Below are positions 1 to 64,000 of a DNA stretch of 64,000 bases, one piece after another. This stretch comes from Nitrospirales bacterium (GTDB lineage Bacteria; Nitrospirota; Nitrospiria; Nitrospirales; UBA8639), in assembly GCA_031315865.1 (NCBI GenBank), contig JALDRJ010000002.1, positions 1 to 64,000 on the forward strand, given 5' to 3'. The notes beneath the pieces are model-generated. The model was not told where the DNA came from. It worked only from the letters and a program-made list of their open reading frames with translations, and searched no databases. Both the position numbers and the translations under genes were made by a program. Within the stretch, counting starts at the first letter, position 1; every line of letters begins with the position of its first letter.

Positions 1-1
1 G

Positions 2-607
2 GCGTTCGGGAGCGGGCTGGTGGCGGGCTGGATCATGACCTTTCTCGACACCGTGGACGGGAAGTTGGCACGGGTCACGGTCACGTCGAGTAAAATCGGC
101 CATATCCTCGATCATGGACTCGACATCATTCATCCGCCACTCTGGTATATTGCCTGGGGCATGGGACTCGCTGCGTTTACGCCGCCAACCCCCTGGCTCT
201 CCCTCGATACTCTGTTCGGAATCATTCTGGCTGGCTACATCGCAGGGAGACTCTGTGAAGGTCTGTTTCAACTCTGCCTGGGACAATTCGGTTTGTTTTG
301 CTGGCGTCCCATCGATTCGTTTAACCGGTTGATTACGGCGCGCCGTAATCCGAACTTGATTCTGTTGACAGGTTCTCTGTGCATAGGCCGTCCTGATCTG
401 GGATTTCTCGCCGTCGCCGCTTGGACGGTCGCCTCAACGATCATTTTACTCATTCGACTCGGACTCGCCTTTGGAGTTCGAATGTTCTCGGGTACGCCAC
501 TTCGTCCCTGGTTAGCCGATATCGGAATCGCGATAGACCATGATTCCCTCGCCGCGAAAACATTCACCCGCCCCCCGCTCACCAAAACCATTCAATCCAC
601 CGATTGA
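2..607 (+). CDS. CDP-alcohol phosphatidyltransferase family protein (5' truncated by window edge)
   Basis: The reading frame is open from base 2, so the true start lies outside the window; the GTG at 20 is internal. The family joins a CDP-activated lipid or alcohol to a second alcohol at the inner membrane. The signature D-x2-D-G-x2-A-R-x8-G-x3-D-x3-D is complete near the visible N-terminus (DTVDGKLAR, then G, D and D), so the catalytic metal site is intact. Hydrophobic helices follow. The acceptor (inositol phosphate, glycerol phosphate or other) cannot be read from sequence. It lies 65 bp before a lipid-kinase-like gene on the same strand, and a Tam41-like gene follows, so a phospholipid operon is likely. 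Confidence 0.85.
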   Translation, partial: AFGSGLVAGWIMTFLDTVDGKLARVTVTSSKIGHILDHGLDIIHPPLWYIAWGMGLAAFTPPTPWLSLDTLFGIILAGYIAGRLCEGLFQLCLGQFGLFCWRPIDSFNRLITARRNPNLILLTGSLCIGRPDLGFLAVAAWTVASTIILLIRLGLAFGVRMFSGTPLRPWLADIGIAIDHDSLAAKTFTRPPLTKTIQSTD

Positions 608-672
608 CTCTGTTATCATTTGGCAACATCAGACGGTTCCTCGATCTATTCCGTTTAATCTGAGAGACACTG

Positions 673-1650
673 TTGTCACAAACTGACGCGAAACATCGCC
701 TGGGAATTTTCTCCAACCCCTTAAGCGGGCGCAACAAAAAAAACGTTACACTCATCAACGACATTCGCAAGACGCATCCCGCCATTCTCCAACACGAGGG
801 CCACACGCTCAAGGATATTCAAACGGCGATGGCCGAGTTCGCACGGCGCCGGGTCACAGTCATCGTCATAAATGGCGGTGATGGGACCGTTCAAGCTGTG
901 CTCTCGACGCTCTTTCATCATAGACCTTTCGAGAGCCTTCCGTTGTTAGCCATACTTCCTTCAGGCACATCGAACCTGAATGCAGGCGATGTCGGGCTTA
1001 AGGGCAACCGGTCTGTGGCATTACACACATTGCTTCGCTGGGCGAACGGACATGACGTTAAACCCACTATCCTCACTCGACATATCTTACGGGTCCATCG
1101 CGTACCGCAGGAAGATCCGATCTACGGCATGTTCTTTGGGACAGGAGCGATCTATCAGGGGGCACAAGTCGGATGGCGGACCAAACATTCCGTCGGTCGT
1201 CTTGGCGAAGTGGGCGCGACGTTGATCATGGCCCGATTCTTTCTCTCTCTCCTGTCCGGACGGAATAGTCCGGTCAAAGCCATTGACGTCAAACTCTTCC
1301 TTGACGAACAACCTCCAATAGTCGATACATTCCTCACTATTCTTGTGACCACCTTAGATCGACTGTTTCTCGGATTGCGGCCCTATTGGGGGACGGAACA
1401 GCGTCCGCTCCATTACACCGCCGTTAAAACCAACCCTCGCCATTTGCCTCGCACATTGCCATCCTTATTGTTTGGCAGGCCTCATCGCCATGGGACCCAG
1501 GAGCATGGCTATTTCAGCCAAAATATCGAGAAACTTGAACTGCATATGCATGATGGCTTTACCGTTGATGGAGAAGGATACCTTCCCGACCCTCAACAGG
1601 GCCCCGTTCAACTCGCTGACGGAGGCATCGCCTCGTTTATCCGGTTTTAG
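673..1650 (+). CDS. diacylglycerol kinase catalytic-domain protein (YegS/DgkB-like)
   Basis: This is a 325-residue lipid or sphingoid kinase family protein; members phosphorylate diacylglycerol or related lipids using ATP. The N-terminus has the family pattern IFSNPLSGRNKK. The nucleotide-binding GGDGT motif is near residue 67, followed by LPSGTSNLNAGDVGL, matching the family's PxGTxND-like element but with N-A in place of N-D. The start is TTG at 673, behind a weak purine-rich stretch; no ATG sits near it. The stop lies 11 bp before the next GTG start, so the two genes are probably co-transcribed. The substrate is inferred from family and neighbours. Confidence 0.82.
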   Translation: MSQTDAKHRLGIFSNPLSGRNKKNVTLINDIRKTHPAILQHEGHTLKDIQTAMAEFARRRVTVIVINGGDGTVQAVLSTLFHHRPFESLPLLAILPSGTSNLNAGDVGLKGNRSVALHTLLRWANGHDVKPTILTRHILRVHRVPQEDPIYGMFFGTGAIYQGAQVGWRTKHSVGRLGEVGATLIMARFFLSLLSGRNSPVKAIDVKLFLDEQPPIVDTFLTILVTTLDRLFLGLRPYWGTEQRPLHYTAVKTNPRHLPRTLPSLLFGRPHRHGTQEHGYFSQNIEKLELHMHDGFTVDGEGYLPDPQQGPVQLADGGIASFIRF

Positions 1651-1661
1651 CGATCACGACC

Positions 1662-2615
1662 GTGATTATTCCATCGGACTTACGCACACTTGTTCACGGG
1701 CTAGATGCCGTCGACGTTCCAGATGAGGTTCACGCTGTCTGCGAGGAACTCCTCAAGCGTTCTTCTCAACGCATTCAAGCCATCCTCTTCTACGGCTCTT
1801 GCCTACGATCAGGGTATAACGACGAGGGAATCCTCGACCTCTATCTCATCGTAGATCACTACCGACCATTCTTTCACCGTCCATTACTCGCCTTAGCGAA
1901 TCAGGTGCTTCCACCGAATGTCTTCTACATCGAAGTGGCGTTTAGAGACCGGATCGTGCGGGCAAAATACGCCATCCTTTCACTGCAACAGTTTCAACGC
2001 AGCACGTCGACGCAGTGGTTTCATTCGTATTTTTGGGCACGCTTTGCTCAACCCACAAAAGTTCTCTATACCGCAAACCCCGATATCGCCGCACACGTGT
2101 ATGATGCCCTTGCCCGGTCCATCATGACATTTTTCACGAGGGTTGTCCCTCAATTACCAGAAAGATTCAACGCATTCGACCTTTGGGAGCAAGGACTGTC
2201 TCTAACCTATCAGTGTGAGCTTCGCACCGAACGGTCTGGACGCGTGGCACACATCCTGGAGGCTGACCGTGAGTATTATCAACAAACCGCACACGTTGCA
2301 CTGGGTCACTTGCCGTTTCCCATAGCGACCGCCAAGACAGCGCAACCCGCGCTGTATCAAACTGAACTGCCCCCATTCCAGCGCATGATGAATTCATCTT
2401 CCTGGGCGTTGAGACGTTATCAGGGCAAGCTCTTATCCATACTCCGATTGATCAAAGGACTGTTTACGTTCCAGGGAGGAGTCGACTACATTCTCTGGAA
2501 AATCGAACGTCATTCGGGCGTCAGCATCGAACTCACACCAAGACAACGCCAACATCCCCTCCTGTCGAGCCCGGGAGTCTTTTGGAAACTGTACCGCAAA
2601 GGCGCGTTTCGATAG
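1662..2615 (+). CDS. Tam41/Mmp37-like nucleotidyltransferase (candidate CDP-diacylglycerol synthase)
   Basis: This is a 317-residue protein with a GTG start 11 bp after the upstream lipid-kinase stop. Near residues 43-64 it has a pol-beta-type nucleotidyltransferase core, FYGSCLRSGYND then LDLYLIVD. It is followed by features reminiscent of mitochondrial Tam41: an aromatic NVFY-x-E segment, a central K-Y-A-I-L-S, then W-F-H-S-Y-F-W-A-R-F-x-x-P-x-K-V-L, like Tam41's W-x-x-L-Y-x-A-G-R-L-x-K-P-V-K. Tam41 makes CDP-diacylglycerol from phosphatidic acid and CTP, which would bridge the kinase and phosphatidyltransferase upstream. The family call is my own pattern match; a generic nucleotidyltransferase-fold protein is the alternative. 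Confidence 0.6.
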   Translation: MIIPSDLRTLVHGLDAVDVPDEVHAVCEELLKRSSQRIQAILFYGSCLRSGYNDEGILDLYLIVDHYRPFFHRPLLALANQVLPPNVFYIEVAFRDRIVRAKYAILSLQQFQRSTSTQWFHSYFWARFAQPTKVLYTANPDIAAHVYDALARSIMTFFTRVVPQLPERFNAFDLWEQGLSLTYQCELRTERSGRVAHILEADREYYQQTAHVALGHLPFPIATAKTAQPALYQTELPPFQRMMNSSSWALRRYQGKLLSILRLIKGLFTFQGGVDYILWKIERHSGVSIELTPRQRQHPLLSSPGVFWKLYRKGAFR

Positions 2616-2633
2616 ATGTGCGAGGAAAAAGAA

Positions 2634-2670
2634 AGGAGCGCCTACCTCCACTGAAGATAAGCGCTCCTTG
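2634..2670 (-). terminator. intrinsic terminator after glnA
   Basis: A perfect 9-bp inverted repeat (AAGGAGCGC at 2634-2642, GCGCTCCTT at 2662-2670) encloses a 19-nt loop. Read on the minus strand it is followed by TTTCTTTTTC, so it would end the glnA transcript. It lies between convergent genes and could also slow plus-strand transcription, though no T-run follows on that side. Confidence 0.75.
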
Positions 2671-2707
2671 AACGAGGGAAAAAACTTTGACGTGAAAGCC
2701 CTATGAG

Positions 2708-4117
2708 CTACACATCGTAGTACATGAAGAATTCATAGGGATGCGGCCGAATACGCACCGGAGCGATCTCATGATCTCGTTTGTACCCAACCCAGGCTTC
2801 GATCAGGTCTTCACTAAAGACACCGCCCTTGAGCAAGAACTGATGGTCCTCTTCAAGGCTATTGATCGCTTCTTCCAGGCTCACCGGAAGCGTGGGAATA
2901 TTGCTGGCTTCTTCCGGTTCCAAATCGTAGAGATTTTTATCCATCGGCTCACCGGGGTGGATCTTATTTTGGATCCCATCAAGTCCCGCCATGAGCATGG
3001 CGCTGAAGGCCAGGTACATATTACTGGAAGGATCAGGGAATCGAACTTCAATACGTTTGGCCTTGGGATTCGGCGAATACATTGGAATTCGTATGCCGGC
3101 CGACCGATTCCGACTGGAATAGGCCAATAATGTCGGCGCCTCGAACCCAGGAGTCAATCGCTTATACGAATTCGTCGAAGGATTCGTGAATGCGGCAAGC
3201 GCCTTAGCGTGCTTCAAGATCCCACCAATATAGTACAAACATTGTTGCGACACTCCAGCATAATCTTTCCCCGCGAAAGTCGGCTTCTTATCCTTCCAAA
3301 TACTTTGATGGGTATGCATCCCCGTCCCGTTATCACCAAACAGGGGCTTGGGCATGAACGTTGCCGTCTTTCCATGCCGCCGCGCCACGTTTTTCACGAT
3401 GTACTTATACATCATCATTTTGTCGGCCATGCTCACGAGGGTGTCAAAGCGAAGGTCGATTTCCCCCTGTCCTCCGGTGGCCACTTCGTGATGGTGTTTT
3501 TCGACGTGGATGCCAGCTTTCTCCATCTCCCGAACCATTTCCGATCGGATATCCTGTTGCGAATCAGTCGGCGAGACCGGAAAATAGCCTTCTTTGTGAC
3601 GAGGTCGTGACCCCAGATTATTCCCTTCATCGCCAGAATTCCACACCCCTTCGTCCGAATCGATGAAATAGAAACCGGAATGCGCATTTTGATCGTAACT
3701 GACATGATCAAAAATAAAAAATTCCGCCTCGGGGCCCCAATACGAGGTATCGCCAATCTTCGTGCTTTGGAGGTATTTTTCAGCTTTTTGAGCGATAAAC
3801 CTTGGATCACGCTCATACCCCTGCCGTGTGATCGGATCTTCCACATTCCCGATCATGGAGAGAGTTGGAATTTCAGTAAATGGATCCAAGCTGGCGGTTG
3901 ATGGGTCCGGGACCAACAACATATCGCTATTTTGAATCGCCCTCCATCCCCTTATGGAGGATCCGTCAAACCCCGATCCTTCTTTAAACAGATCCAGAGA
4001 AAGTTCGGATGTCGGGATGGAAAAATGCTGCCAGGTACCCATTAAGTCTACGAACTTCAAATCTACCATCTCGACCTTGTTCTTCTTGGCAAAATCCAGT
4101 ACCTCACGCGGGGTCAT
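2708..4117 (-). CDS. glnA: glutamine synthetase type I (GSI-beta)
   Basis: The protein has 469 residues, the same length as the enterobacterial enzyme, and converts glutamate, ammonia and ATP to glutamine in the cytoplasm. Visible motifs include [10 protein letters not shown], the metal and glutamate segment [11 protein letters not shown], the [10 protein letters not shown] region and [17 protein letters not shown]. The sequence [10 protein letters not shown] places a tyrosine at residue 397, the site adenylylated in GSI-beta enzymes, so covalent control is plausible. The start is supported by AAGGAGG upstream of ATG 4117. It is the last gene of the minus-strand nitrogen cluster, 155 bp after an amt gene, so it may also have its own promoter. 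Confidence 0.97.
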
Positions 4118-4272
4118 GTGCTACCTCCTTCAGGGGAATTGTTTATAAAAACTTGAAAAGACTTGCGCCCACTGACGAACAGAAACATCCTCCTTCCCTC
4201 CACGTCAAAATCTGAAAGAGAGAGGAAAGATCGACACGAACATACGTACAAAAAACGAACGGTATCTACTCT

Positions 4273-5577
4273 TTAGGAATAGGCCCGTTCACTATGTTGA
4301 CTCAGGTCCAGCCCCATTTCTTCGTCGTGCGACGATACTCGGAGACCGATGGTCAGATCAAGAATTTTCAAAATTATGTAGGTTCCCACCAGGGCAAAAA
4401 CGGCGGTAACGAATGCTAGAAGAAGTTGAATTCCGAATTGTCCGGCATTGCCAAAAAAGAGACCCTGCGCGCCAATGGAAGCAAAGAGGCCGGTTGCCAG
4501 GATACCCGTCAAGCCACCCACTCCATGGATCCCGACCACGTCAAGAGAGTCATCGTACCCCAGTTTCATCTTCCAGACAACCGCGAGATAGCAGAGTGTT
4601 CCCGCGACAAGCCCGATACACAGAGCCGACAACGGCCCAATAAACCCAGCTCCTGGCGTGATCGTCGCTAACCCGGCGATAATTCCACTCGCCACCCCAA
4701 GGACCGTAGGTTTTCCCCGATGTACCCATTCAGCCACCATCCAACTGATTCCACCCGCAGCGGCAGCGGTATGCGTCGCAATAAAGGCGGCAATCGCGAC
4801 TTCATTGGCCCCGAGTGCACTACCCGCATTGAAGCCGAACCAGCCAAACCATAACAAGCCGGTCCCCAAAACCGTCATGGGTAAATTATGAGGTGGCATC
4901 GGTTCTGTCCCAAATCCTTTGCGCGGTCCCAGCATGAAGGCGAATACCAACGCGGCCACACCTGAACTGATGTGCACGACCGCCCCACCGGCAAAATCCA
5001 ACGCTCCCATCTGGCCCAGCCAACCGCCCCCCCACACCCAATGGGCCAGCGGGGAATAGACAAACAAGGACCATAAGACCGCGAACCAGAGTAAAGCGGT
5101 GAATTTCATTCGCTCAGCAATACTCCCCGTAATCAAGGCGACCGTGATGGCCGCAAACATCAGTTGAAACACCATGAATAATTGATGCGGAATCGTGGAA
5201 GCATAGACAGGACTCGGCTCAAGTCCGACACCATGAAGCCCCACCCAATCCAGCCCTCCGATCAGCCCTCCGAGATCGGGGCCAAACGCCAGACTATATC
5301 CGCAAAGAATCCATACGAGGGTAATCATGCAAAGGATGATCGCGGTATGCATGATCGTGGCGAGCACATTTCGACTACGGACCAATCCACCATAGAACAA
5401 GGCAAGTCCCGGCAACGTCATACACAAAACCAGGGCCGAGGAAACTAAGATCCATGCCGTGTCTCCCGTATCGATCGTGAGCGAAGCCGTTTCTCCGGCC
5501 CACGCCACGGAGCCGTGCAAACAGCCCCATACGAGCACTCCCAGGATACCGATGCCTGTGGTTCGCCGATTCTTCAC
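4273..5577 (-). CDS. amt: ammonium transporter Amt (second copy)
   Basis: A 434-residue Amt/MEP/Rh channel with an N-terminal signal sequence (WGCLHGSVAWA, cleavage likely after about residue 27) and about eleven membrane helices. Family signatures include DTAWILVSSALVLCMTLPGLALFYGGLVR, the pore region around HWVWGGGW, GGAVVHISSG and the second pore histidine in GIHGVGG. It imports ammonium. The C-terminal tail contacts PII in characterised systems, and a PII gene lies only 60 bp upstream on the same strand. It resembles the copy at 6009-7310 closely through the core but differs in the signal peptide and loops, so the pair is an old duplication rather than a recent repeat. Confidence 0.95.
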   Translation of the reverse strand: MKNRRTTGIGILGVLVWGCLHGSVAWAGETASLTIDTGDTAWILVSSALVLCMTLPGLALFYGGLVRSRNVLATIMHTAIILCMITLVWILCGYSLAFGPDLGGLIGGLDWVGLHGVGLEPSPVYASTIPHQLFMVFQLMFAAITVALITGSIAERMKFTALLWFAVLWSLFVYSPLAHWVWGGGWLGQMGALDFAGGAVVHISSGVAALVFAFMLGPRKGFGTEPMPPHNLPMTVLGTGLLWFGWFGFNAGSALGANEVAIAAFIATHTAAAAGGISWMVAEWVHRGKPTVLGVASGIIAGLATITPGAGFIGPLSALCIGLVAGTLCYLAVVWKMKLGYDDSLDVVGIHGVGGLTGILATGLFASIGAQGLFFGNAGQFGIQLLLAFVTAVFALVGTYIILKILDLTIGLRVSSHDEEMGLDLSQHSERAYS

Positions 5578-5637
5578 AACCCCACCTCACCATCAATAGT
5601 TGATACGTGTGATTTCACGTTCCAGTGCATATCCCCG

Positions 5638-5997
<360 letters not shown>

Positions 5998-6008
5998 CTA
6001 GACGGTTA

Positions 6009-7310
6009 TTACGCATACGCTCGTTCTCGATGTTGACTGAGATCCAACCCTAACACTTCTTCTTCCCGGGACACGCGTAACCCCACGGTCGCATCGATCA
6101 GTTTTAAAATCACAAAAGTCCCGGCAAACGCAAACACCCAAGTGGCGATCACGCCGACGGCTTGAATCGCGACCTGTTCAGGGTTACCAAAAAAGAGCCC
6201 GGTGCCTCCACCGACGCTGGCGAACAACCCTGTCGCCATCGCCCCCCAGGTTCCTCCAATACCGTGAATCCCAAGAACGTCGAGCGCATCATCATAACCT
6301 AATTTATTCTTCAAAAAGACCCCCAGGTAGCAGACAATCCCACCGCCTAGTCCCACAATGATGGCTGAAACAGGCCCCACATAGCCAGCAGCCGGCGTTA
6401 TAGCGACAAGCCCGGCCACGGCTCCGCTTGCCGCCCCTAGCACAGTCGGTTTCCCCCGATAGGCCCACTCTACCGTGAGCCAGGCAAGCGCACCAGAGGC
6501 TGTCGCTACATGCGTCGCCACAAACGCACTCGCTGCAATCCCATTTGCAGCAAGCGCGCTACCAGCGTTAAAGCCAAACCACCCGACCCACAACATGCTG
6601 GCTCCCACTACCGTGAGAGGAAGATTGTGGGGAGCCATGTTTTCTTGGCCATAGCCATGTCGCTTTCCAAGCACCAGCGCACAGGCCAAGGCCGCCACTC
6701 CTGAACTGATATGTACGACCGTTCCACCGGCAAAGTCCAACTCGCCGAAACCGGCCAGCCAGCCTCCACCCCACACCCAATGGGCCAATGGCGCGTAGAT
6801 GAAGGTCACCCACACGATGGAAAACAGGATAAAGGCGCTGAACTTCATCCGTTCGGCGACGGCTCCACTGATCAACGCAACCGTGATCCCGGCAAACATG
6901 AGCTGAAAGATCATGAACGCCAGGTGTGGAATTGTCGCGCCATCAAGTGGCTGAGGGCCCACCCCATCCAGGCCCGCCCATTGCAGATTTCCGATCAATC
7001 CGTAGACGTCTGGAGCAAACGCCAGACTATATCCCCACAAGACCCACACCACACTGACCGTACAGACCGCGATGAAACTATGCATCATCGTGCTCAGGAT
7101 ATTTTTGCTTCTGACCATCCCTCCATAGAATAACGCCAAGCCTGGAATCGTCATGGCCAAGACCAACGCAGAGGAAACCAACACCCATCCAGTATCTCCA
7201 GAATTGATCGCGGGTTCGCCTTCGGCGAGCGCGAAAGTCGTTGATAACAAAAACATTCCGACAACACTGAGCAGTGATACACCAATCTTATTTCGTGTCT
7301 GACTCAACAT
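6009..7310 (-). CDS. amt: ammonium transporter Amt (first copy)
   Basis: A 433-residue Amt/MEP/Rh channel with a signal peptide ending near ALAEGEP. It shares the gene-wide family pattern with the downstream copy: DTGWVLVSSALVLAMTIPGLALFYGGMVR, HWVWGGGW, GGTVVHISSG and a pore histidine in GIHGIGG. The C-terminal tail GLRVSREEEVLGLDLSQHRERAYA parallels the other copy's, which suggests both bind the same PII. It starts 31 bp after the porin stop and ends 32 bp before the PII start, so porin, amt and PII form one transcript. Two channels around one PII may differ in affinity or expression; sequence alone does not show which. Confidence 0.95.
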   Translation of the reverse strand: MLSQTRNKIGVSLLSVVGMFLLSTTFALAEGEPAINSGDTGWVLVSSALVLAMTIPGLALFYGGMVRSKNILSTMMHSFIAVCTVSVVWVLWGYSLAFAPDVYGLIGNLQWAGLDGVGPQPLDGATIPHLAFMIFQLMFAGITVALISGAVAERMKFSAFILFSIVWVTFIYAPLAHWVWGGGWLAGFGELDFAGGTVVHISSGVAALACALVLGKRHGYGQENMAPHNLPLTVVGASMLWVGWFGFNAGSALAANGIAASAFVATHVATASGALAWLTVEWAYRGKPTVLGAASGAVAGLVAITPAAGYVGPVSAIIVGLGGGIVCYLGVFLKNKLGYDDALDVLGIHGIGGTWGAMATGLFASVGGGTGLFFGNPEQVAIQAVGVIATWVFAFAGTFVILKLIDATVGLRVSREEEVLGLDLSQHRERAYA

Positions 7311-7341
7311 GATTTTCTCCTTATTCCGTCCCTCTTCTCAA

Positions 7342-8592
7342 CTAGAAGAGATAGGCGACTTCCGCAGCAAGCGTTTCCTGATGGTTTGCCGCACGACTCC
7401 CGAATTGAAACGTGTTTCGATTCGATTTGTCATAGCGAAACTCGACTCGTGTCAACAGTGAAGGAACGGGTTTGTATTGAAGGGTCACGGTTCCTTCCCA
7501 TAAGGTTTGGGAAGCCGGAGCTATGCCGTCAAAACAGGTATTGGCATTTCCAGCACTCCCGACTGTCCCGCCACAACCCAAAAACCCATCGGCATCCTCA
7601 AAGAGTTCACCTCGAATACGAATCCCCCATTCATCGGTGAAATTATGGATGACGTACCCCGCCACACCATTCCACCGCGCATTGGTTCCAGGCGTTGCAT
7701 TCGCTTGATTGGCATAGTAGGCCTCGATAACGAACTCCGTCTGATCGGTTGCTTGTATGTCGATAATCGCTCCGCCCAAGACTCGATCAGAATTATCCGT
7801 ACCTAATGCCCCTTCAGGTCCCCAAAATCCGAACAATGAAACGCTCAACCAATCGGTCGGCGTCACGCCGAGCAAAGCCTCCACGGACTTACTCCGGTTG
7901 AGGTCTGCCTGAGTTCCGGTAAACGAGTTGATGCCACCGATGGAAAACGTAACGCTTTCACTCACTTGATAGGTGCCTCGTATCCCTGTCGTCGTGAAGG
8001 GTTCACCCAACCCAAATAACCAAGAGCGAGAAAAGTTGGGGTTCAATGGACTTTCGATGACTTCATACCCAATCAAAGTGTTCATTCGACCGATTCGAAG
8101 GTCGAGACCGTTTCCTATGGGTGCGACATACTGGGCGTAGGCTTCCTGAAAATCAACCTCATCGGCTCCGGTATTGCCGCCCGTAAATTTCGCATCTTCA
8201 CCAAAATCCAACTTCACGCGAAACCCCGCACGCTCTTTCATCGAACCACCGGATTGACCTACTTTCTCGACCACCAATTGCGCCATGTTGGGTCGAAACG
8301 AATTCGCGTCACCATCAAAAATCCTCAGCGCATTAGCCTGAGAATTCGGGTTGTTAAAATTCTGGGTATACGAAGCGGATACATACCCGTAGAAGGATAT
8401 CCCGAGCTTCTGCGCCAGCGAATTTTCGCCTGCCGTTTGCTCGATCTTTTCTAATCGTTCCAAAATGTCAGCAGAGGTATCATCAGCCAATCCTGGGCTG
8501 GTGCTTCCAATCACCATCAAGAACGCACTAAATGTGGCGAAGAAACACACCTTGTTCCTTAGCCCACCGATAAAGTGAAATATTCCGTCCAT
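7342..8592 (-). CDS. outer-membrane beta-barrel porin (OmpL-like, BBP2 type)
   Basis: The start is ATG 8592, with GAAGGAG at good spacing; the frame is open further upstream but that part is a leader region with a terminator. The 416-residue product has a signal peptide ending near GLADD, a short coiled stretch (ADILERLEKIEQT), then alternating amphipathic strands, FYGYVSASYTQNF near the barrel start and a terminal phenylalanine (VAYLF) typical of Bam-assembled barrels. It resembles the putative beta-barrel porin-2 group. As first gene of a transcript with amt and PII, it may let nitrogen compounds cross the outer membrane. The substrate is inferred from context. Confidence 0.8.
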   Translation of the reverse strand: MDGIFHFIGGLRNKVCFFATFSAFLMVIGSTSPGLADDTSADILERLEKIEQTAGENSLAQKLGISFYGYVSASYTQNFNNPNSQANALRIFDGDANSFRPNMAQLVVEKVGQSGGSMKERAGFRVKLDFGEDAKFTGGNTGADEVDFQEAYAQYVAPIGNGLDLRIGRMNTLIGYEVIESPLNPNFSRSWLFGLGEPFTTTGIRGTYQVSESVTFSIGGINSFTGTQADLNRSKSVEALLGVTPTDWLSVSLFGFWGPEGALGTDNSDRVLGGAIIDIQATDQTEFVIEAYYANQANATPGTNARWNGVAGYVIHNFTDEWGIRIRGELFEDADGFLGCGGTVGSAGNANTCFDGIAPASQTLWEGTVTLQYKPVPSLLTRVEFRYDKSNRNTFQFGSRAANHQETLAAEVAYLF

Positions 8593-8767
8593 TACGTCTC
8601 CTTCAATCAAGGGTTTAATGAGCATGCTTGTCTTCTCTTGTGACAGAGTGCAGTGACAAGGCCGTTCGGCGCGGGCACAAGATAAAGCTTCATTACTCAT
8701 TCGGCATACACGCTCATAAACACAACTGAATGTACTGACTTTAGTAGTCAGCAGGCACTGAATAAGC

Positions 8768-8803
8768 AAAAAAAAAGCCCTCAGCCCCTTCATTGGGGTG
8801 AGG
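8768..8803 (-). terminator. intrinsic terminator in the leader of the porin-amt operon (candidate attenuator)
   Basis: On the minus strand CCTCACCCC, loop AATGAA, GGGGCTGAGG forms a strong hairpin with one bulged base, followed two bases later by nine T residues. No minus-strand gene ends here: the gene upstream (9222-10091) is on the plus strand. The terminator is about 180 nt before the porin start and downstream of a sigma-70-like promoter, as in attenuation or for the end of a small leader RNA. Confidence 0.75.
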
Positions 8804-8850
8804 ACTCCATCGTCCCAACCTTATTCAGTTGTCTTTCGCGCACATCTTGA

Positions 8851-8868
8851 AGAGACAACGTTGTCTCT
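8851..8868. promoter_or_regulatory. perfect 18-bp palindrome in the porin-amt leader
   Basis: AGAGACAACGTTGTCTCT is its own reverse complement. On the minus strand the symmetry extends outward as CTTGA...TCAAG with one extra base. In RNA the right arm GTTGTCT can also pair with AGACAAC about 20 nt downstream, so two hairpins would compete. It could be a repressor operator just after the transcription start or part of an RNA switch. Confidence 0.6.
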
Positions 8869-8881
8869 CAAGTTAGCTAAG

Positions 8882-8910
8882 TATGTAGCACTCTCCTCTC
8901 AACCTGTCAA
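8882..8910 (-). promoter_or_regulatory. sigma-70-type promoter for the porin-amt-PII operon
   Basis: On the minus strand TTGACA (8910-8905), a 17-nt spacer and TACATA (8887-8882) preceded by TGC form an extended -10 promoter. Transcription would begin near 8875 and run through the palindrome and the terminator at 8768-8803 before reaching the porin start at 8592. Confidence 0.6.
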
Positions 8911-9119
8911 GTCAAAGATTGTCATGGACAAAAATGTGAGCAACGTTTCATCACCGATAAAAAAGGACGCACAATGTACAGCAAAACGGCCTATTGGGAA
9001 AACATGATCTGAAAAGACTACAAACATTCATGCATGTCTATTATTTCGAAAATTTCTAGAATTAGAATGTTCAAGATAAAACCGACCAGTCAATCACCAG
9101 GCGTTCAGAACGCGTCTTC

Positions 9120-9153
9120 ACATAAGACATAAGGACATAAGGACATAAGATCA
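9120..9153. repeat. short tandem repeat, about 8-bp unit
   Basis: Four consecutive units of ACATAAG or ACATAAGG occur upstream of the beta-helix gene, in a 311-bp stretch (8911-9221) that otherwise holds only promoters. No function can be assigned. Confidence 0.7.
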
Positions 9154-9181
9154 TAATGCGACTTTCCGGACAAACTAAACC

Positions 9182-9210
9182 TTGACACGATAGAACTTTC
9201 CTCAAATAAT
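9182..9210 (+). promoter_or_regulatory. sigma-70-type promoter placing the start close to the beta-helix ATG
   Basis: TTGACA (9182-9187), 17 nt, AATAAT (9205-9210). The predicted transcription start is around 9217, only about 5 nt before ATG 9222, and no Shine-Dalgarno sequence precedes that ATG. The message could therefore be leaderless or nearly so. Confidence 0.5.
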
Positions 9211-9221
9211 AGTCCACGCTC

Positions 9222-10091
9222 ATGAACTCTCTCCCCCATCAAGACGATGATGCCACGCCTCAAGACCCTTGCCCATCACATGCACCCTCCATTCCTGAGG
9301 TACAGGAAGCACGGAACCAGGAAACGTGCCAGGGCGGCCGCACGCTCATTGTCGACGCCAAGGATGTCCGCTGTTACGCCAAACCCAGCGCTGCGCTGAA
9401 GGAGGCGGGGCCAGAGGATCAAGTCTTCGTCCGGACAGGGATTTATGAAGATCGAGTCTTTGTCGCCGATCGAAGGATTCGGCTCATTGGTGAAGACCGA
9501 GATCGAGTACAGATTTTCAGTCGCCGAAGCAGTCCGTTGTATTTGCAACGAGTCCCAGGCGGACGGATCGAGGGAATCACGTTTCGGTACGTGGGCAGTG
9601 ATCAACACTCGGCCATGAACATCCTTGACTCGACCTGCACGATTACCAGGTGTCGCGCGACGGAAGGCATTCTTTCCGGGGTCGTCCTGTATGGACCAGC
9701 CTGTCGCCCAACCTTGTCGGAGAATGAAGTGTGCTATAACCGCGAATCAGGGATCTTTTCATTCGCCGGCGCTCATCCCTACATTAGTCACAATGCCTGT
9801 TTCGGCAATCATCACTTCGGACTCGCCGTGCGGGATGATGGCACGTCTCCGGACATCGTCCACAATACCTGTCGGGACAATATGCTAAGCGGCATCCTGC
9901 TTTTTCATTCGGCCAAAGCTCTTCTCCTGAACAACCATTGCCATCAGAATCAACATTGGGGCATGGTCATGACTCCGGATTGTCAAACCTCACCAGAACA
10001 CGACCAATTAATCCAAGCCAATCGATTCAACGAGAACCCACGCGGAAATCTCATCGTCACCCATGAACCCCTTGCAGAAATCGGTCGATGA
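9222..10091 (+). CDS. right-handed parallel beta-helix repeat protein (NosD/PbH1-like)
   Basis: A 289-residue protein. After a polar, Asp/Pro-rich N-terminus (residues 1-35) it reads GGRTLIVDAKD and then the opening turn AALKEAGPEDQVFVRTGIYED, which is typical of pectate-lyase-like parallel beta-helices. PbH1-type rungs follow (SGVVLYGPACRPTLSENEV, SGIFSFAGAHPYISHNACF, FGLAVRDDGTSPDIVHNTC, SGILLFHSAKALLLNNHC), each about 23 residues. No signal peptide is evident and no catalytic residues can be assigned, so it may be a periplasmic-type NosD relative or a cytoplasmic scaffold. The start is supported by the adjacent promoter rather than a ribosome site. Confidence 0.8.
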   Translation: MNSLPHQDDDATPQDPCPSHAPSIPEVQEARNQETCQGGRTLIVDAKDVRCYAKPSAALKEAGPEDQVFVRTGIYEDRVFVADRRIRLIGEDRDRVQIFSRRSSPLYLQRVPGGRIEGITFRYVGSDQHSAMNILDSTCTITRCRATEGILSGVVLYGPACRPTLSENEVCYNRESGIFSFAGAHPYISHNACFGNHHFGLAVRDDGTSPDIVHNTCRDNMLSGILLFHSAKALLLNNHCHQNQHWGMVMTPDCQTSPEHDQLIQANRFNENPRGNLIVTHEPLAEIGR

Positions 10092-10117
10092 GAACAGGGC
10101 AGTCTCGTTGGCTTTCA

Positions 10118-10498
10118 TCAAGACCGCTTGGCCATCCGCCAAAATCCGATCGTTAAGTATAACCATCCGGCAAGAAAACAGAGTCCTCCAAGTGGGGTAA
10201 TCGCCCCCAGCCACCGTACACCGCTCAACGACAGGATATAGAGACTTCCGGAGAACAAGACGATGCCGGCGAGAAACGCCCATGTGGCCCATCGAAAGAG
10301 TGGAAGCTGATAATGGGTGAACGCGCCGCCTGCAATGATAAGCCCGAACGCATGGTACATCTGGTATCGTATGCCAGTATGAAAAACCTCCAGCATATGT
10401 TCGGACAGAATCGAACGTAACCCATGCGCGCCGAAGGCTCCCCCGGCGACTCCCAATAGCGCGATCAATGCTCCCGCGGCCATCCATCGAAATCCCAT
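10118..10498 (-). CDS. DUF423 small membrane protein (YgdD-like)
   Basis: A 126-residue inner-membrane protein with four hydrophobic helices. The N-terminus GALIALLGVAGGAFGAHGL and the central YQMYHAFGL are the DUF423 hallmarks, and FLAGIVLFSGSLYILSLSG with ITPLGGLCFLAGWLYL completes the family pattern. No biochemical role is established for the family. The gene is convergent with the beta-helix gene and lies 27 bp downstream of the DUF2061 gene on the same strand, which may share its transcript. Confidence 0.88.
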   Translation of the reverse strand: MGFRWMAAGALIALLGVAGGAFGAHGLRSILSEHMLEVFHTGIRYQMYHAFGLIIAGGAFTHYQLPLFRWATWAFLAGIVLFSGSLYILSLSGVRWLGAITPLGGLCFLAGWLYLTIGFWRMAKRS

Positions 10499-10525
10499 TT
10501 TACATCCTTCCCTATTGACGACGAT

Positions 10526-10753
10526 TCAAGGCGAAGCGGTCGGCGGCGGCGGCATTCTCCCCCACTGAATATGCTGCCATCCACGTTCATGCGCCCAATA
10601 CAGGCCAATTTTGGCGAGTGAGTCGCTGGCGCCGGCAAATAGGGCCATGCCGACTTCTCCCGAAATCAACCAGACCACGAGCGTCGTCACGAGAGTCGCG
10701 ATCACGCGCCAGCTAATGCCTTTCACCAGACTCCGTATATGCGTTTCCATCAT
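10526..10753 (-). CDS. DUF2061 membrane protein
   Basis: A 75-residue protein opening with RSLVKGISWRVIATLVTTLVVWL, which is the DUF2061 signature, and ending with the conserved KIGLYWAHERGWQHIQWG. Two hydrophobic helices are visible, and the proline-rich tail is not conserved. GGGAG precedes the ATG pair at 10753/10750, so either could be used. The family is often linked to redox or sulfur genes, but nothing here assigns a role. It begins 12 bp after the Rrf2 regulator stop, so the three minus-strand genes from 11269 to 10118 are likely one operon. Confidence 0.85.
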   Translation of the reverse strand: MMETHIRSLVKGISWRVIATLVTTLVVWLISGEVGMALFAGASDSLAKIGLYWAHERGWQHIQWGRMPPPPTASP

Positions 10754-10765
10754 CGCAGCTCCCGT

Positions 10766-11269
10766 CTATTTCGAAGGTAATAATCGTTTCTTGGCTGGAT
10801 TTTTCTTGGCGTGGGATGCTTTCGCCTGTGTTCGCGGGACATCAACATGCTTCACAAAATCCTCAAGCGTATAATGATCGAGAACCGAGGAAATCGCATT
10901 TCTCACTTCCAACATAATGCTTTGAATCGCACAGGCTGACTTCTCGGCATACGGACAATCCTCACACTTCTGGTACGCGGTCTGGCTCACGCATCCGATC
11001 GGAGCGAGTGGGCCATCAAGCGTCCGGATGACCTGACCAAGCGTGATTTCAGAAGGAGACGATCGAAGCCGATAGCCGCCATCCACTCCCCGCCGACTGG
11101 ATAAGATTCCCGCATTTTTGAGCGTCAGAAGAATGCCTTCCAAGAACCCCAATGGAATTCTTTGCTCTCGAGCTAACTGCGTCCGCTGCACAGGCACGGC
11201 CTGCTCATAATTCGCCGTGAGCTCGATCAATGCTCGTAACGCATACTCGCTTTTCTTCGAAAATTTCAT
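10766..11269 (-). CDS. Rrf2-family transcriptional regulator with cysteine cluster
   Basis: A 167-residue protein. The N-terminal winged helix (MKFSKKSEYALRALIELT, then LEGILLTLKNAGILSSRRGVDGGYRL) is typical of Rrf2 regulators. Residues about 93-113 hold four cysteines spaced C-x8-C-x2-C-x7-C, so iron-sulfur ligation, as in IscR or NsrR, is plausible. The C-terminus is unusually long and Lys/Arg-rich (KASHAKKNPAKKR). Signals sensed by relatives include Fe-S status, nitric oxide and cysteine. The nirK-like gene 2.4 kb away makes NO sensing possible but not shown. A palindrome lies just before its start, suggesting autoregulation. Confidence 0.88.
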   Translation of the reverse strand: MKFSKKSEYALRALIELTANYEQAVPVQRTQLAREQRIPLGFLEGILLTLKNAGILSSRRGVDGGYRLRSSPSEITLGQVIRTLDGPLAPIGCVSQTAYQKCEDCPYAEKSACAIQSIMLEVRNAISSVLDHYTLEDFVKHVDVPRTQAKASHAKKNPAKKRLLPSK

Positions 11270-11275
11270 ATTCTG

Positions 11276-11296
11276 ATAAATGTTAGCTAAATTTAT
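11276..11296. promoter_or_regulatory. palindromic operator candidate before the Rrf2 gene
   Basis: ATAAAT (11276-11281), TTAGCTAA (11283-11290, itself a perfect palindrome) and ATTTAT (11291-11296) form a near-symmetric site ending 7 bp before the Rrf2 start codon. GTTAGCTAA occurs again at 8872-8880, overlapping the start region of the porin-amt promoter. Confidence 0.45.
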
Positions 11297-11385
11297 TAAG
11301 AATTGTAAAACTTTTTCAATTTGCCATGGAGCACAGCGTCAGACAGAGCACCATGGGAAGACCTCGCCTACGGCTCACGGAGAGT

Positions 11386-13254
11386 TCAGGAGCCGTTGTC
11401 CTGAGGTTCGGACCCGGACTGATGACTCGGAAGCACATGCTGCTTATCCAGCTGCATTTTTTTCATACGCGCGACCAAGGTAGTCGGCTTGATCCCAAGA
11501 AGTTCGGCGGCCCCTCCCGACCCGTAGACCTTCCAACGCGTCTGCTTTAACGCGGTCAGGGTGTTACGCCGAATGAGCCGTTGCAGCTCTTTCTCCGACA
11601 GAATCTCAACCGTTTCAGGACGGGGATAGCCTTGGGTAGAACCACGCCGCTTCGATTTGATCGGTAATTCAAAATACAGCTCTCCAGATCGGGAGGTAAT
11701 CAGCGCTCGCTCGATGATATTTTGCAGTTCTCTCACGTTGCCCGGCCAGTGGTATCCTTGCAAGATACTCACATGTTGAGGAGTGAGCAGGGGCCTCGCA
11801 CAATGTAATTTTTTCGACTCGATGTCCAGAAAATGATCGGCCAGCAGAGGAATATCTTCCTGTCGATATCGCAATGGCGTGATTTCGATGGGGAAGACAT
11901 TCAAGCGGTAGTAGAGGTCCTGTCGAAATCGGCCAATGTCCACTTCTTTTTTGAGGTCACGATTGGTAGCGGCGATCACTCGAACATCGACCGTCCGCGT
12001 CCGTTCATCCCCGACCCGTTCATATTGCTGCTCTTGCAGAACCCTGAGGAATTTACTTTGAACATCAAGCGGAATTTCTCCCACTTCGTCAAGGAACAGC
12101 GTCCCGCCGTCTGCGGCTTCGAACCGACCGGCACGCCCTTTGACCGCCCCGGTAAAGGCCCCTTTGACATGCCCGAAAAACTCACTCTCATACAATTCTT
12201 TGGGAATGGACGCGCAATTCACGCGGATGAGTGGACGCGCATGCCGACGGCTCCGTTTGTGGATTTCTCGAGCCACCAGCTCCTTTCCAGTTCCAGACTC
12301 ACCCAGAATCAGGACCGTTGCATCAGTCCGCGCCACCAGATCCACCTGGCGAATGACGTTTTCCAACGCAGGACTGTGGCCGATCAGATCGCCAAACGCA
12401 CAGGCTTCGATGACCTCTTCCTGCAAGTATAAATTCTCCGCTTCCAGGCGGTTTTTAGTTTCCAGTAATTCTTCAGCCTGTTTGCGGGCACTGATATCAA
12501 CAGCCGATCCCTCGTACCACTGCGTGACACCCTGAGCATCGCGAACCACTCGAGCATTCTCAGAGATCCAGATCACTGTGCCATCACGCCGGTAGACCTG
12601 TGACTCAAATTCGGTCACGATATCCATCTGTTCTACGAGTTGGCAAAATTGCTGTCGACGTTCAGGATGAACGTAGAGCTGCACGCCAATCCGTGAAACC
12701 GATTTGATGAGATCGGAGGATGAGCCGTACCCCAACAAATGACTCAAGGCCGGGTTCGCGTTTAAAAAGATTCCGTCAAGGCTCGTTTGATAAATACCTT
12801 CGATGGCTTGATTGAAGATCGCCCGATACTTTTCCTCGGATTGCCGAAGGGCGTCTTCCGCGGCCCTTCGCTTTGAGATGTCACGGATGATCCCACTGAA
12901 GAATTGCTGATGATGCTCCTTCCAGCTCGATAGTGTCAGTTCCAGCGGAAATTCCTCGCCGCTTTTCCTGAGGCCATAGAGCTCAGACGTCGTTCCAATC
13001 AGATGCATCTTGCCCGTTTGACAATATCTGGCGATCCCTTGCTGATGTGAAAGACGATACCGCTCCGGCATGAGCATCGTGAGCGACTGGCCCACCACTT
13101 CATCGCTCTGGTAGCCGAACACTCTCTCTGCGCCACTGTTCCAATACAGAATGGTCCCACGGCCATCTCCTATAATGATGGCATCACTGGATGATTGCGC
13201 CACGGCCCGAAACCGTAATTCTGCATCGTATAAAGAGCTGCTATCATTTAACAT
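11386..13254 (-). CDS. sigma-54-dependent activator with two PAS domains
   Basis: A 622-residue enhancer-binding protein. PAS domains lie at about 10-125 and 143-258, and the AAA+ core at about 285-525 has Walker A GESGTGKE (318-325), the sigma-54 contact loop GAFTGA (365-370) and Walker B LFLDE (386-390). A C-terminal helix-turn-helix of FhlA type ends near residue 615 (GAAELLGIKPTTLVARMKKM). There is no receiver domain, so it probably senses a ligand or redox state through PAS. It is divergent from the nirK-like gene, whose promoter has a -24/-12 element, so that gene is the likely target. AAGGAG lies 12 nt before the ATG, which is long spacing. Confidence 0.93.
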   Translation of the reverse strand: MLNDSSSLYDAELRFRAVAQSSSDAIIIGDGRGTILYWNSGAERVFGYQSDEVVGQSLTMLMPERYRLSHQQGIARYCQTGKMHLIGTTSELYGLRKSGEEFPLELTLSSWKEHHQQFFSGIIRDISKRRAAEDALRQSEEKYRAIFNQAIEGIYQTSLDGIFLNANPALSHLLGYGSSSDLIKSVSRIGVQLYVHPERRQQFCQLVEQMDIVTEFESQVYRRDGTVIWISENARVVRDAQGVTQWYEGSAVDISARKQAEELLETKNRLEAENLYLQEEVIEACAFGDLIGHSPALENVIRQVDLVARTDATVLILGESGTGKELVAREIHKRSRRHARPLIRVNCASIPKELYESEFFGHVKGAFTGAVKGRAGRFEAADGGTLFLDEVGEIPLDVQSKFLRVLQEQQYERVGDERTRTVDVRVIAATNRDLKKEVDIGRFRQDLYYRLNVFPIEITPLRYRQEDIPLLADHFLDIESKKLHCARPLLTPQHVSILQGYHWPGNVRELQNIIERALITSRSGELYFELPIKSKRRGSTQGYPRPETVEILSEKELQRLIRRNTLTALKQTRWKVYGSGGAAELLGIKPTTLVARMKKMQLDKQHVLPSHQSGSEPQDNGS

Positions 13255-13280
13255 CGCGGCTCGTCACTCCTTCTCAAACA

Positions 13281-13320
13281 GGTAAAAACAGGGCGAAAAA
13301 GGTCAAAACAGGTCAAAACA
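13281..13320. repeat. 10-bp tandem repeat with phased A-tracts upstream of the activator gene
   Basis: Four 10-bp units in a row (GGTAAAAACA, GGGCGAAAAA, GGTCAAAACA, GGTCAAAACA) lie 27 bp upstream of the activator start. The A-tracts recur once per helical turn, a pattern that bends DNA and would suit looping between bound activator and the sigma-54 promoter 230 bp away. Confidence 0.7.
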
Positions 13321-13388
13321 AGATCGATAAACATTTCAGGTAAGTTCTCTCTGGTCATTCAGTATGGGGAATAACGCTTCTCTCTCAC

Positions 13389-13450
13389 CTTGTTGCTACT
13401 CACTGCACATCACTGCTACACATCGACTGCATGAACAAAATAGTAACAAG
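13389..13450. promoter_or_regulatory. inverted-repeat pair, possible upstream activator site
   Basis: CTTGTTGCTA (13389-13398) and TAGTAACAAG (13441-13450) are reverse complements except for one base, 42 bp apart. They lie 100-160 bp upstream of the -24/-12 promoter of the nirK-like gene, the usual distance for sigma-54 enhancer sites. Confidence 0.4.
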
Positions 13451-13550
13451 ATGGCAGCATTTTTTCATTTTTCAACGAAATTTTGTTTTCCTCAATATTG
13501 AAATATAAAATTTTTAATAATAAAATCAATAGCTTGGACAAGTTTTCTCT

Positions 13551-13566
13551 TGGCATGTTTACTGCT
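13551..13566 (+). promoter_or_regulatory. sigma-54 (-24/-12) promoter of the nirK-like gene
   Basis: TGGCATGTTTACTGCT matches TGGCACG-N4-TTGCW with two mismatches and keeps GG-N10-GC exactly. It lies about 60 bp before the start codon, in the same intergenic region as a divergently transcribed sigma-54 activator. Confidence 0.7.
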
Positions 13567-13625
13567 ATAGATACTACAGTACAGACAACTAACTCATACA
13601 CCAATCATAATCAGGAGGAAGAAGA

Positions 13626-14609
13626 ATGAATGAGGCGTCGCATTACTCAACCCTGCCCTTTGGCCTACCCTTTGGATGGTATTTTTGGGGCCTAACCATC
13701 GCCGTACTCCTCACGGTTAGCCCGGCTGCCGCCAAAACGGTCAACGTCGAAATGACCGCCGTGGAAACAGAAGTGGTCGTTGACGGTAAGGGAACGAAAT
13801 ACAAAGCCTGGACCTTTAACGGACAATTTCCCGGCCCTGTCGTTCGAGTCACCGAGGGCGATACCGTACACTTCACACTCAAAAACTTGCCGACGAATAG
13901 CCGTCCGCATTCCATGGACTTTCACTCCGCAGAGACTAACTTTCTCGAAAATTATTCAGAAATCAATCCGGGTGAGACCAAGAAATTTACTTGGGTCGCC
14001 AAACGGCCAGGGATTTTTGCCTATCATTGCGGAGCTTTTCCGATGATTCAACACGTGGCCCGAGGCATGTTCGGAGCCGTGATCGTCGACCCCAAAGACC
14101 CTTCGGTAATGCCGAAAGCCGATAGAGAGTACGTCTTAATCCAATCCGAACTCTACAACGACCCGGATGATGTGCAGGGCATGTTCGCGGAAAAATACGA
14201 TCACGTCGTCTTTAATGGCGGAATCTTCAAGTATGATCCTGTCCATGCTACGCAAGGCGGAGATTTTTTGCAGGCCAAACCCGGAGAGCGCGTACGGTTC
14301 TACTTCGTCAACATCGGGCCAAACCGATTTTCCGCCCTTCATCCCATCGCCGAAATTTGGGACGACGTTTGGCCCACCGGAACTCCGGCGAACCGCATGC
14401 AAAGCATTCAAACCCAAGTGGTGGGTCCAGCCGATGGCGCGATCATGGATTTGGTCGTTGAGACGGAAAACATCATTCCGATCGTAACGCACTCTCTCAC
14501 TGACGCGCTTCGAGGAGCGATTGCTCTCCTGGAAGTCAAGAAAGATGCCGAAGATTTGCCACTCATGCCCTACGTGGCTCCTTCCGACAGCGCACCTTCT
14601 TCAAAATAG
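13626..14609 (+). CDS. nirK: copper-containing nitrite reductase-like two-domain multicopper protein
   Basis: A 327-residue exported protein with a signal peptide ending near SPAAAK (residue 37) and two cupredoxin domains. Type 1 copper ligands fit H95, C135, H143 and M148; type 2 ligands fit H100, H134 and H289. The catalytic pair D98 (HSMDFH) and H239 is present. These match characterised NirK residues, so reduction of nitrite to NO in the periplasm is plausible. A two-domain laccase-type oxidase is the alternative, but D98/H239 favour NirK. An AGGAGGAA ribosome site precedes ATG 13626, and sigma-54 control is likely. In nitrite oxidisers the in vivo direction and role of NirK are unsettled. 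Confidence 0.82.
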   Translation: MNEASHYSTLPFGLPFGWYFWGLTIAVLLTVSPAAAKTVNVEMTAVETEVVVDGKGTKYKAWTFNGQFPGPVVRVTEGDTVHFTLKNLPTNSRPHSMDFHSAETNFLENYSEINPGETKKFTWVAKRPGIFAYHCGAFPMIQHVARGMFGAVIVDPKDPSVMPKADREYVLIQSELYNDPDDVQGMFAEKYDHVVFNGGIFKYDPVHATQGGDFLQAKPGERVRFYFVNIGPNRFSALHPIAEIWDDVWPTGTPANRMQSIQTQVVGPADGAIMDLVVETENIIPIVTHSLTDALRGAIALLEVKKDAEDLPLMPYVAPSDSAPSSK

Positions 14610-14657
14610 ACACAAACTATCGAAGTCTGCAGAATCACTCCTTCCGAGCAGATATGC

Positions 14658-14693
14658 ACTCCCGGAATGTCGGCAACGCCGTCTTCCGGGAGT
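14658..14693 (+). terminator. terminator-like hairpin after the nirK-like gene
   Basis: ACTCCCGGAA (14658-14667) pairs perfectly with TTCCGGGAGT (14684-14693), with a small inner hairpin GGC-AAC-GCC in the loop. CTCTTTCC follows, a weak T-tract. It is 49 bp after the stop codon. Confidence 0.65.
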
Positions 14694-14922
14694 CTCTTTC
14701 CGGCAATTTCGGCTTCCACTGCTTATGCCAGTAACTGTCTGGCATCGTCCCTGAGTATCGCTGTAATTGGATTCTCTACCATTCGTTCTTCTGTCTTCGT
14801 TTGCCAAGCTGTTGCCTCGTGACGTCTCCCTTCCTGGCCAAGTAGTGGATGTTGGACAACATCCAGTTCAACCCGAGATTCCGCGTCCGTTCAACTCACT
14901 CCTGACACTACTTTCAAATATA

Positions 14923-15235
14923 ACTCGCGCGCCGGACGGGAAAATATCAAAAGATCAGGGCGCAAAATGAGCGAGAGGTGAAAATCTGTGATATTCGTGA
15001 CAAGGACGAAAAGCAGGCCTTGATAGACCGACAACTAAGACAACGGCAGGATTTGCAGGATCAAGTCCAGCCCATCCTTCGAAAACATCAAAACATCATC
15101 GTTCAACTTAAAAAAGATGTTGCAAAATACATGGAAATGGGTGTTTTGGACCACGAAGCTTTACAGGAAAATGAAAGTCAACTGGATAAGAAAAAAGAAC
15201 CTAACAGGGATCAGGGGAATGTCCCAGAGATGTAA
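14923..15235 (+). pseudogene. gene remnant, charged coiled-coil tail (possibly relaxase C-terminus)
   Basis: The frame is open from 14923 (after a TAA) to the stop at 15235, and coding-like sequence starts upstream of the first plausible GTG at 14978. It reads ARRTGKYQKIRAQNEREVK, then QALIDRQLRQRQDLQDQ and a Lys/Asp/Glu-rich tail. The Arg/Gln-rich heptads resemble C-terminal tails of mobilisation relaxases, but no catalytic part is present and I cannot confirm the family. No promoter or ribosome site is evident. It sits at the left edge of an A+T-rich accessory block. The 14694-14922 stretch before it shows only an 8-bp-stem palindrome at 14846-14863. Confidence 0.4.
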
Positions 15236-15304
15236 ATGTGAAAATTAACATCGATTAAACGTGGAACTTGTGAGGTCACCCTCTTATTGAACAACGGATA
15301 TGCT

Positions 15305-16744
15305 TTAAGTTGTCGCATAAAGATTTCTTGTACCCTCTAGTAATGCAATGGCTAAACCTTTATCAGTATCTGTATATTTTAATTGTCTAAGTAAATAGCT
15401 ATATGCAGATGCCGCTCTTTCCCGTCTTCCCGCTTCAACTGATCTGGTCCATTCTCGTACAAATTTGATCACCTGAGGGATGGGACAATCCTTGATATAT
15501 TCCTCTAGATCAAACCATTTCCTTGCTTGTTCTATACTTGGCCAATTACTAATGCTTGCAGCGTCAGGATGAAAGAAAAGACTAAACTCAAGCGTTACTG
15601 GATCTATCGTTGCAGGCCCTTCTTTAATATCACCATAGTCTATAAGAGTAGCTGTACTTTGTTCGCGATTAACAAGAATGTTCTTGCCATTCAAATCACC
15701 ATGAATATAACACCATTTGGCTTGAAGAGGCTGATCCTCAAACCCTGTTGCCCAATCTAAATCATATTCTTTAATAAGAGCTTCCGCACACTCATTGTTT
15801 AATAAAAGGCATCGAACATCTTTTATTGTTTTACTTTCTTCCGTGGAAGCTTCCAGCCATTTATCCGTCAAATCACGTATGTTCTTTGATAAATTCGTTT
15901 CTATGGTGTCTCCTGTGGCCACTCCAAAGAAATCAGTATCGTGGCCCACAGCTAAGCCATAGAATACGGCCGCAGTATCTTTAGCACCAAAAACTGTTGT
16001 TTCAATTCGCCTGGGAGTGATCTCAGGTCTAAGACGACTAATATAAGCAGCATAATTCTCATCTTCGGTACTGATTGTTGTGTGATCTGCAATTTTAGCG
16101 ACCACATTATGTATTACATTACCGGAGTTGTTATATACACAGATTCTATATACTCTTGCCCCAGATAATCCTCCTGAAATTATTGAAATATCACAACGTG
16201 TTCCATTATTGCGCCGTGCAAAAATTCTTATAAGTCTATCGTCTTGAAGTGGAATAGCTATGCCATCGGAAGTTTTATTTACTTCTACCTGATGAAGATT
16301 CCTAATAGCTTGGACGATATCTTTGATTTTACTTTCATAATCATCTAGCCTTCTTTTTAGAGCATGGCCTACTGTTGATCTTTTTTGGCCTTCTCCCCAT
16401 ATATCTGTCTTTTCCGAAGATTCCAAAAAGTCTGATACTAGGTCGTCAGTACTCGACGCCGTCAAAATTAATATAGGCAACCCGGGAGCGACATCGTTAC
16501 AGTAATGCAAAATCTCGTTGCCGTATTCGATTTTTTTCTCTGAAGATCCACTAAACGCTGGAATAGTAAGGTCTAAGCTTAGTAGATCATAAAAATTCTT
16601 ATCCTCTAATAGCTGGCGCGCTTCATCACGATTGGTAACAACTGTTATTTGAGCATTAGCATCTAACTCTTGGATAATCCTTAAGATATACTCAGAAATA
16701 TCGTCATCGTCTTCTACGACAAGTATATGGGGTGAATGACTCAT
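15305..16744 (-). CDS. response regulator receiver fused to APH/protein-kinase-like phosphotransferase domain
   Basis: A 479-residue protein; the start ATG 16744 overlaps the upstream kinase stop as ATGA. Residues 5-125 are a receiver domain: acidic EDDDD (11-15), phospho-acceptor Asp58 in SLDLTIP, and LTAS. A helical linker leads into residues about 180-440, an aminoglycoside-phosphotransferase/choline-kinase-like fold: glycine loop GGLSGARV, a lysine in VVAKI, catalytic YIHGDLNGKNILV and metal-binding TLIDYGD. All key kinase residues are present, so it looks active. The fold resembles domains described in ternary-complex conflict systems (TCAD9), from memory only. Its substrate is unknown. 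It is third in an A+T-rich three-gene operon. Confidence 0.8.
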   Translation of the reverse strand: MSHSPHILVVEDDDDISEYILRIIQELDANAQITVVTNRDEARQLLEDKNFYDLLSLDLTIPAFSGSSEKKIEYGNEILHYCNDVAPGLPILILTASSTDDLVSDFLESSEKTDIWGEGQKRSTVGHALKRRLDDYESKIKDIVQAIRNLHQVEVNKTSDGIAIPLQDDRLIRIFARRNNGTRCDISIISGGLSGARVYRICVYNNSGNVIHNVVAKIADHTTISTEDENYAAYISRLRPEITPRRIETTVFGAKDTAAVFYGLAVGHDTDFFGVATGDTIETNLSKNIRDLTDKWLEASTEESKTIKDVRCLLLNNECAEALIKEYDLDWATGFEDQPLQAKWCYIHGDLNGKNILVNREQSTATLIDYGDIKEGPATIDPVTLEFSLFFHPDAASISNWPSIEQARKWFDLEEYIKDCPIPQVIKFVREWTRSVEAGRRERAASAYSYLLRQLKYTDTDKGLAIALLEGTRNLYATT

Positions 16745-17622
16745 ACCTGAAGTCTCCACCTTAACTCTAACTTAGCGCCTCCATCCTTTGCAGTTGCAAG
16801 AGAGGTACGCCCATCTAGATTTTCTAAGGCATGCTTAACAATAGCTAACCCAAAACCACCATGTTTTTTTTTGGAACTGTTACCTACTTCAAAAAAAGAA
16901 CTTTTTCCATCACATATTCCTGGTCCGTTGTCTAATATACTTACGGAGTACTCAACGTCTGTTTTGCTCCAAGAAACAATAACCCTTTTTTCATCTGTAT
17001 TTTCTTGTACCGCCTCAACAGCATTTCTAATACCATTTGATATAGCCATATGAAGCAAGTTGATGTCACCTTTAATTATAAAAGGTTTTTGTCCACTCAA
17101 TGAGACGTCAGTTCCCTCTTTGCATTCTTGTTGAGATATTTCCTTGATAAGCTCAGCTAGATCAAGCTCATCAGCTTTAGGAGTTGCAATAGATCTTCTT
17201 AGATCTGAAAAACCAGACAAAACCATATCTAAACTTTCCAGATATCTCTTGGTTTCACTATTTTCAAAATCAGAAATTTCTTGTTGCGCAGAAACCCTTA
17301 TTAGGCCGACCTTAGGTTCAATTTCATGTAATATAATTCCCGCCCATTTATCTGCTTCTTGTTTCGTAGCAACAATTCCTTCATCTTCATCTATTTGATT
17401 TTCGTCTGTACTTTTTGGATCTTCTGGAGTATTTGACCTAGAGTTTCTCTTAATTGCTAACTCTAAGGCTGCCCTTACGTGTGAAACCCGCTCTTTTTGG
17501 AGGAAACTTTTTAGTTTTGGAAGTAGATCAGGAAGGCTTGTTCGAGAAAAATGTCTAGCTCCACGGAGCCTTTGATGAGGAGAAGATGATTCTAAAAGCT
17601 TAATGGCGTCAGAACTTTCCAT
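16741..17622 (-). CDS. cytoplasmic histidine kinase with N-terminal HEAT-like segment
   Basis: About 293 residues. The ATG at 17622 overlaps the ATPase stop as TGATG; GTG 17625 is an alternative. Residues about 10-60 resemble HEAT-type helical repeats (HQRLRGARHF, then SHVRAALELAIKR). An acidic linker is followed by the phospho-acceptor helix with His99 in IILHEIEPKVG. The GHKL ATPase has N-box NGIRNAVEAV, G1 DNGPGI and G2 GGFGLAIVKHAL. No membrane helix or signal peptide is present, so it senses something inside the cell. The partner receiver overlaps by 4 bp downstream, and the upstream ATPase is equally coupled. Confidence 0.88.
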   Translation of the reverse strand: MESSDAIKLLESSSPHQRLRGARHFSRTSLPDLLPKLKSFLQKERVSHVRAALELAIKRNSRSNTPEDPKSTDENQIDEDEGIVATKQEADKWAGIILHEIEPKVGLIRVSAQQEISDFENSETKRYLESLDMVLSGFSDLRRSIATPKADELDLAELIKEISQQECKEGTDVSLSGQKPFIIKGDINLLHMAISNGIRNAVEAVQENTDEKRVIVSWSKTDVEYSVSILDNGPGICDGKSSFFEVGNSSKKKHGGFGLAIVKHALENLDGRTSLATAKDGGAKLELRWRLQV

Positions 17623-19472
17623 CACATAAGCTCTAGCAATCTATAAAACTCAGCCCTACGTTTAAATGCTTCTGCACCTCCTTCCATAACTGTAGAGATT
17701 GCTTCAACCACGTCTACATCTTCCAAAGAGCCACTTACTGCCTCATACCCTCTATTACCATCAGATTCCATCTGAATAACTAAATCAGCATCGCCCAAAA
17801 CAGGGATGTTGGCATTGTGAGTCGTCAATATCATTTGGCCTTTATCTGCTCGCCGCAAAATTGCCTTTATAAGAGTGCTAGTTATGAAAGCGTTATCAAT
17901 ATGGTCTTCAGGCTGATCAATGACTATTATTCTTTCAGTGTGTTCTAAGATGAGAGGCAATACAACAGTACAACGTTGACCGGTTGATAAATCTATAAAA
18001 TCTTTGTAGTCCCCCCCATCTAGTAAAGAAAAGGATACTGTATCCTCAACTTCTACCGTGGTAATTTCTCCTAAGTCGGCTTCATTCAAGGCAGCAATTA
18101 TTTTGGCAGCTCTGTCTGAATTTATTCCTGCTATGTCGGACAAGCCATCCACGTTGAAATCATCAACAAGTTCTAAAAGTTCTCTGGGACTTATGTTGTT
18201 GGCTATTTTAGGAACCAGAGTTTTATATTGAAGACCACTACCTTTCAACGCATCAGTCAATGCTGCACTATAATTTCCTACTTGCCCCGATTGAAAAACT
18301 TCGATTTTTATCTGAGGCCCTAAAGTTTTATTGAGACTTTTTTCAATTTTTGAACGCTCTTCGAATTGTTGAACACGAAATTTCTCCAAAAGATCTAGCT
18401 GCACATCTCTTTTTGAAATAAGATCGGCAAGAGCCTTTTTTTCTTTTTTCAAAACAGCTTCTAGCGCTCCTAGTTGTGCCAAGCGCTCTCTAAGCTTTTG
18501 ACCCTCTCGAACAATAGCTCCTGCACCTTTTTGCAACTCCTCTATCGACTGACGCAACGTACGTGCTTTCTCGTCTAACTTTTTTCTTTCACTTTCAGAC
18601 TTCTCAAGCAGTTCTTCTATCTCTGAATCTATTTCTTCGAATCCTGCAAAAGCTTGTTGAAGTTTCCTATCTATAGGTCCTAGTTTTTTTACTATGCTCT
18701 CAAACTTACCTTGCACAACTTCATCGTCCGAAATCTCGTAATTAGGTATACTTGAAATAGCTTTCTCAACAAGCCCCTCGACTTCCTCTAAATCCTCCTG
18801 GAAGCGACTAATGGTATCTGCCTCAACAGTGAGCGTTGCTAGTTTCTTAGAAAGCTTTTCGAGTTCATTTGCCTTTTTCTTAGCATCTGTAGATATACCG
18901 GAAACTTTTTTCTCTTTGGGGGCTAACTCTTTTAGCTTTTCTTGAAGTTCTGGAATTTGTGTTAGTTGAGTATCTAGTTCGTCAATGCCCTCTTTCAGGC
19001 TGTCGATATCCGAAGTTAAAGACCGGATAACCGCTATAGCTCGATCTTCTGAATTTTTTAATTTTTCCTTGTCCCGAGTAAACCCATCAATAATTTTTAA
19101 ACGACCACCAGTTTGCAGTCCTACTGTTTCCACTTCAGACTGGGAAAATATTAATGGCTTTGTATAACGAGCGCTTGCATCTGGCTTGCTATGTTCAGCT
19201 GTTCTGGATACAGAAATAATATGCTCATCGTCTCTTAAGGTGACCGTTATTTGGCCACTTCCTAATACAGACAAGGCATGATCATAAGAACGTCTTTTTG
19301 TTTCTTCTGAATAATTCTTAGCTGAAAGGCAGAAACGAATTAACTCAAGCAAAGAACTCTTTCCCGTCCCCCTCGCTCCAATTATGACATTTAGGCCAGG
19401 AGAAAAAGTTATGTCTAAGCCATCCAAAAACCCTTCTTCTATTTGCACGCGCTCAATATACAATTTTTTCAC
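17622..19472 (-). CDS. SMC/RecF-type coiled-coil ATPase (TrlF-like, without PHP domain)
   Basis: A 616-residue protein starting at GTG 19472. The N-terminal ATPase half has Walker A GARGTGKS (residues 32-39). Residues about 140-400 are Lys/Glu-rich coiled coil, including a long heptad-rich arm. The C-terminal half has the ABC signature region LSTGQRCTVVLPLIL, Walker B with IIVIDQPEDHID and the H-loop TTHNANI. The QPEDHID/THNANIPVLGDAD string is like the C-terminus of TrlF-type ATPases, but no PHP phosphoesterase domain precedes it. Such ATPases sense DNA ends or invading nucleic acid in several defence systems. It is first in the coupled operon with the kinase pair. Codon use is visibly A+T-richer than the flanks. 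Confidence 0.85.
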   Translation of the reverse strand: MKKLYIERVQIEEGFLDGLDITFSPGLNVIIGARGTGKSSLLELIRFCLSAKNYSEETKRRSYDHALSVLGSGQITVTLRDDEHIISVSRTAEHSKPDASARYTKPLIFSQSEVETVGLQTGGRLKIIDGFTRDKEKLKNSEDRAIAVIRSLTSDIDSLKEGIDELDTQLTQIPELQEKLKELAPKEKKVSGISTDAKKKANELEKLSKKLATLTVEADTISRFQEDLEEVEGLVEKAISSIPNYEISDDEVVQGKFESIVKKLGPIDRKLQQAFAGFEEIDSEIEELLEKSESERKKLDEKARTLRQSIEELQKGAGAIVREGQKLRERLAQLGALEAVLKKEKKALADLISKRDVQLDLLEKFRVQQFEERSKIEKSLNKTLGPQIKIEVFQSGQVGNYSAALTDALKGSGLQYKTLVPKIANNISPRELLELVDDFNVDGLSDIAGINSDRAAKIIAALNEADLGEITTVEVEDTVSFSLLDGGDYKDFIDLSTGQRCTVVLPLILEHTERIIVIDQPEDHIDNAFITSTLIKAILRRADKGQMILTTHNANIPVLGDADLVIQMESDGNRGYEAVSGSLEDVDVVEAISTVMEGGAEAFKRRAEFYRLLELM

Positions 19473-19858
19473 CTGCCAAATTCTTAGGAAACATAAATAT
19501 TTTCTGTCTTGCCATACATCAAATTCGTACGAGAAAGAACACCTACTTCAGTATTTTTATAGGGAGGTTTACCGATAAACACTAGCATATTATCTTCAGG
19601 TTATGTAGTACGCCTGAATGCCAAAGGTCTATCAGCAGAACTCTACAGCTAGAGGGATGCAACGGGAGAGCGCAGCGTCTCCCTTGCCAAGTATTTGCGC
19701 ACATCTTGCGGTAAACCTTACCGATCAGGTCTTAACGCAAATGTCATACAGTTGGCGTCCTGAAAATGAGCCAACATGAACCGCAGCCGAACTCCCTTCA
19801 AGTATCATTGCCTTGTAATTCAGGTGTTAGTGGAATAGCAAAACGAACACAGAAGTTC
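19473..19858. other. intergenic stretch without a supported gene
   Basis: There is no ORF with coding features here. It contains a GC-rich hairpin at about 19664-19686 (GGGAG arms around GCGCAGCG) without a following T-run, and the upstream region of the ATPase operon. Composition shifts here from A+T-rich to more balanced. Confidence 0.5.
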
Positions 19859-20110
19859 CTAATGCGAGGTCAAGGATTCTTCAACGGCCTTGCGGATATA
19901 TTTCTGGTAGGAAATGCCTTCCTGTTCCGCTTTCTGCCGAACTGCAGCCAGCAATTGCTCTGAAAACCGAAGATTGACCTGCTTGTCTTTCGGGAGCATC
20001 TCAAAATTGACCGCGGTGAAATTCTTCAGATTGGTGTAATCCGTCAAATCCTGGTCTAGGAACTTTTCAGCGTCTTTATCGCTCTTTAATTTTGGCACTT
20101 TCTTCTTCAT
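19859..20110 (-). CDS. brnA: BrnA-type antitoxin
   Basis: About 83 residues from ATG 20110, starting inside the end of brnT (35-bp overlap), the usual toxin-first order. The N-terminus is Lys-rich (MKKKVPKLKSDKDAEKFLD), followed by NFEMLPKDKQVNLRFSEQLLAAVRQKAEQEGISYQKYIRKAVEESL, a ribbon-helix-helix DNA-binding segment (VNLRFSEQLL strand, then two helices). BrnA neutralises BrnT and represses the operon. A longer frame from 20146 exists but lies wholly inside brnT and is less likely. Confidence 0.85.
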   Translation of the reverse strand: MKKKVPKLKSDKDAEKFLDQDLTDYTNLKNFTAVNFEMLPKDKQVNLRFSEQLLAAVRQKAEQEGISYQKYIRKAVEESLTSH

Positions 20111-20396
20111 ATCGTTTCGCCTCTTTCTCATGCATATAACGGGCACTAATGGGTCGGATTAGCCTCTCTCCATTCACATCTCGCAGGGTAAACACCACAA
20201 ACATCGGTTTGTGCTTTTTCGAGTGTCCAATCGCCAGAAAACGCTCCTCTTCATCGGAGTGTTTGGGATCGGGGGTAACATAGACTTCTGTTTGCTGAAA
20301 GAAATGCTCAATCTCCTTCTGGGACAGGCCATATTTTTGGCATTTTTCCCGATTTCCCTTATCCCAATCAAAACCGTTTACTTGGATATTCATCAT
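20076..20396 (-). CDS. brnT: BrnT-type RNase toxin
   Basis: A 106-residue protein of the RelE-like BrnT family. It opens with FDWDKGNREKCQKYGLSQKEIEHFF, continues with DEEERFLAIGHSKKHKPMFVVFTLRD and ends RPISARYMHEKEAKRYEEE; these three segments define BrnT. The family cleaves RNA and halts growth until BrnA binds. Tandem ATGs (20396 and 20393) both follow closely on the -10 element, so the leader is very short. Base use is close to the core genome, unlike the ATPase operon next to it. Confidence 0.9.
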   Translation of the reverse strand: MMNIQVNGFDWDKGNREKCQKYGLSQKEIEHFFQQTEVYVTPDPKHSDEEERFLAIGHSKKHKPMFVVFTLRDVNGERLIRPISARYMHEKEAKRYEEESAKIKER

Positions 20397-20404
20397 AGCA
20401 TGAA

Positions 20405-20432
20405 TTTATACATTCGTATATACAAATGACAA
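20405..20432 (-). promoter_or_regulatory. brnTA promoter with a palindromic operator in the spacer
   Basis: On the minus strand TTGTCA (20432-20427), a 16-nt spacer and TATAAA (20410-20405). The spacer is occupied by CATTTGTATATACGAATG (20428-20411), an 18-bp palindrome with one mismatched pair. A repressor such as BrnA bound there would exclude RNA polymerase. Confidence 0.65.
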
Positions 20433-21303
20433 TCCTTTCATTCTTCCATTTTTGACTCCGCAAATTAGGAACAAATCATGTCCATTTGTTTCGTATTCAC
20501 CACAGCCCTGTAGACCGTTTGTAGTTACGAAAATACCTGGGCAATTAACCCTAGGAACAGAAAGCTGTTTTACGAGTAAAAATCAAAAACTTCGGCAGGA
20601 TGCTCTAGAGCTTTGATGAACGATTTGGAACCGCCCAAACCGCACTCCCGTTCAGGGCCTTAAGCAATTTCAGAGAGCGATGAGTGTGAAATGGTGGACG
20701 CCAATAGAGAAACTTTGGCTGGAGCGAATTGCTGGGCTCGTCCATTGCTCAACTGATGCTCTTCGCGTAATAACCGACTTCATGCGCTAAAAGACCAGCG
20801 AATCAGCAACAGGGTATTCCGGACTTTGGAAGAATGGAACCTTATTCTTCAGAGTGCTTCAAGTAATCTTGCTGTATCTGGCCAAATAATGCCCCTCCTA
20901 TTTTTTCTGCGTGTCATCTTCCAGCCAGAAGCGGACATTTCATCTTCTGCAGCCAATATGAGGAAACAGGCTCATTCTCGAATCAACCAAGTGCCACACT
21001 AGGTGAGAAAAATGTATTTTAAAAATGGACAATGCCCTCCTTTTTTCATTGTTTTTGGAATTAGCCCCGAGAGTAGCTTGATAATCGGTTGTTTTATCTC
21101 TCTTGACTTTCAAGAAATTTTAAAGGGTGCAGTTCTCATATTTCCTTCTTATGCACTTGTCATTCGAATGCAATGTCAAAAGTCTTAGGCAGATTGCCTT
21201 AGGATGTTATTTAGTTACAATTTTTGATAATCGCATGTTCCGTAAAAATGTAAACATTCAACCACGAATGATGATTTCGATATTAGTTTGACTTAGTTAC
21301 CAA
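20433..21303. other. non-coding accessory stretch with a diverged repeat
   Basis: About 870 bp without a supported gene; only short ORFs of low quality occur. It contains TTTTACGAGTAAAA (near 20567), a palindrome, and one copy of a diverged repeat at 20815-20872 shared with 24468-24527. It probably consists of decayed genes. Confidence 0.5.
20815..20872 (-). repeat. diverged repeat, copy A (decayed coding remnant on minus strand)
   Basis: Aligns with 24468-24527 at roughly three-quarters identity by eye. Read on the minus strand both encode RFHSS followed by a similar NT/NS peptide and are preceded by LLEAL or LTEAL; copy A has an in-frame stop. This suggests two decaying copies of one gene rather than a DNA-level element. 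Confidence 0.5.
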
Positions 21304-21315
21304 GTGAGAAACTGT

Positions 21316-22020
21316 ATGCGACAAACGCTTGCAATTGTCTTGGCATTCCTGTGCCTTTTAAAAATGGGATGTGCTGTGGAGAAACTCACCATGGAGCAAC
21401 GAGAATGGCTGAAACTATCTTCCATCACCTTTTCCCACCAAGAACCGCACATCTTCGAAGTGATCACAATAGCAAATTCGTCACCTCCCAAGATGGAAAA
21501 GTTTTCGTGGGGAGAGGTATTGGAAGAAGCTTTGCCAGGCGGTGCTCCCGATCCTCTGACTCCTCGCGAACTTGGAGAGATGGTTCGAACCCAGACTGGC
21601 CTCGAGGATCCGGTTCCTCGAATCCAAAGGGCCCTTATGGAAGAATTCCAAAAGCAGTTGGGGCAGATCAAAATGCAGGAAATGAAAGAGTTGCATCCAA
21701 TGAGTGATTTGGAAGGTCTTCGTGAACAAGCAAAAACCGACATGCTCTTTACGATGAAAACAACGCGCTGGATGCTCAGGTTTTACCTAACGAGCATGAA
21801 TGCGTATTATTTAGACTATAGAGCGTCTGCTCAACTCATTGATTTAAAGAAATTGAATGTCATCTGGAGTGGTAGCTGTGCATATCAAGAAGATGCTCGA
21901 AAAGGGGCTCAACGGCCCTGGCTCCGTGAATTTTTGGTTGATGATGGAGCTCTGATGAGAACCGAAATCAACCGAGCGGAAGAAAAATGCATCAAGCAAT
22001 TGACGGAGCAATTATTTTAA
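21316..22020 (+). CDS. hypothetical exported or lipoprotein-like protein
   Basis: About 234 residues from ATG 21316; GTG 21304 in the same frame is the alternative, but the ATG gives a cleaner signal sequence (MRQTLAIVLAFLCLLKMGC). The cysteine at residue 19 could be lipidated, although K-M-G before it is a poor lipobox. The mature part is mostly charged helix with TPRELGEMVRTQTGLEDPVPRIQRALMEEF and two further cysteines, with no recognisable domain. It is isolated: the IS3 element begins 27 bp after its stop, and no promoter could be assigned. Confidence 0.6.
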   Translation: MRQTLAIVLAFLCLLKMGCAVEKLTMEQREWLKLSSITFSHQEPHIFEVITIANSSPPKMEKFSWGEVLEEALPGGAPDPLTPRELGEMVRTQTGLEDPVPRIQRALMEEFQKQLGQIKMQEMKELHPMSDLEGLREQAKTDMLFTMKTTRWMLRFYLTSMNAYYLDYRASAQLIDLKKLNVIWSGSCAYQEDARKGAQRPWLREFLVDDGALMRTEINRAEEKCIKQLTEQLF

Positions 22021-22112
22021 CAAGAGAAGTTCGTGCCTTCAGTGTAGTAAAGTGGCCCCCATTGTCAAGACAGCAAATTGCTGAAAATAAGATAGTATAG
22101 ACCTCGGTGTTT

Positions 22113-22902
22113 TCATAAATGTCTTTGGTGATAGATTTCTGCTGGTGTTTGATAGTCATGAGCCTGATGCGGGCGTTGTTCATTGTAAAAGACAAAATAA
22201 GCGGTCAAGCCTCTCACCAATTCTGAGCCTGTCGTATAGTCCCGCAAATAGATATCTTCGATATTGGACAGAACGCCATAAGCGTTCAATGAAGATAGTG
22301 TCAAACACCCGACCACGCCCATCCATACTGACTCGACTCCCAGCCTGCTCTACCCGGGTTATCCACGCCTGGGACGTAAATTGAACACCTTGATCACTAT
22401 TAAAAATGTCGGGCACCCCATGGGCGAACGCCTCATCCAAGGCCTCCAAGCAAAAATCGGCGTCCAACGAATTGGAGACGGCCCACCCTACGATATAGCG
22501 ACTAAACCAATCCATAATGGCGACCAAATACATAAAGCCGACGGTCATGGGCACATAGGTGATGTCGACACACCAGGCCTGATTGGGCCGCATCACTGAG
22601 ACATCTCGGAGTAAATAGGGATAGCGTGGATGAGCCGGATGCGCAATGGAGGTCTGAGGCCCAGGAGCGACCCCTTCCAACCCCATCAGACGCATCAAGC
22701 GTTGAATGCGTTTCCGATTCATCGGATGCCCTTGCTCCTGCAACCACACCGTCATGCGCCGACTGCCATAAAAGGGAGTGATCAGATACTGTGCGTCGAG
22801 CAGACGCATGAGCTGTAAGTTCTCAGGCGTTTCTGTGGCTGGCGTGTAATAGTAGACCGAACGCGACAACCCCATGAGGTTACATTGTTGTTGAATGCTC
22901 AT
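22113..22902 (-). pseudogene. IS3-family transposase OrfB, frameshifted
   Basis: The DDE integrase core is visible: WCVDITYVP, SDQGVQFTS and FIERLWRSVQY. After VQY the frame is lost, and the expected EDIYLRDY...NEQRPHQAHDYQTPAEIY C-terminus continues in another frame to the stop at 22113. A single extra base near 22259 explains the shift. The frame upstream of ATG 22902 continues toward orfA (WGLSPDQKRQLIDAEDPN), as expected for a frameshift-produced OrfAB, but the shift needed here is +1, not the usual -1. Confidence 0.85.
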
Positions 22903-22939
22903 GTTCGGATCCTCCGCATCAATCAGCTGACGTTTCTGA

Positions 22940-23239
22940 TCAGGAGACAGGCCCCACTTTTTTCAGCCAATCCAGTTCCACATTGAGCCGACCAATCATC
23001 TCATAGGCTTGCCGTCATTCTTCGTCTGCAACGCCTGACGTTCCCTCGGCACTCCGTTTAAAGAGCTCGGCCACGTGGTTGCTTACCTGTTTCTTCCAGA
23101 TCATAATCTGTGTCGGATGGACCTGGAACTCGTTAGCGAGTTGCTGGCAGGTTTTGACTCCCTTGATCGCTTCCAACGCAACCTTCGCCTTGAATGTTAC
23201 ACTGTGTCGTGTCCGCTTTTTGGACAGACCTCGGACCAC
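22940..23239 (-). pseudogene. IS3-family OrfA, premature stop
   Basis: This is the helix-turn-helix part of an IS3 transposase: RHSVTFKAKVALEAIKGVKTCQQLANEFQVHPTQIMIWKKQ. A TGA at 23015-23017 cuts it after GVADEE; the same frame then continues with RQAYEMIGRLNVELDWLKK, the normal OrfA leucine-zipper end, up to a stop at 22940. The copy is therefore inactive unless the stop is read through. Confidence 0.8.
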
Positions 23240-23329
23240 TCCCTCATGAATGGAACAAGTCGATGTTCCACCATCTTAACGCACTGTCCCAATATTGGGG
23301 GCCTCTTTACCCCACCTCATCCTAGGCAC

Positions 23330-23425
23330 GTCTTGAGTCCTGAGTTGATCGAAGGATCGAACGGCTCGTCCTGCGTGTATCGAAGGGTTCATCCTGAGCT
23401 CTGAGCTAGCCGAAGAGTCGAAGAT
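23330..23425. repeat. dispersed intergenic repeat (GAGCTCTGAGCT/TCGAAGGATCGAA type)
   Basis: Several imperfect units occur here, such as GAGTTGATCGAAGGATCGAA, GTATCGAAGGGTTCATCCTGAG and CTCTGAGCTAGCCGAAGAGTCGAAG. A closely related unit lies at 24138-24168. Both flank the vapBC pair. Confidence 0.65.
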
Positions 23426-23505
23426 TCACCTCACCCCGTACAAGATTGTCGATTGAGCAAATGCTGTGTAAAATAATGTGTAATACTTTGTGTGAAAGGA
23501 GACCA

Positions 23506-23709
23506 ATGATGCCAACAAACCTGGCTTTAGACGATAAACTGGTTCAAGAGGTCAAACGTCTAGGAGGTCATTCAACCAAACGCGCTGCTGTCAATGAAGC
23601 ACTTCGTGAATATGTCACGCGCCGGAAACAGAAAAAAATCCTTGAGATATTCGGTACTCTTGAGTGGGATACTCAATACGATTACAAAGCGGCGAGAAAA
23701 CGCAAATGA
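23506..23709 (+). CDS. vapB: VapB-type antitoxin
   Basis: A 67-residue protein from the first of two ATGs (23506; 23509 is equally possible), behind AAAGGAG. MPTNLALDDKLVQEVKRLGGHSTKRAAVNEALREYVTRRKQKKILEIFG is the typical VapB2-like ribbon-helix-helix, followed by a toxin-binding tail (GTLEWDTQYDYKAARKRK). A longer frame from 23446 lacks a ribosome site. The stop overlaps the toxin start as ATGA, so translation is coupled. VapB masks VapC's active site and represses the operon. Confidence 0.88.
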   Translation: MMPTNLALDDKLVQEVKRLGGHSTKRAAVNEALREYVTRRKQKKILEIFGTLEWDTQYDYKAARKRK

Positions 23710-24104
23710 CCATCTTGGTGGATACATCGGTCTGGTCACTTGCGCTTCGAAAAGATGGACCTGCCGACCACTTGGCGGTCAAGAAGCTACAGAGTCTGTT
23801 GTTAGAGATGCAAGATATTGTCCTCATTGGAATCATTTTGCAAGAAATTCTCCAGGGCTTTCGACAAGAAAACACTTTCACAAAAGTCAGCTCCTATTTG
23901 AACGCGTTTCCCCTATTGCCTTTGAACCGAAGTGATTATGTCGCAGCAGCCAAACTTCGGCGTCAGGCAACAGCCAAAGGGCTAACCTTATCGACCCCTG
24001 ACTGTCAAATCGCTTCAGTGGCCATCAATCACCAATGCCGCCTCCTCACAACTGACAAAGACTTCTCAAATATTGCCAAATGGGCTCTCCTTCAGCTTCT
24101 TTAA
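23706..24104 (+). CDS. vapC: VapC-type PIN-domain RNase toxin
   Basis: A 132-residue PIN domain protein. Acidic active-site residues are visible in MTILVDTSVW (Asp6), IGIILQEILQGFR (Glu), STPDCQIASVA (Asp) and LLTTDKDF (Asp), so the nuclease site is complete. VapC toxins cut tRNA or rRNA. The start overlaps the vapB stop by 4 bp. The pair is bracketed by the dispersed repeats at 23330-23425 and 24138-24168. Confidence 0.9.
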   Translation: MTILVDTSVWSLALRKDGPADHLAVKKLQSLLLEMQDIVLIGIILQEILQGFRQENTFTKVSSYLNAFPLLPLNRSDYVAAAKLRRQATAKGLTLSTPDCQIASVAINHQCRLLTTDKDFSNIAKWALLQLL

Positions 24105-24137
24105 TCCCAATTCAATACCTTCATTCAGAGTATGCCA

Positions 24138-24168
24138 TGAGCTCTGAGCTTATCGAAGGATCGAAGGA
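24138..24168. repeat. dispersed intergenic repeat, second location
   Basis: TGAGCTCTGAGCTTATCGAA followed by GGATCGAAGG matches units in 23330-23425. Both copies lie outside coding sequence, on either side of vapBC. Confidence 0.6.
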
Positions 24169-24579
24169 TGAATCACTTCCTCCTCTAAACTCTTCAAGTC
24201 ACTAAAGAATCCAATCCAGTTTCCTTCTCCAAAATTCATTCGATTGAATCATCTGAAACGAATAGAAAGGAAGGGGGAGCTAGGTAGGAAATAGATTGGA
24301 AAATGCTTAAACCAGCAGGTCCGGGAGAAAACGATTAAAAAATGACTTTGCTTCTACCTGAGTGTTATCGCTTAAAATGTTTTTCTCCTTCGTTCTTTTA
24401 TGAATTACCCTTGAATAGGTATAATTACGTAAAATAGTGGAGGCCGATGGAGAAATTTCGAACCAACTATTCCAGATATTAGAAGAGTGGAACCTCATTC
24501 TCCAAAGCGCTTCAGTCAGCTTAAGCTCTACTTTTTAACATTTACAGCTTACGGAATTTTTTTGGAAAAAATGGAGATG
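24169..24579. other. non-coding stretch with diverged repeat copy B
   Basis: No gene is supported here. At 24468-24527 is the second copy of the repeat described at 20815-20872; on the minus strand it reads KLTEALWRMRFHSSNIWNS without an internal stop. The rest is A+T-rich with no strong hairpins. Confidence 0.5.
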
Positions 24580-25026
24580 TTACATTCCATCCTTCAAAGT
24601 CACTCGGAATCCTTTTCTTGCAAGTAAATTAACCACGTCGCTGCGTACGTCTGTGAAGGCCTGCTTCTCGGAAAGTTCAGGGAATTGGTGAAATACAGCT
24701 ACAAAATTTCGAGAAGAAAGTTCTTGAAGTATAGTGAAATACATCCAAGAACCTCGAGGTGTCTCAAGATCGGAATTGGTATCGTACCAGGCAAGGATTC
24801 GGAGTCCTTTATTAAAGTAATCTAGGAGAATTTCCTTGGGTACTTCAATACGTTCAAAACCGTATTTCTTTGCCAAGGGATCCACTTCATTTAAAGCTTC
24901 CTTAATCTGACCAAACCTATCCCCTTCTGCTGCCATAGGTTCGATGATTACTACTTTTTGGATATACCTATCACATCCAAAAAGAGTGAAAACAATGAAT
25001 AGTGCAGTCAATGCAATTTTCATCAT
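24580..25026 (-). CDS. hypothetical lipoprotein
   Basis: About 147 residues (ATG 25026 or 25023). The N-terminus MKIALTALFIVFTLFGC has a good lipobox (L-F-G-C), so the mature protein starts at the cysteine and is probably membrane-anchored. The mature part, with ALNEVDPLAKKYGFERIEVPKEILLDYFNKG and an SSRNFVAVFHQFPELSEKQAFTDVRSDVV region, shows an alpha/beta pattern but no family I recognise. It is A+T-richer than core genes and isolated between an island remnant and tRNA-Ala. Confidence 0.7.
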   Translation of the reverse strand: MMKIALTALFIVFTLFGCDRYIQKVVIIEPMAAEGDRFGQIKEALNEVDPLAKKYGFERIEVPKEILLDYFNKGLRILAWYDTNSDLETPRGSWMYFTILQELSSRNFVAVFHQFPELSEKQAFTDVRSDVVNLLARKGFRVTLKDGM

Positions 25027-25189
25027 GGATTATTGCTAGGTCAGAATAGCGCAACAGAGGAAGTATAAACGAAAAGCTACAAATTGTAGTGATGAGGAGG
25101 GTAAAAGAGAGTCTGGAAGAATCGTTAATATGAATGGGAACGACGAAGAGTTAAGAAGTATTCGTAAAATTTACGTAGAATTATGTAAA

Positions 25190-25265
25190 TGGTGGAGGGC
25201 ACGGGAGTCGAACCCGCGACCTCAACGTTGCGAACGTTGCGCTCTCCCAACTGAGCTAGCCCCCC
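25190..25265 (-). tRNA. tRNA-Ala(CGC)
   Basis: On the minus strand the gene folds as a full cloverleaf: acceptor GGGGGGC with GCCCTCC, D arm AGCTCAGTTGGGAGAGC, anticodon stem CAACG/CGTTG around loop TTCGCAA (anticodon CGC, reading GCG), T arm with GGTTCGACTCC, and an encoded CCA. It marks the boundary between the accessory block and core purine genes; no duplicate of its 3' end was seen nearby. Confidence 0.93.
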
Positions 25266-25358
25266 ACAGTATCGATTTGTCTATGTCGGTAGGTTCGTAC
25301 GCGGTGATTATACAACAGTCTTTGGTGACATGCCACTCAACATGATTCTTGAAACATA

Positions 25359-26000
25359 TCACGCTCGATGGTTTACGCATTCCGAGATTCGTGTTCGACG
25401 GCCTTCGATCCGTACTCGTCCTTCGGCAAAGAGTTGAATGGCCTTTGGGTAGATTCGATGTTCCTGTTCGAGAATCCTTGCCGCCAGAGTTTCTTCTGTA
25501 TCGTCCTCCTCGATCGGAACCGCTGCCTGTAAGACGATCGGGCCTTCATCCATGCCTTCCGTTACCACATGCACGGTACATCCGCTAACTTTCGTCCCCC
25601 AGTCCAACGCTTGCTTCTGCGCATGTAAGCCTGGAAATGCCGGCAATAAAGACGGATGGATATTCATCATCTGGCCTTCGTACGCATCAATTAACACCGG
25701 ACTCACAATCTTCATGTATCCCGCCAGGATGACAAGCTCGACCCCGTGGGCTTTCAACACGTCGAGTAGAGCTCGATCATAGGCTTCCCGGGGGTTCGCC
25801 TGGCCTTTGAATGGTCTGGGGTCGACGAATAGAGATTTGATGCCATGTTTTTGCGCGCGCTGGAGACCAAACGCGTCCGCCTTGTTACTCACGACGACTG
25901 CGATACGGGCATCGAGTGTGCCTGCCTCAATCGCATCGATAATAGATTGCAGATTGGAACCACGGCCGGATATCAAGACGCCCAAGACGACCTTCGCCAT
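25359..26000 (-). CDS. purN: phosphoribosylglycinamide formyltransferase
   Basis: A 213-residue GAR transformylase, third step of de novo purine synthesis, using 10-formyltetrahydrofolate. Diagnostic segments are LGVLISGRGSNLQSIIDAI (phosphate binding), the active-site MNIHPSLLPAFPGLHAQKQAL (catalytic Asn and His) and GCTVHVVTEGMDEGPIVLQ (catalytic Asp). It starts 11 bp after the purM stop, so the two are one operon. The C-terminus is slightly longer than in E. coli. Confidence 0.96.
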   Translation of the reverse strand: MAKVVLGVLISGRGSNLQSIIDAIEAGTLDARIAVVVSNKADAFGLQRAQKHGIKSLFVDPRPFKGQANPREAYDRALLDVLKAHGVELVILAGYMKIVSPVLIDAYEGQMMNIHPSLLPAFPGLHAQKQALDWGTKVSGCTVHVVTEGMDEGPIVLQAAVPIEEDDTEETLAARILEQEHRIYPKAIQLFAEGRVRIEGRRTRISECVNHRA

Positions 26001-26011
26001 CGCCGTCCCTC

Positions 26012-27049
26012 TTAATCCCCGTACCGAACCGGCATATCTGGAGCCGTTCGTTCACGGATCTCACCGATAATCTGTGCTGGTTGACCGAGTTGCTTCATCC
26101 GTTCCAACGCATGATCGACATCGCTGGACGGGACAATGACGACCATTCCAATCCCCATGTTAAACACACGAAACATTTCCTCTTGATCGATTTGTCCGGC
26201 TTGTTGGATGACTGAAAAAATTTCCGGAACAGACCAGGATTCACGTTGAATGAATATCTCACAATCCTCCGGAAGGACTCGCGGAAGATTTCCTGTCAAC
26301 CCGCCTCCTGTGATATGCGCCAATCCATGGATCGCGCAATCAGTCAGGAGCCTCCGCACCGGGTTCACGTAAATCCTGGTGGGCTCCAATAACACATCTC
26401 CCAATGGACGATTGAGTTCAGGAACGAGCGTTTCACAAGTCCATCCCCTGTTTTCGAACAGCACTCGTCGAGCCAAGGTGAATCCATTGCTGTGGAGTCC
26501 CGTGGAACTCAAGCCGATCGCGATATCCCCTCTCGCGATCTTCGAGCCATCGATGATGCATTCACGATCCACGACCCCTACGACGAACCCAGCCAGATCA
26601 TATTCATGATCGGGATAACAGGACGGCATCTCCGCTGTCTCACCGCCAATGAGCGCACATCCGGCTTCCTGGCATCCTTCGACAATCCCTCGCACGATAG
26701 CTTCGGCTTTCGGCACGTCAAGCTTGCCCGTCGCCAAATAGTCCAGAAAAAACAGCGGTTCGGCTCCGCTCACCAACACATCGTTGACGCACATCGCGAC
26801 GAGATCGATACCAATCGTGTCATGACGATCCATGAGTGCGGCAATTTTGAGTTTGGTCCCGACCCCATCGGTCCCAGAAACCAGAATCGGGTCTCGGTAC
26901 TGACTCGAAGGAAACCGGAACAAGCCACCAAACCCACCCAATCCACCCACCACTTCCGGTCGGGAAGTTTTTTTCACGAGCGACTTAATACGTCGCACGA
27001 ACTCGTCGCCCGCCTCAATATCGACTCCAGCTTCACGATAAGTGGTCAT
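26012..27049 (-). CDS. purM: phosphoribosylformylglycinamidine cyclo-ligase (AIR synthetase)
   Basis: 345 residues, normal for the family. It catalyses ATP-dependent closure of the imidazole ring in purine synthesis. Motifs include VSGTDGVGTKLKIA, the MCVNDVLVSGAEPLFFLDYLATGKL stretch (family signature), IGGETAEMP and HITGGGLTGNLPRVLP. It is followed at once by purN, the usual partner. A 90-bp gap separates it from the methyltransferase upstream. Confidence 0.97.
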   Translation of the reverse strand: MTTYREAGVDIEAGDEFVRRIKSLVKKTSRPEVVGGLGGFGGLFRFPSSQYRDPILVSGTDGVGTKLKIAALMDRHDTIGIDLVAMCVNDVLVSGAEPLFFLDYLATGKLDVPKAEAIVRGIVEGCQEAGCALIGGETAEMPSCYPDHEYDLAGFVVGVVDRECIIDGSKIARGDIAIGLSSTGLHSNGFTLARRVLFENRGWTCETLVPELNRPLGDVLLEPTRIYVNPVRRLLTDCAIHGLAHITGGGLTGNLPRVLPEDCEIFIQRESWSVPEIFSVIQQAGQIDQEEMFRVFNMGIGMVVIVPSSDVDHALERMKQLGQPAQIIGEIRERTAPDMPVRYGD

Positions 27050-27138
27050 GATGAATGCTCAATCGGTTAGATATAAAATGTCCAGGGCTTCATGCTTGTC
27101 GAAAACTTGACCGGCAGACGGGTACAGCCATGATTCAC

Positions 27139-28536
27139 TCATTGATGAGGTGGCTGCATTCGCAGCTCTACCAACGTTTCAAGGTGGGCAGTTTGTGGAA
27201 ACATGTCGAACGGTTGAATGCGAACGATGCCATACCCACTATCTACGAGACGAGAAAGATCCCGCGCTAACGTGGCCATGTCACACGAGATATAAAAAAT
27301 TCGGTCAGGCTTGATCCTTCCCAGTTCCTGCGTGACGGTCGCGCTAAGCCCGGTCCGTGGAGGATCAAGCAACACGATTTCGTATGCACCTTGTTTGACA
27401 GACGTAAGAAACTTCTCCCCTGCTTGCCGCTTAAACGTGCAGCGAGCGACCCGGCTTAAGGCCATGGACTGTTTGGCATCGGCGAGGGCGCAGGGATTGG
27501 ATTCTACCAGAGTGACAAAAGCCCCATGACGTGCCAGGCTCATCCCAAGCGCACCGGTTCTCGCATAGAGTTCCAGGACGTGCCGGCCTTGTGGATCGCC
27601 CAACCAATCCTTGAGCGTTTTTCCGATCGCCTCGTAGACCGGCCAATTTGTCTGCATGAATGATTGAAAACCCACATGCAGGGTCAACTCACCAAACCGC
27701 TCCGTTACGTAATCCTGTCCTACGACCAACGGCTCAGTTCGACGCTGCTCAGACTTTGGCCCAGACCGTTGCACCATACAACCGACCACATCGGGAAATC
27801 GTCGAAATGGTTCGAGAAAGGCCTGGACTTTCTCCACTTTTTTATACGTCCCATGAAACACGATCAGGACCTCATTCGTGGTGATCGACGAACGAAGCTC
27901 GATGTGCTCTACATACATGGGAAGCGCAGAACACGAAACCAGAACGTTCGCAAGCTTTGCCGCAATCTGTTGCAAATGCTCGGGGATCAGCAAACAGGCA
28001 TGCGCGTCTATGCCCCGGTGCGTGCCAGCCTGGTAGAAACCGAGGTGAAACCCGCTCGCGCCTTTGAAGACCGCAAAGCGAATCGTGCGGCGATAGCCAA
28101 ATGGCTGAGGAGAAGGCCATACGGATTCAATTTCTGGAATGGCCATCTTCCCGATACGGCCGAGCGCATCACCCAGCATCAATTTTTTCTGCATAAGTTG
28201 CGCGTCATACCGGATGTGTTGGAGTTGGCAACCACCACACTGTCCATAGATCGAACAGGGCGCCTCCACACGATCCGGGGACGAAGCGAGAATTTGACGA
28301 ATTTTTCCATGGTGGACCCCATGCACCTTCGGACCCACGCTGATTCGAAGACGTTCGCCGGGCACACCTCCAGGTACGAAGACGACTTGAGGCCCGATGC
28401 GTCCCAAGGCATAACCGCCGGGCACCAGTTTCTCAACAAGCACTTCTGAAGAAGGAGAACGCGACGTGTCAGACACAGACAGGCTCCTCTCCCGAAGAAC
28501 GTTAGGTTTATGAATTCTCGGAGCGGAGCTCAACAT
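27139..28536 (-). CDS. rlmD: 23S rRNA (uracil-5-)-methyltransferase, RlmD/RumA type
   Basis: Up to 465 residues. A TRAM domain at about 30-95 is followed by the iron-sulfur motif CSIYGQCGGCQLQH and a Rossmann methyltransferase with VLELYARTGALGMSLARHG. The catalytic region has LLDPPRTGLS and FYISCDMATLARDL, with the catalytic Cys in ISC. The ATG at 28536 overlaps the upstream regulator's 3' end by 29 bp; GTG 28476 is an alternative nearer the TRAM domain. RlmCD or TrmA-like specificity cannot be separated by eye; m5U in 23S rRNA is the best guess. Confidence 0.88.
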   Translation of the reverse strand: MLSSAPRIHKPNVLRERSLSVSDTSRSPSSEVLVEKLVPGGYALGRIGPQVVFVPGGVPGERLRISVGPKVHGVHHGKIRQILASSPDRVEAPCSIYGQCGGCQLQHIRYDAQLMQKKLMLGDALGRIGKMAIPEIESVWPSPQPFGYRRTIRFAVFKGASGFHLGFYQAGTHRGIDAHACLLIPEHLQQIAAKLANVLVSCSALPMYVEHIELRSSITTNEVLIVFHGTYKKVEKVQAFLEPFRRFPDVVGCMVQRSGPKSEQRRTEPLVVGQDYVTERFGELTLHVGFQSFMQTNWPVYEAIGKTLKDWLGDPQGRHVLELYARTGALGMSLARHGAFVTLVESNPCALADAKQSMALSRVARCTFKRQAGEKFLTSVKQGAYEIVLLDPPRTGLSATVTQELGRIKPDRIFYISCDMATLARDLSRLVDSGYGIVRIQPFDMFPQTAHLETLVELRMQPPHQ

Positions 28537-29884
28537 TCAGTAATTTGATTTTTCGGTGAAGATGACTACGTTCAATCTTTAAATCATCGGCAGTTTTGGA
28601 GACATTCCAGTTATTCTCGCGTAATTTATTGGCGATTAACTCGCGCTCAAACGCATTCCTGGCCTCTCGCAGCGAGGAGAAGTCTTTCCCAGAGGTCAAT
28701 GATTGATTGGCCGCACCGGCACGAACTTGCAGGAACAACTCGACATCCGCGGCATCGATCACGGGCCGTGGAACCATGATCAAGAGCCGCTCGATCAGGT
28801 TACGGAGCTCGCGAATATTGCCTGGCCAGTCATGCTGACGCAACATCTCTATCGCTTCTTTCGTCAATTCTTTAAATTTCAACCCTTGCTCTTCGGCATG
28901 AAGCCTGAGGAAATGTTGCGCGAGCTCGGGAATATCGTTTCTTCGTTCTCGCAGAGTAGGCACCATGATCGGCAGCACATTCAAGCGATAGTACAAGTCT
29001 TCCCGGAACGTGCCCTTTTCAATTTCCTCTGCGAGATCTTTATTGGACGCCGCAATCACACGCACCTGCACGTTCAAGAGCTTCGTTCCGCCAACACGCG
29101 TGAATTGTTGTTCTTGCAACACTCGCAGGACTTTGGCTTGAGTGGCCATGCTCATATCGCCGATTTCATCCAAAAAAAGCGTTCCCCCATCCGCAAGCTC
29201 GAATTTTCCCCGCTTCATCGAGGTCGCGCCACTAAATGCCCCTCGCTCATGACCAAACAACTCGCTTTCGATCAATGTCTCCGGGATTGCGGCACAGTTC
29301 ACTTCCACAAACGGACGGCTATGGCGGGGGCTATGCAGATGAATCGCACGAGCGACGAGTTCCTTGCCCGTACCGTTGGCTCCCGAGATCAGGACCCGGC
29401 TGTTCGTCGGGGCTGCCATCTCGATCAACTCGCGAAGCCGGCTCATGGAGACGGATGACCCAACGAGCTCAAACCGGCGTTCGACTTGTATGCGAAGGTT
29501 AAGGTTTTCTTCTTCAAGTTTTCGCTGGTGCAGGGCGTTGCGGACGAGAATCGTGACTTTTTCCAAATCCAGAGGTTTTTCAAGATAATCGTAGGCCCCC
29601 AATTTTGTCGCCTTAATCGCCGTCTCGATCGATCCATGCCCGGACATCATGATGACAAGAAGCGCTGGATGCTGTTGGCGTAATCGCTTCAACGTCTCAA
29701 GCCCGTCCAGCTCTGGCATCCAAATATCCAAAATGATCAAGTCAGGAGGATCGCTTCGCACAAACTTTAAGACTTCTGTCCCACTCTTGGCGACAGAAAT
29801 CTGGTACCCTTCATCCTCCAGGATGCTGCTCAGTGTGTTCAGAATGGCTGGCTCGTCATCGACAATACAGATACTTTCGGCCAC
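28508..29884 (-). CDS. ntrX: sigma-54-dependent response regulator, NtrX-like
   Basis: 458 residues: receiver (phospho-acceptor Asp53, Lys103), AAA+ domain with Walker A GANGTGKE (168-175) and Walker B LFLDE, and a Fis-type helix-turn-helix at the C-terminus (ISK-like NVSKTADDLKIERSHLHRKI). The sigma-54 contact loop reads GAFSGA (215-220) rather than GAFTGA, a substitution that in many regulators weakens sigma-54 activation, so it may act partly as a sigma-70-type regulator as some NtrX proteins do. It lies 89 bp after the NtrY-like kinase. NtrYX controls nitrogen, redox or envelope functions in other bacteria. Confidence 0.87.
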   Translation of the reverse strand: MAESICIVDDEPAILNTLSSILEDEGYQISVAKSGTEVLKFVRSDPPDLIILDIWMPELDGLETLKRLRQQHPALLVIMMSGHGSIETAIKATKLGAYDYLEKPLDLEKVTILVRNALHQRKLEEENLNLRIQVERRFELVGSSVSMSRLRELIEMAAPTNSRVLISGANGTGKELVARAIHLHSPRHSRPFVEVNCAAIPETLIESELFGHERGAFSGATSMKRGKFELADGGTLFLDEIGDMSMATQAKVLRVLQEQQFTRVGGTKLLNVQVRVIAASNKDLAEEIEKGTFREDLYYRLNVLPIMVPTLRERRNDIPELAQHFLRLHAEEQGLKFKELTKEAIEMLRQHDWPGNIRELRNLIERLLIMVPRPVIDAADVELFLQVRAGAANQSLTSGKDFSSLREARNAFERELIANKLRENNWNVSKTADDLKIERSHLHRKIKLLNVELRSENS

Positions 29885-29973
29885 GACATCCTCTCCTTAG
29901 AATATGGATCTATCTGTTCTTTCACACGCATGAGCCATCGCAACGACCACGCTCGTCTTTAACTTTCACGTAT

Positions 29974-32286
29974 TTAGATCGGTAAGTCAAAGGTGAAAAT
30001 CGCACCCTGAGGTTCGTGATTTTCCGCCCGGATGGAACCGTTATGATCAGTGATGATGCGATGGACGATCGCCAGCCCCAATCCTGTCCCGGTTCGCTTT
30101 CTGGAAAAGTACGGAACGAACAGCCGTTCCTGATCTTCCGGTTGAATGCCAGTGCCTTCATCAGCCACCCGCACGATAACACGATGACGGCGGCGATCGC
30201 ACTCGGTCGATACCCAGATCCTCCCATGACTGTTCATTGCTTGTACCGCATTATCGAATAAATTGACGAACACCCGGCGCAGTTGCTCGGCATCGCAACT
30301 GACCTCAGGAACCGAGTCATCCAGATTCACGATCATTTCAACCTTACGATGAGCCCCTGCGTACAGCGACACCACTTTCTGAATAATCTCGCCCAAGGAC
30401 TCCCGGGTCATATGGGGAGCGGGCATACGGGCAAACTTGGAAAACTCGTCAACCATGCGCTTCAAACTCGTGACCTCGCCAACAATGACATTCGTCGATT
30501 GATCGAAGATTTCTTCGAAGTCAGACGATTTCTCGAAAAACTTTTTCCGTAACCGTTGCGCCGACAGTTGAATCGGCGTGAGAGGATTCTTGATCTCATG
30601 CGCGATCCGCTGCGCGACTTCCTGCCACGCTGCCGTCTTTTGCGCTTTGATCAGCTCCGTTCTATCCTCGAACACAAACACAAATCCCAGATCATTGCCC
30701 GCGTCATTGCGCATGCGTGACACGTTCAATCCAATGGTCAGCAAAAGCCCATGGGCTTCCATTTGACCTGCCGATGAGAGGCTTTCCCGGTCATCCAACA
30801 ACATTTGATCGTAGGCCGTCTGAAAAAGCGTCAAGTTGAACTCTTTAAAGGCCTCGGTGACATGCCGGCCACGAAATTGCTCGCTGCTGATCCCTAAAAT
30901 TCGTTCAGCCGAGTGATTAAAGGTCGTGATCGTCCCATCTGCTGCGATGGAGAGCACGCCGGAGGCGATGGTCTCGACCACGGTCTCGGTGTAGGCACGA
31001 CGCTGATCTATCTCGGCATTCGATTGCACCAGAGAATAGTTGGCTTCTTCCAATCGGGATTTGCTCTGCCGTAAATCCGCGGTCATGCGATTGAACGATT
31101 CCACTAAGGTTCCGATTTCATCCGTGGCCTTGACGTCAATTCGTACATCCAGGTCCCCTTTGGCCACCGCTTCGGTACCTTCAGCCAATCGTTGAATGGG
31201 AACCGTAATGCCGCGCGCCACATAAAACCCAAACCACGTCGCGCCGAAAAGAATCAACACCGTGACCACCGCCACGAATAAATAGGCGCCGACTTTTATC
31301 GGCGCTTTCATCTCTTTAATCTGCCGATAATCATGAAATTGCTTTTCAATGACATCCATTTTGACCAGTAAGGACTCAGGCACATACACCGAGACCACGA
31401 CCACTCCCTTCACTTTATCCGTATTGCCATACGACAAGATGGGAGTTGCCGCCCGCACCAACCGACCAATGGTCGCTTCCTGGACTGAATTCAACTCCTC
31501 ACGGGTATCCAACACCTGTAATACCAGCTGTCCGACAGGCAGACTCAACACCGCGTCCGTAAGGTCAGGATGGACGACCCGCGCCAAGGTTTCCATCCTT
31601 GGAGAAAACACTTCGACACCGGCCAGGTTATATTCCGTTCGTTTTCGCCCCATGGCCGAAATAAGCAGCTCCCGATGTTCAGGACTGAGAATATCTTCGC
31701 GGAAGATTTCCTTGCTGATCGCCCGCGCGCTATTGACAGCCAGGGCGATGCGATCTTCATGGTAGAGCTTGGCAAGCTCCTCCGAATCGTTCAGGACCTG
31801 CATAATCTGGTCATTAAACCAGACTTCAATGACCTCGCTGATGACGCCGCTTGCGACCGTGGCCAACATAACCGTTGGAATCAGCGCAAAGCCAATGAAT
31901 GCCGCGATCAACTTAGCACGAAACCCTGAGCCGAGGAGCCGGTGCCGTTTTTCAAAATAGGCCCGAATCAAATTCCTGGACAACAACAAGGTCAGAACCA
32001 CGAGGCCGACGCTATCCAGGTACACCAGAAACATCACGACCGCATAGCTTGGATTCGGGAGGATCGAATCAGGTTTCGTGACAACGGTAATCCCGTATCT
32101 GGCGTAATAGGCGGTGAGGGCCAAGCAGGGAATCAGAAGGAGCAGGACGATCCAGACAGGCCGGAAATGACGAGCTTTTTGTTGACTGTCCATCTCGGCA
32201 TCGGCTTCACGCCGATGAGGCGCAGACGCGAGCGAACGACGGGGAAATTTTCGTTGTGAAGACGGATTGTCGAAGATGAGATTCAT
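29974..32286 (-). CDS. ntrY: membrane histidine kinase, NtrY-like
   Basis: 770 residues. Three N-terminal membrane helices (about 43-65, 82-106, 126-150), a roughly 190-residue periplasmic region, a fourth helix near 350, then HAMP (DLDVRIDVKATDEIGTLVESFNRM), PAS (about 435-550), the phospho-acceptor HEIKNPLTPIQLSAQRLRKKF and a GHKL ATPase with NLFDNAVQAM, DEGTGI and GTGLGLAIV. This is the NtrY architecture. ATG 32286 has a poor ribosome site; an internal ATG at residue 32 is possible and would trim a basic cytoplasmic tail. Its partner is the regulator downstream. Confidence 0.9.
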   Translation of the reverse strand: MNLIFDNPSSQRKFPRRSLASAPHRREADAEMDSQQKARHFRPVWIVLLLLIPCLALTAYYARYGITVVTKPDSILPNPSYAVVMFLVYLDSVGLVVLTLLLSRNLIRAYFEKRHRLLGSGFRAKLIAAFIGFALIPTVMLATVASGVISEVIEVWFNDQIMQVLNDSEELAKLYHEDRIALAVNSARAISKEIFREDILSPEHRELLISAMGRKRTEYNLAGVEVFSPRMETLARVVHPDLTDAVLSLPVGQLVLQVLDTREELNSVQEATIGRLVRAATPILSYGNTDKVKGVVVVSVYVPESLLVKMDVIEKQFHDYRQIKEMKAPIKVGAYLFVAVVTVLILFGATWFGFYVARGITVPIQRLAEGTEAVAKGDLDVRIDVKATDEIGTLVESFNRMTADLRQSKSRLEEANYSLVQSNAEIDQRRAYTETVVETIASGVLSIAADGTITTFNHSAERILGISSEQFRGRHVTEAFKEFNLTLFQTAYDQMLLDDRESLSSAGQMEAHGLLLTIGLNVSRMRNDAGNDLGFVFVFEDRTELIKAQKTAAWQEVAQRIAHEIKNPLTPIQLSAQRLRKKFFEKSSDFEEIFDQSTNVIVGEVTSLKRMVDEFSKFARMPAPHMTRESLGEIIQKVVSLYAGAHRKVEMIVNLDDSVPEVSCDAEQLRRVFVNLFDNAVQAMNSHGRIWVSTECDRRRHRVIVRVADEGTGIQPEDQERLFVPYFSRKRTGTGLGLAIVHRIITDHNGSIRAENHEPQGAIFTFDLPI

Positions 32287-32540
32287 AGTCTGTTGTTCAT
32301 CATAACTATGGGATGGTTATGCACGAGGGCTTGGGGGCCGAATCTCGGCATGGGCCAACAATGCGTTTCGTTGATACTCTCGGTCTGTAGACACCATAAC
32401 AGACTTTCAGTGCCCACAAAACAGTCATCAGGCGAGGTGGAATCACGGCCATGCTCCAACGCACGAGTGATGGCCCTCCGCTCCGTTCACGCGAACGAAC
32501 GGACACCGAGGCACAAAACAGGAGTATCTGTCACACGACT

Positions 32541-32963
32541 CTAGGAAGATGAAGACTGTGGCGTTGAAGATGTGAGCGCAACGTATTTCATTCGAAGGGT
32601 ATAGAGCATGTCTCCGATAACCGACGATTCATCGGAGGACAGATTCCCCTTGGTCTTCTCTTGCAGCATGGAGAGAATATCGATTATTTCCTTGGCTTGC
32701 GGAAGGTTGATAGGAATAGATGGCTGCTGAGGGTCCAGCGATTCCCCCATGAGCATCAACGAGGATGTGCCCAGGGAAAAGACGAAGGAAGAAAACGTGA
32801 CGGGAAGACTGTGCTCGGCAGGATCAGACTCCTGGCCTGACATGGATGGTTGAGCGGCCGTCTCTGACGGAGGAGGTTCAGGTGTCGGAGTGGGGTCCGG
32901 TTCCGGTTCTGTTCGGCCACGACGATCCCGTACGACAAAACCCTGTCCTTCTTCTTCGCTCAT
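32541..32963 (-). CDS. DUF1844 protein
   Basis: 140 residues from ATG 32963, chosen because AAAGGAGGG precedes it; an upstream frame to 33128 has no such site. A proline-rich acidic N-terminal half (EPEPDPTPTPEPPPSE) leads to the DUF1844 core LPVTFSSFVFSLGTSSLMLMGE, then INLPQAKEIIDILSMLQEKTKGNLSSDESSVIGDMLYTLRMKYV. The family is small, cytoplasmic and of unknown role. It is divergent from mazG with 244 bp between starts. The 32287-32540 gap before ntrY shows no gene. Confidence 0.85.
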   Translation of the reverse strand: MSEEEGQGFVVRDRRGRTEPEPDPTPTPEPPPSETAAQPSMSGQESDPAEHSLPVTFSSFVFSLGTSSLMLMGESLDPQQPSIPINLPQAKEIIDILSMLQEKTKGNLSSDESSVIGDMLYTLRMKYVALTSSTPQSSSS

Positions 32964-33207
32964 ACTTGTCCCTCCTTTGATTAACCTCGCAAACCGTAAC
33001 ATTTCTGGATGTCCTGTCGCAAGAAACGGCGTGATTGCGCGCCGCCAAGAAACCGGTATAATACCCGTCCGATACAAGCCTTGATAAGGGGATAGCGGAT
33101 ATGATGAGGGTTCACGGTCAAGACTCAACAGACACCATCAGGAACTATGATGTTGTTGTGATGGTGACTTCTTCTTCCGGGCACAGAGCAAGGCCCTGTG
33201 TATTCCA

Positions 33208-34056
33208 ATGAGCGCGGCCATCTCGGAGCTGATCGCGATTATGGCTCGCTTGCGGTCCCCTGACGGCTGCCCGTGGGACCGCCAGCAAACCCATGAAAGC
33301 CTGAAACCCTATTTATTGGAAGAAACCTATGAAACGTTAGAGGCGATCGATAACCATGACGCCTCTGCCTTAAAGGAAGAACTCGGTGATGTGCTCTTAC
33401 AAGTCCTCTTCCATGCACAAATCGCGGAAGAACGCTCGGCATTCACCTTCGAAGATATCGCCATGGCCTTAAGCCAGAAGCTTATTCGCCGGCACCCTCA
33501 CGTGTTCAATCCTGAACAGGATACCGACATCAAAACCGCTCATGATGTGTCACAAAAATGGGAAACGATTAAACGCAAGGAACGACCGAAAAACTCAATC
33601 CCTACTTCGGCCTTGGACGGCATCCCGAAGACCGCCCCCGCCCTCCAACGGGCCTATCAGGTACAGAAACGCGCATCCAAAAACGGCTTTGACTGGACAA
33701 GCGCCCAACCAGTCTTGAACAAATTATCCGAAGAATGTAAAGAATTACAGCAGGCCGTCGCTCAACTGATTCCGCAGCCAAACGATTCCGGCTCACATGA
33801 AGCGCTGACACACAGATCCGCCCGGGTCGAAGACGAGTTTGGCGATGTCTTGTTTTCATTCGTGAACATGGCTCGCTTTTTAAAAGTGAATCCGGAGGAA
33901 TCATTGCGAAAAGCGACGAATCGGTTTATGACACGATTTCAGCATGTTGAACATCAAGTTCGAGCCTCGCATCGGACGATCGGGCAGTGCACAGAAGAAG
34001 AACTCGATCACTATTGGGAAGAAGCCAAATCGATCGAAAAACAACACACGCCGTGA
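33208..34056 (+). CDS. mazG: nucleoside triphosphate pyrophosphohydrolase MazG
   Basis: 282 residues with two MazG domains: RSPDGCPWDRQQTHESLKPYLLEETYE, LKEELGDVLLQVLFHAQIA and a C-terminal half with KLSEECKELQQAV and VEDEFGDVLFSFVNMARFL. The metal-binding E-E-x(n)-E-x2-D pattern is present in both. It hydrolyses NTPs to NMPs and PPi, cleaning non-canonical nucleotides and modulating ppGpp levels. The next gene starts 61 bp after it on the same strand. No strong ribosome site precedes ATG 33208. Confidence 0.93.
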   Translation: MSAAISELIAIMARLRSPDGCPWDRQQTHESLKPYLLEETYETLEAIDNHDASALKEELGDVLLQVLFHAQIAEERSAFTFEDIAMALSQKLIRRHPHVFNPEQDTDIKTAHDVSQKWETIKRKERPKNSIPTSALDGIPKTAPALQRAYQVQKRASKNGFDWTSAQPVLNKLSEECKELQQAVAQLIPQPNDSGSHEALTHRSARVEDEFGDVLFSFVNMARFLKVNPEESLRKATNRFMTRFQHVEHQVRASHRTIGQCTEEELDHYWEEAKSIEKQHTP

Positions 34057-34117
34057 ATGAGCGCACCGTGCCATCATACATGGGACGCCAAACGGGGACG
34101 TCTGGGAAACTCTCATA

Positions 34118-34753
34118 ATGGACGATCAGGACAAGAACTCCCAACAAGGAAAACGTGTCGGACTGCATCCGGCCCTCGTCTTATTCGGAGTCATCGTCGG
34201 ACTCTGGCTCTTTATCACGTTGATCATTCCAAAGGACAAAAACACGAAGCAACACCAGGCAGGCATGCCCTCTCAGCCTGTTCAACCACTTCCAGGCAAT
34301 GCTTTCACAAATGATGTCGTTCCAGTGTTTACGACCAGCGCGACGATCCCGGACCTCAATGTCGTCAATCTAGTCGTCCCATCAGCGACGACAGACAGTC
34401 AAATTGGTGCCCTTCTCCACCATCTCAAGGCTGCCCGCCAGAACAATACCTTGATCGATTTGATTCCAGCGACCACCCCGGGAGATGACCTCGGGAATTT
34501 TGCCATTGCCGACATATATGTCTTTTCTGAAGAAAAACACGGCATCGCCCAAACCACGCAAGTGCTGAGCCGTGGAGCCCATGCACCCAGTACAATTTAT
34601 GGAGAGAGCATTCCCTATGAAGTCGCGATGGAGCAGGTACGCGGACACTATTCCATCAACCTTCACGACCGCACGAATCCAGACACGGGTACGCTTGGAT
34701 TTGGGGAAGAAGAAACCGGGGTTTATTCGAAGCGGTACCAGAAGATTTTTTAA
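34118..34753 (+). CDS. hypothetical single-pass membrane protein
   Basis: 211 residues. A short charged N-terminus precedes one membrane helix (about 18-37, HPALVLFGVIVGLWLFITLII), then an extracytoplasmic Pro/Gln-rich linker and an alpha/beta domain (IPDLNVVNLVVPSATTDSQIGALLHHLKAARQ). The middle of the domain has LIPATTPGDDLGNFAIADIYVFSE. The C-terminus reads GFGEEETGVYSKRYQKIF, and a second, decayed copy of this tail occurs at 36220-36276. I do not recognise the family; the fold could be a sensor or a docking domain. Confidence 0.7.
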   Translation: MDDQDKNSQQGKRVGLHPALVLFGVIVGLWLFITLIIPKDKNTKQHQAGMPSQPVQPLPGNAFTNDVVPVFTTSATIPDLNVVNLVVPSATTDSQIGALLHHLKAARQNNTLIDLIPATTPGDDLGNFAIADIYVFSEEKHGIAQTTQVLSRGAHAPSTIYGESIPYEVAMEQVRGHYSINLHDRTNPDTGTLGFGEEETGVYSKRYQKIF

Positions 34754-34763
34754 GATCTTCTGG
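34738..34763. other. strong inverted repeat over the stop codon
   Basis: CCAGAAGAT (34738-34746) pairs perfectly with ATCTTCTGG (34755-34763) around an 8-nt loop that contains the stop codon. Neither strand has a T-run after it, so it is not a typical terminator, although it lies between convergent genes. Confidence 0.5.
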
Positions 34764-34866
34764 GTATCACATCGCAGGCAGGCCAGAAGTTCGGTTGTTG
34801 CGCTCTTTGATTGACCAAGCCAAAGCGAGAGTTAGCCTAGGCGCCCGGACGGCATTCTTCTGATGT

Positions 34867-36105
34867 TCACCGTGCACACTTGGTCTCCGACTGTGGACAA
34901 ACGTCTTGAACACAGCGAAACCCGACAGTGCCGGCCCGATCCATTGGGCGAAGCCTGTAGCGATTAGCGGACCGAGCGTTGATTGGTTCATTGTCCCAGG
35001 ACCCGCCTCGGATCACCAGGTTCCTGTGTGCCGCCGGCTCCCCGGGATTGGCTTGTGGACTCTTCACATCATGCTCATTATCGTACCAATCGACGGTCCA
35101 CTCCCAAACATTTCCGATCATGTCATACAGCCCCCAGGGATTCGCGGCCGTCACGCCCACCGGAGCCGTTCGTTCAAACCCATCGTTATAATTCGCTAGA
35201 CTATTCTTAAAAAGACCTCTGGCTGATTGATCCGCAATATTGGCCACCCGTCTTGCTCCGGCATACCCATTGCCCCACCAATTCCGCGTCTCTGTCCCGG
35301 CCCTCGCCGCATATTCCCATTCGGCTTCCGTCGGCAACCGCTGACCATAATGATCACAATAGGCTTTCGCGTCATCCCAGGACACTAAAACCACTGGGTG
35401 GTTTTCTCGATTCGAGGCAAAGACGCTTGCTTTTCCCTCAGGTTTTCTCCACGAAGCGCCTTTCACGGGTTTCCAGCCCTCACCCTCGACAAACGCGTAC
35501 GACTCACCCTCCCGTTCCGCGGTCGTCGTGTATCCCTTTTCCGTGACGAATTGCTGAAAGAGACGATTAGTCACCTCATGGGTGTCGATGTAAAAGGTCT
35601 TGAGCGACACTCGATGACGTGGCATTTCACCTTTGAACCATCCCCGGCATCGCTCTTCGCTGAAATCATAGCCCATACATTCTTTCACCACTGACTCCAC
35701 CTCTTCCGAGGTACTTCCCATCCAAAAAGCTCCCTCAGGAATCAACACTATTGGAGCCCCATCGTTGCCGGTGTATGTGAAAGCCCCATGCTGCCGTTTC
35801 CCAAGTTCCAACACTTCTTGACCGGCGCCACCGGCAGCCATCAGCCACTTCACCCCGTGACCGGGAAAATACACGACAACCCGATCGTGGACTTGGACTT
35901 TTGGGACGAGCTCACCTTGGATGAGTTCTAAGATGGCATCATGGGTAGCCACTTCATTGACGAGAGGAGGCAGCACCTGAAAGCTTCGGCTGGTCCCACC
36001 CGCAAAACTCGCCGTAGAGACCCAAAAGACACCAAGCACGACAGCCCACAATAGGCACAGCCATGGCGGAACCTGAATTGTTTTTGTCAGGAATCTCTGA
36101 CTCAT
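34867..36105 (-). CDS. sulfatase-modifying-factor (FGE-sulfatase) domain protein with caspase-like N-terminal remnant
   Basis: 412 residues with a signal or anchor helix at 14-36. Residues about 45-105 resemble part of a caspase-type peptidase (VNEVATHDAILELIQGELVP, then HDRVVVYFPGHG, the GHG histidine motif); the catalytic D-x-C part is missing. Residues about 118-405 are an FGE-sulfatase domain: IPEGAFWMGS, DTHEVTNRLFQQFV, LPTEAEWEYAAR, MIGNVWEW and VIRGGSWDN...RYRLRP. The active-site cysteines of true formylglycine-generating enzymes (after RGGS) are absent, so it is more likely a binding or scaffold protein. It lies between two copies of another gene's tail. Confidence 0.85.
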   Translation of the reverse strand: MSQRFLTKTIQVPPWLCLLWAVVLGVFWVSTASFAGGTSRSFQVLPPLVNEVATHDAILELIQGELVPKVQVHDRVVVYFPGHGVKWLMAAGGAGQEVLELGKRQHGAFTYTGNDGAPIVLIPEGAFWMGSTSEEVESVVKECMGYDFSEERCRGWFKGEMPRHRVSLKTFYIDTHEVTNRLFQQFVTEKGYTTTAEREGESYAFVEGEGWKPVKGASWRKPEGKASVFASNRENHPVVLVSWDDAKAYCDHYGQRLPTEAEWEYAARAGTETRNWWGNGYAGARRVANIADQSARGLFKNSLANYNDGFERTAPVGVTAANPWGLYDMIGNVWEWTVDWYDNEHDVKSPQANPGEPAAHRNLVIRGGSWDNEPINARSANRYRLRPMDRAGTVGFRCVQDVCPQSETKCAR

Positions 36106-36219
36106 ACTCTCCCCATAACCTCAAACTGTAAAATGTGGTCTATTGTACCGGCCGTGGCCTATTTGTCTAGAGCGTGGAGAGAGAAAAGGTAAGACTCTCG
36201 TGTGGTGTACACAGAGAGG

Positions 36220-36276
36220 ATTTTTAACGAAGAGGGAACCGGGGGCGTTTCGAAGCGGGATCAGAAGACTTTCTAA
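36220..36276 (+). pseudogene. C-terminal remnant, duplicate tail of the 34118-34753 gene
   Basis: Nineteen codons reading IFNEEGTGGVSKRDQKTF then a stop match GFGEEETGVYSKRYQKIF at the end of the gene at 34118-34753. The two copies also align at DNA level over about 45 bp. Nothing upstream resembles the rest of that gene. Confidence 0.6.
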
Positions 36277-36305
36277 GACATGAGGCCCATGACAAGGACG
36301 GGAGC

Positions 36306-36728
36306 TTACAGCCCAACTTTTTCATGTATCTCTCGCCGAATTCGCTCTTTGTGCTCTTGCATCCAGTTTTCAAGCTGTGGCGCGAGGTGCGCTAACTCGT
36401 CTCGAAATGGCCCGATCATCACATCACGACGATCGGAGAACAGGCCATCCCGGTTGCCAATCTCCAGCTTCTGATCGGCAATCTCTCGGGCAATGATCTG
36501 ATTCACCCGCAACTGCTGTCCCACACTCCCGCCACTCACGGCCAGGACTTTGCCTTTACAGTATTCCAGTTCTTCTTCAATATAGACCTTGACCCGCACG
36601 CCTTGAGGAGTGGCCCAATGCGGACGTTCAACGGAATAGTCGAAGGAAAAGGCTGTCTCTCTGGGTTCGCGATAGGGGCCCATCACATTAAGCACGGTGT
36701 ACGCTTCAGAAGTGGCTTCGTCACTCAT
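36306..36728 (-). CDS. hypothetical cytoplasmic protein
   Basis: 140 residues from ATG 36728 (MSDEATSEAYTVL), with GGAG 7 nt upstream; 36764 is an unsupported upstream start. The sequence is charged and soluble with YIEEELEYCKGKVLAVSGGSVGQQLRVNQIIAREIADQKLEIGNRDGLFSDRRDVMIGPFRDELAHLAPQLE patterns, giving a beta-rich middle and helical C-terminus. No known domain is recognisable. Its stop is 28 bp beyond the duplicated tail described at 36220-36276. Confidence 0.65.
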   Translation of the reverse strand: MSDEATSEAYTVLNVMGPYREPRETAFSFDYSVERPHWATPQGVRVKVYIEEELEYCKGKVLAVSGGSVGQQLRVNQIIAREIADQKLEIGNRDGLFSDRRDVMIGPFRDELAHLAPQLENWMQEHKERIRREIHEKVGL

Positions 36729-36859
36729 CCTTTGACTCCATCTCGTCCGGACAGACGGTTTCAAGAGAACAATTCGTCTAGATTTTGCTCTGTAGTCTCA
36801 ACACCAAGGATTGAATGGGTTCTGTCCTGCTGTACTACTGGGCATACTGGCGAGAATAC

Positions 36860-36936
<77 letters not shown>

Positions 36937-36960
36937 ATATCTGCTATACACTCGAGTCAA

Positions 36961-38070
36961 TTAGAGAGCGGAGAGAGGTTCAAACGGCATCCCATGGGAT
37001 TCAGCGACAGCCTGACAGGTCACCTTCCCACGATACACGTTCACGCCACGAGCAAGCCCCTGATCGCTCTTTAGTGACTCCTTGATTCCATATTTGACCA
37101 GTCGGACTATAAAAGGAAGTGTCGCGTTGGTCAAGGCCACCGTGGAAGTCCGTGGAACAATCCCTGGAATATTTGGGACGGCATAATGCACGACGTGACC
37201 GACAACATAGACCGGATCTGAATGGGTCGTCGGATGAGTCGTTTCAGAGCACCCCCCTTGATCGACGGCCACATCGACGAACACGGCCCCTCGCTTCATA
37301 TTCTCAACGAGGTCACGAGTAATAAGCCGGGGCGCGCGAGCGCCGGGAATCATCACGGCTCCAATAACGAGATCAGCTTCTTCGATAGACTCCTCCACCA
37401 CATGGGGCCTTGAAACTAATGTTGTGACTCGACTTGCATACAGATCATCCAAATGGCGTAATTGTCCAACATCAATGCTCAACACCGTCACCCGGGCCCC
37501 CATCCCTACCGCAATCTTGGTCGCCGACGCTCCCACGACTCCGGACCCGAGTACGACGACATGCCCGGGCGTGACACCCGGGATACCACCAAGAAGGACC
37601 CCCCTCCCGCCTTGATGACGCTCGAGGAAATGGGCACCGATTTGAACCGACATTCTCCCCGCGATTTCGCTCATGGGCCTTAACATGGACAGTTCGCCGG
37701 GCGTGGTCTCGGTGGTTTCATAGGCAATAGCCGTGCAACCGGAGGCCATCAAGGCCTCGGTTAACGATTTGGAGGCGGCTAAATGCAGGTAGGTAAAGAG
37801 CGTATGATGCGCTTGGATGAAGGGATATTCTTGCGGCTGAGGCTCTTTGACTTTGAGGATAAGCTCCGCCTCCTGGAACACCTTCTGACTGGATTCTACG
37901 ATGCGGGCTCCGGCTGATTCATACTCATGGTCCAAGAATCCGCTTCCTTGCCCCGCCTCTTGTTCTACGAGAACTTCCGCACCTAACTCGACGAGGTGGC
38001 GCACGGCACTTGGCGTCAGCGCCACTCGAAATTCATGGTCCTTTACTTCCTTGGGAACACCAATCACCAT
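36961..38070 (-). CDS. ald: alanine dehydrogenase
   Basis: 369 residues, typical for the family; NAD-dependent interconversion of alanine with pyruvate and ammonia. Landmarks are [36 protein letters not shown]-like [31 protein letters not shown] (NAD-binding) and [28 protein letters not shown]. In a genome with strong ammonium uptake it may serve assimilation or alanine catabolism. It stands alone between tRNA-Pro and a divergent ferredoxin group. Confidence 0.96.
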
Positions 38071-38200
38071 ACCGCATCCTCCTCATTCACAAGGGCAAGC
38101 CATGACCCGGCTTGCTGGACACCTACTTGAATCCTCATGTAATATCGCTTCCTGTTCACGATCATGTTTCAGGTCTGTTCAGCATTTCCTCGTCGAAAAC

Positions 38201-38545
38201 ATGGGTGCGTTCAAACATCATATCTTCATCTGTATTAATCAACGTCCGAAGGGAGATCCCCGAGGTTGTTGCGCTGATACGGGTTCCGTTCAACTGCATG
38301 CCTTTTTTAAGAAAGAGGTTGAACGCATGGGGTTGAAGGGGATCGTTCGAGCGAATAAAGCCGGGTGTCTGGATCATTGTGAATATGGCCCGAGCGTGGT
38401 GATCTATCCCGAGGGCATCTGGTACTGGGTCGGGACCGAGGCCGATGTCACCGAAATCATGGAGCGCCATATCGGGAAGGGAGAAATCGTGGAACGCCTC
38501 CTCATGCCTGGACAGGATGCCCCCAAACAGCTCATCAATCCCTGA
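38201..38545 (+). CDS. [2Fe-2S] thioredoxin-like ferredoxin
   Basis: 114 residues from ATG 38201; a much longer upstream frame is the antisense of ald. The fold is thioredoxin-like with HHIFICINQRPKGDPRGCC, then GCLDHCEYGPSVVIYPEGIWY. The four cysteines fit the C-x(10-12)-C...C-x3-C pattern of Clostridium/Aquifex-type [2Fe-2S] ferredoxins. It carries electrons in the cytoplasm to an unknown partner. No strong ribosome site is visible. It is followed by an unknown gene and a 4Fe-4S ferredoxin on the same strand, suggesting an operon. Confidence 0.85.
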   Translation: MGAFKHHIFICINQRPKGDPRGCCADTGSVQLHAFFKKEVERMGLKGIVRANKAGCLDHCEYGPSVVIYPEGIWYWVGTEADVTEIMERHIGKGEIVERLLMPGQDAPKQLINP

Positions 38546-38624
38546 TTGTCCATGTCTTGATTGTTCCTGTAACCCCGACACGCGATCTCCGGATACCACC
38601 CTTAGGATAAAAAGCGAGGCCCCT

Positions 38625-39041
38625 ATGTCAATGGAAGCCAAATGGAAAGCCAATCAGGACCGAGCCGCTTTTCTCAAAACATTTCCAGGCCTTCTGCGTT
38701 CATGGGAACAAACGGTGGGGCAGACGGTTGAATCTGCCAACTCCCTGTCATCCGAGAAAGGACTTTCCGTCTTGATCTTTTCTAATGCATCGTTCGCTTT
38801 GGCTCCACCCGTTTCTCTTGAACCCCGCGCCATTAAAGCCGGACTGACAAGCGAACGTCAATTGTTGGAATCTCGGCATCCCCAGGCGTTCGCTGAATTC
38901 GACCGCCTCTCGCACCTGGACCAGCAAGCCGGTCGACAAGCGCGACTGGAGAATATTCTCGGAGCGATTCGCAACAATCTCGAGGATATTCCTGAACTCA
39001 AAAGTCATATTCGATCACTCGTGCAGACCTGGGACTCGTAG
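38625..39041 (+). CDS. hypothetical protein between two ferredoxin genes
   Basis: 138 residues from ATG 38625 (MSMEAKWKANQDRAAFLKTFPGLLRSWEQTVGQTV). GAGGC precedes the start. The protein is helical, soluble and lacks cysteines or metal motifs; the middle carries LIFSNASFALAPPVSLEPRAIKAGLTSERQLLESRHP and the end RLENILGAIRNNLEDIPELKSHIRSLVQTWDS. I do not recognise the family. Position in a ferredoxin operon hints at an accessory role in electron transfer. Confidence 0.65.
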   Translation: MSMEAKWKANQDRAAFLKTFPGLLRSWEQTVGQTVESANSLSSEKGLSVLIFSNASFALAPPVSLEPRAIKAGLTSERQLLESRHPQAFAEFDRLSHLDQQAGRQARLENILGAIRNNLEDIPELKSHIRSLVQTWDS

Positions 39042-39052
39042 GGACAATATAT

Positions 39053-39331
39053 ATGAACATGCTCGAACTCTTCTCCCAGGGTTTATTCGAAGGAGTCAAT
39101 CCCATGATGGTAACCAGAGACCACCTTGTTCGTCACCCCGACCGTTGCACTCACAATGCCGTCTGTATTCCCGTCTGCCCGACTGGTGCATGGCTTTCGA
39201 CTCCACCATTCAAGTTTGATTCGTCTCGTTGTTTGGAATCCTGCCGGCTGTGTCTCGATGCCTGCCCGACACAGGCGATCTATGCGGTCTTTAAAAAAGG
39301 CGAAAAAGTGATTTACCCGCCAGAAAAGTAG
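39053..39331 (+). CDS. dicluster ferredoxin with an incomplete first cysteine motif
   Basis: 92 residues, 11 bp after the previous stop. The second motif CLESCRLCLDACP (C-x3-C-x2-C-x3-CP) is complete. The first reads CTHNAVCIPVCP, lacking one cysteine (C-x5-C-x3-CP with Asn in place), so one cluster may be [3Fe-4S] or be non-standard. There are also an N-terminal VTRDHLVRHPDRC segment and a Lys-rich tail. It acts as a small cytoplasmic electron carrier, possibly paired with the [2Fe-2S] ferredoxin upstream. Confidence 0.82.
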   Translation: MNMLELFSQGLFEGVNPMMVTRDHLVRHPDRCTHNAVCIPVCPTGAWLSTPPFKFDSSRCLESCRLCLDACPTQAIYAVFKKGEKVIYPPEK

Positions 39332-39426
39332 AAGAGCACTCGCAGAAGTCACTCACATAAACGTCTCACACTCCAGGCCCGATAAAATGAGTAATGATCG
39401 CCGAATGACGAAATTTGGTGCGCCTT

Positions 39427-40482
39427 TCACATGACCCGCTTTCGTAAATACCCCCAATAGGCCGTCCCAACGGTACCGCATCCACCGGTAAATGTCGTCG
39501 CGGCCATCATGCGGTAGACTTCTCCCCGGGACACTTTCACGGAGACGTGAGGATCAAGAAGTTTGTCCGACACCGATAACTGTTGAAGCGTGCGCAATCC
39601 GATCAAAATAGGCCACATGCACGCCAGCCGTAACCGAACCTCAGAACGAGGGATCGCCATCGTGTACTGCCAGCCATGGTCCAGATGATCAAGCGCCTTG
39701 GCGATCAGTTGCCGGAGGACAGGACGAAATCGTGTGAAATTGTCCGGATGAAAGAGGTCTTGAGCCTGTAACCCTGCCTGACTCAAGAGTGATTCAGGAA
39801 TATAACACCGTCCGATGCGCAGGTCCTTCGAGATATCCTTGAGGATGTTCACAAGCTGAAGACCTTTTCCGTATCGAATACCGATTGGGACCATCACCGA
39901 GACATCCCACCTTGCCATGGCCGGAAGATGGACACACATCATCTTCGTCCAAAATTCTCCCACACAACCAGCCACTGCATAGGTATAGTCATCCAATTCT
40001 TTTTCGGACGGCAGTGCCGTCGCAGTCAGACCATCATGATGCGGAAATTGAACCAGGTCGAACTCCATTCCCTCGATAATCGTGGGAAGTAACTGTGCAA
40101 TCAGATGTTGGTCTTCGTTCGAGAGACGTTCGTAGAACGTAAAACACCTTGAGAGCTCCTCAAGTAATTGACGCTCTGCCGGATTGTTCTGAGCGGGAAC
40201 GATCTGAGCTTGGAGATACTGAATCTCCGCCCCATGTACTCGTTCACTCGTAAATTGCGCTTTCAGCTGTTGAAGACTGTGTACCCTCGTTTGCTCATCA
40301 AGGTCCCCGGTATCTGCGATCGTATCGGCAGCCCTTGCGAATAAATACGCCAATCCCACTTGAGAGCGGACCGCTTCAGGTAACACAGCTAACGTCAGGT
40401 AAAATGAGCGGGAAACGCGTTGCAGAACGGTTTGGAGAAGATAAGGGTCCTTGGGTGGGTAATCCATCGTGGTGACGGTCAA
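39427..40482 (-). CDS. squalene/phytoene synthase family protein (squalene-synthase-like)
   Basis: 351 residues, longer than HpnC/HpnD and near eukaryotic-type squalene synthase length. Both aspartate motifs are present: DTIAD within LFARAADTIADTGD and NILKDISKD. The YTYAVAGCVGEFWTKM helix and QLVNILKDISKDLRIGRCYIPE are typical of head-to-head prenyl synthases. It condenses two farnesyl diphosphates to squalene, or makes a related C30 product, for hopanoid, sterol-like or carotenoid synthesis. The start ATG 40482 overlaps the cupredoxin stop by 4 bp, so they are translationally coupled. Confidence 0.88.
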   Translation of the reverse strand: MTVTTMDYPPKDPYLLQTVLQRVSRSFYLTLAVLPEAVRSQVGLAYLFARAADTIADTGDLDEQTRVHSLQQLKAQFTSERVHGAEIQYLQAQIVPAQNNPAERQLLEELSRCFTFYERLSNEDQHLIAQLLPTIIEGMEFDLVQFPHHDGLTATALPSEKELDDYTYAVAGCVGEFWTKMMCVHLPAMARWDVSVMVPIGIRYGKGLQLVNILKDISKDLRIGRCYIPESLLSQAGLQAQDLFHPDNFTRFRPVLRQLIAKALDHLDHGWQYTMAIPRSEVRLRLACMWPILIGLRTLQQLSVSDKLLDPHVSVKVSRGEVYRMMAATTFTGGCGTVGTAYWGYLRKRVM

Positions 40483-40913
40483 CGGACGATGAGCACGCCT
40501 TCCATCCCCTCCTCACGATGGTTTGGGAAAAAGAGAAGCTGCTTATCGCAATAGAAAATGTAACGACCCGGTTGAGTGGGTCTAAAAAAAACGTTCTCCT
40601 GCTCTCCACTATCTACATTGACGGCGAGCAGACGTTCGCCATCGGGTGAATCCAGGAGGAAATTATGGGGCACCAGGAACGATTCATTCTTGAGAAGAAA
40701 TTGAACAGACTGACCGAGATCAATCTGTACGACTTGAGGCGTGAACGTATAGCTTTCCATTTGCAAAGTGATCGTGCGGGAGATTTCCGTCTCTTGCATA
40801 TTTTCCTTCGATTCCTGAGCGGCGGCACAGGGATGATCCATCATGGAAAGAATGATGACGAAACTGTACAGCGAACGTAGGACGTGGAGACGAAGAACAC
40901 GCATGGTTCTCAT
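40479..40913 (-). CDS. exported plastocyanin-like cupredoxin
   Basis: 144 residues with a signal peptide ending near CAAAQ. The mature domain has the type 1 copper pattern: His in LVPHNFLLDSP, then C-x(n)-H-x4-M in FYCDKQLLFFPNHREEGMEG. Residue order H, C, H, M matches plastocyanin/azurin-like proteins, so it binds copper in the periplasm and carries electrons or copper. Coupling to a squalene-synthase-like gene is unusual. The alternative is a copper-storage chaperone. An ATG at 40901 in the same frame is a possible alternative start. Confidence 0.8.
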   Translation of the reverse strand: MRTMRVLRLHVLRSLYSFVIILSMMDHPCAAAQESKENMQETEISRTITLQMESYTFTPQVVQIDLGQSVQFLLKNESFLVPHNFLLDSPDGERLLAVNVDSGEQENVFFRPTQPGRYIFYCDKQLLFFPNHREEGMEGVLIVR

Positions 40914-41152
40914 TCAAAATGTGACGATTTTCTAGGGATATCCAACGCTTACGAAACACGATATAATACCTGTATTAAACAGGAAGATTCATCTTTTTTT
41001 CCTGGAACTTCCCTTGACTCGATGAAAAAAAGTATTATCTTTCATGCAGATAGCATGTCATTCCCTAAAAAGGTTTAGGGTCGAGCATGCGCGGCGGCTA
41101 AAAAGAATCACCAAGAATTTGTCGTCATGCCAGTTATAAAGGGGGAGATGTA

Positions 41153-42037
41153 ATGAAAAGTTTAAAAGGTATCGGGTTGTTGCTACTCGCAAACATTCTG
41201 ATCTTTGTCACGCTTTCGATCACATTTACAGTCTTGTCGGAATTCGTCTTACCGGCCTTTGGGATCGATCTTCGCGGAGCGATTGCTCAACAGGATTTAC
41301 TCTGGGCCTTCGTGTTTGGGTTTGGTGGAGCGTTCATCAGTTTGGCGTTTTCGAAACAAATGGCCAAGAGTATGCTGAACTGTCAGCAAATTACGCACCC
41401 GCGAACTCAGGCTGAAATGCTCCTGTTTGAGACGGTTCAAAAAATTTCCGCACGCTTACACATCAAGATGCCGGAAGTGTACATCTACGAGGGAGAAGAC
41501 CCGAATGCGTTTGCCACAGGACCGACAAAGAATAATTCAATGGTAGCCGTCTCGACCGGCCTGCTGAACAATTTAAATGAAGGGGAAGTTCGGGCAGTGC
41601 TGGCCCATGAAATGGGGCACGTGTATAACGGAGACATGTTCACCACCACCATTCTGGCGGGCCTCATGAACACCTTCGTGTACTTTATCAGCCGCTGGGT
41701 CTACCGGCATGTGGCCGAACGAAACCCGATGTTGGGCTTTGGTGTCTATATCTTCTTACAAATTGTCCTCTCAGTCTTAGCTATGATCCCGATCAGTTGG
41801 TGGTCACGTCACCGAGAGTTTTCCGCCGATCGATTCGCCGCCAATACCGTCGGGAAAGAACATATGATTTCGGCCTTGCAGAGCATTGACCGTTGGGTCA
41901 AGGGCGTGCAGTACCATTACCACACCGAAGACGCCCTCGCTACGATGAAGATTTCTGGGCAAAGCAAGAGCTTCATGCAAATGTTTTCGACTCACCCGCC
42001 AATCGAAGCGCGGGTCGCGGCCCTGCAACGCTTGTAA
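41153..42037 (+). CDS. htpX: membrane zinc metalloprotease HtpX
   Basis: 294 residues with membrane helices at about 5-27, 45-65, 165-185 and 198-220. The catalytic HEMGH (VRAVLAHEMGHVYNGD) is present, with the third zinc ligand glutamate in HREFSADRFAA. HtpX degrades misfolded membrane proteins. A GGGGGAG ribosome site precedes ATG 41153. Terminated by a strong hairpin downstream. Confidence 0.96.
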   Translation: MKSLKGIGLLLLANILIFVTLSITFTVLSEFVLPAFGIDLRGAIAQQDLLWAFVFGFGGAFISLAFSKQMAKSMLNCQQITHPRTQAEMLLFETVQKISARLHIKMPEVYIYEGEDPNAFATGPTKNNSMVAVSTGLLNNLNEGEVRAVLAHEMGHVYNGDMFTTTILAGLMNTFVYFISRWVYRHVAERNPMLGFGVYIFLQIVLSVLAMIPISWWSRHREFSADRFAANTVGKEHMISALQSIDRWVKGVQYHYHTEDALATMKISGQSKSFMQMFSTHPPIEARVAALQRL

Positions 42038-42067
42038 TGCTTGCCTGAATTGAATGACTTTTTCCGA

Positions 42068-42098
42068 AAAAGAGGCCTGAACACATCAGGCCTCTTTT
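42068..42098 (+). terminator. intrinsic terminator after htpX
   Basis: AAAAGAGGCCTGA (42068-42080), loop ACACA, TCAGGCCTCTTTT (42086-42098): a perfect 13-bp stem ending in T residues. The A-run on the 5' side makes it symmetrical, so it could work in both directions. Confidence 0.92.
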
Positions 42099-42159
42099 CT
42101 GTTTCCAGCCTTGAAGTTTTTACAGAGAACAGATTGAAAGGAATGATACAGGATCGATC

Positions 42160-42849
42160 ATGATAACACCCACGCAACGCCTAAAACGGGGCGAGACCTA
42201 TTGGCAACTTCTTCTCATCATTGTCCTACTCCCCCTCTTACAATCGTGCGCCCACGGTTCACGGAACATCGACTCCTATATTCAAGCCCTTGAACGGGGC
42301 GAACGCGATGAATACCAAAAACCCGAGGAAGTCATCGCAGCCCTCCATATTCAACCAGGGATGACCATTGCCGATATCGGTTCCGGGTCAGGCTACTTCA
42401 CACGGCGATTGGCCAAAGAGGTAGGAGCGACTGGAAAAGTTTTGGCCACGGATGTCGAACAAAAGATGCTGGATTACAATCAAAAGGCAATAGACCAGCA
42501 AGGCCTTTCAGGCAGAGTCACATTTCTTCGGACCAATCCCGAAGACCCGGCACTGCCTCCCCATTCGATAGACTTGATCTTCATCTGCAACGTCTATCAC
42601 CATTTGAAAAACCCCTCATCCTTCCTCGAAAAAGCCAAGTCTGCCCTCAGTGTGAACGGCCGGGTCGTCATAATCGACTTTTATCATGATGAGCGGTCAG
42701 GCAAGCTCGGCTTTTCCAAACACCACCTCGTTCCCGAAGAGACGGTCATCAAGCAAATGCAAGAAGCCGGCTTCACACTCTCAAGACGGGAGACCTTCCT
42801 TCCCCGTCAATACTTCCTCGAATTCGTGCCACATCCGTCAAAATCATAA
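42160..42849 (+). CDS. SAM-dependent methyltransferase with lipoprotein-type signal
   Basis: 229 residues. The N-terminus has a hydrophobic helix ending in LLPLLQSC, a good lipobox, implying export and lipidation at Cys30. The rest is a class I methyltransferase with VIAALHIQPGMTIADIGSGSGYFTRRLAKEVGATG (SAM-binding), VYHHLKNPSSFLEKAKSAL and a C-terminal EFVP. SAM is normally cytoplasmic, so export would be odd; the cysteine may instead lie in a cytoplasmic-facing anchor. A protein of this kind may have lost or never used its SAM site in the periplasm. It is a single gene between two terminated units. Confidence 0.8.
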   Translation: MITPTQRLKRGETYWQLLLIIVLLPLLQSCAHGSRNIDSYIQALERGERDEYQKPEEVIAALHIQPGMTIADIGSGSGYFTRRLAKEVGATGKVLATDVEQKMLDYNQKAIDQQGLSGRVTFLRTNPEDPALPPHSIDLIFICNVYHHLKNPSSFLEKAKSALSVNGRVVIIDFYHDERSGKLGFSKHHLVPEETVIKQMQEAGFTLSRRETFLPRQYFLEFVPHPSKS

Positions 42850-42969
42850 AGCATGGATAAACGAGTTAGTAATGAAGAGGAAATAAAAGAAGGGCGACAG
42901 GACAAAATCCCCATGACCATAGGCAACGTGTGATACGTCGCTAAATCAGGGACGCTCGATCCTCCCGGA

Positions 42970-43731
42970 TCACTGAAACACAAAATGACTGCGGCGGTTG
43001 TGTTTCCAGCAGTTCCAAGAATGTTGAGTGCAGAAGGGTCTTTCTTTGCCGTAACTCAGGACTTGCATTTTTTCGGCTGGAACCCCGAGATCAACGAGAT
43101 ATTCTTTCACGGCTTGTGCCCGGCGAATTCCAAGCGCCAGATTATATTCCTCGGTGCCTCGCTCATCACAATGTCCTTCGATGAGCACCTTCTTCTTCGG
43201 ATAACGCGCCAAAAGCACCTGCGCATTGGTTGCCAGCGCATTAAGATCATTTTCTTGGAGTGAATATTGGTCATAATCAAAAAAGACGTCAGAGAGTGTA
43301 AATGGAAGTTTCTTCGTGTCGTCAGGCAGAGCCAACGGAGAAATTGGCAAAATTTTCGCCATTGTTCCCGGTGACTGGGAGGCAGCCTTCCCAGACGACG
43401 CAAATACATCGCCGGTAAAAGAAGACGTATCAGGCGAGGAGATGACCTGCGGCTCTTCCACGGAAGAAACGTCAGGACGGTCTGTGGGCTTGGCATGTTG
43501 TTCGTCATCCATCGAAACCGTTGCGGGCAAAATCGTTAGGGGAATATCGACAGGGGTTTCCTCGAGTTCAACGACTACTGACTCAATCGGGGGGCCCATA
43601 TGACTCACACGAGTATGTTGATGAGAACTGCAACCCACGATTACTCCAAACAGGAGAGCTGTCGCTACCCATCTGGGCCACCTAAGACGAAAATCTGTTC
43701 GGAAATAGGCACGGCATTGTACGCTCACCAT
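42970..43731 (-). CDS. pal: peptidoglycan-associated lipoprotein (Pal/OmpA-like), extended
   Basis: 253 residues from ATG 43731, chosen because GAGGAGGG precedes it. The lipobox LLFGVIVGC is followed by a Pro/Ser/Asp-rich stretch of about 120 residues, then the OmpA/Pal domain: FFDYDQYSLQENDLNALATNAQVL, VLIEGHCDERGTEEYNLALGIRRAQAVKEYLVDLGV and LSYGKERPFC. The peptidoglycan-binding D and R are present. It is longer than enterobacterial Pal owing to the linker and has three unusual C-terminal cysteines. It tethers outer membrane to cell wall; no Tol genes are next to it. The 42850-42969 and 43732-44026 flanks hold no gene. Confidence 0.9.
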   Translation of the reverse strand: MVSVQCRAYFRTDFRLRWPRWVATALLFGVIVGCSSHQHTRVSHMGPPIESVVVELEETPVDIPLTILPATVSMDDEQHAKPTDRPDVSSVEEPQVISSPDTSSFTGDVFASSGKAASQSPGTMAKILPISPLALPDDTKKLPFTLSDVFFDYDQYSLQENDLNALATNAQVLLARYPKKKVLIEGHCDERGTEEYNLALGIRRAQAVKEYLVDLGVPAEKMQVLSYGKERPFCTQHSWNCWKHNRRSHFVFQ

Positions 43732-44026
43732 CACACCCTCCTCAGGATAACTTACAGCATTCAATAAGTCGTTGCAGTACGAGATAGGGACAATACGGAA
43801 GATTCGCTTATCATTGGTGGATGATTCAAAAGACTCAGCTAACTCTAGAGTTCATCATACTAAATTGCCCCATCGTGTCAAATAGGCAAATCCATTGATG
43901 TTTGATGAAGACTTGACGCTATTTTAAGAACGTCGGTATGATTCCCCACGTTCTTCCTTCCAGACATATTCATAAGTAACTTTAGCTACTGCCGATTATT
44001 CGTACCCAAGCCAGTCACGTATCCTT

Positions 44027-44974
44027 ATGATTGATGTGCAACATGTCACGAAACGGTATGGCTCTTTGACAGCCATTCAGGATATTACATTTTCGGTCGC
44101 CAAAGGAGAAATCGTGGCCTTTCTGGGTCCAAACGGCGCCGGAAAAACCACGACCATGCGCATTCTGACCGGCTATATGCCGCCGACCTCCGGGAGCGTT
44201 CACGTCGCGGGATATGATTGCCAGGAATCTCCGCTAGAAACGAAACAGCGCATGGGGTATTTTCCCGAACATCCCCCGTTGTACCTGGAATTGACCGTGA
44301 ATGAATACCTCACATTTGTCGGCCGCCTCAAAGGAGTGACGCTCGAACAGCTCCCCCATCGCATGGATCAGGTCATTGAACAAACAGGGCTTGGCAACGT
44401 TCGACAGCGTGTAATTGGTCATCTCTCTCGCGGATACCGGCAGCGTGTGGGCTTAGCTCAAGCGCTGATTCACGACCCGCCGGTCCTCATCCTGGATGAA
44501 CCGACCGTGGGCCTGGACCCCAACCAGATTATTGAGATTCGTGAACTCATTAAGAGCTTGGCAGGTTCTCATACGATTATTTTAAGCACCCACATCTTGC
44601 CGGAAGCGACGGCCTTGTGTGAACGCATGATCATCATTCACCAGGGGCACATCGTGGCGATCGATACCCAAGAACAGTTGGCGGCTCGACTCCGACGATC
44701 GGAACAACTCCGCATCACGGTCAAAACGCCCTTGCCCGACATGGAATCTCAACTCACAACAGTTCCGGGAGTCGTCAATGTGTCTACGAGTGATGTCGAA
44801 AACACCTATATTGTCGAAGCGGAACTGGGGCATGATATTCGTGAAGCCGTCACGAATTTTGTGATGAAACACGAACTTGGCCTGCTTGAGCTGTCCGTCA
44901 TCTCCATGTCTTTAGAAGACGTATTTATTCGGCTCACAAATGAAGAGGAACCAGTGGAGGAGACCGCCCCTTGA
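44027..44974 (+). CDS. gldA: ABC transporter ATP-binding protein (GldA-like)
   Basis: 315 residues. Walker A GPNGAGKTTTMRI, signature LSRGYRQRVGLAQALI, Walker B VLILDEPTVGLDP and H-loop ILSTH are all present, with a C-terminal domain after residue 215 (LRITVKTPLPDMESQL). The arrangement ATPase, permease, GldG-type and DUF4340 protein is the Gld-type exporter found in many non-gliding bacteria. The stop overlaps the permease start by 4 bp. The substrate is unknown. Confidence 0.93.
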   Translation: MIDVQHVTKRYGSLTAIQDITFSVAKGEIVAFLGPNGAGKTTTMRILTGYMPPTSGSVHVAGYDCQESPLETKQRMGYFPEHPPLYLELTVNEYLTFVGRLKGVTLEQLPHRMDQVIEQTGLGNVRQRVIGHLSRGYRQRVGLAQALIHDPPVLILDEPTVGLDPNQIIEIRELIKSLAGSHTIILSTHILPEATALCERMIIIHQGHIVAIDTQEQLAARLRRSEQLRITVKTPLPDMESQLTTVPGVVNVSTSDVENTYIVEAELGHDIREAVTNFVMKHELGLLELSVISMSLEDVFIRLTNEEEPVEETAP

Positions 44975-45750
44975 CCACGCTGAGACCGGCAACGACCTTA
45001 CTGCTCAAAGAGTTGCGGTGCTATTTCGTCTCGCCTATCGTGTACGTTATCGCGGCCGTGTTTTTAGGACTCGTGGGCTTGCTCAGTTATTGGGCTGTGG
45101 TCAATGCCAGCGGCCAAGCCTTACGGATGATGCAAATCTCGAACACCTATGCACAAATCAATTTAAACGATCTGGTCTTCCGCCCAGTATTTTACAGTCT
45201 GAACCTCGTACTCATGTTTGTCTTGCCACTGCTGACGATGCGGACCTTTGCGGAAGAACGAAAGCTCCGAACCTTCGAGCTTCTTCTCACCTCCCCCATC
45301 GGCATCAATGAAATCGTGTCGGCCAAATTTCTGAGCGTCTTCGTCATTTACCTGATTCTCCTGGTTTTGACCGGACTGATCCCTCTCGTGCTGTCAGCCT
45401 ACGTCAGCTTTAACTGGGACCCGATCTGGACCGGGTTTTTAGCCCTCCTCTTACAAGGGGCGTTCATGCTCGCGATCGGAGTGATGGCATCGGCCATGAC
45501 CGAAAACCAAATCATTGCCGCATTCCTCAGTTTTGGCATTATTCTCGTCATATGGCTACTCGGCTTGTTCGCCACCATTCTCGGAGACACCACCTTAGGC
45601 CATCTTTTCTCCTATGTATCCTTTACCGAACACTATGATCGCCTGGTACGGGGACTGGTGAACCTCAAGGATGTCGTGTATTACCTCACCGGTATGGGAT
45701 TTATGTGGTTTACCGCTCATCAAGTGATCGACGCACACCGATGGAAATAG
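44971..45750 (+). CDS. ABC transporter permease (GldF-like)
   Basis: 259 residues with six hydrophobic helices. KELRCYFVSPIVYVIAAVFLGLVGLLSY and LVFRPVFYSLNLVLMFVLPLLTMRTFAEERKLRTFELLLTSPIG are typical ABC-2-type permease segments. The start overlaps the ATPase stop by 4 bp, and its end overlaps the next start (ATG 45741). Forms the membrane channel of the exporter. Confidence 0.92.
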   Translation: MTTLRPATTLLLKELRCYFVSPIVYVIAAVFLGLVGLLSYWAVVNASGQALRMMQISNTYAQINLNDLVFRPVFYSLNLVLMFVLPLLTMRTFAEERKLRTFELLLTSPIGINEIVSAKFLSVFVIYLILLVLTGLIPLVLSAYVSFNWDPIWTGFLALLLQGAFMLAIGVMASAMTENQIIAAFLSFGIILVIWLLGLFATILGDTTLGHLFSYVSFTEHYDRLVRGLVNLKDVVYYLTGMGFMWFTAHQVIDAHRWK

Positions 45751-47267
45751 CTCGAACCGTCCCCATTCTAGGATTTTCAGGAATCCTTCTTGCCCTGGCA
45801 GGCCTGATCCTTCCATCCTTTGTTCCCGATGCAAACTGGGTGACGACGGTTTGTGAGAGCCTGGCCCTGGTGTGTTTCGCCGCGCTCTTCTTCTTCCACT
45901 TTCAGACGATTAAGCATTTTTCCAGACAACGGTCGACGCGGCTAGGCATGAATAGTGTCCTCATGGTGATCCTCGTGGGAGCCATCATCGTTCTTCTGAA
46001 CTTTTTAGCCGCCCGCCATGCCCCGGAATGGGATTTCTCAGAAACTCAGAACTTCACGCTTTCACGACAGACGTATCAAGTTCTGCGTACGTTAGAGGAA
46101 CCGATTTCCATTAAAGTCTTCGCCCACGAACGCAGTCCTCACTTTGCGTCGTTTCGAGATTTACTGAATACCTATCGCAAGGAAACTCCCAAATTAACGG
46201 TGGAGTTTATCGATCCAGAACGGCAGCCTGATCTCGCCAAGCAGTACGCCATCACGCAGATCGACACAGTCGTTGTCGAAGGCTCGAAACACAACGTGTA
46301 TCTCAACGAGGCCTCAGAGAATGAGGTGACGAATGGGCTTCTCCGGGCCACGCAATCGGCGAAAAAACGTTTGGTCTTTCTCACCGGACACGGCGAGAAA
46401 GGGTTACAAGATCAACAATCCTCCGGTCTTTCCCGTGCCCAAGACGCCCTGACGAAACAAGGGTACGAGGTCAAAGCTTTTCCAAAGATGACGGCTGACG
46501 TGTCGCGAGGGACGGATGTTGTCGTCATCGTCTCTCCTCAAGAATCCTTGACTGATGATGAAGAACGCCTCCTTCAGGAATATCTACAGCAAGGCGGTCA
46601 TCTTCTTTTGCTCGTGGATCCTCGTCAGGACTCTGTCGACCGATTACTCCGGAAATGGGGGGTGACATTGGGAAAAGGCATCGTGGTGGACGAGGAACAC
46701 CGGCTGGGCCGGGGCAGCCCTACCGCCTTGCAGATTCGAACATTTACGGGACATGACATCACGGATGAATTTACCGTTCCGATCCTCTTGCCCGTCTCGC
46801 GTCATATTGACTTTGACCCTGAACAAGCCGGACAGGACTGGGACTTTGTGTCCCTGGCCCAAACATCGGGCAAGAGTTGGGCCGAAATGAACCCGACCGA
46901 TACGCCACCGCAACTCGATCCTCAAAATGACATCGAAGGGCCTCTGACGATCGCCGCAGCTTTGACGGCTCAATCTTCAACTCTACCCGAAGATCAAGCA
47001 GCCAGGATTGTGATTGTCGGAAATTCCGCATTTGCCACGAATGGATATCTCACGTATCCTGGCAATACCGATTTTTTCTTGAAAACAGTGGCATGGCTGG
47101 CGGGTGAAAGTCACTTGGTTTCTATCGCCCCCAAGGAACCGGCCTTTCATCCGTTTGTCCCCAACCCTTCACAAGAGCAAGTGTTACTTTTTTTTCAAGT
47201 CTTGTTCCTCCCCCTGTTCACGTTGTTCTTGGGATTTTCTGTCTGGAAGAAACGCCAAAATCTCTAA
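45741..47267 (+). CDS. GldG-type ABC transporter accessory protein
   Basis: 508 residues from ATG 45741, inside the permease end. Three N-terminal helices (about 8-25, 37-55, 68-88), then a large extracytoplasmic domain with LEEPISIKVFAHERSPHFASFRDLLNTYRKETPKLTVEFIDPERQPDLAKQY (GldG-type, thioredoxin-like) and KRLVFLTGHGEKGLQDQ..., and a helix near the C-terminus (LFFQVLFLPLFTLFLGF). It is an accessory of the GldA/F exporter. A single helix at the end anchors it in the inner membrane. Confidence 0.88.
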   Translation: MEIARTVPILGFSGILLALAGLILPSFVPDANWVTTVCESLALVCFAALFFFHFQTIKHFSRQRSTRLGMNSVLMVILVGAIIVLLNFLAARHAPEWDFSETQNFTLSRQTYQVLRTLEEPISIKVFAHERSPHFASFRDLLNTYRKETPKLTVEFIDPERQPDLAKQYAITQIDTVVVEGSKHNVYLNEASENEVTNGLLRATQSAKKRLVFLTGHGEKGLQDQQSSGLSRAQDALTKQGYEVKAFPKMTADVSRGTDVVVIVSPQESLTDDEERLLQEYLQQGGHLLLLVDPRQDSVDRLLRKWGVTLGKGIVVDEEHRLGRGSPTALQIRTFTGHDITDEFTVPILLPVSRHIDFDPEQAGQDWDFVSLAQTSGKSWAEMNPTDTPPQLDPQNDIEGPLTIAAALTAQSSTLPEDQAARIVIVGNSAFATNGYLTYPGNTDFFLKTVAWLAGESHLVSIAPKEPAFHPFVPNPSQEQVLLFFQVLFLPLFTLFLGFSVWKKRQNL

Positions 47268-47272
47268 CGCAG

Positions 47273-48637
47273 ATGTCACACTCTTATCGCCTCACGATCA
47301 TTCTCGCGATTGTCTTAGCCGGCATTGGCGCGTACATCTATTATGTTGATGTCCCAGCATCAGAACAAGCGATCGAAGTCAAAGAAGCCGCACGAGAACT
47401 GCTCCCGCTTGATGACCGACGCATTACGCACTTCACGATGAAAACCGCTCAAGATTCCCTGGTCTTTTCCCGGGATGAGCAGGGCCGCTGGCTGATCACC
47501 GAACCGCTCGTTGCCCCGGCAGACGGACGGGAAGTCAGGAAGATTTTGCGCGCATTGACACTCGGCACGATCGAACGGGTCATTCAAGAACAAGCCGCCG
47601 ATCTCGAACAATACGGCTTAGACCCTCCACACATGACCGTGACCCTCACCGACGGCCAGCAGACTATGACGCTCGACCTTGGTAATCCCGGACCGTTTTC
47701 GTCTTCACTCTACGTCCGGAAAGTGTCAGACAATAGCGTCGTCCTCACGACGCTCAATGTTCTAAGCTTCGCCAAAAAAAATCTCTACACATTTCGACTG
47801 AAAGACGTCCTCTTTTTCAATCACGCAAGCGTCGAACATTTGGAAATCCATTCACCAGACCAAGACATGGTTCTCCACCGCGTGCCCGGCGTTCACGGCA
47901 TGAGCCCGAATTGGAGATTTGAACGACCCATAGTCGGGCCAGCGGACAAAACGACGGTTGGAGTTTTATTAATGGCGCTTGAAGATCTCAACGCGCAAGC
48001 CTTTATCGACAGTCCCGAAGACAAGCAGGAACTCCTGGCGACCCTGGGAGCCCCCAAGGCAACGGCCATCATAAAAACCGCCAATCGAACGCATCCCGTT
48101 TCCTTCTATCAGCAGGACGATACAACCTACGCGAAAACGAGCGATGACAAGCCGTTGTACCGCATTCCCGCAAAGATCGTCACAGACCTGACACAGGGAC
48201 TGTTCAGTATGCGGGACAAACGGCTCTTAGGAATAGCCCCTGAGGATGTCGCAATCGTTCGCATTCAGACTTCCACAGAATCATATGGCTTGATTCATCA
48301 AAACGACGTATGGCTGTGGGAAGAAGACCCGGCAACACCCATAGATCAAAAGGCCGTCAATCTCTTGGTCAGCCGCCTCGCCGGTCTTCCGGCTGAGCAT
48401 CGCGTCTCCGAACAGGAGTCGCAACTCACCCGCTATGGTCTCGATCACCCTAAGTTTCTGGTTGTCGCCACGGATACACGTGGGAAAGAACGCGGGCGCT
48501 TGCTGCTCGGAGAGGCTAAAAGAGGGCTCGTGTACGCAACCGGAGCAGGACTTCCAGGCATTTCTCAAGCACGTTCGACCATTTTGACTCAGATTCCATC
48601 CATCAAGGAGCTCGTCGAACAGCCAGCCTCCCACTAA
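47273..48637 (+). CDS. DUF4340 domain protein of the Gld-type exporter cluster
   Basis: 454 residues. One N-terminal membrane helix (LTIILAIVLAGIGAYIYYVD), then a periplasmic region with repeats of the DUF4340 pattern: LPLDDRRITHFTMKTAQDSLVFSRDEQGRWLITEPLVAPADGREVRKILRAL and SVEHLEIHSPDQDMVLHR...WRFERPIVGPADKTTVGVLLMAL. It starts 5 bp after the GldG-type gene. The domain's role is unknown; it always travels with such exporters. Confidence 0.88.
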   Translation: MSHSYRLTIILAIVLAGIGAYIYYVDVPASEQAIEVKEAARELLPLDDRRITHFTMKTAQDSLVFSRDEQGRWLITEPLVAPADGREVRKILRALTLGTIERVIQEQAADLEQYGLDPPHMTVTLTDGQQTMTLDLGNPGPFSSSLYVRKVSDNSVVLTTLNVLSFAKKNLYTFRLKDVLFFNHASVEHLEIHSPDQDMVLHRVPGVHGMSPNWRFERPIVGPADKTTVGVLLMALEDLNAQAFIDSPEDKQELLATLGAPKATAIIKTANRTHPVSFYQQDDTTYAKTSDDKPLYRIPAKIVTDLTQGLFSMRDKRLLGIAPEDVAIVRIQTSTESYGLIHQNDVWLWEEDPATPIDQKAVNLLVSRLAGLPAEHRVSEQESQLTRYGLDHPKFLVVATDTRGKERGRLLLGEAKRGLVYATGAGLPGISQARSTILTQIPSIKELVEQPASH

Positions 48638-48752
48638 TATATGTACAGCACGTCCACATAAAAAAAGGGAAACAGGAGACACGATTTATAAGCAGCACAC
48701 AAACTGCTACTATCCAGTCAGAAAGTGCTCTCGGCTTTTCTCGTCATCCGTC

Positions 48753-49595
48753 GTGACTACCATTTCTCAATTTTGGAAAAGTCTGAAGCAAATCGGACTC
48801 AAGTTTTTTACTGACAATGGTCCGTTCTTGGCTTCAGGACTCTCGTTTGACCTGATTCTGTACTGCCTTCCCCTTCCAGTCCTCTTTGTCTCCGGCTTAG
48901 GGTACACCCTGATCGGATCAGAGCGTGCCTTAGCCTGGGTCCAGGATATAATCGTCCGTTTGCTTCCCGAGTTTCAGGAACCTTTTCTGTCAATGCTCTC
49001 GTCATTAATCGACAATCGCGGAATCTTGGGATTCACGGGATTTTTTCTGTTTTTTCTGTTTAGCAGTGCCGTCTTTTCCTCGGCTCGCCATGCCTTAAGC
49101 AATGTTTTTCACGTTGAAAAAAGACGTGGTTTTTTCAAGGGGAAAGGGAACGACTTTCTCCTCATGCTCGTGCTGTCATTGCTGATCATCGTCCTCGTCC
49201 TGCTGAACTCTGTCCTCAGTCTCATTCAATCGTACGGTGAACGGATTCCCGCATTCCAAGACCTCTTCAGTCCCATTTGGTTCGTTGTCGGAAAAGCCTT
49301 TGGGTTTACGGGTCTTGGAGCGCTCTTTTACCTGTTTTATGGGTTTTCGACTCCAACGCGCTTGAGCCAACCTGCCTTGCTCATCGGCTCGCTCACAGCC
49401 GCCGGCCTCTTCGAAGCATCGAAATCGATCTTCTCCTGGTATGTCCACCTGGCGCAAATCCTGACTGCATTCTACGGCGTCCTGAGTGGATTTATCTTCT
49501 TCTTCCTGTGGGTCTACTCCGCCTCTGTCGTGTTCATCCTGGGAGCTGAAGTCTGCTGGGAATACGAACGGCATAGAAACACCAAACAGCCGTAG
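48753..49595 (+). CDS. YihY/BrkB family inner-membrane protein
   Basis: 280 residues with six membrane helices. LKFFTDNGPFLASGLSFDLILYCLPLPVLFVSGLG at the start and LSGFIFFFLWVYSASVVFILGAEVCWEYERH at the end match the family. It was once annotated as ribonuclease BN in error; its function is unknown. A GTG at 48753 is the start. It lies 115 bp after the Gld cluster and may be independent of it. Confidence 0.9.
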   Translation: MTTISQFWKSLKQIGLKFFTDNGPFLASGLSFDLILYCLPLPVLFVSGLGYTLIGSERALAWVQDIIVRLLPEFQEPFLSMLSSLIDNRGILGFTGFFLFFLFSSAVFSSARHALSNVFHVEKRRGFFKGKGNDFLLMLVLSLLIIVLVLLNSVLSLIQSYGERIPAFQDLFSPIWFVVGKAFGFTGLGALFYLFYGFSTPTRLSQPALLIGSLTAAGLFEASKSIFSWYVHLAQILTAFYGVLSGFIFFFLWVYSASVVFILGAEVCWEYERHRNTKQP

Positions 49596-50778
49596 AAACA
49601 GCATGCCAAAGGGGACATTCCAGCTTCTTTGTCAGGAGATAGAACTCATCTTCGTTGAAAAGGTTGACGTAGCCTCATGGCCTGCTTGTGGGTGACGCCG
49701 AATTTGCTACGGGGGTTACGGTGTTTGAGTCATTCGAGAGACGCAAAAAGAGTTCTTTGATGAGGGGAACTTGGCCGTGAGCGTGCCACGGAGGTTGGGA
49801 AAGGAGAGGATGAAAGACATGTCGGAAGGCCGATGTGGGATAACCCATTATGTTATTCATTTATCAGTGTCCCCTATTCTAATGGCTATATTTTATTCGC
49901 CGAATGCCACCACCGTATAATGGGCTATTCCCTGGCACAATTTGCGTTGAATCAGATTCCCGCGAAGAAACTTATGAACAACGCGAGTCATTCACTGTTG
50001 TACAGCGGCTCTTCACACAATGCTTGTTCAAACGACTGGCAGAAGCAAAGCAGATGCGAGAGGATCCTTGCCTCTCATTGCATGGGGCCTGAGGCGCTTC
50101 GCTGGCGAGTGAGGGATGGTGTGCGGAGAAGTCGAGCAAACCTTTCTCAACAATGGGCCCTAGGCACCACAGTGTGTGAGATTTCGTCAATGAGATCTTG
50201 ACTTTGTTCGTGCAGCCGGTAGGATGGCACGTAGGCTTCGTTAATATTGTCTTATTCGTTTCTCTTTCCTCGTTCCGTTCATTCCGTCTATATCCATAGT
50301 TTATTATTTCAATTCATGTGTCGGGGAGAGGTGTGGGCTGTTCGTGTCTGACCGCCACGCGGATACGTGAATGATGAGCCGGTGTTTGATTGGATTGACG
50401 TCGGACTCGTGGCCGGGTGTCTGCCTATCGGAACAGTAACGACGGCCCATCATGCACCGATCGTCGCGTCTTGAGTCGATCTAGACACCGCTCTTCGAAA
50501 TACGCGAAGGACGGTGAAGAGGGCCAGGCGTGCGAAGCCATGCTGCGGTGAATATGTATTATTAAAGAAAGAAGCCGGTCTGATGGATATTTATATTATG
50601 GAGAGAGCGACGTGACCCCTTTCCCAACTGTCGGGGAAGAACACACTAACAAAAGACTTGACCCCTCTACGACCCCGCTACCAGAGCAGGACCAACCGGG
50701 GCCGAAGAAGTTGGACAGTCGAGAGTAGAAGATGGTCCTTAAGGTGCTATGCAACTTTTTACCCTTTTGTTGGGTTAG
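49596..50778. other. decayed non-coding stretch with transposon scars
   Basis: No supported gene in nearly 1.2 kb. At 49610-49876 the sequence is flanked by inverted AAAGGGGACATTCC and AGTGTCCCCTATT, a pattern like the ends of small transposase-derived elements, and holds no open frame. At 50610-50700 short tracts such as AAAGACTTGACCCC resemble other element ends. Direct proof is lacking. Confidence 0.45.
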
Positions 50779-51060
50779 ACCCGGGATGGCATTGACGATA
50801 CCCAGGATGCGTGTCCCAACTCGAATCTTGACGGAACCGTCGTCATTGATGGCTGTAATACCGGGGCTGTGAATGATCTCTTGTCGAATGGCTGTACACT
50901 CTCAGATGAAATAGCCCAGTGTGCGGCCAGCGTGACGACCCATGGTGACTTTGTGAGCTGTGTGTGTGCACTGACCAATCAATGGAGGAATCTCGATATT
51001 ATTACCGGGAAGGAGAAAGGGAAGATTGAAAGCTGTGCGGCGCGGGCGAATATTCCGTAG
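50779..51060 (+). pseudogene. C-terminal remnant of a secreted cysteine-containing protein
   Basis: The frame opens after a TAG at 50776 and has no start codon near it. It reads GIDDTQDACPNSNLDGTVVIDGC, then TISD-like LSDEIAQCAASVTTHGDFVSCVCAL and ends IESCAARANIP. The acidic D-D-T-x-D-x-C opening resembles calcium-binding thrombospondin type 3 repeats, and the rest looks like a conserved cysteine-rich C-terminal domain. The N-terminal part is missing, so it is a gene fragment. Confidence 0.6.
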
Positions 51061-51100
51061 AATACAGATACCCAGTGTAATCATATGATGCAAAGGACAA

Positions 51101-51610
51101 TTACTCGACTGGAGAAAAATACAATCTTGAGAGGTTTCGTGTGAGATATGCCAAGATGGTATAGAACAAAAAATACGTGATCAGAGGGCATCCAAGAAGT
51201 AGAACTGTGTCTTGTATCACCCAAAGAGGAACGAACCTATCAGGCAAGAGGTTAAATTGTACCAGTAAAAATGGAAGACCCAATAACAGGCATGCCCAAA
51301 GAACTTTTGGATATCTGTCCTTCCAGGACTGGGGAAAGTAGTTTTGTGGGAAGACAAGCCAAGCGACACAAGCTCCAATCAGTCCTCCTCCGTCAATAAC
51401 AATTGTCACAGTTATGAAGTCATCCATTCTCTCCATAAAATCCCAAGGATTGGGCAAACTCGATACATAACGAAAATAATAGTACATGTAAAAGATGCAT
51501 TCTAACGCAATTAAGGTGTGAACAGCGCTTTGAACGATCAAGAAGTTTCGAGTTGTTCGGACTCTTGAATTCATGCGATCAAGCCTAGTGCTTTGAAAAT
51601 GGGACCCCAA
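51101..51610 (-). CDS. hypothetical four-helix membrane protein
   Basis: 169 residues with hydrophobic segments at about 23-47, 63-86, 99-122 and 130-155 (LIVQSAVHTLIALECIFYMYYYF, TIVIDGGGLIGACVAWLVF and others). The N-terminus is basic; no domain is recognisable and no metal-binding motif is present. It is A+T-rich. It is followed by another unknown membrane protein on the same strand upstream (51667-52716) with 56 bp between. Confidence 0.6.
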   Translation of the reverse strand: MGSHFQSTRLDRMNSRVRTTRNFLIVQSAVHTLIALECIFYMYYYFRYVSSLPNPWDFMERMDDFITVTIVIDGGGLIGACVAWLVFPQNYFPQSWKDRYPKVLWACLLLGLPFLLVQFNLLPDRFVPLWVIQDTVLLLGCPLITYFLFYTILAYLTRNLSRLYFSPVE

Positions 51611-51666
51611 TGCAATGCTATATTAAAGAACGTATCTAGGACCGCCTAATTACTTAATCTCTACCA

Positions 51667-52716
51667 TTAAGAGGGAATGGGAAGAGCAGCAACAAGCCAA
51701 GGGAAAACCCCAAAATACACCAAAGGCCAAATGAATAGCATGACCATAGCCGCATAGAGCAGCACCATTCTATAAGCTGAGGTATCTTCCGGTATGGCAT
51801 CTGGCGCTCTTGGTGAAGAGCGTGACGTCACATGTCCCGAAAGATTCCCAATGATCGCTCCTAACGTTCCACCCCAAATAATCCCATTGAAGACAAAAGC
51901 AAAGATCCATAGATGAATAATCGCAATAGCCATTATTCCGTAACCATCGTAGGGTGAAACATCTGGCTGATCAGAACCTCCAGCAAAGCCGACATCCATC
52001 ATCACAGAAAGGAGATACAGGGACCCGATAAACATCCCATCCTTCCGACGAATATTTCCTTGATATCCAAAAATGACAAATCCAATGAGTATGAAAGATA
52101 AAAAACTTGAGAGAGATTCCTCGATCGAGGCTGGAAGGTGCTCTAACCCGTGAGGCATAGCTAACAAATGCTGCACCCAACCATAGCTAGCGACGTAAGC
52201 CCCAAGCAAGAACCCCCATTTCGTGTAATGATAAAGAGGGACATATAAGGAAGCCAAAGTGAATTTCGACTTCGCGAATTCCTGAAGAGGAGCCCATGGT
52301 GGTTGTTGGTGTCCCTCTGGATCCTGAATCTCCTCAAGGAAGTTTGGCAAAGAACGGGCAAGCATATCTTTTGTCACGGTCTCTTCGAGAATGGCGTTCC
52401 GCAACGCGGCATGGGAATGAAAGATTTGGATGTGACCGTCAGGCAATCTCACTTTGACCTTCTGATCAAAGAATCCTGGAAATTTCTTGCCCTTCGTTGG
52501 TGAATAAGCTAATTCCCCCCGCTCAGCTAAAATTCTTTGAACAGCCTCCATGACTTCAGGATGATAGGCCGTCGGTTGCTCTCTGGCTTCCGCCAGCATG
52601 GCTTTCAAGTTATCTGTAGATTTCAGTGACACCCATTCCAAATTCTTCTGGACAGATTTTTCTTCCAACGTTTTGGGATCTAAGGCAAGAGGTTTTAGGT
52701 CAGTCATTTGTGGCAT
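51667..52716 (-). CDS. hypothetical membrane protein with soluble N-terminal region
   Basis: 349 residues. Residues 1-135 are soluble, with PAEREQPTAYHPEVMEAVQRILAERGEL-like helices and a FFDQKVKVRLPDGHIQIFHSHAALRNAILEE segment that resembles a small beta-sheet binding domain (GYF/DUF4339-like at most). Residues 165-345 hold five or six membrane helices. No catalytic motif is visible. The context (IS200 upstream, unknown gene downstream) gives no functional clue. Confidence 0.6.
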   Translation of the reverse strand: MPQMTDLKPLALDPKTLEEKSVQKNLEWVSLKSTDNLKAMLAEAREQPTAYHPEVMEAVQRILAERGELAYSPTKGKKFPGFFDQKVKVRLPDGHIQIFHSHAALRNAILEETVTKDMLARSLPNFLEEIQDPEGHQQPPWAPLQEFAKSKFTLASLYVPLYHYTKWGFLLGAYVASYGWVQHLLAMPHGLEHLPASIEESLSSFLSFILIGFVIFGYQGNIRRKDGMFIGSLYLLSVMMDVGFAGGSDQPDVSPYDGYGIMAIAIIHLWIFAFVFNGIIWGGTLGAIIGNLSGHVTSRSSPRAPDAIPEDTSAYRMVLLYAAMVMLFIWPLVYFGVFPWLVAALPIPS

Positions 52717-52934
52717 GAGTCATAGTAAAGAGGTGCTTATGAAGTGCTTTAAAATTGTTGCGAAATCTTGCCGGAAGCGAACCGGCTTGTATTACTTATT
52801 TTCGGCCTTTACAAGGAACTCTTGACACAACGTTAGCAGCTCCTGGTTTTGTCGTTACTAAAAGGGGACATTCTAGGTTTCAAGATCTGAGAGCTGAAAG
52901 CCTCTTTTCTAAGGTAGCGAAATCTGACAGGAAG

Positions 52935-53455
52935 GAAATAAAGATCCCCGCCGCAAGCAGCGGGGTATTTTAGAAGAGAGCCAAGTGCCGATCTTCGTAT
53001 AACTTCTCGTAGGCGGCCCCTTGTTGTTTGACGTACGCAGCAATCATTTTTTCATTGCCATGCTTCCCAACCGTACTGGCGTAATAGCCATCGGTCCAGA
53101 ATTCTCCTCCCCAGAGCTGCTGCTTTACTGGAGGGGGGCGTCGGAATATCTCCTGCGCGGTGAGACTTTTTATAATCGTCACCACTTTCGTCACACTATA
53201 ACTGGGCACGGCTTGCACCCCAAAATGCACGTGCTCCTTATCCGTACCAATTTCCAGGAACTTTATCTGATACCGTTTCTCCAGCTCCACGCACACGTCG
53301 CGCAAGACTTCGTCCACAGCCGAGTCAAAGACGGCTCGTCGGTATTTGGCGGGGAACACCAGGTGATACAGTAAGACGGGAACATTATGACTCTTGTGCA
53401 GAGACTTGCTCACGCAAGCATTCTACGCCGCAAGCGGCGGGGAATATACCCGCTA
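52935..53455 (-). mobile_element. IS200/IS605-type insertion sequence
   Basis: A single tnpA on the minus strand lies between two end hairpins: CCCCGCCGCAAGCAGCGGGG (about 52947-52966) and GCCGCAAGCGGC (about 53427-53438). Outside them are inverted AAAAGGGGACATTC (52859) and GAATGTCTCTTTT (53470). There is no TnpB. tnpA appears intact, so it may still be mobile. Confidence 0.7.
52970..53413 (-). CDS. tnpA: IS200/IS605 transposase TnpA (Y1 HUH)
   Basis: 147 residues, starting at GTG 53413. The HUH motif is EHVHFGV, the catalytic tyrosine is in DGYYASTVG, and the family pattern VPVLLYHLVFPAKYRRAVF plus IIKSLTAQEIFRR is complete. It cuts and joins single-stranded DNA at the element's hairpin ends. 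No stop or frameshift is seen. Confidence 0.93.
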   Translation of the reverse strand: MSKSLHKSHNVPVLLYHLVFPAKYRRAVFDSAVDEVLRDVCVELEKRYQIKFLEIGTDKEHVHFGVQAVPSYSVTKVVTIIKSLTAQEIFRRPPPVKQQLWGGEFWTDGYYASTVGKHGNEKMIAAYVKQQGAAYEKLYEDRHLALF

Positions 53456-53525
53456 GGGATTCAAAAAAAATGGAATGTCTCTTTTCCTGAAAGAGACAAA
53501 ATAGAAGCGGGGCAAAAGAGTCACT

Positions 53526-54041
53526 TCACCGAAACAAGTGACGAGGTAAGGTAAGAGTGATTCCGAATGTCGAAGCAGGCTGAATACCAGTAGCGTGATG
53601 GTACGTAAGAACGCCGTCGAGCCCCACGATAATGACTTCTTGAACACTGGAGGCAAGGTACGCTTGAATTTTATGATTGATTTCTATCTGTCGATTTCCT
53701 GGCGAAAGTACTTCTACGACCAATTCTGGAGCCTCCAGAAGATCTTGGTCGGTTCTCAGTATCTGCCACTTTTCTGCGGGCATCCAGACCACATCAGGAA
53801 CGCGGACACCAGCCGAAACAGTCAACACTGCAGCTTCGACTACCGCTTCTCCTCCCAACTGTGCACGAAGCTGAAAGGCGATCTCAGCACACAGCCGTTG
53901 ATGCCGATTGCTAGGCTTGGGACTCATGATAATTTCTCCATGTTCACTCAGCTCATACCAATCGGGCAGCTGTTCGTTCTTGGCTATTTCAGCCCACAGA
54001 TGGGATAAAGCATCTGGAGAAAGAGTAGTGTCAATTGACAT
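53526..54041 (-). CDS. Uma2-family putative nuclease (DUF820)
   Basis: 171 residues of the PD-(D/E)XK-like Uma2 fold. SEHGEIIMSPKPSNRHQRLCAEIAFQLRAQL, then VRVPDVVWMP (Asp), ELVVEVLSPGNRQIEINHKIQAYL (Glu and Lys) complete the active site. Its biological role is unknown; copies are common in Cyanobacteria, Nitrospirota and accessory DNA. It lies upstream of the IS200 element on the same strand. Confidence 0.88.
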   Translation of the reverse strand: MSIDTTLSPDALSHLWAEIAKNEQLPDWYELSEHGEIIMSPKPSNRHQRLCAEIAFQLRAQLGGEAVVEAAVLTVSAGVRVPDVVWMPAEKWQILRTDQDLLEAPELVVEVLSPGNRQIEINHKIQAYLASSVQEVIIVGLDGVLTYHHATGIQPASTFGITLTLPRHLFR

Positions 54042-54453
54042 ATGTTTATTTTAGAAAGCGCTCAAATCTCTGTCAATTGAGGGAGGAATGAAGTTGGGGC
54101 CTTCGCACCCAAGATGCCACCAGCACACGGTACGAGCACGCTCATTCGCGACTGCAACATGGTCTCAAGAGGGGACACAAGAGGAGACCCTGCTAAGTTC
54201 ATAGGTTAATGGACATGAAGAACTGAGTATGCAAGAGTCCTGTCGATACCGAGACACAGACGGCTTCATATCTTCGATAGTTGTTACCACTCGACGCTAC
54301 GCATGCGTGATAGGGACTAAACTGGCGAGGAAGAAAGCATTAACAAAAGGTTTGCACCTAAACGTAAACGACCACGATCGTCCTGCGGTGGACAGCAAAA
54401 AAGGCTATCTTGTGGTGCTTGTCTCTCAGTGGTCGGTACGGTATCCTCATTCA
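54042..54453. other. stretch without a supported gene
   Basis: The DUF433 frame is open here back to 54229, but the stretch lacks a ribosome site and reads as non-coding. Short purine tracts AGAGGGGACACAAGAGGAGAC (about 54170) resemble transposon ends elsewhere in this region. Confidence 0.4.
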
Positions 54454-54774
54454 ATGTCGAACGATGAATTGCTGACTCGGATTACGATTGATCCACAGGT
54501 TTGTCATGGGAAGCCCTGTATTCGGAGCTTACGCTATCCCGTGGAATGGATTCTAGAACTCATGAGCAGTGGGATGACAACTGAACAGATTTTAACTGAC
54601 TACGAGGATTTAGAAGAGGCAGACCTCCGAGCCGCTTGTGCCTTTGCTGCACGACTTAGTCAAATCCAACGTATTGAGCCTGTTGTGGGGAAAAATTTCT
54701 GCTCGACGCCCAACTTCCCAGAAGACTCGCCGTCGCTCTTCAATCTGCTGGCCACGATAGTCGTCATGCTCTAG
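54454..54774 (+). CDS. DUF433 antitoxin-like protein (C-terminus out of register)
   Basis: The DUF433 domain is complete from ATG 54454: LLTRITIDPQVCHGKPCIRSLRYPVEWILELMSSGMTTEQILTDYEDLEEADLRAACAFAA. After IEPVVG the frame leaves the normal end and reads through the next gene in the wrong phase to 54774. Related antitoxins stop about here, before a DUF5615 gene. A small indel near 54690 is the simplest explanation. An intact domain suggests binding may persist. Confidence 0.75.
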   Translation: MSNDELLTRITIDPQVCHGKPCIRSLRYPVEWILELMSSGMTTEQILTDYEDLEEADLRAACAFAARLSQIQRIEPVVGKNFCSTPNFPEDSPSLFNLLATIVVML

Positions 54775-55007
54775 ACCTTCCGCTTGGCAACGCGACTCCT
54801 GATGAAGAGATTATCAAGATTGCAATGAGCGAAGAACGAATCGTCATGACCAAAGATCGTGATTTCGTCACTTCCTTTTTGATCCATCAACGACCGTCCA
54901 ATATTCTGTTGTTCTCTGCGGGAAGCATCAACAATGTCGATCTTCGGCAGCTTATTTTCCAAAACTTAGTTGCGTTGAAAAACGCTTTCCGACAGCATCA
55001 CCTTTGA
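54693..55007 (+). pseudogene. DUF5615 PIN-like toxin lacking a start codon
   Basis: In the -1 frame relative to DUF433, KFLLDAQLPRRLAVALQSAG, then ALDLPLGNATPDEEIIKIAMSEERIVMTKDRDFVTSFLI and the rest of a DUF5615 domain run to the stop at 55007. The PIN-type acidic residues (D in LLDAQ, D in TKDRDF) are present. The frame opens only after a TGA at 54675 and contains no ATG, GTG or TTG before KFLLD, so it is probably a silenced toxin, unless CTG or a downstream ATG (54825) starts translation. Confidence 0.65.
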
Positions 55008-55295
55008 GCAAAGGATGTGCCTCGCGAGATTGAAGCTTTATTTCGGACTCCTACTAATTGTATCGCCAGTAATCGATCGGACACTCATTCAGAAAATTTT
55101 TTACGCGTCCGATTCCAGGCCTCGCGCACCTGCCGTCTCGTGCTATGCTTGAAGCTAGCTTAGGTCATTTGAGTTATAGCGAATCCAAATACGTTCCAAT
55201 CGATACAGACGACACACCCCGCGCAGTACGACGTTGAACCAGACGGAAATTATTTCAAACGGCTATAGCGAACAGCCCTGTCACTGGTGAGCGGA
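55008..55295. other. intergenic stretch without a gene
   Basis: 288 bp between the broken toxin and metF. No ORF, tRNA fold or strong hairpin is visible. Confidence 0.5.
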
Positions 55296-56201
55296 TTAGT
55301 CGTACCGAAAATGCTGTTGGAAGCAGTCGGAACTGCGGATGCCCAGGGATTGGTAAATTCGCAGCGTGGCTTTGGATTTGTTCAGCGTGTAGAAATGAAT
55401 CCCGCGAACTTTCTGGTCGATGAGGTCATGCACCTGCTCGGTGGCCCAATGAATCCCGACATGTTCAGCTTGTTCATCGGTTTCAGCGCGTTCCATCGCC
55501 CGGAGCAGTTTTGCGGGAAACCTCGCGCCTAATGCGAGTTCTGCCATGCGGTTCATACCCTTTCGCGAGGTAATCGGCATGATCCCCGCGATGACCGGCA
55601 CCTTAATCCCCGCCATTTCACATCGTTCGCAGTAATCGTAAAAATCGCGATTATCGAAAAACAACTGCGTGCAAATGTAGTCGGCTCCCGCATCGATTTT
55701 TTTCTTGAGATGCTCGATTTCTTGCAGACGATTGGGCGTCCCCGGATGGCCCTCAGGGAACCCGGCCACTCCGACGCCCATTTGTGGGTACTGGCCCTTG
55801 ATGAACGCCACAAGCTCGGAAGCATACGCAAAGCCATCCGAAGGGGTTTCTGCCTGTGTCTGTCCCTTTGGCGGATCGCCCCGCAGGGCCATGATGTTCG
55901 TGATGCCGTTGTTGGCATACTTTGCCAGAATCTCATTGATTTCCGCCTTTCCCGACCCTACACAGGTTAAGTGCGAGACGATCGTCAGGTCTGTTTCTTT
56001 TCGAAGCTTGACCACCAAGTCATGCGTACGCCCGCGAGTCGTGCCTCCAGCCCCATACGTCACACTCACATAGGCTGGCTGCAATGGCATGAGCATCGAA
56101 ATGGTCCGAAACAGCTCTTCCGATGCGGCTTCAGTCTTGGGAGGGAAAAATTCAAAGCTAATGGCGGGATTATGTTGAACGAGTACGTCTGAAATATGCA
56201 T
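55296..56201 (-). CDS. metF: 5,10-methylenetetrahydrofolate reductase
   Basis: 301 residues from ATG 56201, with AAGGAA 6 nt upstream. Signature segments: ISFEFFPPKTEAASEELF, PAYVSVTYGAGGTTRGRTHDLVVKL, NGITNIMALRGDPPKGQ and ADYICTQLFFDNRDFYDYCERCEMAGIKVPVIAGIMPITS. It reduces methylene- to methyl-tetrahydrofolate for methionine synthesis. The catalytic Glu (SFEFFPPK) and the Asp in RGDPP are present. Confidence 0.96.
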   Translation of the reverse strand: MHISDVLVQHNPAISFEFFPPKTEAASEELFRTISMLMPLQPAYVSVTYGAGGTTRGRTHDLVVKLRKETDLTIVSHLTCVGSGKAEINEILAKYANNGITNIMALRGDPPKGQTQAETPSDGFAYASELVAFIKGQYPQMGVGVAGFPEGHPGTPNRLQEIEHLKKKIDAGADYICTQLFFDNRDFYDYCERCEMAGIKVPVIAGIMPITSRKGMNRMAELALGARFPAKLLRAMERAETDEQAEHVGIHWATEQVHDLIDQKVRGIHFYTLNKSKATLRIYQSLGIRSSDCFQQHFRYD

Positions 56202-56265
56202 CACAATTCCTTCACACAAACGAGGAACGCTTGTCTTCTTAATAATCGGCAGAGGATGAAAAATA

Positions 56266-57339
56266 TTAACGGGTCGCGACAGCCTTGTGGCTTAATGTGA
56301 CACATCGACATCCGAGATACAACCCCGCGCCCGCGATGCCCAGCACCACGATCACGACCGGCCAAGAAAGCGGAGCCGCGTGAATCCGCTCTCCGAGAGA
56401 GAGCAACCACACGTTCCTGACTTCCTCCCGTATCAAAACCATCAAGACAGTCGTGAGAATCAAACTCCCCACCCCTCCCCAGACGAGCCCACGTTTCTGG
56501 GGAATCATCAACGAGGAATTTAGCAGGACCAAGGAGAGTAACGTCAGCGTCAAACTGAGGAAAAAAATCAACGACACCACGCTCGTGCCTTCGATCAAAT
56601 GCACTCGAACCTGGGCTGGCAGCGCCAACATAAACCATGGGCCGACGACCACTTGCGGCACAGTGCCAGCCAGCGCCCATCCCACACCGAACCGGACCAA
56701 TCGGATATCGTACGGCGCCGGATCTTTTTGGTGATCTTCACGAGACTGCGGCCTCAAACTCCCATAGATCGCCAGCGCTACGCCCGTGATCGCGAGCCCC
56801 GAACACACCGTATGAAGCAAACGTGGCCAAAACGTAGAAAGAAGAGCGGCCGATTCAACAAGTCTTTCGTCGTTCCCTGCGCTGTTTGACAGCATCGGCA
56901 TATTGATATGCGATGATACAAAAAGACCGGCGATCAGGATCATGCAGATAATCACCAGACAAGCTATCATCCACTGAAGTCCGGGCGTTTCAGCATGAGC
57001 ACGTCGTAACCACACCATCCCGCCAAAACCGATGACCAGCAACAACAGGAGTCCTAGCCAACTGATCAGGGAAGATCCCCAGATCGGCAACAATGTCCAT
57101 TCATATTGCCAACGAACGACGGCCCAGTTCATGAGACCAAAGACCACTGCGAGTCCGAGGACCATCGGCATCAGACGGCCCATATCCTGAGCAAGTGTCC
57201 GATAATACGCCTGGGCATCTCCGTTCGCGCTTCGATAACGCATCATCATCAAAATGGGTATTCCACCGATCGCCAGATTTTTCAGGATTCCATGGAACAA
57301 AAAGCTTATGGCTTGAAGAATTTGTAACAATATATCCAT
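56266..57339 (-). CDS. multi-helix membrane protein with cytochrome bd-like histidines
   Basis: 357 residues with about nine membrane helices. FLFHGILKNLAIGGIPILMMM near the start and FWPRLLHTVCSGLAITGVALA in the middle resemble the heme-ligand helices of cytochrome bd subunit I (histidines in the same relative positions), with a further SSHINMP. The Q-loop and the remaining family motifs are not obvious and the protein is shorter than CydA. Candidate quinol-oxidase-like or ferric-reductase-like protein; a non-heme membrane protein is the alternative. Confidence 0.55.
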   Translation of the reverse strand: MDILLQILQAISFLFHGILKNLAIGGIPILMMMRYRSANGDAQAYYRTLAQDMGRLMPMVLGLAVVFGLMNWAVVRWQYEWTLLPIWGSSLISWLGLLLLLVIGFGGMVWLRRAHAETPGLQWMIACLVIICMILIAGLFVSSHINMPMLSNSAGNDERLVESAALLSTFWPRLLHTVCSGLAITGVALAIYGSLRPQSREDHQKDPAPYDIRLVRFGVGWALAGTVPQVVVGPWFMLALPAQVRVHLIEGTSVVSLIFFLSLTLTLLSLVLLNSSLMIPQKRGLVWGGVGSLILTTVLMVLIREEVRNVWLLSLGERIHAAPLSWPVVIVVLGIAGAGLYLGCRCVTLSHKAVATR

Positions 57340-57517
57340 GCGCTCTCACATGACCGATTCAATCACGACATCTGACGGCCCAAGACACCGTTTACGCTAG
57401 GACATGTTTTCGCATACCATTTCCCCAAAGTGCAAATGAGATCACTGCATCGCTCATCAAAAACGCCCGACTCGCCATTCGTCTGTCCCTTTTGAGCGCA
57501 TTCGATTACAGAGCAAC

Positions 57518-59452
57518 ATGACGACACCCGATCTTCTTATTCTTCTTGTTTTCATCCTCTACACCCTGATTGTCGGCTTTCGCGCTCGCTCCATCGCGTC
57601 TCAAAACCTTGAAGAATACTTTCTGGCTGGGCGCTCGCTCAAAGGATGGCAGGCCGGAATCAGCATGGCCGCGACCCAGTTCGCCGCCGATACGCCCTTG
57701 CTCGTCACGGGCCTCATTGCCACAGCTGGCATCTTTGCTCTCTGGAGACTCTGGATCTATGCCATCGCCTTTCTTTTATTGGGATTCTTGCTGGCTCCCT
57801 GTTGGCGGCGTGTGGGCGTGTTAACAGACGCCGAACTCAGTGAAATTCGCTATGGCAGTCAAGCCGCACCACTCCTGCGAGGCATAAAAGCAGTATATTT
57901 TGGCACCATCATCAATTGTACTGTTCTCGCGATGGTGCTGCTGGCCGCGACAAGGCTTGCCGAGCCTTTCCTTCTGTGGCACGAATGGCTTCCTCCGTTT
58001 TTGTACGAAACATTGCGGCACACCGTCGAATGGCTCGGAGTCTCATTTTCGCTGAGCGACACATCCCCAGAGTATCTATGGATTCTCTCAACCAACAACC
58101 TCTTATCCATCGGTACCCTGGTCCTCGTAACACTCCTCTACTCGACCACCGGGGGGCTGCGCAGCGTCGTCGCGACTGATCTCGTGCAATTTTTCATCGC
58201 GATCGCCGGCAGCCTCCTGTTTGGGTGGTATGTCCTGCAAGAAGTGGGGGGGCTGGATGGGCTTTCTCGGCAACTGACATCCATGTACACCCCGATCGGA
58301 CCGGGAGGCCTTACGTACGAACAACTTGTGGCCTTTACACCTTCCGAGGCGAAACACGCCTCATTCGCGATTCTTCTGGCGTACGGGCTTCAATGGTTGC
58401 TGCAGATGAATGCCGATGGCACAGGATACCTCGCTCAACGTTCCATGGCTTGCCGAAGCGATCGCGATGCCATGCAGGCCGCGGTGATTTTTACATTTTC
58501 ACAAATCGTCGTTCGAAGCCTGATTTGGATTCCGATCGGGTTAGGACTGTTACTCATCTTCCCGCCTGATCCACACACTGTTAGCTTGAATTATGCCGCT
58601 GAACGCGAATTCATGTTCATACAAGGCATTGCTGAATTATTGCCAAACGGACTTCGGGGGTTGCTCCTCGTGGGCATGCTCGCCGCACTCGCCTCAACGC
58701 TCGATACTCACCTGAACTGGGGTGCATCGTATTGGACCCATGATATCTACCAGCGATTTATTTGCCCCCTTTGGCTCAAGAAGACGCCGTCACAACGCTC
58801 GCTCGTGTGGATCGCGCGTGGAGCCAACCTCCTCATCCTGCTCCTCGCTCTCTTCATCCTTCCATTCCTCTCTTCCATACAGAAAGCATGGCAAATCAGC
58901 CTTTTGTTGGGTTCCGGTATCGGCGTCACGCTAGTGCTTCGTTGGATATGGTGGCGTCTGAATGCGTGGGGGGAACTGGCCAGCCTCACGACCTCTCTTC
59001 TCCTAGCGCCGGCTCTCCTCTGGAGCGCGGAAAGCCGCCTGGACGAATCAATGCGACTTCTCATCATGGCCGGTGGAGCCACGCTGATGAGCATCACGAT
59101 CTCGCTCCTCACGAAACCGGAAAACCCTGGGCTGTTAAGAAGATTCTACCGGAAAGCCAGTCCGCCTGGATTTTGGGGACCGGTGGCTATCGACTGCGGT
59201 TTATCGCCACAAGAAAGCATGACAAGGCTCTGGAATGCTCTTCTTGCCACTTTCCTCGCGGCCTTGTCCGTTTTTTTGATCCTGACCGGAATAGGGTCAT
59301 TCATCGCCCACAGCCCGAGCCCTGCGTGGTTTCCCTGGAGTGAAGGCTGGATTCCCGGTGTCTTACTGACCGGCTTCGGGCTCATCCCTCTCTGGTGGCG
59401 TCTGGCCTTCAGGATGCCGTCTCACGCAATAGAGGATAAGACAATCGGTTGA
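57518..59452 (+). CDS. sodium/solute symporter family (SSS) protein
   Basis: 644 residues with thirteen or so membrane helices. YFLAGRSLKGWQAGISMAATQFAADTPLLVTGLI is the SSS signature (SSF domain), followed by NNLLSIGTLVLVTLLYSTTGGLRSVVATDLVQFFIAIAGS and MLAALASTLDTHLNWGASYWTHDIYQRF (Na+ site). Length and the extended C-terminus fit larger members. Transported solute unknown. The start ATG is 178 bp from the divergent membrane protein. Confidence 0.9.
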   Translation: MTTPDLLILLVFILYTLIVGFRARSIASQNLEEYFLAGRSLKGWQAGISMAATQFAADTPLLVTGLIATAGIFALWRLWIYAIAFLLLGFLLAPCWRRVGVLTDAELSEIRYGSQAAPLLRGIKAVYFGTIINCTVLAMVLLAATRLAEPFLLWHEWLPPFLYETLRHTVEWLGVSFSLSDTSPEYLWILSTNNLLSIGTLVLVTLLYSTTGGLRSVVATDLVQFFIAIAGSLLFGWYVLQEVGGLDGLSRQLTSMYTPIGPGGLTYEQLVAFTPSEAKHASFAILLAYGLQWLLQMNADGTGYLAQRSMACRSDRDAMQAAVIFTFSQIVVRSLIWIPIGLGLLLIFPPDPHTVSLNYAAEREFMFIQGIAELLPNGLRGLLLVGMLAALASTLDTHLNWGASYWTHDIYQRFICPLWLKKTPSQRSLVWIARGANLLILLLALFILPFLSSIQKAWQISLLLGSGIGVTLVLRWIWWRLNAWGELASLTTSLLLAPALLWSAESRLDESMRLLIMAGGATLMSITISLLTKPENPGLLRRFYRKASPPGFWGPVAIDCGLSPQESMTRLWNALLATFLAALSVFLILTGIGSFIAHSPSPAWFPWSEGWIPGVLLTGFGLIPLWWRLAFRMPSHAIEDKTIG

Positions 59453-59523
59453 ACACAGGCAAACAATATCAGTTGCATTGACCGTTCACAGACTACGAAT
59501 ACGATTAAGTATTCCGACTCTTT

Positions 59524-60219
59524 TTAGCTGCTTTGATGCTCAGTGGCTCCGGCAGTCTCTAAGATTTTCACGATCTCATCGAACCCATTCTGTTTGGCAT
59601 GCCGCAGAGGCGTCAGACCACCAATATCGACAATATTGACATTCGCTCCAGCGTCCACCAATGCCTGGACGATTTTCTGATGACGAGGCCCTCCGTCTCC
59701 GAGGACAATGGCTTCCAGTAAAGCTGTCCAACCCAGGTAATTCTCATGGTCGATATCGACGGGCGTATTGACTAACAATTTCACCATGTCCACATGGCCA
59801 CGCTCCGCGGCACGGATCAATGGCGTCCCGCCAAAACGATTATACCGGGTAAAGTCCGGTTTGGCGTTCAACATACATTCCATGATGTCGACTGTCCCTT
59901 CGTCACCGGCCAACAAGAACGGACTATCCTGTTGTTGATCTTGTATGTTCACATCAGCGCCGGCTTTGAGCAAAACTTTGGCGCTTTCTACATTATGTTT
60001 CTCCACCGCCACGAGTAAGGGCGTGCGCCCTCGAACATCCTGTGCGTTGACATTGATATTTTCCTTCACTAAGGCCTGGACCGTAGGCAAATCATTCTGT
60101 TCCACGGCCTCAAACAGGCGTTGCTCGTCGCTACTCTTCAGCACGCCAGGTTTCGCCACAGCGATCACGGCCATGAGCAGACCAAGTGCCAAGATGCTAA
60201 AGATGGGAGTCAGTTTCAT
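59524..60219 (-). CDS. exported ankyrin-repeat protein
   Basis: 231 residues with a signal peptide (FSILALGLLMAVIAVAKPG) and five or six ankyrin repeats of about 33 residues: LPTVQALVKENINVNAQDVRGRTPLLVAVEKHNVESAKVLLKAGADVNIQDQQQDSPFLLA... and GGTPLIRAAERGHVDMVKLLVNT. Ankyrin proteins of this type protect against peroxide stress in some bacteria; here the partner is unknown. A GGAGG site precedes ATG 60219. Confidence 0.93.
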   Translation of the reverse strand: MKLTPIFSILALGLLMAVIAVAKPGVLKSSDEQRLFEAVEQNDLPTVQALVKENINVNAQDVRGRTPLLVAVEKHNVESAKVLLKAGADVNIQDQQQDSPFLLAGDEGTVDIMECMLNAKPDFTRYNRFGGTPLIRAAERGHVDMVKLLVNTPVDIDHENYLGWTALLEAIVLGDGGPRHQKIVQALVDAGANVNIVDIGGLTPLRHAKQNGFDEIVKILETAGATEHQSS

Positions 60220-60334
60220 GATTCTACCTCCTTCATGACCTTCTGGTCGTCAATGATCTCTTAACCCTGTTCAGCTGGCATCGGCAAATCGTGTCTTTTG
60301 AGAGACGAATGGCCTCATCCAATCACTGTGCAGA

Positions 60335-60661
60335 CTATTCATGATCCTTTGATATAATTTGACGTTGCGCCTCAAACCAATCTTCCCAATCCTGTCCATG
60401 ATGCCCGCCTCGTAACTGATAGAGTTCATAAGCTCGGATTTCGATTTGATCGTGAAGACCTGCTGACAGTGAAGATTCTGGATAATTGATAGATTCAACC
60501 GTACTCGCCGGTGCAGCGGTGTGTCGTTGCAAAAGCAAGACATCAGCTTTCGAGCGAATGGGCTCTTTATGCTTTTTGATCAGCCTAAATTTTCGTGGTT
60601 GTGAAACAACGGGGGTTTGCTCGGTCTCCTCATCTGTGACAATTTGCTGTTTTTTCCGCAT
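60335..60661 (-). CDS. DUF2934 protein
   Basis: 108 residues from ATG 60661 with GGAGGG upstream. A basic N-terminus (MRKKQQIVTDEETEQTPVVSQPRKFRLIKKHKEPIRSK) precedes the DUF2934 core at the end: HDQIEIRAYELYQLRGGHHGQDWEDWFEAQRQI. The domain occurs in many Nitrospirota and Deltaproteobacteria with unknown role. It lies 16 bp after the stop of the sugar nucleotidyltransferase gene, so the two are likely co-transcribed. Confidence 0.85.
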   Translation of the reverse strand: MRKKQQIVTDEETEQTPVVSQPRKFRLIKKHKEPIRSKADVLLLQRHTAAPASTVESINYPESSLSAGLHDQIEIRAYELYQLRGGHHGQDWEDWFEAQRQIISKDHE

Positions 60662-60677
60662 AATGACAGTCCCTCCA

Positions 60678-61649
60678 TCATACATGTGCATAATGCTGAG
60701 CATAGTGTGGTTCACTGAAGTCCTGAACAGGAAACGTGGGCTTTTTGCCTAAAAGCTCCAATGTACTGGAGATACGCTCAGGCCGCTCCCAATCACTCCA
60801 CAACACGTCTTGAAGTTCCATGACGCCGACGGATTCGGGGACCTGCTGCAAGAGACCGGTAGAGAAATTATGGCTCGGCATGGCTCGATAAATCGCGTCA
60901 AGAAAAGGGCCTTCAGACGGCGTGCCAATCACCGTGCCCAATTCCTCAAACCGTTCCATGAGGTCAGGAAAGCATCGCCACCCAAGCTTCCATAACGTCT
61001 CCGCTTTGACAGCCATGACTAAGGTGTTCCACAGCGCCCCATTCGACATGGCCGTTATCCCCCGGGTCGCATCAGGCTTTTCGAGAAATGTTTTGACCTG
61101 TCGCACGCTTGATCCACTACTCCACCCTAGTTCCTCTTTCATCTCGATCCACCCATAATCTAATTCAAGGTGCATCGGCTGACTGCCTAAGAGGATGATT
61201 CGATCCTGCAAAATTTCCGTCGCGCGTAAAGCGCGTCGCACCATTTCAAGGAACCGACTCTCTGGATACACGAAATGATCGGATGGAAAGATCGCTACCG
61301 TTGCCTGAGGATTCCAAAACCGAACGTAGGTCAGAGCGAGAAAAATCCCTGCTCCGGTGTCGCGGTTCTGAGGCTGGAGAAGCAATCGGCCATTCGCATG
61401 CTGTTTCAACTGTGGCCAGGACTGCTGCCAATGGTCTCGCGCAACCACCGTGACTTTCTGTTTTGAGGGGGTGAGTCGATCCGCACGATCCCATGTGTGT
61501 TGCAGCATGGAACGAGTTCCGACGAACGTACAATATTGTTTGGGCAAGGGGTAACCAATCCACCGCTTAATAGAAGGACGTAGTCGCTCTCCTTCTCCGC
61601 CGGCCAGAATGATTGACCATGAGGACCTGACTGCCGGTAGATACGTCAT
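60678..61649 (-). CDS. mannose-1-phosphate guanylyltransferase-like nucleotidyltransferase
   Basis: 323 residues from ATG 61649 (GGAG upstream). The nucleotidyltransferase core WSIILAGGEGERLRPSIKRWIGYPLPKQYCTFVG is present, with ATVAIFPSDHFVYPE (metal Asp) and VKTFLEKPDATRGITAMS. It resembles the ManC/mannose-1-phosphate guanylyltransferase group but lacks the C-terminal isomerase half. It makes a nucleotide sugar for envelope polysaccharides; the exact sugar is not shown. Confidence 0.82.
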   Translation of the reverse strand: MTYLPAVRSSWSIILAGGEGERLRPSIKRWIGYPLPKQYCTFVGTRSMLQHTWDRADRLTPSKQKVTVVARDHWQQSWPQLKQHANGRLLLQPQNRDTGAGIFLALTYVRFWNPQATVAIFPSDHFVYPESRFLEMVRRALRATEILQDRIILLGSQPMHLELDYGWIEMKEELGWSSGSSVRQVKTFLEKPDATRGITAMSNGALWNTLVMAVKAETLWKLGWRCFPDLMERFEELGTVIGTPSEGPFLDAIYRAMPSHNFSTGLLQQVPESVGVMELQDVLWSDWERPERISSTLELLGKKPTFPVQDFSEPHYAQHYAHV

Positions 61650-61679
61650 GGTGAACACTCCTTTCTCTCTAGAAGGTAT

Positions 61680-62216
61680 ATTTTGAAAACCGAATCAGAG
61701 AGTCGATGCTCAGATGTTCGATTCATTAGGCCTGGTACCACCCCTTTGTCCTTCGATTCGCAATCGGCATCTGCGTATCAAACTGAGAATGCGTATCAAA
61801 GTAAGAAATTACCCCTGCAAGTGAGCAAAGGCTATGCCATCACGATGAAATCGCTATCCCCTGTAATTTTAAGGGAATAATCAGATTTCACGACGATGAA
61901 AAGAACAAAATTTGAGCAATCTTGCACAGAGCACACAGAGCGAATATAAACGGTCAAGAATCGACCTGAACGATGAGGCTTGTTGAAAAAATCAGCCAGC
62001 GGCGTTCAACGAACGCTCAAGGACTACACTGAGGTGTCGAGAGGGATAAGGACTGAAATCCTACTAAGACTTCAGAAAGGAGATTTAATTCAAGGGACCG
62101 TTGAAAACGGTTTATATACGGAACAACGAATCGGCATGCGGGCGTGTAACGGCCCCTGTCGAGCAGGCACATGATTCTATCGTGCAATCGACATTCAAGG
62201 TGAAGACCATAGTCTC
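61680..62216. other. intergenic stretch without a supported gene
   Basis: About 540 bp. Around 61976-62010 it contains GGCTTGTTGAAAAAATCAGC then CAGCGGCGTTC, which I associate with intergenic repeats in related genomes, from memory. A small hairpin ACCGTT-GAAA-ACGGT lies near 62098. No open frame of quality. Confidence 0.4.
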
Positions 62217-63863
62217 CTAATGGGATCGGGAGTCTTCGTCGTCTCGTTGATGCAGAGATGACTTCGTGAGATCATTATGCAAAGTGTTATCCTCCGCATG
62301 AACATCGATTCCTCCGGCTGGATTGGGCTTGTCGAGATCGACGTATTGGAATGTCCCAAAAGGTTGAATCTCGTCATCCTTCGGTAATTGTTCACGATTC
62401 CATCCTCCACCGAGCGCCCGAACAAGTTCCACGGTCGCTCTCAGGAGTTCGGCCTTCACCTGTACGAGCTCAATCCTGGCTGTCAGAGTAGCCACCTGTG
62501 CATAAATCAGTTCGAGGCTGGAAGCCAGCCCCCCCTGATAGAGTTCCGTGGTGAGGTTCTGCGTTTTGACGGCGGCTCCCACTGCGGCGTTTTGCCGGTT
62601 GGCCGCAAGAGTCAATTGGTTAGTCAGACTTAAATTGTTCTCGACCTCTCGAAAAGCATTCAACACCGTTGAACGGTAAAGATCTTCTGTTTCACGGTAG
62701 GCGGACCAAGCCTGTTGTAATTGAGCGCGGCGATATCCACCCTGAAAAATTGGCAGCGAAATCGTCGATCCATACGACCAGAAACTATTGGCAAGTTTCA
62801 TCAGACTAAAGCCAGAATCTTCGTATCCTCCACCGGCTGAAAATCGGACCTCAGGGAAAAAGGCAGCGCGGGCGATACCGATAGCCCGGTTGGCCTGTGC
62901 CATCCGACGCTCCATTCCGGCAATGTCCGGTCGTCGCTCCAGCAACGTAGAGGGAAGCGTTTGGGGCATGGCGAAATCTTTGACTTCAAGATCTTTGATA
63001 GGCTGTATCGTGAAACTGGCCGGCATCCTATTGACGAGGATGGCAATGGCCTGTTCCGTCACCTGGCGCTGTCCATGTATCTGGGCTAGTTTTGTCTCCG
63101 TGCTGAACAGAAGCGATTCCACGCGGGCGACGTCCAATGCGGATGCGATTGCACCGGCAAACTGAGCCTTCACGAGATCAAGAGACTGCTTGTAGAGAGC
63201 GATTGATTGGCTATAGATAGCGGTCTGCGCGTCGTAGCTGCGGAGCGTGAAATAATTGGCCCCGATTTCCGCCTGCAGACTGAGTCGCGCGAGTCCATAC
63301 TCAGCAGCCAGTTCTTCGGCTCGATAAACTTCCATACGCGTGGCATTCCGAAGCGCCGACCAGAAATCAGGCTCCCAGGAGGCCAGCCCGCCCAGAGAAA
63401 TATTCGAATCGTGATTGCGTTCACCGGGAGCGCGAAACAAACGGTGATCGGACTGCCGATTGTCCGAAGCATCAAACCCAAGGCCAAGGCTTGGAAGGTA
63501 CCGCGACCGGGCTTTCATCATCATATCCCGGGCCTGGACGAACCGTTCGGCGGCAGCATGGAGATCAGGATTGGCTGCCATTGCTTGCTCTTCAAGCCAG
63601 TCCAGGATTGGGTCGTCGAACAGTTTCCACCAATCCGGCCGCAATGCCCCATCAGATGGCTTGGCCTCGACGAAAGGACTAGCCCCATGCCATGAAGCAG
63701 GTACGACATAGTTCGGAGGCTCATAGTCTGGTGCCAAATCCACCGCCGGAAACCAACTACATCCAGGAACAGTCAAGACGAAGCATAGCAGTCCAAAGAA
63801 CCAGAGATCTCTGCTTCGACAGGTTCGTAACGTTTGGGGACATGTCAAGAGTAGGTTGCGCAT
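62217..63863 (-). CDS. outer-membrane efflux lipoprotein (TolC/NodT type)
   Basis: 548 residues. Lipobox LTVPGC, then two OEP repeats: PDWWKLFDDPILDWLEEQAMAANPDLHAAAERFVQARDMMMKARSRYLPSLGL and WSYGSTISLPIFQGGYRRAQLQQAWSAYRETEDLYRSTVLNAFREVENNLS. The arrangement (helical barrel, beta barrel) is the NodT type. The C-terminus has a 60-residue extra tail rich in D/E/N and ends DEDSRSH. It forms the outer part of a tripartite pump with the partner upstream at the window edge, 17 bp away. Confidence 0.93.
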   Translation of the reverse strand: MRNLLLTCPQTLRTCRSRDLWFFGLLCFVLTVPGCSWFPAVDLAPDYEPPNYVVPASWHGASPFVEAKPSDGALRPDWWKLFDDPILDWLEEQAMAANPDLHAAAERFVQARDMMMKARSRYLPSLGLGFDASDNRQSDHRLFRAPGERNHDSNISLGGLASWEPDFWSALRNATRMEVYRAEELAAEYGLARLSLQAEIGANYFTLRSYDAQTAIYSQSIALYKQSLDLVKAQFAGAIASALDVARVESLLFSTETKLAQIHGQRQVTEQAIAILVNRMPASFTIQPIKDLEVKDFAMPQTLPSTLLERRPDIAGMERRMAQANRAIGIARAAFFPEVRFSAGGGYEDSGFSLMKLANSFWSYGSTISLPIFQGGYRRAQLQQAWSAYRETEDLYRSTVLNAFREVENNLSLTNQLTLAANRQNAAVGAAVKTQNLTTELYQGGLASSLELIYAQVATLTARIELVQVKAELLRATVELVRALGGGWNREQLPKDDEIQPFGTFQYVDLDKPNPAGGIDVHAEDNTLHNDLTKSSLHQRDDEDSRSH

Positions 63864-63880
63864 TTCCGACCAGCCATTCC

Positions 63881-64000
63881 TTATAATTCTCTACCTGATG
63901 ATCGTTCTTTTGGTTCAGCAGGCTTTGTGGGTAACTTCTTCATAGACGTCTTGGGTTGAGAGGAGTCTATCGGCAATGGAGCCATCGGCTGAGAGGCATC
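63881..64000 (-). CDS. C-terminal end of an upstream gene (probable efflux partner), cut by window edge
   Basis: The frame is open from the right edge to a TAA at 63881-63883 and encodes 39 residues, a Pro/Ser/Lys-rich tail (PLPIDSSQPKTSMKKLPTKP ...) ending GREL. The stop lies 17 bp before the start of the efflux lipoprotein, so this is most likely the membrane-fusion protein or RND permease of the same operon. The tail itself has no domain. Confidence 0.55.
   Translation of the reverse strand, partial: DASQPMAPLPIDSSQPKTSMKKLPTKPAEPKERSSGREL

Follow-up and report, generated by a model that had tools for sequence, protein, structure and literature searches.

The locus described here raises the question of what a bacterium may gain from placing a Rad50/SMC-like ATPase in front of a histidine kinase whose partner receiver is fused to a second, APH-type kinase. 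Bacteria signal most commonly through two-component systems, and Rad50/SMC-like ATPases act as sensors in many bacterial immune systems; to our knowledge, no described system joins the two. The window, i.e., the whole stretch of 64,000 nucleotides that was analyzed (contig JALDRJ010000002.1 of a Nitrospirales bacterium), carries the three genes as consecutive ORFs on the minus strand (Table 1). The ATPase ORF starts with GTG. For the histidine kinase and the receiver-kinase we take the ATG codons at 17622 and 16744 as starts; the mechanical ORFs are one codon longer from a GTG and begin at a GTG at 16759, respectively.

Table 1. Coordinates of the three genes and their functional elements in the window.
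Feature	Position	Strand	Basis
Gene 1, ABC-type ATPase (Rad50/SMC-like) with a coiled-coil middle part, 616 aa	17622..19472	-	AAA_15 1e-10, SMC_N 3e-10, TrlF_fam_ATP 3e-84
Walker A GARGTGKS, residues 32-39	19356..19379	-	G32, R34, G35, G37, K38 invariant, 49 homologues
ABC signature LSTGQ (495-499) and Walker B IIVIDQPED (515-523)	17904..17990	-	Sequence and homologue conservation
TGATG, gene 1 stop / gene 2 start overlap	17620..17624	-	ATPase TGA 17624-17622, HK ATG 17622-17620
Gene 2, soluble histidine kinase (HK), 293 aa	16741..17622	-	HATPase_c match, conservation, structure model
HK phospho-acceptor His99 codon	17326..17328	-	Invariant in 50 sequences; first DHp helix of model
ATGA, gene 2 stop / gene 3 start overlap	16741..16744	-	HK TGA 16743-16741, receiver ATG 16744-16742
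Gene 3, receiver and APH-type (TCAD9) kinase, 479 aa	15305..16744	-	Response_reg, TCAD9, APH matches
Receiver domain, residues 1-150 (E11, D12, D58, T95, K130)	16295..16744	-	Response_reg in 49/49 homologues
Receiver phospho-acceptor Asp58 codon	16571..16573	-	Invariant in 49 sequences
APH-type kinase domain, about residues 160-479	15308..16267	-	TCAD9 49/49, APH 42/49 homologues
Kinase catalytic loop HGDLNGKN, residues 348-355	15680..15703	-	H348, D350, N355 invariant, 49 sequences
Metal-binding Asp369 (IDYGD) codon	15638..15640	-	Invariant in 49 sequences

The best family for the product of gene 1 is TrlF_fam_ATP (3e-84), aligned only at profile positions 288-944 and scoring 284 bits, under the curated cut-off of 350 bits. 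The ATPase core begins at the start of the protein, and the N-terminal PHP domain is lacking. Around the signature and Walker B motifs, residues S496, G498, Q499, D519, Q520, P521, E522 and D523 are invariant across the 49 homologues. Among the PADLOC profiles, LmuB, AriA, GajA and PtuA give weak matches. We propose that this ATPase is the sensor of the system and, by analogy, it may bind DNA.

The histidine kinase consists of two HEAT-like helical hairpins (residues 3-64), DHp helices (79-145) and a HATPase domain. Its predicted structure is a standard DHp/CA arrangement with four N-terminal helices and a CpxA/ZraS-like fold, while the phospho-acceptor and the N and G boxes (H99, N200, G235, G256 and G258) are invariant in 50 sequences. 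It has no matches up to E 1 to the PADLOC profiles, i.e., to the 2023 library, which may or may not include Detocs models. In the receiver encoded by gene 3, D12, D58 and K130 are invariant and E11 and T95 are conserved in at least 90% of the 49 sequences, as is K217 of the kinase. Judged by sequence and fold, the pair has the equipment of a two-component system: a phospho-acceptor histidine and N/G boxes in the histidine kinase, and the acidic pair, Asp, Thr and Lys in the receiver.

The model of the gene 3 product (pLDDT 92.7, pTM 0.89) confidently combines a receiver with an APH fold; plasmid-derived rows were left out of the alignments used for structure prediction. Its receiver part matches known receiver domains with a VIA-align Z of about 16, and Foldseek relates the second domain to APH(3') and choline kinases, with 10-18% identity to solved APH enzymes. 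Model and sequence both contain the HxDxxxxN catalytic loop and the metal-binding Asp of this fold. The score for TCAD9 (PF19974) is 66 bits, over the gathering cut-off of 40 bits, and the 49 homologues counted for this family in Table 1 were taken at E<=1e-3. A DNA-binding domain is absent. We propose the kinase as the effector, with the C-terminal domain as the output. A Nitrospirota-wide search with the whole receiver-kinase as query returned generic receiver matches only.

The preliminary description of this DNA had proposed a coupled operon with three products: a TrlF/SMC-like ATPase, a soluble histidine kinase of the HEAT type, and a receiver carrying an intact APH-like kinase domain. 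The TGATG and ATGA overlaps, together with tight spacing conserved elsewhere, confirm the operon. The family matches agree with the first assignment, specified here as the ATPase part of TrlF without PHP, the domain matches and structure model with the second, and the Pfam matches and invariant catalytic residues with the third. The residues it named, His99 and Asp58, are the correct ones under ATG-start numbering.

The trio is a conserved unit. It is complete, with identical order and strand, at 49 of the 58 loci with strong matches to the receiver-kinase, the nine incomplete loci being mostly contig ends or wrecks. In the complete loci the intergenic gaps range from -26 to +11 bases, with a single case of 122. 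As order, strand and tight spacing recur in 49 other loci, the trio is not a chance arrangement. It occurs in Pseudomonadota, Campylobacterota, Acidobacteriota, Chloroflexota and Actinomycetota and, with the window's own genome, in six phyla. The homologues share 21-49% identity with the window's three proteins, the catalytic residues being invariant or nearly so in each. All 22 genomes tested encode a single histidine kinase of this family. The distance matrices of the three proteins correlate at 0.94 (highest permutation <=0.21), indicating that the partners are not exchanged.

The trio is also mobile: conjugative plasmids and lambdoid prophages carry it, defence and toxin genes adjoin it, and its tree mixes phyla. 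The window's copy lies inside a low-GC island missing from four congeners; no att-like direct repeat was found at the edges of this island. Close neighbours on plasmids include AbiE, VapBC, Fic/VbhA and a pair of DUF1837 and a DEAD-helicase. Within 120 genes around the module, 32 PADLOC families are hit at E<=1e-20 against 5 within 120 control genes of the same genomes; they include type III and II RM, DRT, AriAB, SoFic, CapP and DrmC. The enrichment is modest, since about nine distinct defence proteins underlie it, compared with three in the controls. Residence in accessory or mobile DNA, as claimed beforehand, is borne out by the plasmids, the prophages and the island, and the near-obligatory co-occurrence by the number of complete loci. 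The further claim of a defence island stands insofar as defence families outnumber those in same-genome controls; the numbers are small and the support is weak. The proposal would have been refuted if the gene neighbourhoods were random or if the proteins were core regulators located elsewhere than in accessory DNA; what we find is a conserved trio in accessory and mobile DNA, which does not refute it. The 50,697 phage records held no match to the receiver-kinase, the ATPase or the sister ATPase (see below) at the thresholds used, and nothing nearly identical to the Leclercia version occurs in the complete E. coli genomes. The histidine kinase alignment offered no stretch sufficiently conserved for a viral scan.

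Several known systems share parts with the trio. TrlF family PHP-ATPases (NCBIfam NF045780) and Ppl have the ATPase core in common with gene 1, but TrlF carries the PHP domain that the trio's ATPase lacks. Each TrlF match is one ORF of about 850-990 aa, and at the two TrlF loci inspected neither a histidine kinase nor a receiver lies downstream. In the anti-phage two-component system Detocs, a histidine kinase acts on a receiver that carries a purine nucleoside phosphorylase as its effector domain. The trio has the same plan of a histidine kinase driving a receiver-enzyme fusion, but its effector is a TCAD9/APH kinase instead of a nucleoside phosphorylase and it is led by a Rad50-like ATPase. 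Lamassu, PARIS AriA, Gabija GajA and Septu use an ABC-type ATPase as sensor, as we propose for the trio; there, nucleases or related proteins are directly coupled as effectors, whereas the trio's signal would be routed via a phosphorelay. The ternary vWA-MoxR-VMAP systems share the TCAD9 kinase domain family. Their effectors sporadically include active APH-superfamily kinases and receiver domains, while no histidine kinase was found among vWA-associated effectors (PMC7159879). Among the window's neighbouring genes there are no vWA, MoxR or VMAP genes, the fixed partners being the ATPase and the histidine kinase. The trio is not present as a system in PADLOC-DB 2023, and in DefensePredictor HATPase and REC appear in a figure legend only. 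We found no ATPase-histidine kinase-receiver-kinase defence system in the literature, where the 2020 classification of ABC ATPases and the Detocs paper might mention one.

We consider it probable that the trio is a mobile biological-conflict system, most likely directed against phages, with the APH-type kinase as a phosphorelay-switched effector. The Rad50/SMC-like ATPase would sense DNA that is foreign, damaged or being replicated, or some other indication of infection, and its nucleotide state would change on engagement, switching the soluble histidine kinase through a putative contact via the HEAT hairpins. Autophosphorylation of His99 would be followed by phosphate transfer to Asp58, and the phosphorylated receiver may then release or activate the fused kinase. 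The latter would phosphorylate a host molecule (a metabolite, a tRNA-related factor or a protein) such that growth or infection is halted and protection against the phage would result.

Carriage on plasmids and prophages could also point to a stress or maintenance module of the mobile element itself. Here, the ATPase would sense DNA damage or loss of the element, and the kinase would arrest or reprogramme the host in favour of the plasmid or prophage, by addiction or superinfection control. Toxin-antitoxin neighbours (BrnTA in the window, VapBC and Fic/VbhA on plasmids), and the SOS-type genes UmuC and SRAP near some copies fit this view, as do the viral contigs bearing sister systems with a DNA-binding output. 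Many copies, however, lie on the chromosomes of diverse genomes where no prophage genes are evident, and restriction and retron-like defence proteins occur among the neighbours; we regard this explanation as rather unlikely.

The fold and the catalytic loop of the APH/choline-kinase type would suit a drug or metabolite modifier under a two-component switch, serving for instance antibiotic resistance. Yet identity to solved APH enzymes is low, the best family, TCAD9, is a domain named from conflict systems, and a drug sensor is unlikely to be tied so strictly to a Rad50-like ATPase plus a soluble histidine kinase; we judge such a role improbable. An ordinary two-component regulator that the ATPase adjoins by chance is the least probable reading. 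Histidine kinase and receiver are indeed canonical in fold and catalytic residues, but gene 3 lacks a DNA-binding domain, the distribution is accessory and the ATPase comes first in 49/49 complete loci, a co-occurrence that contradicts this reading.

If the trio is indeed an anti-phage conflict system, it would be an immune pathway in which sensing, transmission and effector reside in separate, swappable proteins. Each step would be open to point mutants (Walker A, His99, Asp58, HGD), the phosphorelay would make the link between input and output measurable in vitro, and the substrate of TCAD9-type kinases would become accessible.

The output is exchanged in a group of sister systems that are absent from the preliminary description and for which we know of no name. 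In the same gene order they combine a PHP-less ATPase, homologous over its full length at about 30% identity, with homologous histidine kinase and receiver, but a winged-helix-like domain replaces the APH kinase. As ATPase and histidine kinase are shared while the sister output is winged-helix-like, the kinase is a swapped output on a putative ATPase-gated phosphorelay, which is consistent with an output role of the C-terminal domain in the gene 3 product. Because the sister output is of a transcriptional type, the chassis alone is no proof of a killing effector. The chances are about even, in our view, that these systems represent an undescribed signalling class that links the sensing of DNA state to two-component signalling: a soluble phosphorelay under the control of a Rad50/SMC-like ATPase would end in an exchangeable output (winged-helix-like in one clade, APH kinase in the other), the kinase clade serving mobile immunity. 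The sister loci (L127-L160, L219-L229) reside on viral contigs and Pseudomonadota chromosomes; their histidine kinases are longer (about 370-400 aa) and they form their own clade in the ATPase tree.

The three genes of the trio form a tight operon on the minus strand, and the TGATG and ATGA overlaps reported in the preliminary description are both present. According to Pfam, the ATPase carries AAA_15/SMC_N domains, the histidine kinase (HK) a HATPase_c domain, and the receiver-kinase (REC-APH) Response_reg, TCAD9 and APH domains. Among NCBIfam families the ATPase fits TrlF best (3e-84), but its 284 bits fall short of the 350-bit cut-off and the alignment covers profile positions 288-944 only; given this score and the absence of the PHP domain, identity with TrlF was rejected. 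No PADLOC system corresponds to the trio. Its ATPase weakly matches many ATPase-based defence proteins (Ppl, LmuB, AriA, GajA), and its receiver the N-terminus of an SduA model.

Module and accompanying features in the window
Feature	Coordinates	Strand	Remarks
ATPase, gene 1 of operon	19472-17622	minus	616 aa
Histidine kinase, gene 2 of operon	17622-16741	minus	293 aa
Receiver-kinase, gene 3 of operon	16744-15305	minus	479 aa
BrnT/BrnA toxin-antitoxin pair	19859-20396	minus	directly upstream of operon, same low-GC stretch
IS3-type transposase	22180-22902	minus	same island, left of tRNA-Ala
PIN-domain (VapC-like) toxin-like gene	23664-24104	+	same island, left of tRNA-Ala
tRNA-Ala	25190-25265		right of IS3-type transposase and PIN gene

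The trio is a conserved unit. Searching plasmids with tblastn yielded nearly full-length relatives of gene 3 (29-39% identity) in Rhizobium, Klebsiella, Leclercia, Pantoea, Piscirickettsia, Phaeobacter, Vibrio and other hosts, and in annotated records the ATPase and HK precede the receiver-kinase. An alignment of these relatives, scanned against 84,980 species genomes, gave 62 loci; since the scan motifs were taken from the kinase part, kinases without partners were detectable, and they rarely turned up. Profile searches across all plasmid and genome loci showed a strong REC-APH match in 58, of which 49 contain the complete trio in identical order and strand. The gap separating genes 1 and 2 measures -23 to +11 bases and that separating genes 2 and 3 measures -26 to +4, apart from a single gap of 122. 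The nine incomplete loci comprise contig ends or short contigs (L057, L069, L085, L088), damaged copies (L035, L056, L087), one solitary REC-APH (L080) and one REC-APH inside a different operon (L062). Complete trios occur in Pseudomonadota, Campylobacterota, Acidobacteriota, Chloroflexota and Actinomycetota, to which the window's genome adds a further phylum; no other PHP-less ATPase was found in 386 searched genomes of that phylum. Exactly one HK of the trio's family was present in each of 22 genomes tested (E<=1e-30).

Across 49-50 sequences with 21-49% identity to the window's proteins, the ATPase Walker A, signature and Walker B motifs, HK His99 with the N and G boxes, receiver D12/D58/K130 and kinase H348/D350/N355/D369 are invariant, while E11, T95 and K217 reach at least 90%. 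TCAD9 and Response_reg were both matched in all 49 receiver-kinases. The HK model (pLDDT 89.6) shows no apparent membrane-anchor region and consists of four N-terminal helices in two HEAT-like hairpins, two DHp helices and a CA domain; its PDB matches are CpxA, ZraS and EnvZ chimeras, and by profile its N-terminal part resembles designed HEAT-like alphaRep proteins. In the confident receiver-kinase model (pLDDT 92.7, pTM 0.89), residues 3-150 match receivers (Z about 16) and the remainder matches APH(3') and choline kinases (Foldseek, E about 1e-6). With VIA-align, the kinase part matches the lanthipeptide kinase-containing complex LxmKY (Z 14.8) and maltokinase (Z 14.5), and in view of these mixed matches the substrate could be a small molecule or a peptide/protein.

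The ATPase profile, run against viral contigs, recovered L124-L126 at 44-47% identity (L124 and L126 hold the full kinase-type trio) and a second set of about 33 loci (L127-L160) with identities of about 30%. In this second set the gene order is a PHP-less ATPase, then an HK, then a receiver protein (about 250-350 aa) that retains the Asp and Lys and has a C-terminus other than a kinase. Pfam matches to helix-turn-helix or Trans_reg_C occur in a minority of these receiver proteins, and in many a winged helix is suggested by GYRLN-like endings, which makes the assignment strong for some and putative for the rest. Viral or integrase genes are present on many of these contigs, and phage genes on some. 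Among 398 Pseudomonadota genomes, 10 have this arrangement on the chromosome (L219-L229), one of them in three copies (L222-L224). TrlF ATPases with a fused PHP domain are encoded separately, as single genes of 850-990 aa, and two inspected TrlF loci had neither HK nor receiver. In the ATPase tree, built by a quick method and with long TrlF branches, the kinase type (52 rows) and the winged-helix type (33 rows) each fall together on their own side of a branch (SH-aLRT 99 and 97), and TrlF lies outside both. On the basis of the sister gene arrangement and this split, the ATPase, HK and receiver make up a chassis, with the APH kinase as one output.

The distance matrices of the three proteins show a correlation of 0.94 (1000 permutations gave at most 0.21), indicating that the genes move together. 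Plasmid-borne copies often lie on conjugative replicons, and the copies in L124 and L126 sit among lambdoid prophage genes, the former flanked by antitermination Q and replication O genes, the latter after tail-fibre genes, UmuC-type genes and an IS110 transposase. Phyla are intermixed in the ATPase tree; for example, Campylobacterota sequences group with those of a Klebsiella plasmid and Erwinia, and the ATPase of the window falls among proteobacterial ones. The module's part of the window has a GC content of 37-41%, compared with about 52% in the surrounding DNA; two congeners share the sigma-54 regulator and copper-oxidase genes left of the module, and the trio's ATPase is absent from all four congeners checked. 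Degenerate direct repeats of 29-45 bases (TGAGCTCTGAGCT..TCGAAG) occur in three copies around the PIN gene (23317-24166). On Piscirickettsia salmonis plasmids the module is widespread yet damaged, with a truncated HK in L035 and an ATPase match in two or three pieces on others.

Around 20 loci, 120 nearby ORFs were set against 120 taken from other parts of the same genomes. At E<=1e-20, the PADLOC families matched numbered 32 among the module's neighbours (type III restriction enzyme and methyltransferase, type II methyltransferases, DRT reverse transcriptase, AriAB, SoFic, CapP, DrmC) against 5 in the controls, two of the latter being cysteine-desulfurase-like. Counted as distinct defence proteins this is about nine against three, an approximate figure as families rather than members are listed, and the contrast is modest. 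Phage integrases numbered 6 against at most 1. On plasmids, VapBC (L033), AbiEi/ii-like (L037) and Fic/VbhA (L040) genes and a Hachiman-like DUF1837 and DEAD-box helicase pair (L039) lie within a few kb of the module. A mobile conflict or defence role with the kinase as effector is, in our judgment, the probable one; a stress or maintenance role for the mobile elements carrying the trio is rather unlikely. For the defence role, we build on the observed components, gene order, conservation, mobility and output swap. Upon a cue, the sensor ATPase would contact and signal to the HEAT-HK, whose His99 would hand phosphate to receiver Asp58; the receiver would then switch on the fused kinase, which would act on a host target, possibly resulting in growth arrest or blocked infection.

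Among known systems, Detocs was rejected because its effector differs and the trio has an additional ATPase. The vWA-MoxR-VMAP ternary systems, which the trio resembles in its TCAD9 kinase domain, were rejected as no such genes are present here; their effectors include active APH-superfamily kinases and receiver domains and no histidine kinase (PMC7159879). No account of the trio was found in the literature searched, whose coverage is incomplete. We place the trio as a probable variation on known phosphorelay-driven and SMC-ATPase-driven immunity; a reading centred on the shared chassis would be the newer one.

Receiver-kinases also appear in other settings. In L062 (5142-11389) the receiver looks degraded, and a SNF2-type helicase, a small protein, a GHKL-type ATPase (HATPase_c_3) and an HNH-like nuclease replace the ATPase-HK pair. 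In L093 (8104-10978) and L095 (7984-10984), apparent E2-like and E1/JAB-like genes of a ubiquitin-type conjugation cluster precede a distant TCAD9-like kinase whose N-terminus is receiver-like; L095 also has a UvrD-like helicase nearby. The Anaerolineales locus L096 (4697-11973) lines up a GAF-type HK, a series of stand-alone receivers and receiver-APH proteins.
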